The notes under the pieces were generated by a model. It worked only from the letters and a program-made list of their open reading frames with translations, was not told where the DNA came from and ran no database searches. DNA of 37,489 nt from positions 1-37,489 of IMG/VR virus record IMGVR_UViG_3300024433_000020, one strand, 5' to 3'. The DNA is from a virus. Shown here piece by piece: positions 1-37,489 of the stretch; position 1 is the stretch's first letter, and every line of letters begins with the position of its first letter. Position numbers and translations under genes: made by a program.

Positions 1-59
1 GACCTGCAAGACCTGCAAGACCTGCAATCGCTGCAATCGCTGCAATCGCTGCAATCCCA
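1..59. repeat. 9-base coding tandem repeat, left end
   Basis: Five bases plus six 9-base units on the plus strand (gcaagacct, gcaatcgct and one gcaatccca variant). Read on the minus strand they encode RSC, SDC and WDC tripeptides. The same units fill the right end of the window. Confidence 0.95.
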
Positions 60-194
60 GCACCCTGTGTTGGTTTGATTATCTTCGCCATAATTAGGGT
101 TGTCTTCGGCAAATTGCTTTGAAACCCCATTTACTTTTTTATCTGACCTGTTTATGAAATCAGAATATGATTCGAATACTTCCGTTTTGTTCAT
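1..194 (-). CDS. Cys-x-x tripeptide-repeat protein, N-terminal part (runs off the left edge)
   Basis: The ATG at 194-192 overlaps the stop of the upstream gene as ATGA. The visible 64 codons give a hydrophilic N-terminus of about 44 residues (MNKTEVFESYSDFINRS at the start), then Cys at every third position: CWD, CSD three times, then CRS repeats up to the edge. The coding DNA is the 9-base tandem repeat at 1-59. The reading frame resumes at the right edge (37070-37489), so this is one gene split by the window ends. No signal peptide or membrane segment is visible. I do not recognise the N-terminal part. The repeat could be structural (a solenoid with a cysteine ladder) or metal-binding; neither is shown by the sequence. 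Confidence 0.75.
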   Translation of the reverse strand, partial: MNKTEVFESYSDFINRSDKKVNGVSKQFAEDNPNYGEDNQTNTGCWDCSDCSDCSDCRSCRSCR

Positions 195-448
195 AATGTT
201 AAATATTGATCTTTTATACTTCGTTTCTTACGTGCTATTTGACTATTCAAGAACCAAATAGTCAATAGTTCTAGGACGACAGAAGAGCCGCCCCAGAGCA
301 TTGACCCACTTAACCCAAATAAACTACCAAACAATGCCATAATAATAAGTGATTTAATCAACCGCAAACGACGTAAGTTTTTGTCACTTCGGCATTCCTG
401 TTGAAAAGCGTTTTTTGCTCTGTCGTCGTATAGTGGTCGATTTATCAT
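191..448 (-). CDS. Small membrane protein, unknown function
   Basis: 85 residues. The N-terminus is charged (about residues 1-30, many Arg/Lys/Asp). Two hydrophobic segments follow, about residues 31-50 and 53-69, separated by GGSS, and the tail is basic with RKKR, so it is probably a two-pass inner membrane protein. The start ATG at 448 overlaps the DUF3310 stop (ATGA), and its own stop overlaps the start of the Cys-repeat gene, so it is translated as part of that chain. I do not recognise a family. It could be a small modulator of host membrane functions, but the sequence gives no direct support. Confidence 0.75.
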   Translation of the reverse strand: MINRPLYDDRAKNAFQQECRSDKNLRRLRLIKSLIIMALFGSLFGLSGSMLWGGSSVVLELLTIWFLNSQIARKKRSIKDQYLTL

Positions 449-705
449 TTTCTTAATTCGTTAGCCTTGTCAAGATACCAGCGTTCTTTTTTCAAATCCT
501 GATCAATCGGGTTACCTGGCTTGGTACCCATTCGCATACGATACTTGAACGCTGTCAATTCGCAATAGATAGCGGCTTTAGATTTGCCGTAAATCCGAAC
601 CATCATGTCAATAACCTCTACACTGTAATTTTCATAGTGCTGGGGGTTTATGTGGTCGTACTCTTTTTGGTCTAGTGCTTTGTCAAGCAGTGGTGTCTTA
701 CTCAT
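445..705 (-). CDS. DUF3310 family phage protein
   Basis: 86 residues from the ATG at 705, chosen because it overlaps the stop of the 40-residue membrane ORF as ATGA; an in-frame extension to 732 would overlap that ORF. The sequence has the DUF3310 pattern: NPQHYENYSVEVIDMM near the start, a central ELTAFKYRMRMGTKPGNP, and a final DLKKERWYLDKANEL. The family is common in phages, is sometimes labelled a nucleotide kinase-like protein without good evidence, and has no established reaction. Here it lies two genes upstream of the Cys-repeat gene and downstream of the thymidylate synthase terminator, in the short third transcription unit. Confidence 0.8.
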   Translation of the reverse strand: MSKTPLLDKALDQKEYDHINPQHYENYSVEVIDMMVRIYGKSKAAIYCELTAFKYRMRMGTKPGNPIDQDLKKERWYLDKANELRK

Positions 706-824
706 ACCGTTGAAAACATTGCCATTAAACAAAAAGTCAAGATCGCGATTGCTCCAAAAGTTATGAAGAACGCTTTCATAAATGTTGCTACTTTTTTCAT
801 ACTGTTACTTTTAAATTGCATCAT
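702..824 (-). CDS. Tiny single-pass membrane protein (40 residues)
   Basis: The ATG at 824-822 (a second ATG follows immediately) opens a 40-residue frame beginning MMQF and ending in a TGA that overlaps the DUF3310 ATG. Residues about 16-37 are hydrophobic (FFITFGAIAILTFCLMAM), preceded by a basic stretch with KK. The overlap and the position directly behind a terminator and possible promoter support it as the first gene of the third transcription unit. The start context, GCATCATGATGCAATTTA on the minus strand, is repeated at the start of another tiny membrane ORF at 12047. Function unknown. Confidence 0.6.
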   Translation of the reverse strand: MMQFKSNSMKKVATFMKAFFITFGAIAILTFCLMAMFSTV

Positions 825-828
825 GATG

Positions 829-860
829 CTAAATAAAATAATTTTTAATAAATACGCAAA
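829..860 (-). promoter_or_regulatory. Weak promoter candidate for the third transcription unit
   Basis: A TTTG (plus caaa, 857-860) sits just after the thymidylate synthase terminator. About 21 bases downstream is TATTTAGC, a poor match to the TAnnTTTG -7 element. The spacer contains TAAAAATTATTTTA, also present in the stronger promoter before the HTH gene. A promoter is expected here because a terminator precedes and a gene chain follows. Confidence 0.35.
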
Positions 861-880
861 TTTATTTTTAAGATTTCGAC

Positions 881-907
881 AAAAAAAAGCCTGACTATTG
901 CCAGGCT
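881..907 (-). terminator. Rho-independent terminator after thymidylate synthase
   Basis: Read on the minus strand: AGCCTG, an 8-base loop, CAGGCT, then a run of eight Ts. It begins 22 bases after the thymidylate synthase stop and ends the replication unit. Confidence 0.85.
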
Positions 908-928
908 CCTCTTCTTTTTTATAGTGAA

Positions 929-1993
929 TTATTTTAAACCAGTACTGATCTTTGCTTTGATTGCGGGGTAGCTTTCATAACCAACTAAAGCAAAATCTTT
1001 ATTGGTCACATCGCCCGTAACTATATCTTCAGCCGCGCGCGATGCGTCAATGAAATTACCGTTCATTGACAATTTGGGCAAGTCATATTTGTTTGGATTC
1101 CGACTAAGTATTTCATTTACTTGGTCTAGGTGATTTTCGTAAATGTGAGAATCTCCGAACGTATGAATAAATTTACCTGGCACCATGTTACAAACCGCTG
1201 CCACTATTTCAGTCAAAAGTGAATAACTGGAAATGTTGTAAGGCACCCCAAGAAACATATCCGCCGACCTTTGGTATAACTGACAGTCAAGTGCATAACG
1301 TGGCGCGTTTAGATCATCAAGCAAACCTTCTGCCTGGCTCATTTTACTATCAAGCACCGTTTCCCTATCAATTGGGTCTAACGTGTCAATACGTTCGTCC
1401 TGCGTCAATGGCCGTGCGTTGAACTGTACCAGGCAATGGCAAGCGTGTAAGGCCATTTGATCAAGCGTTGACGGGTTCCAAGCCGTGATTATGTGCCGCC
1501 TCGATGCTGGGGAATGGATCAACCCTTGGATCAGGTTTTTAATCTGGTCAATATGCAAGGGCTTTGCGTTGTGCCTATTCCATTCACGCCAAAGCTTCCC
1601 GTATTGGTGGCCGCAATCACCAAAAGAATAGCTTTCAAGTGTTGTTTCCGTCCAATTCTTAATCTTACCAAGGAAAGCTTCATATTTAAGCTTCGGTGCG
1701 TCGTTCTCTTCGCAAAGCTTCTTATAATAGTTATATGCGTCTTCGTTCCAGATATTACAACCGTTTCGAATTAGATACTTGATATTAGTATCACCATTCA
1801 AGAACCAAATTAACTCGGTTGCTATCTGCCGGAAGCTGACTTTCTTAGTGGTCAATATCGGGAACCCGTCTTTCAGATCGTAACTATTCTGATATCCGAA
1901 TAAACTGATTGACCCAGGCATTCCTTTACGTGCTGGCGGCTTGACCGTTCCTTGATCAAGAATCGCCTGTAGATGTTTGTGGTATTGTTTCAT
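929..1993 (-). CDS. thyA: Thymidylate synthase (ThyA type) with two insertions
   Basis: 354 residues against about 264 for bacterial ThyA. It makes dTMP from dUMP with methylene-tetrahydrofolate. Visible family motifs: LSIFG-like SISLFGYQ (28-35), DGFPILTTKK (42-51), the ELIWFLNGDTN stretch (60-70), SRR at 164-166, catalytic Cys185 in LHACHCLVQF, QLYQRSADMFLG (238-249), and Asn253 in PYNISSYSLL. That Asn normally selects uracil over cytosine, so this is not a dCMP hydroxymethylase by that criterion. Two insertions, about 86-122 and 193-235, account for the extra length. The Pro that usually precedes the catalytic Cys is Ala. The start ATG at 1993 lies inside the end of the small upstream ORF. 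A related activity such as dUMP hydroxymethylation cannot be excluded. Confidence 0.9.
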   Translation of the reverse strand: MKQYHKHLQAILDQGTVKPPARKGMPGSISLFGYQNSYDLKDGFPILTTKKVSFRQIATELIWFLNGDTNIKYLIRNGCNIWNEDAYNYYKKLCEENDAPKLKYEAFLGKIKNWTETTLESYSFGDCGHQYGKLWREWNRHNAKPLHIDQIKNLIQGLIHSPASRRHIITAWNPSTLDQMALHACHCLVQFNARPLTQDERIDTLDPIDRETVLDSKMSQAEGLLDDLNAPRYALDCQLYQRSADMFLGVPYNISSYSLLTEIVAAVCNMVPGKFIHTFGDSHIYENHLDQVNEILSRNPNKYDLPKLSMNGNFIDASRAAEDIVTGDVTNKDFALVGYESYPAIKAKISTGLK

Positions 1994-2159
1994 CTTCTTT
2001 GATTTGCTCTATTTTAGTTTTACAATAATTTATCATTTCGTCTTTGGTGTACTTAGGTGAAAAGAACCCAGGTACACCGAAAGCATTGGTGCAATTTCCC
2101 GTCTGTTGAATCTCTTCAATTTTAGATTCCCACATGCTGATTAATTTACTTTTGTCCAT
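1956..2159 (-). CDS. Small hypothetical protein
   Basis: 67 residues from the ATG at 2159, which lies inside the last codons of the SNF2 helicase gene in another frame; an upstream TTG at 2168 is less likely. It is mostly helical and charged (MDKSKLISMWESKIEEIQQ at the start, then a Phe/Pro-rich turn GVPGFFSPKYTKDEM, then a second Lys/Glu helix). Its end overlaps the thymidylate synthase start by 38 bases. The tight overlap on both sides argues it is real. No family recognised. Confidence 0.6.
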   Translation of the reverse strand: MDKSKLISMWESKIEEIQQTGNCTNAFGVPGFFSPKYTKDEMINYCKTKIEQIKEDETIPQTSTGDS

Positions 2160-3522
2160 ACTTTGCAATTTTCGATTTAATGGCCTTCATAAGCCCTTCT
2201 TGTTTATTGTTCTTATTTTCCAAGCTTCGTATCACGTCCATGTCCAAAGTACCTTGTACGGCCAAATGGTGGATAAATACACGCCCGTTCTTTTGCCCTT
2301 GGCGGTAAAGTCTGGCGTTCAATTGTTGATATAATTCCAGCGACCAAGTTTGGCCGAACCACACAATTATATTACCTCCACTTTGGAGGTTCAGACCATG
2401 CCCGCCACTGGCTGGGTGCATCAACATAACTTGAATCTTTCCAGCGTTCCAATCTTTGATATGTTGACCTGTTTTAAGCTGAACCGGCTTATATTTCTTT
2501 AACTTTGTCAAAAGTCTGGCCAGATCATGCCGAAATGTCCACGCAATCAATACCGGCTTTCCGTTGGCATTTTCAATTATTTCTTCAACGGCATCAAGCT
2601 TAACTTGGTGAACTTCGTGCCAATTCTTGTCTTCGTCATAGACGGCACCATTAGCAAATTGAAGAAGCTTATTTGATAGTGCCGCCGCGTTCACTGCGGT
2701 AATATCGCTTTCCATTAGTTCAAGCACCCGTTCCCGTTCAAATTCGGCATACTGTTGCGCCACTTCTGGGGAAAGGTTCAAACTAATAACGTTATCAATG
2801 CGATCAGGCATATTCAAATAATCGACCGCTTTCATAGACATACAAATATCTTTGATCTTGGCGTGAATACGTTCTTCTCCTTCGTTCTTGATTTTGTAGT
2901 TGTAAATGATATGCCCGTTGCGTTGGCCAGGGTTAAAGTAGCGATCCCTATACATAGTGATAGTTTTACCCAAGCGTTCCCCACGATCAAGAAGGTATAT
3001 TTGCGACCACAGGTCAATCAAACCGTTGGGGGCTGGGGTTCCGGTCAACAAAACCACACGGTCGAAAGACGGTTGTACTGCTTTCAAAGCTTTGAACCGT
3101 CCAGATTTAGGGCTTTTGAAGCTACTTGATTCATCAATGATCAGCATATCAAATGGAAGCATAGAACCGCCGTACTGACCACATAGCCAAGCGATATTGT
3201 CGCGGCTGATAATGTAAAGATCAGCCTTGGCGCGCAAAGCTTCCTTGCGTTTGCCTTCGTTGCCGATAACTTTGGAAATACGAAGGTGCTTCAAATGATC
3301 CCATTTTTCGCATTCGGTCGACCAAACATTTTCAGCTACCCGCTTAGGTGCTACAATTAGAGCTTTGGAAACTTCTAATTCTTCGTAGATCAGTTTGTTG
3401 GTAGCTGTCAAAGTTGACACCGTCTTACCTAAACCCATGTCAAGCATAAGCCCGCAATGCGGCGTTACCATGATATGGTTGACGGCTTCCCGTTGATAAG
3501 CATATAGATGTGTTTCGTTCAT
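2146..3522 (-). CDS. SNF2-family DEAD/H-like helicase
   Basis: 458 residues, the usual length of phage SNF2-type ATPases. Helicase motifs in order: Q-like AYQREAV (8-14), Walker A DMGLGKT (28-34), a Ia-like LIVAPKRV (55-62), Walker B IIDESSSF (128-135), motif III LTGTPAPN (159-166), and in the second lobe HPASGGHGLNLQ (369-380) and motif VI QQLNARLYRQGQ (399-410). It translocates on double-stranded DNA with ATP; the phage role is probably replication, recombination or removal of bound proteins. The start overlaps the stop of the methyltransferase-like gene (ATGA). It is part of the replication unit with VRR-NUC upstream, a pairing common in phages. Confidence 0.9.
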   Translation of the reverse strand: MNETHLYAYQREAVNHIMVTPHCGLMLDMGLGKTVSTLTATNKLIYEELEVSKALIVAPKRVAENVWSTECEKWDHLKHLRISKVIGNEGKRKEALRAKADLYIISRDNIAWLCGQYGGSMLPFDMLIIDESSSFKSPKSGRFKALKAVQPSFDRVVLLTGTPAPNGLIDLWSQIYLLDRGERLGKTITMYRDRYFNPGQRNGHIIYNYKIKNEGEERIHAKIKDICMSMKAVDYLNMPDRIDNVISLNLSPEVAQQYAEFERERVLELMESDITAVNAAALSNKLLQFANGAVYDEDKNWHEVHQVKLDAVEEIIENANGKPVLIAWTFRHDLARLLTKLKKYKPVQLKTGQHIKDWNAGKIQVMLMHPASGGHGLNLQSGGNIIVWFGQTWSLELYQQLNARLYRQGQKNGRVFIHHLAVQGTLDMDVIRSLENKNNKQEGLMKAIKSKIAKYGQK

Positions 3523-4136
3523 AATAGTATCTCATCACCCCACTGGTTAGCCATTGCTTCGGCAACACCCCCGTAGGTTTTTGATCTTTCTTTGGCTCTA
3601 TTTTTTGAAGGGGGTAATTTGTTTTGACCTGAATCCGTTTGGTTAGCCCATCGCTGTTTCCCTGCAACAATTCTTGGTTCTATGTATTGGGTAGGCATCA
3701 AAAGCGGCAAACCTTTTAACCACAAACAAGTAGCTTTACTTGCGTCATGACCGAATTGGTACGGTTGTATTATTTGATCAGGTTTTCTAATTCTTGAGCT
3801 TATACACCCTATGGGGTTTTCAAGTGCTATTCTTGAGCAGTCCCGTTCAAAGATCATCTGCACAAAAGAAAGGGCGTATTCTGTTTTTTCTTGCCGGCCA
3901 GGGTCTTTTTTGTTCCAATGGAGGCCGGAAGAACACAGGTACGTACACGGCGGAAAAGCTATGATCATGTCCCAATCTGCTCCCGAACCAATAACATCTT
4001 CAAGATAACCCTGTAAGTGCCATTCAGGGTGGCCACCACTACAGGGCAATACATCACAAGAATAAGCTTCATGGCCTTTGGCACGAAAAGCTTTGCACAC
4101 TTCTTGGCTTTCTTCGCAAGCAATTAATATTCTCAT
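3519..4136 (-). CDS. Small DNA C5-cytosine methyltransferase-like protein
   Basis: 205 residues. It begins MRILIACEESQEVCKAFRAKG, which looks like motif I/II of a Rossmann methyltransferase although the FAG motif is replaced by ACEES. The catalytic loop FPPCTYLC (61-68) has the Pro-Cys nucleophile Cys64, and ENP (106-108) stands where m5C methyltransferases carry ENV. At 205 residues it is much shorter than a standard m5C enzyme and lacks an obvious target-recognition domain. Proteins of this kind are frequent in phages and are annotated as DNA cytosine methyltransferases. Activity on DNA is plausible (protection against host restriction), but a divergent substrate is possible. It sits between VRR-NUC and the SNF2 helicase. 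Confidence 0.75.
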   Translation of the reverse strand: MRILIACEESQEVCKAFRAKGHEAYSCDVLPCSGGHPEWHLQGYLEDVIGSGADWDMIIAFPPCTYLCSSGLHWNKKDPGRQEKTEYALSFVQMIFERDCSRIALENPIGCISSRIRKPDQIIQPYQFGHDASKATCLWLKGLPLLMPTQYIEPRIVAGKQRWANQTDSGQNKLPPSKNRAKERSKTYGGVAEAMANQWGDEILL

Positions 4137-4145
4137 TGTTGATAA

Positions 4146-4475
4146 CTATGTTAATAAGTGGATAACTTTTTCAATTCCTTCAGAAGAGTCGATCACCTCG
4201 ACCTGAAAACCCATTGATCGCAAACGCTGATGAACCTTGTCTTGTATCTTCCTTGTCTTCTGGCCAGTGGTCTTCAGTTCTACGAATAGGAACTTACCAC
4301 CAGGCAATAAGCAAAGCCGATCTGGTAAACCGGTCACATGGGTAGCAAGCAATTTAATAGACCAGCCGCCAAGCTGATCTATTTTTTGTCGAAGTTTACG
4401 TTCAAGAAGTTTTTCTGACTCGATCAAAGCTTTCGATTGATTAGGCCGCCTTGCAAAAGTCGTCGTTTTGAACAT
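4146..4475 (-). CDS. VRR-NUC domain nuclease
   Basis: 109 residues, essentially one VRR-NUC (PD-(D/E)XK superfamily) domain. Key residues: a Glu-rich helix around ESEKLLERKLRQ (19-30), GLPDR (49-53) with Asp52, FVELK (64-68) with Glu66 and Lys68, and Gln78 in IQDKVHQRL. Stand-alone VRR-NUC proteins in phages are thought to cut branched DNA during replication or recombination. It has only one Met, so the start at 4475 is used although it overlaps the end of a short upstream ORF by 35 bases. It lies directly downstream of the primase-helicase. Confidence 0.9.
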   Translation of the reverse strand: MFKTTTFARRPNQSKALIESEKLLERKLRQKIDQLGGWSIKLLATHVTGLPDRLCLLPGGKFLFVELKTTGQKTRKIQDKVHQRLRSMGFQVEVIDSSEGIEKVIHLLT

Positions 4476-4527
4476 CTTTCAATAGCGACATGTACTTTTT
4501 TGAAATGTGTCTTTTGCTCATTTTCAT
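4441..4527 (-). CDS. Possible tiny basic ORF (28 residues)
   Basis: The ATG at 4527 follows the primase-helicase stop (4531-4529) by one base and reads MKMSKRHISKKYMSLLKDVQ to a TAA at 4443-4441. It is strongly basic at the N-terminus and overlaps the VRR-NUC start. It may be a real short protein, or a translated leader that couples ribosomes to VRR-NUC. Evidence is position only. Confidence 0.35.
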   Translation of the reverse strand: MKMSKRHISKKYMSLLKDVQNDDFCKAA

Positions 4528-4528
4528 A

Positions 4529-6913
4529 TCAAAATAATTTACGTGTATAATATTTTTGCTTCCCGTAAATCGGGAAATTTTTAGTGCTGTTGTGTTGCTC
4601 CCATCCGTCAAGCCCCCTCATGATGTCGTTAATCTCACGGGTGTTGTATCGGGTCATATCATGCTTTTCTTTACCCAAGCATTCGCACCACAGTTCAGCG
4701 ATACAAACATAGTTTCGATGCTTTGATCCTTTGGGGCTTAGTGGATCGGTCAAGAAGGTTCTGCGTTGGTGAATATCCTTATCGCTCCAATCTTCAGGCA
4801 ACAACGTGTCAAGGTAATCTTGAACAATGCCTTGACGGTCGTCTACCTGGCTGTGATCGCGTTGTTCTTTACGGGCTATCCTTTCGACTTCACCACTCAA
4901 ATAAAGAGGTTCACCGGCTTTGAATAGCTGCATGGCTTCAGCCCAAACTTGATCAACTTGTTCGCCAACTAATTCGTCTTTGTCAAGGATTCGCTTCTTC
5001 ATTCGGTATTCGTGGACATCAACGGGCATGAACCGCCTGTTTCCTGAAGGGTCACGGAGAAAGTCTTTTTCATTAGTAGTGGCTACGAATATCGACTTCC
5101 GCTTGAAAGTCTCTACAATTCGCCCATAAGCTGGCCGATAGGTGTCTTCACGCTTGGTAAGGTAGTGCTTGGTTGGTTCAATGTCTGATTTCCTAATACC
5201 CGATAGTTCGGCTATTTCCATGATCCAAGCACCTTGTAATTGTTCAAAAGCTTCTTTACCTGAAATGTTGTGAAAGGAATCGCTGAACCACTCTTGACCC
5301 AGCTTGGCGAAAAACGTACTTTTTCCGGTACCTTGTTTGTTGCCAACCAGTGTTAACACAAGATCGAACTTCACCCCAGGGTTAAAGACCCTGGCCACCG
5401 CACCAACAAGAGTTTTGCGAATGGCTTCGCGGCTGTAAACGTTATCGTCCGCACCGAAATAGTCGATCAATAAATTATCAATTCTCTTTTGGCCGTCCCA
5501 TTCTAAGGCGTTCAAATACTCTTTAACTGGGTGGAAAGAATGCTTTTCGAACTCTATGTTCAAAGCGTCTTCTATTTTGGTCACGCCTGAAATACCATAA
5601 ATCGTTTCAATGTAATTACGAATACCTGAATAATCGACGTTTCTGATAGGTTCCGGTTTATAAATTTTGCGCCAAGGCAACGACCGCATTACGTATTTCT
5701 TATCGTCAAAGACGTTTTCTTGGAAAGCTGACTTCAACTTTACGTCATTGGCAAATATCAAGTTTATGTTAGTGGAGCTTGAAAGGTATTTTCCTTTGCC
5801 ATCAACCTCTAATTCAGACATCCAATCAAGTGTAATTTCTTCTTCCGGTTCTTCGAAATCGTCAGCAAAGTCGTATTTTGATTCAGCTATTTTTTCACTG
5901 GCCAGGGTCTTTTTAACGTCTACATCTTGACGGCAAAATTCCGACATAGCAATAAAGCTTTTTGCTTTCACCCCTTCAGACCTTTGGTTGCCGTCAAGAT
6001 GTCCGAATTTGTGAATGCGGACTAAATCGAAAGCGTTGCAAAGCTTCCCGCTTGAAGGGTCTGTCCCGTGATGGGAAAAGGCAAATTTGTCTCCATACAG
6101 CACGAGGCCAGCCGCAGCCGTGCCTTGTGTGTAGGTAAACCGACCGTCGCCCGCACTAACGTACTCTTCACTTAGGAAGCTTTCAATAGCTTCAGTGATT
6201 GAATACGTGCGGCAGAACGCGCCGATAACACCGCGCTTGATTTCTGGGTCTTCCTGCCTACTTGAAGCGTTCTTAACTTCTCGAATGGTACTTTCTGAAG
6301 TTGGCCACGCGCTTGAATCAGTCCAATCGGTATAGCTGCTTAAAATCTGGTCAACGTCTAACCAAGCCCCTTCTTGGGACACGGCATAATATTCTTGGTC
6401 TTTAGGTGTAGACGGCCAAAACATTAACCTTTCACATTGGAAAGTTGTATTGTCAAATAAGTCGATCCCCAGAACACCGGCAACGTACCTGGCAGTTGCA
6501 ACATATTCGTTGGGTGTTGCTTCCCTTGATAAAGGAAGTACTAACCGGTAACGCGGGCTTGCGTCTGAATGCTTATGCGTCCCGTGAAGGACTGCCGCGT
6601 TGTTAAATTGTAACTGGAAATCATCCCAGAAGTTCAAATGTGCTTCGTCAATGTCCAGTGTCAACAATTGACGGTGAACAACATTTTCCGGCTTTCTACG
6701 GCCACCACGAAGGTAACCGCCTACATAACCCCCAGCGTCTTTGATTTTAAGTTGATCCTCCTTAGAAGCGGTCACAAACTCTTTGAACGTTTCGTTGGTC
6801 TTATGTTCTGTTAGAAGCTTCTCAACCAGTTGCGCCCAAGTCCATTTTTGATTTTTCCAAACTCTTGATCTGGCACCATGCCCAACGGCTATATCTATCT
6901 TTTCGTCGTGCAT
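4529..6913 (-). CDS. Primase-helicase, VapE-type superfamily 3 ATPase
   Basis: 794 residues. The N-terminal half looks like an archaeo-eukaryotic-type primase region: TLDIDEAHLNF with Asp87/Asp89, then SPRYRLVLPL (119-128) and SHHGTDPSSGK (280-290). The C-terminal half is the VapE helicase: domain entry HPVKEYLNALEWDGQKRI (461-478), Walker A GNKQGTGKST (524-533), Walker B WIMEIAEL (563-570), ATTN sensor (611-614) and the arginine motif GNRRFMPV (624-631). Fused proteins of this kind prime and unwind phage DNA. It follows the polymerase with one 66-residue membrane ORF between them, and the start at 6913 abuts that ORF. This is the likely replisome pair with the family A polymerase. Confidence 0.9.
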   Translation of the reverse strand: MHDEKIDIAVGHGARSRVWKNQKWTWAQLVEKLLTEHKTNETFKEFVTASKEDQLKIKDAGGYVGGYLRGGRRKPENVVHRQLLTLDIDEAHLNFWDDFQLQFNNAAVLHGTHKHSDASPRYRLVLPLSREATPNEYVATARYVAGVLGIDLFDNTTFQCERLMFWPSTPKDQEYYAVSQEGAWLDVDQILSSYTDWTDSSAWPTSESTIREVKNASSRQEDPEIKRGVIGAFCRTYSITEAIESFLSEEYVSAGDGRFTYTQGTAAAGLVLYGDKFAFSHHGTDPSSGKLCNAFDLVRIHKFGHLDGNQRSEGVKAKSFIAMSEFCRQDVDVKKTLASEKIAESKYDFADDFEEPEEEITLDWMSELEVDGKGKYLSSSTNINLIFANDVKLKSAFQENVFDDKKYVMRSLPWRKIYKPEPIRNVDYSGIRNYIETIYGISGVTKIEDALNIEFEKHSFHPVKEYLNALEWDGQKRIDNLLIDYFGADDNVYSREAIRKTLVGAVARVFNPGVKFDLVLTLVGNKQGTGKSTFFAKLGQEWFSDSFHNISGKEAFEQLQGAWIMEIAELSGIRKSDIEPTKHYLTKREDTYRPAYGRIVETFKRKSIFVATTNEKDFLRDPSGNRRFMPVDVHEYRMKKRILDKDELVGEQVDQVWAEAMQLFKAGEPLYLSGEVERIARKEQRDHSQVDDRQGIVQDYLDTLLPEDWSDKDIHQRRTFLTDPLSPKGSKHRNYVCIAELWCECLGKEKHDMTRYNTREINDIMRGLDGWEQHNSTKNFPIYGKQKYYTRKLF

Positions 6914-7114
6914 TTATAGGAATATAAAGTAGTAGCCAGAAGCCCAAATAATTAAACTGAATGTCCAAGTAACTCTTTTTTCAATTAACAAATCTACTAT
7001 TCTGTCAGCTTTGTTTTGGTTCTTCGAAAAGTAAAATATAGTAATACAGACTATCACCGAAGGCAACAGAATTATCATTTCAATTACGTGTAAAAATCCT
7101 AGAAAATACCGCAT
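6914..7114 (-). CDS. Two-pass small membrane protein
   Basis: 66 residues with hydrophobic segments at about 7-29 and 48-66 separated by a basic linker (SKNQNKADRIVDLLIEKR). The start ATG (7114) is one base after the polymerase stop, and its stop abuts the primase-helicase start, so it is co-transcribed with the replication genes. Function unknown; a membrane protein placed between replisome genes could tether replication to the membrane, but that is speculation. Confidence 0.65.
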   Translation of the reverse strand: MRYFLGFLHVIEMIILLPSVIVCITIFYFSKNQNKADRIVDLLIEKRVTWTFSLIIWASGYYFIFL

Positions 7115-7115
7115 A

Positions 7116-9104
7116 TCAATCTTTTTTATAGTATTCAGTTAAATACCCGTCTGCGGCCAAAGGAAGACCTTTTGCCCACTTAACCGGTTCACTCATGATT
7201 TGGCACATTATACTTAAATCGTCGTCTTGATCGTCCGTAGGAATTTCGCAAACTACTTCATCGTGTACGTGCATCACGATGTCAAAACCAAACTTATCAA
7301 GGCGCAACATAGATTCGGCTAGAAGATCACGTGAAATAGCTTGAACAATGTTTTCCGTAAGTTTTCCGCCGTAAGTGTCTAACCTAGTCCATTGCCTTTT
7401 AACTTGATCCATACCCATGTAAATAATGCTTTCAGCTTCCCAAGTTTCACCGTTAGGCTTCCGCACTGTCTTTGGCATAATCTGCGGGTTACAATAGAAG
7501 AGCTTGCGACCTGAAGGTAATTTGATAGTTAATGCCCGCCCGTTAGAACAGAATTCTAAGCCCCGATGCTTTGATTTTACCACAGTGTCGCCGCCTAACT
7601 TGATCGCTCTTTTGGCGCAAGCTTCTAAATCTTTCCAAAGCTGAACTATGTTAGGACTTGCCGCCCTCCACCTGTCAATAATTCCTTGTTTCTCTTCTTC
7701 TGGGATATCGTTGTTAGTGTCCATGACTGTTAAAGCACCGACACTGCCTTGGTACCCAAGTGCAAGTTCTGCAACTTTCCCGCGCTGTCTTAGTGGTGAT
7801 CCTTTCGCTATCTGATCCATTGGAACGCCGAACATACTGGAAGCCGAAGCTTCATAAATCTTGCCGTGTGTGTTGAACACCTTAATCCGCCAATCTTCTT
7901 CGGCCAGCCACGCCGTAACACGGGCTTCTATCGCGCTAAAATCGGCAACGGCAAACGTCTTACCTTCTGGGGCTACAAATGTAGTTCTGATAAGCTGGGA
8001 AAGCGTGTCAGGCACATTACCGTACAGAAGTTCAACTTGCTTGTAATCGCCTGTTTTAACGGTGTCCCTGGCCAATGTAAGATCAGGCAAATAATTCTTA
8101 GTAAGGTTCTGCAATTGAACTAAGCGACCCGCCCAACGCCCGGTTCGATTTGCGCCGTAAAACTGGAAGAACCCATGCCCGCGATTGTCGCTACAAATGC
8201 AATTTAACATTGCGGTGTACTTTTTGATAGAAGATTTAGAAAGCATTTGACGACGGTGTAGAACTTCCCTAACTTCTTCGTTATCTTCTTCAGCCAGCAA
8301 GTTAGATACGTCTTCTTTAGCCAATGATTCTACTTCTTTTCCTATGGCTTCACCTATCCACTTTTTAAGCTGTGGCAGACTGTTAGGGTTGTCTACACCG
8401 GTCAAAGCTTTCATTTCTTCTTTGATGATCGCCGAATAATCTTCATTAATTTTGAAGGCGTTTTTGGCCATTTTTGAATCAATAATAATACCCCTATCAT
8501 TTATTTTTTGATCCAGAATATAAAGCTGCCGTTCCATGTCTGGAACCGGATAGTCTTTCAAACGATATTCAATTCCCCTTTCCGCTTCTACATCTTGCAT
8601 ACAATATTGTTTGTATTGTTCCCACTTTTCAAGGTCGTGCCAAGGAAAATTTCGAGTTCGCCCGCCGTTGGCTTTTGTGGGTTTGCAAGGAATGGAGAAA
8701 TAACGGATTAACGCTTTACCCGTAGCAAGTTTAGCCTTGTCTTCTCCAAAGTGAAGAGCTTTTGAAACCATGTCCAATGAAAGGGGTAGACCACAATAGG
8801 CCGCATGTACTGCTGAACAGTGCCAAACGTTTATTGGGGTCATGATGCCAAAGTTTAAAAAAGCCTGACGTTCAAAAGTTGCATTGTGTGCGAACTTCTT
8901 AACTGTTGGGTCTTTTAAACCTTCGAGGAATTCAATAGGTATTTTTTCGCCTTGCGCCAGATCGACTATTTGCACCGGATCGTTTCCGAATGCGTAAGCA
9001 ATCATAAGAATTTCAAAGTCTACAGATTCTAAGTATCTGTAGGCTCCGCAGCTTTTAATATCTACCGAACTGTACGTTTCTATATCAATGTGCAGTTCTT
9101 TCAT
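7116..9104 (-). CDS. DNA polymerase, family A, with 3'-5' exonuclease domain
   Basis: 662 residues. Exonuclease domain first: Exo I DIETYS with Asp7/Glu9, Exo II-like HNATFERQ (73-80), and Exo III around YCMQDVEAE with Asp171. Polymerase motifs: fingers/palm entry GANRTGRWAGRLVQLQNL (317-334), motif A ADFSAIEARV with Asp388 and Glu393, motif B QRGKVAELALGYQG with Lys443 and Tyr451, and motif C HVHDEVV with His614-Asp615-Glu616. No 5'-3' nuclease domain, as in typical phage family A replicases. The gene begins six bases after the tRNA-like element and is followed by a membrane ORF and the primase-helicase. Confidence 0.93.
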   Translation of the reverse strand: MKELHIDIETYSSVDIKSCGAYRYLESVDFEILMIAYAFGNDPVQIVDLAQGEKIPIEFLEGLKDPTVKKFAHNATFERQAFLNFGIMTPINVWHCSAVHAAYCGLPLSLDMVSKALHFGEDKAKLATGKALIRYFSIPCKPTKANGGRTRNFPWHDLEKWEQYKQYCMQDVEAERGIEYRLKDYPVPDMERQLYILDQKINDRGIIIDSKMAKNAFKINEDYSAIIKEEMKALTGVDNPNSLPQLKKWIGEAIGKEVESLAKEDVSNLLAEEDNEEVREVLHRRQMLSKSSIKKYTAMLNCICSDNRGHGFFQFYGANRTGRWAGRLVQLQNLTKNYLPDLTLARDTVKTGDYKQVELLYGNVPDTLSQLIRTTFVAPEGKTFAVADFSAIEARVTAWLAEEDWRIKVFNTHGKIYEASASSMFGVPMDQIAKGSPLRQRGKVAELALGYQGSVGALTVMDTNNDIPEEEKQGIIDRWRAASPNIVQLWKDLEACAKRAIKLGGDTVVKSKHRGLEFCSNGRALTIKLPSGRKLFYCNPQIMPKTVRKPNGETWEAESIIYMGMDQVKRQWTRLDTYGGKLTENIVQAISRDLLAESMLRLDKFGFDIVMHVHDEVVCEIPTDDQDDDLSIMCQIMSEPVKWAKGLPLAADGYLTEYYKKD

Positions 9105-9109
9105 ATTGT

Positions 9110-9190
9110 AGTGTTGGGAGGAATCGAACCTTGTTTGCCATTCTACCCGCTTTTTACAGCGAATCGCTTTACCAAATAAGCTACAACACT
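9110..9190 (-). tRNA. tRNA-like element, aberrant (possible Tyr GUA)
   Basis: Reading the minus strand, a 7-base acceptor stem AGTGTTG pairs with CAACACT, extended to 8 by a flanking T-A. U8, A9 and a textbook D arm follow (GCTT, loop ATTTGGTA, AAGC). An anticodon stem ATTCG/CGGGT encloses a 10-base loop CTGTAAAAAG instead of 7. If T33 is the first T, the anticodon would be GTA (Tyr). The T loop is GGTTCGATTCC, but the outer two T-stem pairs are mismatched (CA against CC), and the variable region is 11 bases with no stem. It is 81 nt, with no encoded CCA. This is either a decayed tRNA or an unusual tRNA-like structure; normal function is uncertain. Confidence 0.5.
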
Positions 9191-9195
9191 ATTTC

Positions 9196-9236
9196 GGGGT
9201 GCCGATAACCACCTAACCTAAAAGGCACGGCACCCC
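9196..9236 (-). ncRNA. Stable hairpin between DUF2815 gene and tRNA-like element
   Basis: Nine perfect base pairs (GGGGTGCCG with CGGCACCCC) around a 23-base loop. There is no T run after the stem on either strand, so it is not a standard terminator. It may protect or delimit the end of the upstream mRNA, or guide processing of the tRNA-like element 5 bases downstream. It could also be the remnant of a second tRNA. The gene-free stretch 9105-9258 holds only this and the tRNA-like element. Confidence 0.5.
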
Positions 9237-9258
9237 TGTTCACCAGCTACGGAATTTC

Positions 9259-9828
9259 TTAATCTAACAGATCGTCAATATCGTCAGCAAAGTCATTGGT
9301 AGCCGAATCAGCACCGGCTAATCTGTCACCGTCTTCAAGCTTCAATAAGTTGTTCAAACCGCAAGCAATACCTTTGTTCTTGACGTTGAAGGCGTAGAAG
9401 TTAACGGAAGCTTTACCCCAGCACCCGCTATAGAATTCTTCTCCTGAAATTTCTTCGTCGAATTCTGTTGCGCTTTCTGGGTCTTCTACAATCTTCTTGC
9501 CTTTGGTGTCAATAATACCAGGCTTGCTGTCGCCCTTTGCGTTTAGGAAATACATACCAGCGTAATTTTCATCGTCTGGTCGTTCTTCGTCACCGTCCCT
9601 TAAAGGGAGTTTCAACGTTGCCGGAATCTTACCGCCAAACTTAGCTTTGCCAAGTTCCTTCGCGGCTTCAATTGCTGCTTTAATCTTCTTTACTGTAGCC
9701 TTGTCTTCCTTGGGAATCAACAATACTACGCTGTACTTCTCTTTAGCCCCTTCTTCAATCGCTCTCGGCGTGAAGACGTTAGCATAGCTAAAGCGTACTT
9801 TTCCTGTTACTACTTTTGTTTCGCTCAT
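9259..9828 (-). CDS. DUF2815 single-stranded DNA-binding-like protein
   Basis: 189 residues. It starts with the family pattern VTGKVRFSYANVFTPRAIEE, then EKYSVVLLIPKED (30-42), a lysine-rich helix (KATVKKIKAAIEAAKELGKAK within 43-64), RPDDENYAGMYFLNAKG (83-99), and SGCWGKASVNFYAFN (133-147). The last residues form an acidic tail (DFADDIDDLLD) like that used by SSB proteins to recruit partners. DUF2815 proteins are regarded as phage SSB-type OB-fold proteins. It follows the DUF2800 nuclease, a standard pair in phages, and probably coats replication intermediates for the polymerase next door. Confidence 0.87.
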   Translation of the reverse strand: MSETKVVTGKVRFSYANVFTPRAIEEGAKEKYSVVLLIPKEDKATVKKIKAAIEAAKELGKAKFGGKIPATLKLPLRDGDEERPDDENYAGMYFLNAKGDSKPGIIDTKGKKIVEDPESATEFDEEISGEEFYSGCWGKASVNFYAFNVKNKGIACGLNNLLKLEDGDRLAGADSATNDFADDIDDLLD

Positions 9829-9832
9829 AATT

Positions 9833-9840
9833 CAAATATA
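9833..9840 (-). promoter_or_regulatory. Isolated -7-like element before DUF2815
   Basis: TATATTTG on the minus strand matches TAnnTTTG in the 34-base gap upstream of the DUF2815 gene. No TTTG lies at the expected spacing of about 19 bases upstream, so this is at most a weak internal promoter. Confidence 0.25.
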
Positions 9841-9862
9841 AGTGTTTAAAATTAATTTTCGA

Positions 9863-11044
9863 TTATTTTCCAAAATCTTTTTTTGCTTGCTCTACTCCTA
9901 AAGCTCTTCGCTTGTCAGATTCAGGCACTAGAGTTGGTTTGCCTGGTGGCTTGATAAGTAAGTGGTTAACTTCACCTTTACCAACTAACTTTTCGATATC
10001 GCCTATACCTTTGATTTTAGTATTGACGATTTGATCTTTTCCGTAGGTTTCAGAAAGTTCTTCAATAGCCCTTTCTTCGTCTTGCCATTTGCGATTAGAC
10101 CTACCTTCAACCAATTTGTAACCTGGCCACGATTTACCCTTTAACGCTTCTTCAAGAAGGTGTTGCCCTACTGAATTAGCCCAATCAACCAGAAGTCCAG
10201 TTTGTTCGTAAACAGCAACTAGTTCGTCGTCTTCTAACGTTTTAGGATCGGCAAATTCTTTCTTGGCCAATTCGGTGTTATGGTTTGATAAAGCCCTGCA
10301 AACAGGTTTTGCTTTACACCACCTACACCAAGAACCAGGGTTGCAATCGCCTTCACCCGCGTAAGCTTGATCGGCAGAAGGTTTAACGACTTCTTCAGCC
10401 CATTGGGTAAGTTCCTCAACTGTCAGTATTTCCGAATCAATGTGATCAAGACGCGGTTGAACGATGGTCATTTTCACTTTGGTAATATCGTAAACCAGAT
10501 CAAACTTGCGAAGAAGACCCAAAGCGTAAAGGCGCAATTGTGAATTTTTCTTGGCATCAACTTTCACACCTTTACCATACTTCAAGTCTACAATTTCCAA
10601 CAGCCCATCAGCAATAATATTTGCGTCAGAAGTTCCAAAACCTTCAGGTACTAGATATGAAAAGTCAGTTCGTTCTTCGATCTTCAAAACTGCGTCTACA
10701 GTCTTCTTTTTTGCGACTGCGAATTGCTCAAGAACGTAGTCGGTATAAACCTTAACATGGTCGTCCATTTTTGGATCATACAAAGCATTTGTTTTGTGCT
10801 TTTCCTTTTGATCTTTCCAACGGTCATAGTCCGTTCCTTTCCCGATCTTACCCGTATGCGTTTTAATCCGCAATTCAAGATCAGCGAATTCGTGCGCAAG
10901 CGTTCCTTCTTCAGCAAAAGAAGAACTACCCTTTGAAGGAATGTCTTCTTCCATTCTGGCAGAAGGGGGGCAATTAATCCAACGGCTTGCCCCCGATGCT
11001 GAAAGTAACGCATGCTTTCTTTGCGAATGCTCTACTTTTTTCAT
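9863..11044 (-). CDS. DUF2800 Cas4/RecB-like nuclease with Fe-S cysteines
   Basis: 393 residues. N-terminal LLSASGASRWINCPPSAR with Cys25, then EEGTLAHEFAD with His51. The PD-(D/E)XK core is TSDANIIADGLLEIVDLKYGKG (Asp140, Asp153, Lys155), followed by the QLRLYALG helix (169-176). A C-terminal cluster Cys240-x2-Cys243-x5-Cys249 (with Cys234 nearby) together with Cys25 matches the split iron-sulfur arrangement of AddB/Cas4-type nucleases. It is probably an exonuclease working with the DUF2815 protein in recombination-dependent replication. The start overlaps the preceding stop (ATGA). Confidence 0.87.
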   Translation of the reverse strand: MKKVEHSQRKHALLSASGASRWINCPPSARMEEDIPSKGSSSFAEEGTLAHEFADLELRIKTHTGKIGKGTDYDRWKDQKEKHKTNALYDPKMDDHVKVYTDYVLEQFAVAKKKTVDAVLKIEERTDFSYLVPEGFGTSDANIIADGLLEIVDLKYGKGVKVDAKKNSQLRLYALGLLRKFDLVYDITKVKMTIVQPRLDHIDSEILTVEELTQWAEEVVKPSADQAYAGEGDCNPGSWCRWCKAKPVCRALSNHNTELAKKEFADPKTLEDDELVAVYEQTGLLVDWANSVGQHLLEEALKGKSWPGYKLVEGRSNRKWQDEERAIEELSETYGKDQIVNTKIKGIGDIEKLVGKGEVNHLLIKPPGKPTLVPESDKRRALGVEQAKKDFGK

Positions 11045-11493
11045 AGTGAATTCAAGAATTCGGTAAATTCATCGTACTTGGAAGGGTCAAGCGATGATAT
11101 ATTGTATTTGCCGGTGTCTGGGTTCTTAGCGTCCATTTCTTGCAACTTCTCTACGCACTTGTCCCGCGCTTCGTCGCCGCCTTCCTGGATGGTTTTACTA
11201 AGTAAAGCCCTAACCGCTATCAACCGTTGTTCGTCTGATTCCTGCGGCTCTTCTTTTGGTGTTTCAGCCTCTTCTTTCGCAGCTTTTTCGGCTTCAATTT
11301 CCGCTTTCGTGCGCCTTGGCTCACGTGTCTTTTTCGCTGGCTTCTCTTCTTCCGGTTCAGTTTTGGAAGTTTCTTCAGCTACAGGCGTTTCTTCTTTTCC
11401 TTGGCCGCCAACTACCTTCAGGAAAGAATTCAAAGCTTCAGTATGTGAAGGCTTTGAACTGTCAATTTCGACTTCAAATTTAACTTTTGTCAT
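11041..11493 (-). CDS. Acidic, low-complexity protein
   Basis: 150 residues. A short folded-looking N-terminus (MTKVKFEVEIDSSKPSHTEAL) is followed by a long Glu/Lys/Pro/Ala-rich middle (about 34-92) and a helical C-terminal part ending in a DPSKYDEFTEFLNSL motif. Small proteins with a disordered middle and this kind of ending accompany DUF2800 nucleases in phages and may be partner or scaffolding factors, but I know of no assigned function. Its stop overlaps the DUF2800 start (ATGA); the HTH gene is 3 bases upstream. Confidence 0.65.
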   Translation of the reverse strand: MTKVKFEVEIDSSKPSHTEALNSFLKVVGGQGKEETPVAEETSKTEPEEEKPAKKTREPRRTKAEIEAEKAAKEEAETPKEEPQESDEQRLIAVRALLSKTIQEGGDEARDKCVEKLQEMDAKNPDTGKYNISSLDPSKYDEFTEFLNSL

Positions 11494-11496
11494 TGC

Positions 11497-11898
11497 TTAT
11501 TTATTATTAGAAATTTCAAAATCCAAACGATTGATATATTCACTAAGCGTGATACTTGAATTGTGAATTATAAAATCGTGAAAAAGACTATCCTTGTGGA
11601 AAATCTTAGTTGTCCATGTTTTGGTATTTAACTTGGCGGTATAGTTGCCGCTTACCAAAACATGGGTGTGTCCTTCAATGGTTGATTTCCAACCAGCCCC
11701 AGAATAAAGTTCAGAAATAGGTAATCCGGTATAGAGGGAAAACCGGCTAATCTGGTCAGCGTCTAAAACGCCATCGCCAGCAAGCACCCTATCAAGTGCA
11801 AGTTTAGGGTGCTTGTGTGTGGGGAAAAGTTCTTGTGCTACTTCCTTTGGATCAAGCTTTTTTGCCTGAATAATTTTCTTCAGATCAATTTTTTTCAT
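11497..11898 (-). CDS. HTH (XRE-like) transcription regulator
   Basis: 133 residues. Residues about 1-62 look like a helix-turn-helix domain of the lambda repressor type: MKKIDLKKIIQAKKLDPKEV, then a recognition-like region HPKLALDRVLAGDGVLDADQ and SRFSLYTGLPISELY. The C-terminal half (WKSTIEGHTHVLVSGNYTAK onward) is a beta-rich domain of unknown role. It is the first gene of the replication unit, and its promoter is covered by a 12-base inverted repeat, so it probably controls its own transcription and that of the early genes. No lysogeny genes accompany it, so it is a timing regulator rather than a prophage repressor, as far as can be seen. Confidence 0.75.
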   Translation of the reverse strand: MKKIDLKKIIQAKKLDPKEVAQELFPTHKHPKLALDRVLAGDGVLDADQISRFSLYTGLPISELYSGAGWKSTIEGHTHVLVSGNYTAKLNTKTWTTKIFHKDSLFHDFIIHNSSITLSEYINRLDFEISNNK

Positions 11899-11902
11899 GG
11901 CC

Positions 11903-11933
11903 CAAAGCTAAAATAATTTTTAGTAAAAACAAA
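11903..11933 (-). promoter_or_regulatory. Promoter of the replication unit
   Basis: On the minus strand TTTG (11933-11930), exactly 19 bases, then TAGCTTTG (11910-11903). This matches the Bacteroidetes -33/-7 consensus in both elements and spacing. The HTH gene ATG follows 4 bases after the -7 element, so the mRNA would have almost no leader. Confidence 0.65.
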
Positions 11934-11943
11934 AAATTATTTT
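11910..11943. promoter_or_regulatory. 12-base inverted repeat overlapping the promoter (operator candidate)
   Basis: aaaataattttt at 11910-11921 and its perfect reverse complement at 11932-11943, 10 bases apart. It covers the spacer and the -33 element of the promoter, a natural repressor site for the adjacent HTH protein. It is AT-only and has no GC-rich stem, so it is unlikely to be a terminator. One arm recurs at 835-846 near the third unit's promoter candidate. Confidence 0.5.
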
Positions 11944-12047
11944 CAATTAATCGGCTCTTCTTCCGCGCTGTACTTCATTAACAAAAGCGTCACAGGCAAG
12001 CCAATGCATAAACTAAAGATCAGATATCCGATAATAAATTGCATCAT
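11943..12047 (-). CDS. Tiny single-pass membrane protein (34 residues)
   Basis: The ATG at 12047-12045 overlaps the holin-like gene's TGA (ATGA). The 34-residue frame starts MMQFIIGYLIFSLCIGLPV, continues hydrophobic to about residue 24, and ends with an acidic tail SAEEEPIN. It is the last gene of the late unit, in the lysis region, so it may be a small lysis accessory (holin partner, antiholin or spanin-like), but nothing in the sequence proves that. The start context GCATCATGATGCAATTTA is identical to that at 824. Confidence 0.6.
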   Translation of the reverse strand: MMQFIIGYLIFSLCIGLPVTLLLMKYSAEEEPIN

Positions 12048-12487
12048 GATGCTTCTTTTTTCTTAGCGAATTTGTTCATTGCCACATTGGTAATTTGCCC
12101 TAAATATGGACTAGCGAAATAGAATCCAAGGATCAGCATAACCGCGCCAGTCATTTGTTCAATGTTATCGCCAATTACTTTTGCGCTTGCGTCCCATTTT
12201 TCAGGCGACCCAAGCCAAATACCAGCAATTGGCAAAGCCATCCTTGCAATAAACATTAACAACCAAACGAAAGTGATAGAAAGGGCTATTATCCGCCTGG
12301 CCAGGTTTTGCCCTTGTGTTGTCTCCATCCATCGGATAAGCATGTTGCGGCCTTCACTAATCGCTTTAGCTGCGTCTTCGGCCTTTTCTTCTTTGGTGTA
12401 GATAAACCTATCCAAACCATCCCCAACGGCTTTCACCGTATCGCCCAAAGCTTTAGGGCTGCCAAGTAATCTACCTAAAAATCCCAT
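12044..12487 (-). CDS. Probable holin (phage membrane protein)
   Basis: 147 residues. An N-terminal amphipathic, charged region (GFLGRLLGSPKALGDTVKAV, then KEEKAEDAAKAI) is followed by hydrophobic segments at about 64-92 (RIIALSITFVWLLMFIARM and on) and 110-128 (MTGAVMLILGFYFASPYLG). The end is basic and polar (KKKEAS). The layout resembles phage holins of the 3TM/class III-like kind annotated next to endolysins. It lies downstream of the M15 endolysin and of two other membrane genes. It would form lesions in the inner membrane to time lysis. Confidence 0.65.
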   Translation of the reverse strand: MGFLGRLLGSPKALGDTVKAVGDGLDRFIYTKEEKAEDAAKAISEGRNMLIRWMETTQGQNLARRIIALSITFVWLLMFIARMALPIAGIWLGSPEKWDASAKVIGDNIEQMTGAVMLILGFYFASPYLGQITNVAMNKFAKKKEAS

Positions 12488-12488
12488 A

Positions 12489-12905
12489 TCATTTCAATCT
12501 TAATAGTGACTTCAAAATTGGCAAGCCTGATATCCCAAAACTACCAAGAAGAGGCGTTAAATAAATATAAAATTCAATCTCAGTACCGTAGAAAACTTTC
12601 GCCCAACTCATGAATAAAAATACCCTAAGACACCAAAGCGAACCGTACAGTATCACCATGTCTTTTAAATCGCTTTTATCCAACTTACCGTCTGCATTTT
12701 CTACGCCTTCCTTTACCCACCCTCTAAAAGATTTAGAAACTAGCATTACGATTTCAGGTACAAACATCATAACTACGAAAAAATATAACATTTCTTCAGG
12801 GGGTCTATTTGGATTAGCCCGCGCTATCATTTGTGAAGCGGGTGAAAGTAAAGCATTGTATAACCATATTCCAAACAGCTTAACGGAAACAAGAATCTTT
12901 GACAT
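12489..12905 (-). CDS. Membrane protein in the lysis region
   Basis: 138 residues with hydrophobic stretches at about 39-58 (MLYFFVVMMFVPEIVMLVS), 82-103 (KDMVILYGSLWCLRVFLFMSW) and 108-130, and a charged loop between the first two (GWVKEGVENADGKLDKSD). Its stop is one base before the holin-like gene start. The Glu- and Asp-bearing loop and repeated membrane spans do not match a holin family I know. It could be a second holin/antiholin or a host-envelope modifier. Confidence 0.65.
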   Translation of the reverse strand: MSKILVSVKLFGIWLYNALLSPASQMIARANPNRPPEEMLYFFVVMMFVPEIVMLVSKSFRGWVKEGVENADGKLDKSDLKDMVILYGSLWCLRVFLFMSWAKVFYGTEIEFYIYLTPLLGSFGISGLPILKSLLRLK

Positions 12906-12912
12906 TTGCCGA

Positions 12913-13266
12913 TCATTTTTTATATAACAAAGTTCCTAAAGAGTAAATCAAAATACCTCCGACAACCGGCAGCATTGGTAGCTGCCCCCTGTATAAGAAA
13001 TATTCCAGTAGCCTAAAGTTAGCGAAAATGACTAACAATATCGTTAAACGTGAATACCTAGTTGTTTTTTCGCGTATAGAAAAGTGGACAGCCAACGTTA
13101 ATAATATATTTGTAACCATCCATCCGGCGTCATGCGCAATCCACTTTGGTTTTTCTAAATGGTCAACAAATAGAAAGACATCAACTTTTTGGTCGATGTC
13201 TTCGAATAATGTCCAAAGGAACATCAACGGTAAACTTAAAACCGCCAATATAATTGCCTTTTTCAT
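12913..13266 (-). CDS. Multi-pass membrane protein next to the endolysin
   Basis: 117 residues from the ATG at 13266, which overlaps the endolysin stop as ATGA; a longer in-frame start at 13368 would lie 100 bases inside the endolysin and is rejected. Four hydrophobic segments, about 1-20, 47-63, 72-90 and 95-113, with short charged loops (EDIDQKVD, SIREKTTRYSR, LYRGQ). Function unknown. Translational coupling to the endolysin suggests a role in lysis or envelope passage. Confidence 0.65.
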   Translation of the reverse strand: MKKAIILAVLSLPLMFLWTLFEDIDQKVDVFLFVDHLEKPKWIAHDAGWMVTNILLTLAVHFSIREKTTRYSRLTILLVIFANFRLLEYFLYRGQLPMLPVVGGILIYSLGTLLYKK

Positions 13267-13715
13267 TCTCTTGGGTCTGAAGGTAATTGGCCCGGGTCGT
13301 CGCTTGCTAACGTAATTTGGTGGTGCGGGTAATCTTTTAAGGATTTCCAAAAACCACCCCATTCCCAATCAATGCCAAGTTCTTTTGCACATGACATAAT
13401 AACCCCACTTATAACAGCAAGTGGCACTTCTTCCCAAACTGCTTTACCGTCAATAAAAGCATAGATATCAACTCCTAAACTTGGGTAATGGTTATGCTTT
13501 CCTTTACGACTTACGCCGTCTATGTTAGTTACTATTTGGCCAGGCTCCGAACGTCCTTGCGTATATAGTTTTTGCTGTCTGTCAATTGTTCGGTGACCTT
13601 CAGCTATACCAAAGTCAATAGGCGTTCTTTCTATAGCCAGATTCAGAACTTTTTGAATTGCTGCGTCGCAAGTTGCTAATCTGCTTTTACTCGTTTTTCC
13701 AAATGAATAGATCAT
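13263..13715 (-). CDS. Endolysin, M15 family peptidase (L,D- or D,D-carboxypeptidase type)
   Basis: 150 residues, the whole being an M15_4-type zinc peptidase. Motifs: EGHRTIDRQQKLYTQGRS (39-56), the zinc site KHNHYPSLGVDI with His76 and Asp83 (H-x6-D spacing), WEWGGFW (118-123) and DYPHHQI with His131 or His132 as the third ligand. Such enzymes cut the stem peptide of peptidoglycan (L-Ala-D-Glu or D-Ala-D-Ala). No signal peptide, so it needs a holin. It is followed immediately by several membrane genes, a typical lysis cassette at the end of the late unit. Confidence 0.9.
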   Translation of the reverse strand: MIYSFGKTSKSRLATCDAAIQKVLNLAIERTPIDFGIAEGHRTIDRQQKLYTQGRSEPGQIVTNIDGVSRKGKHNHYPSLGVDIYAFIDGKAVWEEVPLAVISGVIMSCAKELGIDWEWGGFWKSLKDYPHHQITLASDDPGQLPSDPRE

Positions 13716-13717
13716 AT

Positions 13718-14605
13718 TTATTGCACGTTAGTTTTAATAATATTCTTCTGGCGATCTGAAAAGCTTATTCCAAAGTGTGTATTGCCTAAATCGTCGTACC
13801 TAGCTTCGTCAAAAGATTCCGGTACCACTGGAAATTTTTCATACTTCAATTCTTGTAACACATCGTAAGAGGTTATTAAGATTCTATTACCCAGCAAATC
13901 CTTGGTGGTGATCCGGTCGTAAATGCTTTCAGGAACAAGATTTGCTTCAAGCTTGTATTCGCGGTTAACCGTGTCCCTATTCTGGATTTCACGGTAAGAA
14001 GTATCTTGGTAAATATCCCTTTCGATATTCGCTTGCATCTTTCCGAAAGTCCCAAACAAACGGATAGAAGAACGCCAACCGCCGTCAACTAAGCCGGTAA
14101 AATTAAATTCACTGTTGTCAATGTTACCTTCTTGGAATGATTCAATCTTGATCGTCTTATCAGCCGATAAAATGTCGAATGTATTTAATCTGAAATATCG
14201 ACTAAAAAATTCGGTGGTACTTCCCAGAATTGTAGTTGTTACTTTCACTTGATACCTGCCGCCAGAAAAAGCGTTAAATATCGCAGTCCAATCGGCTTGC
14301 CAGCCTACATAAAGCGAATTGCTTGGGAACCCATCGTAGTAAGTACCGTATGTATCGTCTGTTATTTGAGCAACTATTATATCGCCTTTTAACAACTCTA
14401 TCAAGATAGTATCGGAAGAAGTGATTTTTGTAAACAAGAAATCGCTGAAGTCGTTCTTGATCCCGTCGTTATCATCGTCTGCGAAAACCTTCTCTTCGAA
14501 GTCGCAACGGAAATCACAAGGACAAAATAATACATCACTAGGAGCCACTACCCCAATAGGTGGCCGAATCGGTGACGCATCAAATTTAACTACTACCCCA
14601 GGCAT
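13718..14605 (-). CDS. Tail/baseplate-associated structural protein (hypothetical)
   Basis: 295 residues from the ATG at 14605 (4 bases after the previous stop); a TTG 27 bases upstream is an alternative. The N-terminal part has a Cys motif FCPCDFRCDF and an acidic calcium-loop-like FADDDNDGIKND (about 41-52). The rest is beta-rich with many Thr/Ser/Asp, as in secreted or virion proteins. It sits between the large leucine-rich-repeat tail protein and the endolysin, where phages keep tail fibre and fibre-associated genes. No family recognised. Confidence 0.65.
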   Translation of the reverse strand: MPGVVVKFDASPIRPPIGVVAPSDVLFCPCDFRCDFEEKVFADDDNDGIKNDFSDFLFTKITSSDTILIELLKGDIIVAQITDDTYGTYYDGFPSNSLYVGWQADWTAIFNAFSGGRYQVKVTTTILGSTTEFFSRYFRLNTFDILSADKTIKIESFQEGNIDNSEFNFTGLVDGGWRSSIRLFGTFGKMQANIERDIYQDTSYREIQNRDTVNREYKLEANLVPESIYDRITTKDLLGNRILITSYDVLQELKYEKFPVVPESFDEARYDDLGNTHFGISFSDRQKNIIKTNVQ

Positions 14606-14609
14606 ATCT

Positions 14610-15167
14610 TTAATTGTAAAGTGAAGTACCAAACCATCCGTTCGAATCCATAATGCCGATTCTTTGGTTCTGAATATCGAATAGATTTGCCCCTTGATTC
14701 AAGGCGGCAACAAAATAATCATATTCACCAACACCATCAACTTGAATCGAATTATCTACTTCGGTACTAACGAATTCGTCATTGATAGCCGCAATGTAAT
14801 TGCCTTGATTATCGTAATGCTTAACGACGATCGAATATCGAAATTTTTTATCGTCAGGATCAGAGTAATACACTACCCCCAAACCAATTGCAAAAGCTTT
14901 TCTATGCACAACGCTATACCCGTCAGGGGGCGAAGGATGATCTGATATATCTTGCAAAGGGTTTTCACTGCCAGGTAAAAGAACGCTTATCAATCCATCC
15001 TTCCAAAGCTTAGAAGGGTTAATTCCGTTCTTTATCAATTCGTCTAATACTTCGGCAAGTGTACCCCTTACAAACCTTATTCCGTCAGCCGGATAAGTGA
15101 TTGTGTCATTGGTGTCTTGCACGTATGAAGTTATTTTAGTGTTGTCAAAAAATACTCTATATTCCAT
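14610..15167 (-). CDS. Tail-associated hypothetical protein
   Basis: 185 residues, beta-rich, no signal peptide or membrane segment. It begins MEYRVFFDNTKITSYVQDT and ends in a Gly/Asn-rich stretch (NQGANLFDIQNQRIGIMDS near the end). It lies one base after the stop of the leucine-rich-repeat tail protein. A role in the distal tail or as a fibre chaperone fits the position; the sequence itself does not identify it. Confidence 0.6.
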   Translation of the reverse strand: MEYRVFFDNTKITSYVQDTNDTITYPADGIRFVRGTLAEVLDELIKNGINPSKLWKDGLISVLLPGSENPLQDISDHPSPPDGYSVVHRKAFAIGLGVVYYSDPDDKKFRYSIVVKHYDNQGNYIAAINDEFVSTEVDNSIQVDGVGEYDYFVAALNQGANLFDIQNQRIGIMDSNGWFGTSLYN

Positions 15168-15168
15168 T

Positions 15169-18100
15169 TTATGATGTCGTTACCGTGAAACCTTTTGCTT
15201 GTAAAGATGCTACTGCCACTAATCCTGAAGCCCCAGGCGCGGCGTTTGTACCTGCAATGTTGATCGACCTACCGGTGAAGCCGCCGCTTGCGCTATTATC
15301 TATATCCACTAAAGCGTTATCAACTTCGGTCTGTGTCCAATTATTGCTTTGTAAAGTTGTTTGTTGATCGTTTATATCGTATATCCCCGCAATGTCTAAT
15401 TGGCCAGCTACGTAATTCCAATCGTTATTTTGCATTCTAATTGCTTCATAAGGAACGGAAGTGGTACTTGGAAGCGTAATATTTACAAGATTCGTATTAC
15501 TATTCAAATTGAAACTCCCAGCATCCCCTGAAGCATTTTGATTCGCATCCATAACAACCCAAGAAAGATCAATTGTTACAAGATTAGTCCCGGTTATATC
15601 TATCGAGCTAAAAGTTGCCGACATTGAAGGCGGCAAAAGTAAAGTGTTCAAAGGAACGTTTTGTAAAGAAAGCCTCGACCTAACATTAAAATTAGCCCAA
15701 GAAATATCAAGACTTGATATGTTTGTTTCTTGGAAACGTAAAGCCCCGCAATTAGTAGGAAAAGCGAAAGAAGACGGCCAAGTAACACTTGTTAAATTGC
15801 CGGTAGCCGGTGAAGTTTGATTTAGAACCGTAACGAAGTTTTCAGCAAAATTAACAGTAGATAGATCGAGATTACCGTTTAGCCCATTACGCCCCAAGAA
15901 TATGGCCGCTATGCTTCCCGCGTGTCCTGAAGCGGGTTGGGTAAAAGAAGTCAAATTGAAATTATCAGTAAACAGAATACGGGCATTGTTCACAAATTCA
16001 ACTTGCGAAAGGTCAACTGCTAATAAATTGCAATCTTCAATTTCTATTTCTCTAACAGTGGTGAGGTTTACACCAAAGTTTACCCCTGTTAAATTGATAT
16101 TGTTATCAAACCAAATATCGCAATTATTAGCACTTGTAAATTTGTTCAATGGTAACGTACCGGACAAATTGCAACTAGCCCCGTATATCTGAACCATTGA
16201 GCCGCTATAATCACCGCTCCTATACGTCGGATTTACAAGGTTAGGGTTTGACCTGAATCGTAAATTCGCATCTGTAGTAAAGTCAATGTTACTTAAATCA
16301 AGCGAAGTCAAATCGTTTTGAGAAACATCGATAGTTTGATAGGTGTTGTTAGGAAGGTCAACACCTGTTATATTGGATTGGTTAACCAAGCTTAGACGGT
16401 TTAGCCCTTCAAGCGGGGTGAAATCTATATTTCCGCCAGTGATCCCGTCTTGTTGGCTAAGAAAGCCCGTTATCAAAGTGCGATCTACGACAAGTATTTT
16501 CACAGTCTGAACGGTTCCATCAAGACCGGTTAAAACGCCGTCTTCGTCATTAATGGACAAGCCTTGAAATACATAACCGTTTTCAAATACCCAAAAAGGT
16601 GTATCGCCGCCACTGTATTCAACCGCGGGATCGAATGCCAAACCGCCTCCACCGCTTGGTAATTTGTCGGTTTGAAATTCGTATTCGTCAAGCGGTATTG
16701 TTCCGACCCTTGCTGAAAGTTTATAAGTTAAACCTTCTTGAATTAGTGATCCGTCAATTAAACATTCGGTAGTCAAAACCGATCCTACTAATTGAAATTT
16801 CAATTGCGTAAAACCGTCAAGGGGCTTCAAAAGGTTGTTGGGATCAGGTAAAAACAAACTTGATAATTCTAGTATTCCGTCCCCTTGATTTTGTGAAGGT
16901 TCAATTCTATGAATACCGTACAACATAGCGGCAGCGTTCTGGAAAACCGCGCGAAACAAAGTATCTTTACCATTATACAAAACACCCCCTTGAAGTGAAT
17001 TGCCGGTTTCCAAGTCAAACGTTTCTATAGCCCCACTAACCCCGTCTTCTGATTCATCATAGTCGTTCACGGTAATGTTTCCACCATAGTGAATAAAATC
17101 ACCTGTTAGGGTACGTCCCAAATCATCAACCCCGCTAACATTTACCACCAAAGCAAGTTTGACTTGGTAGTTCTGTTCGTCCGAATAGTTAGAAGATTTT
17201 TCGTTTAGGTTGTTGTTTGGTTGTGAAGAATCGAAAAACACATTATCAACGCCAGGGTTAAATATCCAATCTTGCCATTTTATTTTTTGACCTAATTGAA
17301 TCGCGTATTGTCTAAAGTCGCCTACCTGTACGCCCGTGCTTACCTTTGCTAAATTAAATTCATCGTCAGTTGGAAGGGGGTAGCCCCTCAAAGTGTCAAC
17401 TTCGATCTGCTGAACCCCTCCACTAACCACCAATTCACCTATGTTAAAAACGTAATTGTCAAGTGCAAAGCTTTTGTTCTCTGATTCATTGTAAGCCAAC
17501 AGGACTACAGATATACCGTTGATAATCACGTTTCTATTGGTGTTGGAACCAATAACAGCGTCAAGCAATATTCCGTCTTCGTTACTTACTATTGGGCTAG
17601 TTGCCCCGTTGTCGTCTGTAAGGTTTTCACCGTGTTGTAAAAAAGCATAAGTGTCTATATCTATGAATTCACTAATAAAATCTACGTCTACGTAATTTTT
17701 AAAATCAGCAAGCAACATTATTCTATCGCTATTACCGACCGCAACCGTTGGGTCTTCTACTTGGACAAGAAGTATAAATTCGTCGTCAGTTGTCAACTGC
17801 AACTTTTCTGCTACTGTGTAATCAACTGTATATTCAATGACCAGATTACCACCTACCAATGAAGTCGCTATGTTCGGGGAAGAAGTGTCTGGACTACTCA
17901 CTATATCGGACTTAAACAAAAAGTTTTCGAGTAGATCGGTAGTAGTTGCAATGTAATCGTCTTCAGAATCGGGAACCCTAAAAAGGTAAGCGGCACAAGA
18001 ATAATCTGTTATAGCCCCGTTTACGTTCTCTACTGTTACAATTGCCTTGGTAGTGGTGTTTATGTTGATCGCATCAAGCGGATCGCCTGACACCGCTTCT

Positions 18101-19035
18101 TCATAGCTTACTGACACTATACGGTAGTCGGCATTTAAACCGTTAAAGTTTTCACCGTACCAACCTACAAATCCACCAAGCCCGTCAAATTGTTGAATCT
18201 TAGAAGAACCTGTGTCGGTTAATGTTTTCCTAAATTCAAGTTCAGCCGCGTATTTTACGGAATTTTCACCGGCTAATAAATCCGGCACCGTTCCATTTTC
18301 CACAAATTCACGGTAAGCAAGAATGTAAAAAGGGTTTAATACAAATTCATGGGTAACTATGTATCGTGCCGCTTTAAAATCTGGTATCGTGTTACTAAAT
18401 TCAACGTTCATTTCACCTGATACCCAATCTTTAATTATCCCCAAGGATTCAGCTTGCACGGTATTTGGCGGTTGAAGTCCCCCAGCATAATAGACTTGTT
18501 CCGATTCGGTAGTTTTGGAAATGAAATTGAAAGTTTCATCATTCGATATAAGACCAAACTTTACAAACAAAGCGGTATTTCTTGAAGGCGTGGTGAACTG
18601 GTCAAAGGCCAAGCCAACGTTAGTCACTACGCCGTTAGAACTGTCGGTTCCGCTTGTCACAGAATACCGGATTACAAGCCCGTCACTAGATATAAATTCA
18701 ACGGTTCCGGTATATTCCGCAGTTGCGCCCGTGTTTTTCCTGGCCGCCCAATCTGCGTAAAATTCGTAAACGTCGCCTATCTGAATGCCGTCTTCTAGGA
18801 ATGATCCTGAATTTCTTCTAATTTCTTTTACGGCAGCATCGTTTTGAATTTCCCATTCGTCAACCCCTTCAGTATTTGCGGATTGCGATATATTTACTAA
18901 GTATTCGACTTTTACAGTTTCGCCGATATTGCCCACAAGATTAGGCGTAAACTCCGATAAGTTACGGTCGAAAGCTTCACCATTTCGTAACTGGTTGAAA
19001 CACTTAAAATCAAAAACGTCAATTTGTATTGGCAT
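15169..19035 (-). CDS. Large tail protein with C-terminal leucine-rich repeats (probable receptor-binding protein)
   Basis: 1288 residues. Residues 1 to about 870 are beta-rich, Asp/Asn/Thr/Ser-rich domains as in tail-tip and fibre proteins. From about 875 to 1285 there are irregular leucine-rich repeats of the bacterial BspA-like sort (LDLSNIDF, VDLSQVEF, LDLSTVNF, LDISWANF, IDLSWVVM), closing with ALVDIDNSASGG and a final LQAKGFTVTTS capping motif common at the end of such repeats. It is the longest gene here and follows the tail-tip genes, so it probably recognises the host surface. Start: the ATG at 19035 overlaps the upstream small gene by 17 bases. Confidence 0.8.
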   Translation of the reverse strand: MPIQIDVFDFKCFNQLRNGEAFDRNLSEFTPNLVGNIGETVKVEYLVNISQSANTEGVDEWEIQNDAAVKEIRRNSGSFLEDGIQIGDVYEFYADWAARKNTGATAEYTGTVEFISSDGLVIRYSVTSGTDSSNGVVTNVGLAFDQFTTPSRNTALFVKFGLISNDETFNFISKTTESEQVYYAGGLQPPNTVQAESLGIIKDWVSGEMNVEFSNTIPDFKAARYIVTHEFVLNPFYILAYREFVENGTVPDLLAGENSVKYAAELEFRKTLTDTGSSKIQQFDGLGGFVGWYGENFNGLNADYRIVSVSYEEAVSGDPLDAININTTTKAIVTVENVNGAITDYSCAAYLFRVPDSEDDYIATTTDLLENFLFKSDIVSSPDTSSPNIATSLVGGNLVIEYTVDYTVAEKLQLTTDDEFILLVQVEDPTVAVGNSDRIMLLADFKNYVDVDFISEFIDIDTYAFLQHGENLTDDNGATSPIVSNEDGILLDAVIGSNTNRNVIINGISVVLLAYNESENKSFALDNYVFNIGELVVSGGVQQIEVDTLRGYPLPTDDEFNLAKVSTGVQVGDFRQYAIQLGQKIKWQDWIFNPGVDNVFFDSSQPNNNLNEKSSNYSDEQNYQVKLALVVNVSGVDDLGRTLTGDFIHYGGNITVNDYDESEDGVSGAIETFDLETGNSLQGGVLYNGKDTLFRAVFQNAAAMLYGIHRIEPSQNQGDGILELSSLFLPDPNNLLKPLDGFTQLKFQLVGSVLTTECLIDGSLIQEGLTYKLSARVGTIPLDEYEFQTDKLPSGGGGLAFDPAVEYSGGDTPFWVFENGYVFQGLSINDEDGVLTGLDGTVQTVKILVVDRTLITGFLSQQDGITGGNIDFTPLEGLNRLSLVNQSNITGVDLPNNTYQTIDVSQNDLTSLDLSNIDFTTDANLRFRSNPNLVNPTYRSGDYSGSMVQIYGASCNLSGTLPLNKFTSANNCDIWFDNNINLTGVNFGVNLTTVREIEIEDCNLLAVDLSQVEFVNNARILFTDNFNLTSFTQPASGHAGSIAAIFLGRNGLNGNLDLSTVNFAENFVTVLNQTSPATGNLTSVTWPSSFAFPTNCGALRFQETNISSLDISWANFNVRSRLSLQNVPLNTLLLPPSMSATFSSIDITGTNLVTIDLSWVVMDANQNASGDAGSFNLNSNTNLVNITLPSTTSVPYEAIRMQNNDWNYVAGQLDIAGIYDINDQQTTLQSNNWTQTEVDNALVDIDNSASGGFTGRSINIAGTNAAPGASGLVAVASLQAKGFTVTTS

Positions 19036-19234
19036 CCGCTACAATCTTTTGAATTTCTTTTTGTGCATCTACATGCGATATTTTCCCAGAAGTTGCTTGT
19101 CTAAGCAAGTCGGTTAATCTTCTTTTGGTTTCGCCTTCTGGCAAAGATAACAAAGCTTTTCGGGCTTGTTCTTTTTGCTGATCAACTACATTTCGTAATT
19201 GATCAGCTATTTTAAATATATCTTCATTTACCAT
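19019..19234 (-). CDS. Small helical protein between tail genes
   Basis: 71 residues from the ATG at 19234, which overlaps the previous stop as TGATG (a GTG at 19237 is less likely). Entirely helical and charged (MVNEDIFKIADQLRNVVDQQ, then REQAR-like and KISHVDAQKEIQK stretches), without Cys or membrane segments. Overlapping both neighbours, it is surely translated. Possibly a minor tail or assembly factor. Confidence 0.65.
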   Translation of the reverse strand: MVNEDIFKIADQLRNVVDQQKEQARKALLSLPEGETKRRLTDLLRQATSGKISHVDAQKEIQKIVADANTN

Positions 19235-20988
19235 CACGTCGGTTCTATAAAAGTTTCTTGCAAATTATTGGTGTAAATCTCCTGAAGCCAATAACTAATC
19301 GTTGCAAAATCTTTACTCATGTTCCATTCCAGATCAACGATTTTACCAACTCTTCCGTTTTCATCCCTAAAATACGAATTATTTAGAAGGGTTACAAAGT
19401 CATTGAGGCCAAACGGGATTACTTCGTTTTCAACAAACCGCCGTTGCCTTCCAAAATTATTACTAACAAATGACTTATAATTGTGGTATTTTCCCCATAA
19501 AGTTTTTGCACTGAAAAGCGTTCGGTGATTACTTGGCAGCCTTCCCCCAGACATCCAAAGAAGTTTCGGCACTGTGTGGTTATTGTTACTAACTTCCAAT
19601 ACGCCAACTTTATTCTTTATCCGCCTGGCAAGGTTAGGACGGCCACCGAAGACCCCTGCAATTTCATCGAACAAATTGGCTATGGAAGTTAAACCTTGTT
19701 CAAAACCGTTCAAGTTTTCTTTTCTGCTTCCAAGAGCTAAAGGAATATCTACCCGATCAAGGTTCTTGATCGTTTTATTGGCGGCGTTGCTTACCGCTTT
19801 GGCATCCGTAAGAATTTGGAAAGCGGTACCTTGATAATTTTTTATAGTGTATTCGTCAGCAATATCAGTTTGAAATTGTATCAAGATACTTCCTTTTATT
19901 TCATCGGTATTGTACCGGTAAGATCGTCCTGCCACATCCCTTAAAACATTTGGTTTTTCCCAGCCTGATTGCGTGATCCAGTATGGGGAGTTTTCCGCAT
20001 GGAATTGAACTGTGTTACCAACGATAGCAAAACGCGCGTCGAATAAATCCCTGCATATCTGGAACATTTCGGGGCAAGTGTAACCCGTGTCGCCAGGGTT
20101 AGGGATTCCTTCGGTTATAGTCCCTACTTTACTGAACACGTTTTTTAATCCGAATTCGTCAACGTTTTGGTTTGATGGTAGGTAAACCAGATTTTCCAAA
20201 TCTTCAATCGTTGTTTCAAAATTATAGCCTATGTATTCACAAGCCTTTGAAAGCAACGTTCTTAGTGGTACCCCCCTGTGTGTTCTTTGGGGTTGAACTA
20301 AGACGTTGAATAAATCTATACCAAAATCGACTATCAAAACTAAAAGAGTCACCGCATAAGCTATTTGTAAGACGGCTACAGCTACCGCGTAAATGGTACC
20401 CCCAACGGGGCCAGTAATTCCCGAAGCACTTATGCCCGAAATTATAGCTATGGTTTCGCCTATCTCTTTTATAGTGTCAGCAAGCTGTTTACTTAATAAG
20501 TAGATTGTTACGAAAGTGGTGATCGTTTCCAAACCATTGTCTATCTTATTTACAACATAGTCAACGTTTACGTAGTCGGAAGAAGATATTACCCCAAGAC
20601 TTTTCAAATACCCATAGTCTAAAGGTTCCAACAATTGATCAAGCGAATTCAAGCTATCATTCTGTCTAATTCGGACTTGTACTTGTTTTAGGTTCTCCTG
20701 TATGGTCGTACCTGCCTGTAAATCAATTATGCCTTTAAACACGCTCACGTTGGCCGTGCCGTTAGTATTTGTGATCACTAAAGGGATTCCTTCGAATATG
20801 CCAACCCCGCCGCTTCTGCCGTCGTTTACCCATTCAACAATAGCTTCGTAAGCATCCAGTATAAAAGTAAATTCTTCCGTCGTTAGATTGGCTTGAATGT
20901 CTTCACCGAATGAAGCTTTAACCCCTACGTCGAAGAAGTCTTTTGGTACCGATACCGTTTTTCCGTTTAGTATTACGCTTGAACTCAT
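19234..20988 (-). CDS. Tail-tip / baseplate hub-like protein
   Basis: 584 residues, directly after the tape measure (ATGA overlap), where siphophages place distal tail and tail-hub proteins. N-terminal about 130 residues are beta-rich (VILNGKTVSVPKDFFDVGVK at the start). A hydrophobic stretch covers about 155-225 (ISGISASGITGPVGGTIYAV then ALVLIVDFG-like residues), unusual for a tail-tip protein and possibly membrane-inserting. A GVPLRTLLSKACEYIGYNF motif follows (about 240-258), and the C-terminal half ends with WNMSKDFATISYWLQEIYTN. The arrangement is consistent with a tail protein that contacts the membrane during DNA entry; this is inference. Confidence 0.7.
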   Translation of the reverse strand: MSSSVILNGKTVSVPKDFFDVGVKASFGEDIQANLTTEEFTFILDAYEAIVEWVNDGRSGGVGIFEGIPLVITNTNGTANVSVFKGIIDLQAGTTIQENLKQVQVRIRQNDSLNSLDQLLEPLDYGYLKSLGVISSSDYVNVDYVVNKIDNGLETITTFVTIYLLSKQLADTIKEIGETIAIISGISASGITGPVGGTIYAVAVAVLQIAYAVTLLVLIVDFGIDLFNVLVQPQRTHRGVPLRTLLSKACEYIGYNFETTIEDLENLVYLPSNQNVDEFGLKNVFSKVGTITEGIPNPGDTGYTCPEMFQICRDLFDARFAIVGNTVQFHAENSPYWITQSGWEKPNVLRDVAGRSYRYNTDEIKGSILIQFQTDIADEYTIKNYQGTAFQILTDAKAVSNAANKTIKNLDRVDIPLALGSRKENLNGFEQGLTSIANLFDEIAGVFGGRPNLARRIKNKVGVLEVSNNNHTVPKLLWMSGGRLPSNHRTLFSAKTLWGKYHNYKSFVSNNFGRQRRFVENEVIPFGLNDFVTLLNNSYFRDENGRVGKIVDLEWNMSKDFATISYWLQEIYTNNLQETFIEPT

Positions 20989-23756
20989 GACCCCCAGATT
21001 CCCCCGTTTTTCTTATGTATCTTTTCAAGCTTATTACCTTTTTGGATTTTCCGAACAATAGCGTCCGCTATCTGGTCGTAATCTGTACCCATGTAGGTAG
21101 GCTTGTCTTTCGTTATTTGCTTCAATTCCCGAAGCTCTTGCACCACAAAAGCCGAAGCTTTTTCAGTTTGAGAAGATCGGGTTTTTTCTCGATTAGCTAT
21201 CATAGCCAATTCGGTGTTGCTCATGCTTCCGATTAACTTGTTTTGTTGACCGGTCATTATCCTTTCTGAACCATCCACCCTAATTATGTGACCGTCTTTG
21301 CCTGGCAAAGTTGCCGTTAAGTCGTCTCCTACCTTTTCGCTACCTTCATAGAACCCAGGTAAAGCGTTGATGAACGCCCGCAAAACAGCAATGTCGGAAA
21401 TGGTAGAAGCAAGCGGGTTGGGGTCGCCAGCTTGGACTTTCCCCGCATAGGTTTGAATGGCAGTAAAGGCCAATTCTTGCCGTTGCTGTCGTTCAAGTTG
21501 TTGCTGTCTACGCAATTCAAGTTCGGCCTGTCGCTGTTCAGTCAACACCAAATTGTTTTCAGCATCTTCGTTGCCTTGCGCGGCAAGTTCGGCAAGTCTG
21601 TTTGCCCGCTCTTCTTCGGCTGCAATCTCTTTGTCAATAGCTTCTATTCGTTTTTCTGATCGCTGTTCGAATACATCGTTCAATAATGAAAAAGCTTCTT
21701 GCGCTGCTTTACCAAACTTTTCAAGTTCCTTTTTCCTTTCTTCCTGAAGCTTTTTTTCTTTTTCAAAACGTGTTTGGTCTTGCTCCAAAAGTTTGTCGTT
21801 CAACTCTTGGTTCAGTGTAATAGATTCTTGGCTACCCTCTTCGGCTACCCCGATACGTTCACGCAAATTATCAATTTCATTTTGCAACCTGGCTTCTGAT
21901 AAAGTAGCCAAAACCATTTCAAGGTCTACACCCTTTTCTTGAAGTTTATTCAACGCATCTTGTTGCAAAACAATATCGTCTTGAATCAAGCGGCTTTCGG
22001 CTTCTGCGGCGTTCAAATCTCTTTGCGCTTCAGCATTATCTTGTAAGAAGGTCCGTCGTTCTCGAAGCACTTCTAATGCGCGTATGGCCAAAGGTTCAGA
22101 AATACCAGATTCGCGAATTATCCTGGCTATTTCTTCCGAAGAACTTTTTTGTCGTAGTTCGTCAAAATCAAGTTGGGCTTTATCTCGTTCGGCAAGTGAC
22201 TTGTTTAAAGCCTTTTCTTCTAAATCAAAAACATCTTCAGCCCCTTGTAAATTTTCATTAAGAAGTTGCCGCCGCCTTTCGAAAGTTTGCGTTTCGTCTG
22301 CAATGATCCTTTCATTTATAGTTTTCCGGTTGTCGAAATCATCAATGTAGAAGTCAAGATTTAATTGGGTTGCATCGTCCCGAAGCTTCTGAATTTCCCG
22401 TTCAGTAGCGGCAAGTTCTGAAGCTTGGTCGGCTACCAGTTGGTTATATTCAATAGTAGCGTCCGAAAGCTCTTCTTGGGCGTCTACGCTTACGCTGTTG
22501 GCCTTTGCGTTGTCTTGGGCTAGTTTCAACCGTCTGGCCGCAATCGTTTCTTCTAAGGCGAATCTTTTGGCCAACTCTTCACGGAATGCCACGCCGTCGC
22601 GAATTTGTTCTTCAAGTGAAGTCGCGTCGTTTTCAAAACCAGCGCGAAGCTTTTCTTGGGTTGGGATCAATTTAGCAATATCCTGTTCAAGCCCTACGAT
22701 TTCGCGGCGATACATTAAAGTGTCTTCAATCAATTGAATCTTCTTTGCTGTTAAATCTGCTATTTCATCCCCCAAGCCAGCAAGTGCGTTGCTTAAATCT
22801 TGATTGGCAGTTTCGGCAAGTGCCGCTTGTTTTTTTTCAAGTTCAGCTATTTGCTTTGACAAGTCTTCAGCCCCCGAAGTATCTACACCAAAGAATTCCT
22901 TCACCCCATCGACTGCGTTGTTTATGCTTTCCCTGAATCTAAGGAAGCTGATTTGCGCAGATATAATGAAATGCTCGATCCTTGCTTGGATGATAGGGAA
23001 TACTTCAACTATTCGCCTGGCCACTACTTCTATAACAGTAGTGGCCCGAACCCAAATCTTTTCAAATTGTGCCGCCCCTTCACTGTTTTGGCTAATTGAA
23101 CCTTGTAGGAGTTCTAAAATTTTCAGGACTATAGTAGCAGAAGCAAACGCCTTGAACGTTTTAGTAAGGCTCTGAACCCCTTTTTCATACCGTCCAACGT
23201 CGCGTCTGCCGTCACGCATTCTTTTGTTGACAGCCGCCAATTCATCGTCCAGTTGTTCGAACCTGCCGATAGCAACTTTAGCTTCTTTGGAGTTCACACC
23301 AAATTGAGCGGCCAGCCTTTTAGCTTCTTTTTGAGCGTCGTTAGTTTCCTTCTTCAAACGTTCGTAAGCGTCACCACTTGCAGCCGCCGCCCTTGCATTA
23401 TCTCGAAGTTCTTTGGTTTGTAGTCTGATTTGTTCCCGTAAATCGAAGTTGGCCTTAACCCTTTCGTCGTCCAACTCTTTGATTTTCTCTTGTAGCCGTA
23501 AACGGTCTTTTTCAACTTTGTCTAATGCCTTGACTGCTTTAGTAGCATCTTGTATTCCTTTTTCTACCTGCTCCAGATTTTCAAAGGAATCAAGCGGGGT
23601 TTGTTTGGCTATCTTGGCCGCTTCAGTAACAACGGCTTTCAAGCTGTCTTCGGTAACGCCCAATAGTTTATTGACTTGTTCTAGTTCCTTTTTTAAAGGA
23701 TCAAACAAGTTCGGTTCCGCAATTTGCGAATAACTTATTGGTTTACTATCGGCCAT
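20985..23756 (-). CDS. Tape measure protein
   Basis: 923 residues, the second longest gene. Almost wholly coiled coil, rich in Glu/Lys/Gln/Ala heptads. A hydrophobic segment lies at about 195-275 (FKAFASATIVLKILELLQGS and the following IVEVFPIIQ region). The C-terminal part contains YEGSEKVGDDLTATLPGKDG and VDGSERIMTGQQNKLIGSMS, a pattern seen at the end of tape measure proteins of Bacteroidetes phages. It sets tail length and is ejected with the DNA. No lytic transglycosylase domain is visible. It begins one base after the ceramidase-like gene. Confidence 0.87.
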   Translation of the reverse strand: MADSKPISYSQIAEPNLFDPLKKELEQVNKLLGVTEDSLKAVVTEAAKIAKQTPLDSFENLEQVEKGIQDATKAVKALDKVEKDRLRLQEKIKELDDERVKANFDLREQIRLQTKELRDNARAAAASGDAYERLKKETNDAQKEAKRLAAQFGVNSKEAKVAIGRFEQLDDELAAVNKRMRDGRRDVGRYEKGVQSLTKTFKAFASATIVLKILELLQGSISQNSEGAAQFEKIWVRATTVIEVVARRIVEVFPIIQARIEHFIISAQISFLRFRESINNAVDGVKEFFGVDTSGAEDLSKQIAELEKKQAALAETANQDLSNALAGLGDEIADLTAKKIQLIEDTLMYRREIVGLEQDIAKLIPTQEKLRAGFENDATSLEEQIRDGVAFREELAKRFALEETIAARRLKLAQDNAKANSVSVDAQEELSDATIEYNQLVADQASELAATEREIQKLRDDATQLNLDFYIDDFDNRKTINERIIADETQTFERRRQLLNENLQGAEDVFDLEEKALNKSLAERDKAQLDFDELRQKSSSEEIARIIRESGISEPLAIRALEVLRERRTFLQDNAEAQRDLNAAEAESRLIQDDIVLQQDALNKLQEKGVDLEMVLATLSEARLQNEIDNLRERIGVAEEGSQESITLNQELNDKLLEQDQTRFEKEKKLQEERKKELEKFGKAAQEAFSLLNDVFEQRSEKRIEAIDKEIAAEEERANRLAELAAQGNEDAENNLVLTEQRQAELELRRQQQLERQQRQELAFTAIQTYAGKVQAGDPNPLASTISDIAVLRAFINALPGFYEGSEKVGDDLTATLPGKDGHIIRVDGSERIMTGQQNKLIGSMSNTELAMIANREKTRSSQTEKASAFVVQELRELKQITKDKPTYMGTDYDQIADAIVRKIQKGNKLEKIHKKNGGIWGS

Positions 23757-23757
23757 T

Positions 23758-24288
23758 TTAAATATTCAAATACAGTGCAAAGTAATATCCGGCTGCTGTC
23801 AATAGGTGCCAAAGGCTATGCCAACCACTGTCGTGGTACTTTAATTGCTTTGGGTCTTCATCTTTAGATCGGATAAATAAAGCGATCAAGAATATTGCGG
23901 CTATTACCGCGAAAGTTGACAATGATCTGTTGTACAAAATTGCCCCCAAAGCAATGCTTGACGACATGGCAACTTCAATACTTACGTCCAATTTACCTAA
24001 AAGTACGTACCCGTAGAAGACATGGAATAGTATCAAATACCCCCAAACTTCTAAGCTCCCAAAGTGTACCCCAGCAACAATAATATTTAAAAAAGCCATT
24101 GCCCACCAATCAAATTTCCAAATAGGGTTTGCGACCCTATTTGGTGATTTATCGAAATGGTAAACAAAAGACCCTATACCCAAGGCCTGTAACCCCAAAC
24201 ATGCAACAATATCTTGGTGCAAGTAAAGGGCAAAAAATCCAGCTATGTTATACGCTAAGTTGGAATAGCTTTCAAAATATTCTTTCAT
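23758..24288 (-). CDS. CREST/alkaline ceramidase-like multi-pass membrane protein
   Basis: 176 residues with about six or seven hydrophobic spans. The metal-site pattern of alkaline ceramidases (CREST superfamily) is present in order: SNLAYNIAG (9-17), GIGSFVYH with Ser40 and His44 (spacing S-x3-H), Asp60 in KFDWWAM, and WHSLWH with His157 and His161 (H-x3-H) in the last span, followed by LLTAAGYY. In animal alkaline ceramidases the same Ser, His, Asp and His-His residues coordinate zinc and hydrolyse the ceramide amide bond. It sits inside the tail module, with an ATGA overlap upstream and one base before the tape measure start, so it is made late in infection. The true substrate is unknown; other CREST members are receptors or other lipid hydrolases. 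Confidence 0.7.
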   Translation of the reverse strand: MKEYFESYSNLAYNIAGFFALYLHQDIVACLGLQALGIGSFVYHFDKSPNRVANPIWKFDWWAMAFLNIIVAGVHFGSLEVWGYLILFHVFYGYVLLGKLDVSIEVAMSSSIALGAILYNRSLSTFAVIAAIFLIALFIRSKDEDPKQLKYHDSGWHSLWHLLTAAGYYFALYLNI

Positions 24289-24788
24289 GATTGAATTACT
24301 GAAATTAAGAATTCGAACGTTTTACCGCCGTCTGGACTCACTACCGTATTCAAGAACGTGTCTTGTGGGTGGGTTCCGCTTGTTGCGTCCGCAACGATCT
24401 TGGCCAACAATGAAGTGTCAATTCCTGAACGCTTCCAACCATTAAACCAATTGTCTATTGAAGTTAAATACTCAACAGTGTCGTTTTTATCCAAATCTGG
24501 ATGGTAAATAGCCATTTCGGTAAGTTCTCGAATCTTCTTTTCCCTGGCTAAAACTTGTGTTTCAGAAACACCTGCTATTCCACCATCGTGCGCAGCTATA
24601 ATCCCGTCAAGGTTAGTCTTGTCTTCGGCTGAAGGTGTTTGTTCAAATTCAACAAATATCATCCCTTTAAACTCGTAAGTAGGAGTGACATAGTTTTGGA
24701 TTGTGCTTGCCCTAATTTCCAAGTCAAGTTTTTCGTAATTGACAACCCCGTTCAAAGTTTCTGATTTGCTGTAAATTTTAGCTTCCAT
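24285..24788 (-). CDS. Hypothetical tail-module protein
   Basis: 167 residues. Begins MEAKIYSKSETLNGVVNYEK, beta-strand-rich to about residue 55, then helical (AREKKIRELTEMAIYHPDL, residues 80-98), then a Trp-rich segment SIDNWFNGWKRSGID, and a C-terminal strand-like end. No membrane span. Stop overlaps the ceramidase-like gene start (ATGA); 5 bases separate it from the upstream gene. No recognised family. Confidence 0.65.
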   Translation of the reverse strand: MEAKIYSKSETLNGVVNYEKLDLEIRASTIQNYVTPTYEFKGMIFVEFEQTPSAEDKTNLDGIIAAHDGGIAGVSETQVLAREKKIRELTEMAIYHPDLDKNDTVEYLTSIDNWFNGWKRSGIDTSLLAKIVADATSGTHPQDTFLNTVVSPDGGKTFEFLISVIQS

Positions 24789-24793
24789 GATTT

Positions 24794-26065
24794 TTAACTT
24801 ATAGTCACGTATTCTTCGATTTCAATAATTGTATTCCATATTGATGCAAGACCACCCGCCGCGCCCCCTGCTACCTGTAGCAACAAAGTATTGCTTCCTA
24901 ATGCTGTCGGTGTAACAAAAAACTTACCGGTGAATCTATGTCTTTGATTAGTCCCTCTACCATCAGGATCGCCACCCCCTACGTCTTTAGGTTCTTGCCG
25001 GTGGATTTCCGAATTATCAGTTAACCCCGTAATCAAATCTAAACCGCCCAAAGATGCCGCCGCAACAAAATCGTTTCCCCCATCATTTAGTGACCAGCCG
25101 TAACTAATTGTTATTAAATGCGGAACCAGCCGTTGGATATTGACTTGAACATTCACAGCGTCTTGCAATACCGCCGTGTTGTTGATTATCAAATTAGGGT
25201 TGGTGAAAACCTGTTTTAATGTAGGTATGAAGTCAGTACCATTCCATTTCAGTATTGTGTTATCAAGAGAAGAAACCCCTGCTAAGTCAACATCGTCGTG
25301 GACTTCTATCGAAGCGTTGATGTCGATTCGCTCTTGGTCTGTTATTATTTCCCCACTTCCTGCGTCGTCTACATCGCTGTGAATTGTCACGGTTCCAGTG
25401 TCACCGGCTACCACGTCCACGTTATCGGCAACAGTAATATCTTTATCTTGCCAAGTGGCAATTCTTCTTTGGCCAGGCGATACAAGGTTGACTTCAAACC
25501 CAAGTTGCTTTGAATTGTCAAACCCGTCTTTGATTGTAAACTGATCATCGAGAAGATAATAAGGGACATCGGCACCCCTGTAAGTCCAAGCCCCAGCAAC
25601 CGCTTTATAAATTCCGGCTTCCCTTCTTGTTCCTAAAATCCACGTTCCCGTAGCCTGGTCAACAACCCAATATTGACCATCACTTGCAACAGGGTCGGGA
25701 AGATCGGCAAACGTGTTCACGCGCTGCGAATCTGGTATTAGTGGACTGTCGGCACTAGCTAAAAAAAAAATCGCTCTAAGAGCGTCAAGCAACGCGCCAG
25801 CGTCAGCCCAAGTATTGGTGCCGTTTACGTCGATGGTGTCCACCGTTATGTCAAGCGGTATCCGGTCTTTACTGCGATTAGATTCTTGATGTGTGGAGGG
25901 GGTGCCAATCTTTTTCAAGATGCCAGTAAGGTCGTACAGATAGACCACATTCCCCGAACGATCTGGCGTGTATGGGTGTAACTCTTTATCACCGAAAGCG
26001 GCTTGCTTTCCGTTAACATCGACAAGAACCGAATTTGTGTTGGATGTAAAGGTATAATTTGCCAT
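24794..26065 (-). CDS. Tail fibre or minor structural protein
   Basis: 423 residues, rich in Thr, Asp, Gly and beta structure. A middle segment LPDPVASDGQYWVVDQATGTW resembles the repeat-like strand modules of fibre proteins, and a C-terminal domain (LQDAVNVQVNIQRLVPHLIT to EIEEYVTIS) looks like a jelly-roll. A run of A residues at 25761-25769 encodes FF within RAIFFLAS. It precedes the tape measure by two genes; minor tail or adsorption proteins at this place are known in Bacteroidetes phages. Assignment rests on composition and position. Confidence 0.6.
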   Translation of the reverse strand: MANYTFTSNTNSVLVDVNGKQAAFGDKELHPYTPDRSGNVVYLYDLTGILKKIGTPSTHQESNRSKDRIPLDITVDTIDVNGTNTWADAGALLDALRAIFFLASADSPLIPDSQRVNTFADLPDPVASDGQYWVVDQATGTWILGTRREAGIYKAVAGAWTYRGADVPYYLLDDQFTIKDGFDNSKQLGFEVNLVSPGQRRIATWQDKDITVADNVDVVAGDTGTVTIHSDVDDAGSGEIITDQERIDINASIEVHDDVDLAGVSSLDNTILKWNGTDFIPTLKQVFTNPNLIINNTAVLQDAVNVQVNIQRLVPHLITISYGWSLNDGGNDFVAAASLGGLDLITGLTDNSEIHRQEPKDVGGGDPDGRGTNQRHRFTGKFFVTPTALGSNTLLLQVAGGAAGGLASIWNTIIEIEEYVTIS

Positions 26066-26085
26066 TGTGGTAAAGATAAGAACAA

Positions 26086-26565
26086 TTAAGCTGATTCCAT
26101 AATAGCAACGTAATTATAGAATTCTACAACGCTGCATTCGTTCGCCCTAACAGGGAAACCAATAAACTTGCTAATCCTGGCACAAGTCGTTTCAATCTTT
26201 TCACTTTCACCGGTAATCAACAATTTTGCTTCAGCTTCATAAACCTTGGCGCGTATAATTTGCCACTTCTTACCGTTATACGCCTGGTCGTAGAATGCCA
26301 GTGCTTTCTTCATTTTCGTAATGTATTGAACGTATGCTTCCGGCAACCCATGTGCTTTAATATGTTGGTCAAATATTCTTGGCCAAAGTTTGGAGGCTTT
26401 CACAATTGAAAAGTAATTGTTTTTACTCATTTGCGATAAATCCCCAGACATGCACTTGGTGAAGTTGCCAATTGGCATCGTTTGGATATCACGATAATAA
26501 TTCGCGAAGAATGTAACTAATAATTTCCGGTAACACTTCGTTAGCCAATTCTTGAATACTTTCAT
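26086..26565 (-). CDS. Hypothetical protein of the tail/neck module
   Basis: 159 residues, helical, basic N-terminus (MKVFKNWLTKCYRKLLVTF) then FANYYRDIQTMPIGNFTKCM and helices rich in Lys/Tyr. The ATG at 26565 lies 77 bases inside the upstream gene; the Met at 26478 is a possible later start, but the YYRDIQTMPIGNF stretch before it looks conserved-protein-like, so the longer form is kept. No function recognised; tail assembly or structural is the contextual guess. Confidence 0.55.
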   Translation of the reverse strand: MKVFKNWLTKCYRKLLVTFFANYYRDIQTMPIGNFTKCMSGDLSQMSKNNYFSIVKASKLWPRIFDQHIKAHGLPEAYVQYITKMKKALAFYDQAYNGKKWQIIRAKVYEAEAKLLITGESEKIETTCARISKFIGFPVRANECSVVEFYNYVAIMESA

Positions 26566-26971
26566 TTGTCAATCCTATTATGTCCGAACCCCAACGTTCG
26601 CGAAGGTCTTCGCCTTCTTTCAACGTGTCGGCTTTTAATACAAAACTGTCAGCCTTTTGTACGAATTCCCAAGATCGGTAAAATTCCCCTTCTTGGTAGA
26701 GCGTAACACGGTCAAAAGGCAAACCTTCGAAACGCTTCAAATCTTTTGTTATAGGTGCATAGCCGCCGCCAATACGTGAAAGTTCGACCCCTTCACTATC
26801 TACACCATGTAAAAACAATTGTCCGTATTCGCTATTGTTCGGGCTTCCGGTGTTAAGTTCAATGGCGAATAGTTGAATATGGTCTTGGGAAAATACAAAA
26901 AAAAGGGTTGATTCATAAGTCAACCCTTTTCCGTTTTTTATCAAGTCCGTGAGTCGTCCCCAAGTTATCAT
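26489..26971 (-). CDS. Hypothetical protein of the tail module
   Basis: 160 residues. Starts with ATG overlapping the previous TGA (ATGA). Mixed alpha/beta: ITWGRLTDLIKNGKGLTYES, then strands FFVFSQDHIQLFAIELNTG, SRIGGGYAPITKDLKRF, RVTLYQEGEFYRSWEF, then a helical C-terminus ISYILRELLS. The aromatic and strand content suggests a compact structural or virion protein. No family recognised. Confidence 0.6.
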   Translation of the reverse strand: MITWGRLTDLIKNGKGLTYESTLFFVFSQDHIQLFAIELNTGSPNNSEYGQLFLHGVDSEGVELSRIGGGYAPITKDLKRFEGLPFDRVTLYQEGEFYRSWEFVQKADSFVLKADTLKEGEDLRERWGSDIIGLTNESIQELANEVLPEIISYILRELLS

Positions 26972-27144
26972 TCTCCGATATTGTTCGCCGGTGGTTTCTT
27001 ACCAGTGACTTCTTCGTAGACTTTATCTAGGTCTTGACCCGCCAATACTTCACCGTAAGACTTTTTGAAATCTTTCAACTTCATTTTGCTTATAGCTTCA
27101 ACTTGAAACGAAGTGTTCCCTACTTTCTTATATCCCTTTTCCAT
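26968..27144 (-). CDS. Small protein after the major tail protein (possible assembly factor)
   Basis: 58 residues from the ATG at 27144, which overlaps the major tail protein stop (TAATG), to a TGA overlapping the next ATG. Reads MEKGYKKVGNTSFQVEAISK and continues with Lys-rich helices (MKLKDFKKSYGEVL, DKVYEEVTGKKPP). Both junctions are coupled, so it is very likely translated. Its place just after the tail tube gene is where siphophages encode tail assembly chaperones; I saw no programmed frameshift signal that would extend it. Confidence 0.65.
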   Translation of the reverse strand: MEKGYKKVGNTSFQVEAISKMKLKDFKKSYGEVLAGQDLDKVYEEVTGKKPPANNIGE

Positions 27145-28070
27145 TACGGTATAGTTATGTCTTGTTCTAAGAAGAACCCGGGCTTGTTGCCGGAAGTCTT
27201 CACGTTAGTAAGTTCCAATACATGCCCTGAAGTTTGGAAAGGTATCACAAAAGTGTACGTCCCTTCAGGTGCTTCGGTTACTGACGTGATCGCCACCGTC
27301 AAGTTGGTGTTCTTGTTCAGCAATGCAAAATCACTGGCCACCCAGCCAGGTACAACTTCTTTTGAAGCATTCAAGAAGATATCGTAATCAACCGATAAGG
27401 CTGCCACAAATCCCGTTGCCGCTTCGCCTGAAATAGCCGCCGCCAAAGGCAACAACCCTTCAATGTCCAAAAGATCGGCAGTCGCTTCTTCTTCACTGAT
27501 CACCCGTAAATCTTTATCCCTTTCAAGTTGCGAGAACTCAAAAGACAATTGCACTTTCGCGCTTACTGTCGGCGTAGCTTTCACATACCTTGGTTCCCAG
27601 CTATTTTGATTAACCCGAATAGGTCGCAAAGCTGTTTTGTCTTTCGATATCGAACCGGTGATTGCGCCGCAGCTATCAATCACAAAAAGTCCAAAATCAA
27701 AACACTTCAAAGATTCCAGAATGCCCACGTAAGCCGGTGCAAAATTGATCAACCAACCAACGTAAGTTCTTACGCCTTGTTGTGTGATCACGCTACCGCC
27801 ATCCGAAAAAGTTTCGGTAATCGGATCGGCTCTTGTGTCTTCTTCATTTCTAAAATTCCCTATTGGGTACCATCGTTTCGATTCATCTTCTTCGTTGATC
27901 TTAGCATCAACGTAAGCTTGATCAATTACGTCAGACGCTAAAATTTGATTCAACGTACCGTCGTCGGCTTTCATTCTCACGGCAATTAGCCCCACACCTG
28001 AAGCTACTACCCTTTGTTTTGTTGGGGTTCCTGTGTTCAGGATCGACCCATTACACGCGCAAAATTCCAT
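27144..28070 (-). CDS. Major tail tube protein (putative)
   Basis: 308 residues. The N-terminus has CACNGSILNTGTPTKQRVVA; the middle has a long beta-rich region with RTYVGWLINFAPAYVGILES and the C-terminal part is strand-rich and hydrophobic, ending QDITIP. It is preceded by the head-tail connector genes and followed by small assembly-type genes, the expected site of the tail tube gene. A hallmark motif is not visible, so the call is mainly contextual; it could also be a tail completion or sheath-like protein. Confidence 0.6.
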   Translation of the reverse strand: MEFCACNGSILNTGTPTKQRVVASGVGLIAVRMKADDGTLNQILASDVIDQAYVDAKINEEDESKRWYPIGNFRNEEDTRADPITETFSDGGSVITQQGVRTYVGWLINFAPAYVGILESLKCFDFGLFVIDSCGAITGSISKDKTALRPIRVNQNSWEPRYVKATPTVSAKVQLSFEFSQLERDKDLRVISEEEATADLLDIEGLLPLAAAISGEAATGFVAALSVDYDIFLNASKEVVPGWVASDFALLNKNTNLTVAITSVTEAPEGTYTFVIPFQTSGHVLELTNVKTSGNKPGFFLEQDITIP

Positions 28071-28083
28071 AATATTTATTTAA

Positions 28084-28752
28084 TTAACATTTTTTCAAAG
28101 GTAATGTAAAACTAAGTTCTACGCCGGTCAAGTTATCGTCAAATAATCTTCGATCATGACCCGCGTTATCTTTCCAAATCCCCCATTTAATATGATTGAT
28201 TCGGGTAAAGTCTGTTTCGTATAAGTAGAAACAGCATTGGTATTCACAAGCTGCTTCTTCGAATTCATCCACTAAATTGTTCAAGCCAAGTAAACGCTGG
28301 CTATAATGGTCGTCCGTTTCCCATTCGTCAAAATTCGCACTGTCTAAGAAGAATAAACGAAGGTCTGATTCCCTAACAATGCGGCTGTTTTTCCGTTTGT
28401 CGCGTTCCCTTAAAATTTCGTATAGGTAGACCATGGGTACTTTATCACGTTCTCTAGCCCCGTTGATATGGGCGTTGGTCATCATAGGGGTTCCGTGGAA
28501 GTAGAACGGATTTGGTACCGTATAAGAAACCGCAGCCGGAAGAACACCGACCACCGTGATAGAAGTATTGTTGACGACTGAAAATATTTCATAGTCTGAA
28601 CCGTCAACGTTCAATTGCATCTTCTTTCTAGCGTGAAAAGTTTTTTCTACTACAAGCGTAGTATTTACCCCGTCGTCACTAAAAGAAACCACTTGACCGG
28701 AAAGGTCAAGCGTGTTAATGAAATCTTCCAGTATGTCAACGGTTAACCTCAT
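28084..28752 (-). CDS. Tail completion/neck protein (putative)
   Basis: 222 residues from the ATG at 28752, which overlaps the previous stop as ATGA; an upstream in-frame start at 28776 is rejected. Mixed structure: MRLTVDILEDFINTLDLSGQ, strands to about 90, a helical segment with the basic run GARERDKVPMVYLYEILRER, then LDSANFDEWETDDHYSQRL and a beta end SFTLPLKKC. It lies after the connector and before the tail protein. Members of this position in Bacteroidetes phages are neck or tail terminator proteins; no direct motif. Confidence 0.55.
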   Translation of the reverse strand: MRLTVDILEDFINTLDLSGQVVSFSDDGVNTTLVVEKTFHARKKMQLNVDGSDYEIFSVVNNTSITVVGVLPAAVSYTVPNPFYFHGTPMMTNAHINGARERDKVPMVYLYEILRERDKRKNSRIVRESDLRLFFLDSANFDEWETDDHYSQRLLGLNNLVDEFEEAACEYQCCFYLYETDFTRINHIKWGIWKDNAGHDRRLFDDNLTGVELSFTLPLKKC

Positions 28753-29447
28753 ATTGGTGCGGTTTCTAATTGGCAAAATTCAACATCTTCGTAAGGTTTC
28801 CAAGTGACCAGATCACCGGTAAAGTCAAGCCCTGTTTGCCCCGCATCAATGACAATAGAAGTATCGACAGTTACTGAAATAGGTTGGTATTCTTGGCCAT
28901 CTATGGTCACAGTGTCCCCAGCTTCAAGATATTTCGTATTGGGAATTGACAACGTGTAAGTGTTGTCAAGGTTGTCAGTGGAGGCGGTAACCCCTTCTTC
29001 AAATTCTTCATTGGCTTCTAAAAAGTCGGGTGTAGATGCAAGAAGCATCACGCCGTTATTGAAGCGCGCCCTGGCGGTGTTGGCTACCTCTATATCGTTA
29101 GCCCTTTCGCTGTTTTCAGATTTACCTTTGACCCTACCCACTTGGGTAGCTGTAAAGTTGTCACGTACAAATTCGAAGTAGATAAACCTAATCAATGGCT
29201 TTACCAACCCTTCGTAATAGCGTCTTTTGTCGTCCACGTCAACGTAGTTAACCCCGTCCAATAGATCAGTCCATTTTTGACGCGTTTGCGCCTCAATGTC
29301 CGCGTATGCAGCCGCTCCGACAAGTTGTCGAAGGTACTGTTCACGGAAGGTAATAATGTACTGGTCAAGGTCTTCTTCCTTGAATTGGTTGGCTACTATC
29401 TTCAACCAGCCAACAAAATCGTCTACGGTGATAGTTGGTAAAGCCAT
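28749..29447 (-). CDS. Head-tail connector / adaptor protein (putative)
   Basis: 232 residues. N-terminal half is helical with YITFREQYLRQLVGAAAY and RRYYEGLVKPLIRFIYFEF, the type of helix bundle of adaptor proteins (gp6/gp15-like, DUF6712-like in Bacteroidetes phages). C-terminal half is beta-rich with a hydroxyl-rich stretch (GQEYQPISVTVDTSIVIDA). Its position two genes after the capsid protein fits a head completion/adaptor role. The next gene overlaps its stop. Confidence 0.65.
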   Translation of the reverse strand: MALPTITVDDFVGWLKIVANQFKEEDLDQYIITFREQYLRQLVGAAAYADIEAQTRQKWTDLLDGVNYVDVDDKRRYYEGLVKPLIRFIYFEFVRDNFTATQVGRVKGKSENSERANDIEVANTARARFNNGVMLLASTPDFLEANEEFEEGVTASTDNLDNTYTLSIPNTKYLEAGDTVTIDGQEYQPISVTVDTSIVIDAGQTGLDFTGDLVTWKPYEDVEFCQLETAPI

Positions 29448-29456
29448 TTGAATTAC

Positions 29457-29645
29457 TTAATCAGTTACGTCAGGCTTCTTGTCTGATTTAGGGAAGTTAT
29501 AAACTTGACCCACTTTTTCAGAATCCTTTGCAAGAACAGCCCTTTTGTTCTTAGTCAAGAAATCCGCCGATTCTTTAGAAACTGCATAAACCTTACCAGG
29601 TTTCATTTGCGTTCCCTCCAATGCTTTTATGTTTACTTTTTTCAT
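29457..29645 (-). CDS. Small head-region protein
   Basis: 62 residues, basic N-terminus MKKVNIKALEGTQMKPGKVY, then AVSKESADFLTKNKRAVLA. Short proteins of this form (a small beta hairpin with MxPGxxYxVS) follow major capsid genes in many phages, perhaps capsid-associated. It begins after the hairpin downstream of the capsid gene. Function unproven. Confidence 0.7.
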   Translation of the reverse strand: MKKVNIKALEGTQMKPGKVYAVSKESADFLTKNKRAVLAKDSEKVGQVYNFPKSDKKPDVTD

Positions 29646-29667
29646 ATTCGTATCTTTTTGTAAAGCT

Positions 29668-29693
29668 TAAAAGATAGCCTCCGAAGAGGCTAT
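29668..29693 (-). terminator. UUCG-loop hairpin after the capsid gene (weak terminator or processing site)
   Basis: On the minus strand ATAGCCTC, tetraloop TTCG, GAGGCTAT, then CTTTT. Eight base pairs with a stable cUUCGg tetraloop and a short T run. It lies 23 bases after the capsid stop and before the small head gene. It probably lets some transcripts end after the capsid gene, giving it more mRNA than downstream genes. Confidence 0.6.
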
Positions 29694-29715
29694 TTTATAG
29701 AGCAAATCAAAAGTA

Positions 29716-31020
29716 TTAAGGTGTTTCTAATGCAGCCGTATCGGTAGCAAAATCACCCGCCACAAATGCAGTTCTGTCGTTGTTCTTCACAAGCGTTAAA
29801 CCCCTCCATTCCGCAAGGATGGTTCTAAGGTTTTCAGTGAAGTCGTTACCGTCCAACCCAATGTCGAATCGCATAGAAGAACGGGTAACCAACAACGCAA
29901 GATCGAATGCACCAACGAGGTATTCGCCTTGTGTGATCAACGTTGACTTGATGATTGGCACACCGTCAAGGATCAGCGTAGAACCAACTTGAATAAGTCT
30001 TTCAACATATCGTTTGTCGGTAGACGAAATCTTGGTAAGCATCAAGCTTGTAACATCTGAAGGGTGCATGAAGATGTAATTCACCATGCCTTCATTCTCT
30101 TGCGCAATCTCTACTTGATTCATTGCTACGGTCAACACGTCAACGATATTGGCGTTGTCAACTGTTCCAGCGAATGACCCAGGGGCAAAAGCACTGGCAA
30201 CAGTTCTTATACCTCTATGGTTCTGGCCGGTGCCGTCACCGTTATAAGCTGTCTCTTCAACCTTCTTCAAAAGCTCACGCATAAGCTCTTGTTCGATTTC
30301 TGATTGAATCCAAGTGATATCGTCCAGCATTTCGGTTGAAACCTTGATGAAAGCCGTAGTTTTCTTCACGGTTTCGTTGGCAACTACCAAGTCAAATTCA
30401 ATTTGATTCTTAACCGCAGCTTCCGCAGTTTGTCCGGCAGTACCGTCTTTGTTCGCCTGGTACACCCAGCTAACAACGTTAGACGTGGTGTTTCTTTGAC
30501 CCATTACGTCAAGCAACCGAACGCGTCTTGAAGGTATGATATTCAGCCCTTCAATTCGGTCTTCTACAGGAATGTTACCTCCGGAAACATTACCCGCTAA
30601 AGTCATAGTGCCAGGCACTTTAACTTCAAAGTCGAACGCATTTGCTTTGGCTTCGGAAGCGGTACCTTCCTTCAGTTGTTGCAATTTCTCTTTGTTGGCT
30701 TCTAATGCCTTTGTGATCTGTTCACCGAACGTAGCGTTCGTTTTTTCACTTGGCTTGGCCAACTGCTTGATCATAATACCGTGTTCCTTCAGTACTTCGT
30801 TAAGCTGCTTCAACTGTTCAGTTTGTACTTGCTTAATTGCGCTTTCCATTTTAGCAATGTCTTCTTTCGAGGCCTTTGCTTCAATCGCTGCTTCAAGTTC
30901 GGTTCTCTTCTTCTCGTTGAACTCGTTATAAAGTCCAGCTAATTCTTCGGCGGACTTTTCTTCCAGCTTGGAAACGTCTACGCCTTTTTCTTCCAAAAAT
31001 TTTTTAAATTCTTCGTTCAT
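29716..31020 (-). CDS. Major capsid protein, HK97 fold
   Basis: 434 residues. Residues 1 to about 130 are a charged coiled coil (EEKKRTELEAAIEAKASKED in this part) like the delta/scaffold domain removed by the prohead protease. Core: VPGTMTLAGNVSGGNIPVED (about 134-153), ETVKKTTAFIKVSTEMLDDI (about 226-245), YIFMHPSDVTSLMLTKISST and a final WRGLTLVKNNDRTAFVAGDF. These match HK97-type capsid proteins of this kind. It is preceded by the protease and portal in standard order and followed by a hairpin that may protect or limit its message. Confidence 0.92.
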   Translation of the reverse strand: MNEEFKKFLEEKGVDVSKLEEKSAEELAGLYNEFNEKKRTELEAAIEAKASKEDIAKMESAIKQVQTEQLKQLNEVLKEHGIMIKQLAKPSEKTNATFGEQITKALEANKEKLQQLKEGTASEAKANAFDFEVKVPGTMTLAGNVSGGNIPVEDRIEGLNIIPSRRVRLLDVMGQRNTTSNVVSWVYQANKDGTAGQTAEAAVKNQIEFDLVVANETVKKTTAFIKVSTEMLDDITWIQSEIEQELMRELLKKVEETAYNGDGTGQNHRGIRTVASAFAPGSFAGTVDNANIVDVLTVAMNQVEIAQENEGMVNYIFMHPSDVTSLMLTKISSTDKRYVERLIQVGSTLILDGVPIIKSTLITQGEYLVGAFDLALLVTRSSMRFDIGLDGNDFTENLRTILAEWRGLTLVKNNDRTAFVAGDFATDTAALETP

Positions 31021-31030
31021 GATTTATGGG

Positions 31031-31885
31031 TTAAAACCCGATTAATGATTTCAAAAAGTCTTTACCGTTAGGTTCGGAAGTGTCTTCAGGCTGACGGCTG
31101 GAAGGCTTACCAGTGTCTTTCTTGAACGGCTGCCGTTCGGTTAAAGTGCTAATATACGATTTTATTTGCTTCATTTCCATATCAAGACGGTGAAACCCGT
31201 CGTCAGACAAGTTACCGTTCTTCATAAGACCTTTGCAAATGTCCAGTTTATCGAACAGTTGCTTTTGTAAAACAGTGTTAGAAGGCGATTTTACACCCAA
31301 CATAGGGGTTAACTCATTAGCCCCAAAGCTAACGTCTGAACCTTCCCAAAGTTTTATTTCTTTCACAACCCAAAAATAACCGGCTTCTTGGCCGACTTCT
31401 GGATTAATGGCCATAGCTAAAAACTTTTCAAAATCTTCAGTCCCTTCTTCCACCAAGTCAAGGTTTACATATTGGAAACCGATAGACCTTGCGTCGTACA
31501 TTTCGGCTTGTATCTTTATTAGTTGGTCGTTTGAATCGGTAGATTCAGGGTAGAAGGATTCGTGATAAATCCCGCTTACTTTCCTACCGTTAAAGTCAAC
31601 TTCTTTTTCCTCCAAGACATCTATGCGGGCGATATTCATAGACCAATTATGGTCTTTTAAATGTTTGATTTTGTTGCCCTTGGTTGACCCAACGCCGCGT
31701 TCTTGTATGGATTTAGCCGCCGCCCCAGGTAATAACATGTCTAAATCAGAGTCAATATAGAAGTTAGTGTTAAAAAGTCCGGTGACAGTTCTTTTCTCTA
31801 AGTCTATATCTTTGACCGCTTTTTCAACCGTAGTCACTTTATAGGGGTTGGATAGCTTCTTTTTAGTATCTAATTTAGTTTTCAT
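31031..31885 (-). CDS. HK97-family prohead protease
   Basis: 284 residues. Serine protease motifs of the U35/HK97 prohead protease: KHLKDHNWSM with His79 (His75 nearby), SIGF in DARSIGFQYV with Ser134, and the C-terminal part of the core LWEGSDVSFGANELTPML (about 175-193). It cuts the capsid scaffold domain during maturation. The last 70 residues are polar and may be a scaffold-binding or self-cleaved tail (KDTGKPSSRQPEDTS). The start ATG follows a duplicated 16-base unit at the portal junction. Confidence 0.92.
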   Translation of the reverse strand: MKTKLDTKKKLSNPYKVTTVEKAVKDIDLEKRTVTGLFNTNFYIDSDLDMLLPGAAAKSIQERGVGSTKGNKIKHLKDHNWSMNIARIDVLEEKEVDFNGRKVSGIYHESFYPESTDSNDQLIKIQAEMYDARSIGFQYVNLDLVEEGTEDFEKFLAMAINPEVGQEAGYFWVVKEIKLWEGSDVSFGANELTPMLGVKSPSNTVLQKQLFDKLDICKGLMKNGNLSDDGFHRLDMEMKQIKSYISTLTERQPFKKDTGKPSSRQPEDTSEPNGKDFLKSLIGF

Positions 31886-31914
31886 TATCCTAGTATTTCA
31901 TTATCCTAGTATTT
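31883..31914. repeat. Two-copy 16-base tandem repeat at portal/protease junction
   Basis: cattatcctagtattt occurs twice in direct tandem, with part of a third (cattag follows). It contains the portal stop and an ATG of the protease. Without the duplication the portal stop would overlap the protease start as TAATG, so the extra copy looks like a simple slip or recombination product. Confidence 0.9.
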
Positions 31915-33319
31915 CATTAGCAGTCGATTCATCGAACCCGTATATCTGCATTAAAATAACAATCGCGCTTTCCCTGGCAGTTGTACCAGCTTCAACGCTT
32001 TGTTGTATTTGAAGGATGCCTTGAACGCCCCCAACTGATCCACGAAGCGCGGCTTGCGCTTGTGCGTTGGCTGCTTCTGCGGCAGAATCTTCAACAAGAA
32101 CGTCACCTTCAGAACCTTCGCTTGTGCTGCCTTCCCCGTCGTCAAGTTCTTCGACTAATTCAGGGTAGAGCATTTCGCGCCCTTGTTCTGGGGTCAATAT
32201 GCCTTGAATTACTTCACGGCCTACCCTTGCGCTTTTCTGTTCCATGACAATTTGAAGTTCAAGAATAGTTTCTTCAACTAATTGCATAGAATAATTTTGA
32301 AAGACTGACCTTGCCATAAACGGGATAATCTGCGGCAAAAGAACTTCCGAAAGTGGAATTACTGCGTCAATTATGAACGCTCTTTTGGCTTCAGCCATAT
32401 TGTTGTATGTAGATGCCGCAGAATCACCGAACAATTTCGAATCAACATTGTAGGAAGCGCAAATTGTCCTAAGGTGTTCTAACCTGGTTTCAATAGACTT
32501 CAGGTCGTTCGGGTTCATGCCCATTTGAACGTAGCCAAGTTTGGCCGTCGATATCTTGACCCGTCCGAAACTATTGGCACCTGTAAAGTCTTGATCGTAT
32601 TTTTCTTGAAGCTGCTTCTGTTCGGTATCGGTCATTGGCCGGTTACCGTCAGAATAAAGCACCCCAGCAATTCCTTTGTTCTTATGTAAAGAAGCTTCAG
32701 AAGCCCAAACTTCGTTATTGGATTCCCAGACTTTTCGATTAGCTCTTAAAGTGGAAAAGCCGTGATTTGTGTCTATTGTAATATCCGGCTTGTGAATGTG
32801 TAGCACTTCGTTAGGCAAAAAGGTTTCAGATTCACCAAACATTTGAACCCAATAGCTGATAACATTGCCTTTAGTGTCTTCATTTATAGTGACGTTGTAG
32901 TTGATCGGAACAACATATTGGTCTTGTTCACCCAATGCTTGCACCCTTATAATGAAGCATTCCCCAGCCGCCAGGTAAGTAGCTGCCGCCCTATACAAGA
33001 ACGAACTACCTTTTTCCTTGGTGTTAGGTTGCTTTAATAGTTGTTCAAAGTCTGCGTCTTCGGTTTCTTGCCCCAGCCGGTCAAGTAAACGTTTATCTAT
33101 CTGAACAAGGCGTTGGCTGATCCGGTCTATAACCATGAAAGCGTATGGATTCATTCCATACGCTTTCAATAGGAAGTCTTTTGATTGAGTGCCAAAACGG
33201 TAGTCAGTGCCAAGCAATCTGAACAAGCTTGAATCCGTACTTGTCAACGGAATAAACTTATCGCTGATTGTTTGCAGCGACTTAGTAACGAAATGCTTAA
33301 CTGATTTTACTATGCCCAT
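31901..33319 (-). CDS. Portal protein, HK97 family
   Basis: 472 residues. Core features: LLKAYGMNPYAFMVIDRISQ (about 46-65), YLAAGECFIIRVQALGEQ, PNEVLHIHKP, GFSTLRANRKVWES and TICASYNVDSKLFGDSAAST with NNMAEAKRAFI, as in HK97-type portals. The C-terminal region is acidic and rich in Ser/Glu, then a Gln-rich helix, as common for portal tails. It forms the dodecameric vertex for DNA entry. A lipoprotein gene lies between it and the large terminase. Confidence 0.92.
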   Translation of the reverse strand: MGIVKSVKHFVTKSLQTISDKFIPLTSTDSSLFRLLGTDYRFGTQSKDFLLKAYGMNPYAFMVIDRISQRLVQIDKRLLDRLGQETEDADFEQLLKQPNTKEKGSSFLYRAAATYLAAGECFIIRVQALGEQDQYVVPINYNVTINEDTKGNVISYWVQMFGESETFLPNEVLHIHKPDITIDTNHGFSTLRANRKVWESNNEVWASEASLHKNKGIAGVLYSDGNRPMTDTEQKQLQEKYDQDFTGANSFGRVKISTAKLGYVQMGMNPNDLKSIETRLEHLRTICASYNVDSKLFGDSAASTYNNMAEAKRAFIIDAVIPLSEVLLPQIIPFMARSVFQNYSMQLVEETILELQIVMEQKSARVGREVIQGILTPEQGREMLYPELVEELDDGEGSTSEGSEGDVLVEDSAAEAANAQAQAALRGSVGGVQGILQIQQSVEAGTTARESAIVILMQIYGFDESTANEILG

Positions 33320-33334
33320 CGTATCACAAAGAAA

Positions 33335-33715
33335 CTAAATTTTAATCAATTTCTCAATCGTAGGGGTTATTGCTTCAAGATTAGCCGAATATAAAAGCGT
33401 GTCACCTTTCAAATAACACCAAAATTCGTACTGGCCATTATCTAAAATCAATGTGTCATTCCTGAAAAAACCAATGTCAAAAGAGGCCACAAGCTGTGAT
33501 CCGCATTGATCGCCTATCGTGATGTTATGGAAATCAGAGAAATTGCCGGATAGCTTTACATCATAAACGCCAAGCTTACCCGTTGCTTCAGTCCAACAAC
33601 CCCAATATGAAGGCTGGTCTTCAAGCAATTGGATGTCTTCTTGTTCGCACCCAACTATTAACATAGCCAAGATGATCACAGTTATTAGGAAAAATATAAT
33701 TTTCATTGTCTTCAT
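33335..33715 (-). CDS. Lipoprotein inserted between terminase and portal genes
   Basis: 126 residues with a lipoprotein signal: MKTMKIIFFLITVIILAMLI then VGC lipobox, so Cys23 would be lipidated after signal peptidase II cleavage. The mature part is a beta-rich domain with several Cys (GCWTEATGKLGVYDVKLSGN, GDQC, FWCYLKGDTLLY), probably exposed at the outer membrane or periplasm. It is not a packaging protein; its place between terminase and portal makes it a moron-like cargo gene. Superinfection exclusion or envelope modification are plausible roles, not shown by sequence. The start Met at 33715 is used; 33706 is possible. Confidence 0.8.
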   Translation of the reverse strand: MKTMKIIFFLITVIILAMLIVGCEQEDIQLLEDQPSYWGCWTEATGKLGVYDVKLSGNFSDFHNITIGDQCGSQLVASFDIGFFRNDTLILDNGQYEFWCYLKGDTLLYSANLEAITPTIEKLIKI

Positions 33716-33718
33716 TTT

Positions 33719-35140
33719 TTAGGTGTCTGATTCGTGGCCACCGCTAGTTTGCCAATAGTAGTACAATAATACGTAACGTATGGCGTCTATCAAATGATTA
33801 TCTTTATCGACTGGCACCCGTTTTCCGTAGGTGTTTTTTACGTAATTACCTTGTTTGTCCTTTAACCAACGATATTTTGATAGCTCACGTTTTAAATGTA
33901 GTGAATCTTTATGGACAAATAAATTGAATTGGTGCATTTTCTGGATGCCAAAAGACACCGACCCCGTGCCTTTATCAGAATACCAAGCGTCAAGGTCTAA
34001 GCTTCTAAGCTCAAATACAGACTTTTCTTCGGCTTTGTCCCAGATAGATCGGTGCTTGTCTTCACCAAAATACTTCATAAGTAATGCAATTTCAGGGTTC
34101 ACAAGCCCTTGGTTTTGCATCAACAAATTAATAACATCGTGATCCGTTATATTTTCAAGCTTGATTTTCTCCTTTTGCCAAGTTGGGTCAATGGCCGGAA
34201 TGTGGAAGAGTTCACGCAAGTACAAGTTATTACCTTGCTTTTTGACCTTAACCGTACCAACAGGATCAACTTTAAAACCAAAGTCACCCCCAACGTGTGA
34301 CCAATCCAACGAATTATCGTCGGGTTCTTTGTCGTATTCTTGCCATTCTGGAAATATGATATCTTCCCCGACAGCCCGTTTACCAAGCCCGTACACTTCC
34401 CAATTGTATTTGTGGGCTGTCTTTAAAGCAACATTGCGTTCCTTCAGCCTTGCCCACTCTTCAGTGCTGTAGCCCGCTTTATCCGCTACGTGTGCGTCGT
34501 CAACGTCTGGGTGTGCATAGCTTAGAATCTTTGATTTACCATTGGCGGGGGCGTAGGGGTTATCGAATATAGTTGTCTTGTGGAGGCGGTAAGAAGGGTC
34601 TAATTCTTTGTCGTAAAGGTAGGAATCTACTTCACTTGGGTTGTAGTCCATAATGTAGAATTCCGTTGTCCGTTGCTCCATTTGATTGATTGATTCCTTG
34701 TCAACCCCCATAGCTTCATTGATAATCAGAAGGTCAGATTCAAGACCATGCGCCGTCAAGATATCATCATTCACACCGACAAAGCGAATAACGTTGTCGT
34801 TAAACTCAATGTCTGAAGCGGTCTTGTTGAAGTGGGTCTTGGGGTACTGGAAATAATAGCACCAGACCTTTTTTAACGTGGCGTAGAAAGTCTTTGTCAG
34901 CTTGGCGCGGTGATCCCTACAGACGTTTATTTGCTTGCCTTGGTACTTGCCAACATAGTGGCACAAGAAAACGGATATGTCCCAAGACTTACCCGTTCTA
35001 CTGGCACCCTCTAAGCCAACCCCTTTCAAACGGCTGGGGTTTACTACCCCCGTGATTCGTTCTTGATTGGCTGCAAGCTTGGCTTCGATAAACGCGCTTT
35101 GAATGAACCTGAAATTTGAAGTGGTGGTTATTCGGCTCAT
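33719..35140 (-). CDS. Terminase large subunit (TerL)
   Basis: 473 residues. ATPase: Walker A EGASRTGKS (44-52), Walker B-like LLIINEA (137-143) with Asn-Glu in place of Asp-Glu, coupling motif MDYNPSE (164-170). Nuclease: GGDFGFKVDP with Asp286, then DAWYSDKGTGSVS and DKDNHLIDAIRYVLLYYY near the C-terminus. It pumps DNA into the prohead and cuts it. It overlaps the small subunit stop by ATGA. Length is normal for this family. Confidence 0.92.
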   Translation of the reverse strand: MSRITTTSNFRFIQSAFIEAKLAANQERITGVVNPSRLKGVGLEGASRTGKSWDISVFLCHYVGKYQGKQINVCRDHRAKLTKTFYATLKKVWCYYFQYPKTHFNKTASDIEFNDNVIRFVGVNDDILTAHGLESDLLIINEAMGVDKESINQMEQRTTEFYIMDYNPSEVDSYLYDKELDPSYRLHKTTIFDNPYAPANGKSKILSYAHPDVDDAHVADKAGYSTEEWARLKERNVALKTAHKYNWEVYGLGKRAVGEDIIFPEWQEYDKEPDDNSLDWSHVGGDFGFKVDPVGTVKVKKQGNNLYLRELFHIPAIDPTWQKEKIKLENITDHDVINLLMQNQGLVNPEIALLMKYFGEDKHRSIWDKAEEKSVFELRSLDLDAWYSDKGTGSVSFGIQKMHQFNLFVHKDSLHLKRELSKYRWLKDKQGNYVKNTYGKRVPVDKDNHLIDAIRYVLLYYYWQTSGGHESDT

Positions 35141-35610
35141 TCCAAAAGAGGGTCAACGGGTGTTGCGTCATCGTCTGGCAATTCTTCACCGCCTTCAAGA
35201 ACAGGACGTTGGAAGTTGTTGACTTCTTGTACGTCAGCAAGCCCAAGTTCACGGGCGATTATGTTCTGTTGGTATATACCCACTGAAGCCCCCGAAAATT
35301 TACGTTCGAACATTTCGGAGCCTATCGCACGTATGATTCCCAGAAAATCTTTGTAAGCACCATTTACATTCCTTCTATAATTGTCAAGATTTACGTAATT
35401 CTTGACATCACCCACCCCAGCCCTGAACAAAAAAGCTTCGAAACCTTTCCACGTGGGAGGCATATAGTGTTTGCGCTCTATTTCGTGCGCGTCTTTACCA
35501 ACCCAATCTTGAACCACAATAGGATTGTCAAGAATGTACTGTTTATATTCTTGGTAGTACTCCCAAAGCTCTTCAGGAGTTTCAAAAATTTTTGGTCTTC
35601 CTCGTCCCAT
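35137..35610 (-). CDS. Terminase small subunit (TerS)
   Basis: 157 residues from the ATG at 35610 (MGRGRPKIFETPEELWEYYQ). An in-frame extension to 35691 exists but would run through the promoter and inverted repeat, so it is rejected. Small basic N-terminal DNA-binding part, then GFEAFLFRAGVGDVKNYVNL and an acidic C-terminal tail (LPDDDATPVDPLLE) like that of Terminase_6-type small subunits. It recognises the packaging site and recruits TerL. It is the first gene of the late unit. Confidence 0.87.
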   Translation of the reverse strand: MGRGRPKIFETPEELWEYYQEYKQYILDNPIVVQDWVGKDAHEIERKHYMPPTWKGFEAFLFRAGVGDVKNYVNLDNYRRNVNGAYKDFLGIIRAIGSEMFERKFSGASVGIYQQNIIARELGLADVQEVNNFQRPVLEGGEELPDDDATPVDPLLE

Positions 35611-35615
35611 ATCAC

Positions 35616-35647
35616 CAAAGTTAACTATTAAATTAGACGTAAACAAT
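35616..35647 (-). promoter_or_regulatory. Late promoter candidate before TerS
   Basis: On the minus strand ATTG, 20 bases, TAACTTTG (35623-35616), a good -7 match with a -33 that is one base off the TTTG consensus and a spacing one longer than ideal. The -33 lies in one arm of the inverted repeat. The -7 element ends 5 bases before the TerS ATG, so the message would be nearly leaderless. Confidence 0.5.
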
Positions 35648-35671
35648 AAACAAAAGTATTGTTTACGTCTA
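35634..35671. promoter_or_regulatory. Perfect 15-base inverted repeat (operator candidate)
   Basis: TAGACGTAAACAATA at 35634-35648 and its perfect reverse complement at 35657-35671, separated by 8 bases. Each arm contains a copy of the GTAAACAAT 9-mer. It overlaps the -33 part of the late promoter candidate, so a bound protein would probably block or activate late transcription. As RNA on the minus strand it could also form a leader hairpin upstream of the start. Confidence 0.7.
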
Positions 35672-35954
35672 AAAGCACTGACTATCAACAACTTACGGCC
35701 AAAAACAAACGTCGGTAAACAATGTAAACAATAATTCCCTATAACTTAATTCAGAAATATACACTCTATTATACGGCCATATATACATATACTCATTTTT
35801 ACATTTAAAGATTAGGTAGTTTTATTGTTTACATTGTTTATTTGGTTGTAACTTAATGATTATCAAGCACTTACACGTAAACAATACATTGTTTACATTG
35901 TTTCTATTGTTTACCGTTAAAACACTGTCTATCAAGCACTTGCGTGTAAACAAT

Positions 35955-35990
35955 AAAAAAGCATCATGACCCAATTACCATGATGCTTTT
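35955..35990 (-). terminator. Bidirectional-looking rho-independent terminator after the TOPRIM gene
   Basis: On the minus strand AAAAGCATCATG, a 10-base loop, CATGATGCTTTT, followed by TT and ATTG. The stem is 12 base pairs including the A-T tract. It starts 21 bases after the TOPRIM stop and lies at the edge of the iteron-like region. Confidence 0.85.
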
Positions 35991-36011
35991 GAATTATAAC
36001 TTGATTTTAAC

Positions 36012-37073
36012 TTATTCGTTTTCTAAGTCTTCAATTATAGCGTTTATTCTTGCATCTACATTGAACTTTTCCTTCACTTCAAGAACGCGCTGTTTTTCGT
36101 AGTCTTTTTTTTCCTTAAATCGGTCAAGGCAACCTTCACCCAAGAACTTAACAATCGTCTGTTCACAAAGAAATCTACCGGCTTCAGGAGCTACAACCAG
36201 GGCATTCGCTTCACACTTCCTAACCCCTATCTTGGCAAGGTATTCTTGTAAATAAGGAAGGTGGAAATTCGGGTGCGGTCGTCCGTTCTTGGTGGTACCT
36301 TGCACCACCTGACCACCAACCATTTTAGCCAATTCACCCCCGCCAGTGACAAGGTTGTCAATCCAAGTAAGGTTGTTGCCGGTGATAAAGTCATAGTTAA
36401 GCCCGAACCGCTCTATAATCAAATCGCTTGGATCGTAGCCACGTTCCCCGTCGCTCCAATAGATTTGGCTTATATCGTCGATGTTCTTGTAAAGTGTTTC
36501 AGATATCCGCAAACCGTCGGGGTCGTGATCCCCGCAGTAAAGTAGAACACACTTCAAACCTTTGTCTTCGGCTTCTTTGAAACGTCGGGCGTATTCAGCC
36601 CTTTGAAGGATAGAAGACCAGCCCTTGGCGTTTGCTATTGGCACATGGTACTTTTTGCAAACAGGTTGGAAGAGTGTAACCAGGTCGATCTTCTCTACAA
36701 TCATTTGAATGTAATATTCTTCCCCTTCCCACCAATCGGGGTCGTACCAATCTTCACACCTGTAGCCGTGTTCAAGCCAACTTTTGAGAAATTCGACATG
36801 TGTACGGGTTTCAGGGGCATGAACTTCTTTAAAATCCCTGGCGGCCTCTTCTGCGGTAAAATCAACTGGCAAATGGCCTTGCTTGCGGCACCTGTTAATC
36901 AGGCTTTCCACTTTATCGAATTGATCTTTGGTAACATACCCGTTTTGTTCCATAATGTAAGCCCACCCTCTGGATGAAACTTTGAAACCTATCTGATCAG
37001 ATAGTTCTTGCGCAAAATCCGCAAATTCATGCAGATTATTTTTCGTAAATCGTCGTTCTAAATCAATGCTCAT
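36012..37073 (-). CDS. TOPRIM protein resembling Spo11/topoisomerase VI A
   Basis: 353 residues. A TOPRIM-like site is visible: Glu127 in VEK (126-128), then the ANAKGWSSILQRAEYARRF stretch (147-165), and the acidic motif LYCGDHDPDGLRIS (178-191) with Asp182, Asp184 and Asp186. This order (VEK, then KG, then D-x-D-P-x-G) is the pattern of the Spo11/TopVI-A TOPRIM domain. No clear catalytic Tyr of a winged-helix domain is seen, so activity as a double-strand breaker is uncertain. The start overlaps the stop of the Cys-repeat gene (ATGA). It is the last gene of the third unit and ends 22 bases before the terminator. Comparable proteins are annotated hypothetical in other phages. Confidence 0.7.
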   Translation of the reverse strand: MSIDLERRFTKNNLHEFADFAQELSDQIGFKVSSRGWAYIMEQNGYVTKDQFDKVESLINRCRKQGHLPVDFTAEEAARDFKEVHAPETRTHVEFLKSWLEHGYRCEDWYDPDWWEGEEYYIQMIVEKIDLVTLFQPVCKKYHVPIANAKGWSSILQRAEYARRFKEAEDKGLKCVLLYCGDHDPDGLRISETLYKNIDDISQIYWSDGERGYDPSDLIIERFGLNYDFITGNNLTWIDNLVTGGGELAKMVGGQVVQGTTKNGRPHPNFHLPYLQEYLAKIGVRKCEANALVVAPEAGRFLCEQTIVKFLGEGCLDRFKEKKDYEKQRVLEVKEKFNVDARINAIIEDLENE

Positions 37074-37489
37074 AATGATTTTATGTAAGTCTCCACTGAA
37101 TTAACCCATTTTAAATAGTCCGCCCCGTGTCCTTCTTCACCGTACACCTTTTCTACTTGGCTTTTGAACTCTGCCAAGGTACCTTTGAAACAACCGCAAA
37201 CTATTTGGTCTTTATCGCCGTTCCAATAGCACGTTGTTTGCGCTTCCCGTGACCCTATAACAGGTGAAACTATACGTTGCGGGTTGCTCTTAAATTCGCT
37301 GCAATAGCTGCAAGACCTGCAAGACCTGCAAGACCTGCAAGACCTGCAAGACCTGCAATCGCTGCAAGACTTGCAAGACCTGCAATCGCCGCAATAGCTG
37401 CAATAGCTGCAATCGCCGCAATAGCTGCAAGACCTGCAATCGCTGCAAGACCTGCAATCGCTGCAATCGCTGCAATCGCTGCAATCGCT
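37070..37489 (-). CDS. Cys-x-x tripeptide-repeat protein, C-terminal part (enters from the right edge)
   Basis: Open from the edge for 139 residues to a TGA at 37072-37070, which overlaps the ATG of the TOPRIM gene as ATGA. The first 63 residues are 21 perfect tripeptides ending in Cys (SDC, RSC, SYC, GDC, one KSC). A folded-looking domain of about 76 residues follows, with CYWNGDKDQIVCGCFKGTL near its middle and a helical tail ending in YIKSL. That domain resembles the short C-terminal domain of other phage repeat proteins, but I cannot name it firmly. It is the continuation of the gene that starts at 194. Joining the two window ends directly would shift the frame, so at least 4 bases (plus any number of 9-base units) are missing between them. 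Confidence 0.75.
   Translation of the reverse strand, partial: SDCSDCSDCSDCRSCSDCRSCSYCGDCSYCSYCGDCRSCKSCSDCRSCRSCRSCRSCRSCSYCSEFKSNPQRIVSPVIGSREAQTTCYWNGDKDQIVCGCFKGTLAEFKSQVEKVYGEEGHGADYLKWVNSVETYIKSL
37301..37489. repeat. 9-base coding tandem repeat, right end (21 units)
   Basis: Twenty-one consecutive 9-base units, plus strand gca followed by agacct, atcgct, atagct, atcgcc or agactt. All variation is in the six non-Cys bases; the TGC codon on the minus strand is invariant. The array reaches the last base of the window and is presumably continuous with 1-59 in the real molecule. Confidence 0.95.

What the first reader, a model, noticed from the sequence alone, without database searches (positions are those of the whole stretch)
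23758..24288. Ceramidase-like (CREST) membrane protein encoded inside the tail operon
Seen: a multi-pass protein with Ser40-x3-His44, Asp60, and His157-x3-His161, in the same order as the zinc site of alkaline ceramidases, plus an N-terminal SNL motif and a closing LLTAAGYY like the ceramidase LTGLGSY. Known: several Bacteroidetes make ceramides and other sphingolipids, which are rare in bacteria, and this phage appears to infect that phylum. Inference: the phage may hydrolyse or modify host sphingolipids late in infection, to help lysis, release or entry. The location is odd: it lies between a structural gene and the tape measure, with overlapping starts and stops, so it is made together with the tail. 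I am not aware of this activity in a phage.
Basis: partly seen in the sequence, partly recalled or inferred. Interest (0 to 1): 0.82.

Follow-up and report, generated by a model that had tools for sequence, protein, structure and literature searches.

The report
Phage ceramidase-like membrane enzyme in tail operon
This uncultured virus, probably of Bacteroidota bacteria, carries among its tail genes a very divergent relative of the ceramidase family of membrane enzymes that cut fatty-acid amide bonds, something we found in only two other phage-like contigs and not described in the papers we could search.

Summary
The ORF is real: 176 aa on the minus strand (24288..23758), in a gene-like frame and coupled to both neighbours. 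Pfam Ceramidase alone is not significant (E 0.085). However, a profile of five bacterial "ceramidase domain" proteins and two that I found on phage contigs detects it at 25.5 bits (E 4e-6 among 7,241 ORFs). None of about 2,000 hydropathy-preserving shuffles exceeds 13.6 bits. Ser40, His44, His157 and His161 align with the family motifs. Asp60 sits at the start of helix 3 but is 5 residues out of ceramidase register. The acidic YCER/DWCE N-terminus of ceramidases is missing. The charge pattern puts the active site on the cytoplasmic face, opposite to the bacterial relatives. I therefore call it a divergent CREST-superfamily member of the ceramidase branch, probably a zinc amidase of N-acyl lipids. 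Substrate and activity are not shown. It is accessory: about 20 related phages lack it. Compared with the closest relative, it lies in a swapped block that also changes the C-terminal half of an upstream tail gene. The lysis inference is unsupported, because a normal endolysin exists elsewhere. No relative was found in 50,697 cultured-phage records.

The parts
23758..24288 (-). CREST-superfamily, ceramidase-branch 7-helix membrane protein (176 aa): E3, S9-N10, S40-x3-H44, D60, R140-x2-D143, H157-x3-H161
   Evidence: Translation; coding frame; profile 25.5 bits, E 4.2e-6 in 7,241 ORFs, 0 of ~2,000 shuffles; alignments
24285..24788 (-). 167-aa ORF directly upstream, its stop overlaps the start of the ceramidase-like gene (ATGA); no known relative
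24794..26065 (-). 423-aa tail-operon protein; N-terminal 219 aa 73% identical to the counterpart in L002, C-terminal half unrelated; probable tail adhesin or decoration (inference)
   Evidence: no database hit
23757..25427 (-). Exchange block: C-terminal half of the 423-aa gene, the 167-aa ORF and the ceramidase-like gene are replaced as a unit in the closest relative (L002)
   Evidence: DNA alignment with L002 stops near 25428 and resumes at 23757, one base before the tape-measure start codon
20985..23756 (-). Tape measure protein (923 aa)
   Evidence: Position and blastp to annotated tape measures in L003-L005
26086..26971 (-). Two overlapping ORFs in tail assembly chaperone position (160 aa and 159 aa); in about 20 related contigs these lie next to the tape measure
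   Evidence: annotated chaperone at the equivalent place in L004 and L005

Best explanation
It is a very divergent, shortened member of the CREST superfamily, on the branch of bacterial ceramidase-domain proteins. It is an accessory gene that the phage carries in an exchangeable block of its tail operon. Most likely it inserts in the host inner membrane as seven helices, binds zinc through His44, His157 and His161, uses Asp60 and Ser40 to activate water and hold the oxyanion, and hydrolyses the N-acyl amide bond of a ceramide-like host lipid. In a Flavobacteriia/Cytophagia-type host this could be a sulfonolipid (N-acyl capnine), a dihydroceramide or another N-acyl amino lipid. The charge pattern puts the active site on the cytoplasmic face, so it would act on newly made lipid. 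Shown: ORF, motifs, homology, accessory status, block exchange. Inferred: zinc binding, catalysis, substrate, orientation. Purpose (altering surface lipids, perhaps to block superinfection or change membrane state during infection) is a guess.
For: Profile of 7 ceramidase-domain proteins hits at 25.5 bits, next ORF 9.5, best of ~2,000 shuffles 13.6. Profiles from the two phage sequences alone (20.4 bits) and from five bacterial ones alone (16.7) each beat every shuffle. Full-length alignment (residues 3-171) keeps E3, N10, G37, S40, H44, R140, D143, G155, H157, W160 and H161. The same bacterial profile matches human ACER3. Helix layout fits the CREST rules of PMC3146951. The low-confidence AF2 model built with the two phage relatives has myomaker, a CREST/TMEM8 member, as its three best PDB matches, prob 0.72-0.89, next 0.16. 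All five residues are needed for full ACER3 activity (PMC9436119). K+R count 9 on the catalytic side against 1 on the other.
Against: Pfam Ceramidase is not significant. Sequence score (25 bits) is far below that of true family members left out of the profile (117-179 bits). Asp60 is not aligned with the family Asp (spacing from His 16 instead of 11; TrhA of E. coli has 15). The N-terminal YCER/DWCE segment is absent. Structure models have pLDDT 48-51, so zinc-site assembly is unproven; the single-sequence model matches nothing. No close homologue exists to test conservation. Host and host lipids unknown.
Confidence: 0.5

Rival explanations
1. It is a CREST protein but not an amidase of sphingolipids: like TrhA/hemolysin III or myomaker it works in membrane energetics or membrane remodelling, or acts on ester lipids as proposed for Per1.
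For: Asp spacing (16) and the W-K-F-D segment resemble E. coli TrhA (15, WLKKFD) more than ceramidases (11); its inferred orientation equals TrhA (10 against 2) and is opposite to bacterial ceramidases. TrhA affects membrane energetics (PMC9017321). Best fold matches are myomaker.
Against: TrhA scores -3.4 bits with the profile that finds this protein at 25.5; no Pfam HlyIII, Per1 or TMEM8 match at E<=1; TM1, TM6 and TM7 align with ceramidases.
Confidence: 0.25
2. A membrane protein of CREST descent that has lost catalysis and serves as a superinfection-exclusion or receptor-blocking protein exchanged together with the tail adhesin.
For: Fast-evolving, no close relatives, lacks the acidic N-terminal segment, lies in a block swapped together with the C-terminal half of a tail gene.
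Against: All five catalytic-type residues are kept, which would be unlikely after long loss of activity.
Confidence: 0.15
3. Not homologous to CREST: a generic phage multi-helix membrane protein with a chance SxxxH...D...HxxxH pattern.
For: Motif layout alone arises in about 0.1-1.6% of shuffles; Pfam not significant; low-confidence models.
Against: Profile tests with two independent sequence sets and shuffles.
Confidence: 0.1

Closest known systems
Bacterial ceramidase-domain proteins (Pfam PF05875; Paracoccus, Sinorhizobium, Planktothrix)
   Same: Seven helices; SxxxH at end of helix 2, HxxxH and W/H pattern of helix 7, E..SN of helix 1, R..D of helix 6; full-length profile match
   Different: 40 aa shorter, lacks the YCER N-terminus, Asp offset by 5, opposite charge bias, only 21-23% identity
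Phage-contig ceramidases L213 (88.7 kb) and L214 (358 kb), IMG/VR
   Same: Encoded on phage-like contigs; same motifs; L214 shares the cytoplasmic-side charge bias
   Different: Those have the normal N-terminus and Asp spacing, lie beside tRNA/RNA-modifying and replication genes, not in a tail operon; 24-26% identity
Human alkaline ceramidase 3 (PDB 6G7O)
   Same: S77-x3-H81, D92, H217-x3-H221 order and helix positions; closing LTGLGSY-like segment
   Different: Reached only through the bacterial profile; calcium-site segment missing in the phage protein
E. coli TrhA (PAQR/hemolysin III branch of CREST)
   Same: His-to-Asp spacing and orientation
   Different: No profile score (-3.4 bits)

Membership tests
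CREST superfamily | Seven core transmembrane helices | tested here: met
   Two AF2 runs give seven main helices, low confidence
CREST superfamily | SxxxH at the end of helix 2 and HxxxH at the start of helix 7 | tested here: met
   S40/H44 and H157/H161, aligned with family members
CREST superfamily | Conserved Asp at the start of helix 3 | tested here: inconclusive
   D60 lies at or near the start of helix 3 but is not aligned; spacing 16 against 11 in ceramidases and 15 in TrhA
CREST superfamily | Statistically significant sequence relation | tested here: met
   25.5 bits, E 4.2e-6; 0 of ~2,000 shuffles
CREST superfamily | Fold with the residues meeting at a metal | tested here: inconclusive
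   pLDDT 51, pTM 0.36; best PDB matches are myomaker but E 0.7
Alkaline ceramidase (Pfam PF05875) | Score above the Pfam gathering cut-off | tested here: not met
   12.7 bits against 32.5
Alkaline ceramidase (Pfam PF05875) | Acidic N-terminal segment (YCER in bacteria; DWCE in ACERs, recalled, not fetched) | tested here: not met
   ORF begins at the next conserved Glu (E3); only 11 in-frame codons upstream, none similar
Alkaline ceramidase (Pfam PF05875) | Hydrolysis of ceramide, zinc content | not testable with these tools
   Needs expressed protein

The most novel reading that the evidence does not exclude
Phages of lipid-amide-rich bacteria carry cytoplasm-facing, stripped-down ceramidase-type hydrolases that remodel the host's ceramide-like or sulfonolipid membrane during infection, exchanged together with the tail adhesin so that lipid modification and receptor choice co-evolve.
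Probability: 0.15. Interest if true: 0.85.

Novelty: new variant of a known kind. Interest (0 to 1): 0.58.

Why it matters
Enzymes of ceramide-like lipids in phages are, as far as the searched literature shows, undescribed. A phage CREST protein would give a compact (176 aa) model of this fold without the N-terminal segment, and would make testable whether phages attack or remodel the sphingolipids and sulfonolipids that mark Bacteroidota membranes.

Tried and rejected
Direct homologue searches found nothing: cultured phages, plasmids, IMG/VR (10), GTDB contigs, 46 related viral records. A motif-degenerate synthetic alignment and a WHxLWH DNA pattern gave only unrelated ORFs. A bacterial ceramidase-like seed written from memory served only to fetch real sequences; all statistics use fetched sequences. 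The single-sequence AF2 model and its fold search were uninformative. Viral fold matches (105) include giant-virus and actinophage membrane proteins at E>0.1; not followed. Lysis role rejected as the leading idea because an endolysin (phrog_465) is encoded at 13263-13715. No paper on phage ceramidases was found.

Full report
What is there. The window is one IMG/VR virus record of 37,489 bases. The named stretch holds a 176-aa ORF on the minus strand. Its codon use fits the phage genes only in this frame, somewhat less well than the other genes. The start overlaps the stop of the 167-aa ORF upstream (ATGA) and the stop is 1 nt before the tape-measure start.

Is it more than chance. In hydropathy-preserving shuffles the motif layout at the right places occurs in 0.09%, and anywhere in order in 1.6%. 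Pfam finds only Ceramidase, at E 0.085, over residues 5-45. I therefore fetched real bacterial ceramidase-domain proteins from plasmids and, with their alignment, two IMG/VR contigs that encode full-length members: L213 (221 aa, Pfam 2.2e-7) and L214 (206 aa, Pfam 1.7e-4). L214 is a 358-kb contig with a phage DNA polymerase and RNA ligases; L213 has a tail-fibre gene nearby and Thg1 next door. A profile from five bacterial and these two sequences scores the window protein at 25.5 bits, E 4.2e-6 among 7,241 ORFs; the next ORF has 9.5 bits, the reversed sequence 3.4, and the best of about 2,000 shuffles 13.6. The two halves of the profile each detect it separately. True members left out of the profile score 117-179 bits, so this protein is much more divergent. 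E. coli TrhA, from another CREST branch, scores -3.4.

Anatomy. Aligned and kept: E3, S9-N10 (helix 1), G37, S40, H44 (helix 2), R140 and D143 (helix 6), G155, H157, W160, H161 (helix 7). Not aligned: the helix-3 Asp; D60 is 16 residues after H44 instead of 11, as against 15 in TrhA. Missing: the acidic YCER segment before helix 1. This fits the CREST description in PMC3146951, and the five residues correspond in order to the ACER3 residues whose mutation abolishes or cripples activity (PMC9436119). AF2 is weak (pLDDT 48 alone, 51 with the two phage relatives). The second model's three best PDB matches are myomaker, a CREST member (prob 0.72-0.89, then 0.16), but E is 0.7 and the input contained ceramidases, so this is supporting evidence only.

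Orientation. Counting Lys+Arg in loops, the catalytic side has 9 and the other side 1; TrhA 10 and 2; phage L214 8 and 2; L213 5 and 6; three bacterial ceramidases 2-4 and 9-13. By the positive-inside rule the active site of the window protein faces the cytoplasm, opposite to the bacterial relatives. Helix limits were set by hand, so this is a lead.

Surroundings. In about 20 related viral contigs the tail assembly chaperone position adjoins the tape measure directly or with other ORFs, and none has this gene (many of the 46 contigs searched are short fragments). In the closest relative, L002, DNA similarity stops inside the 423-aa gene (near 25428) and resumes at 23757, one base before the tape-measure start; the block between is replaced. 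The gene is therefore a recent accessory part of a block that also exchanges the C-terminal half of a tail protein. A separate endolysin lies at 13263-13715. Host: the capsid and a tail protein have their best cultured relatives in Flavobacterium phages at 27-36% identity, so Bacteroidota is likely but the genus is unknown. In Cytophagia/Flavobacteria, sulfonolipids are abundant and seem to exclude sphingolipids (PMC10191378), which makes N-acyl capnine a candidate substrate at least as good as ceramide.

Verdict. No such gene was found in 50,697 cultured-phage records or in the searched literature.

Noticed in passing
L213:8001-8666 and L214:7998-8618: Two IMG/VR phage contigs (88.7 kb and 358 kb) encode full-length ceramidase-domain proteins; L213's lies next to a tRNA-His guanylyltransferase.
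   Followed up: partly
window 23757-25427: Exchange block against L002 that swaps the C-terminal half of a tail-operon protein and the following ORFs while the flanks stay about 67% identical.
   Followed up: partly
window 12044-13715: Probable lysis cassette: endolysin (phrog_465) plus three small ORFs, at least two with hydrophobic segments.
   Followed up: no
window 26086-26971: Two overlapping ORFs in tail assembly chaperone position; in phage 1/32 (L005) the equivalent is annotated as a joined (frameshifted) product.
   Followed up: no
L207:1-1654: In Paracoccus liaowanqingii a fatty acid desaturase gene directly precedes the ceramidase-domain gene.
   Followed up: no
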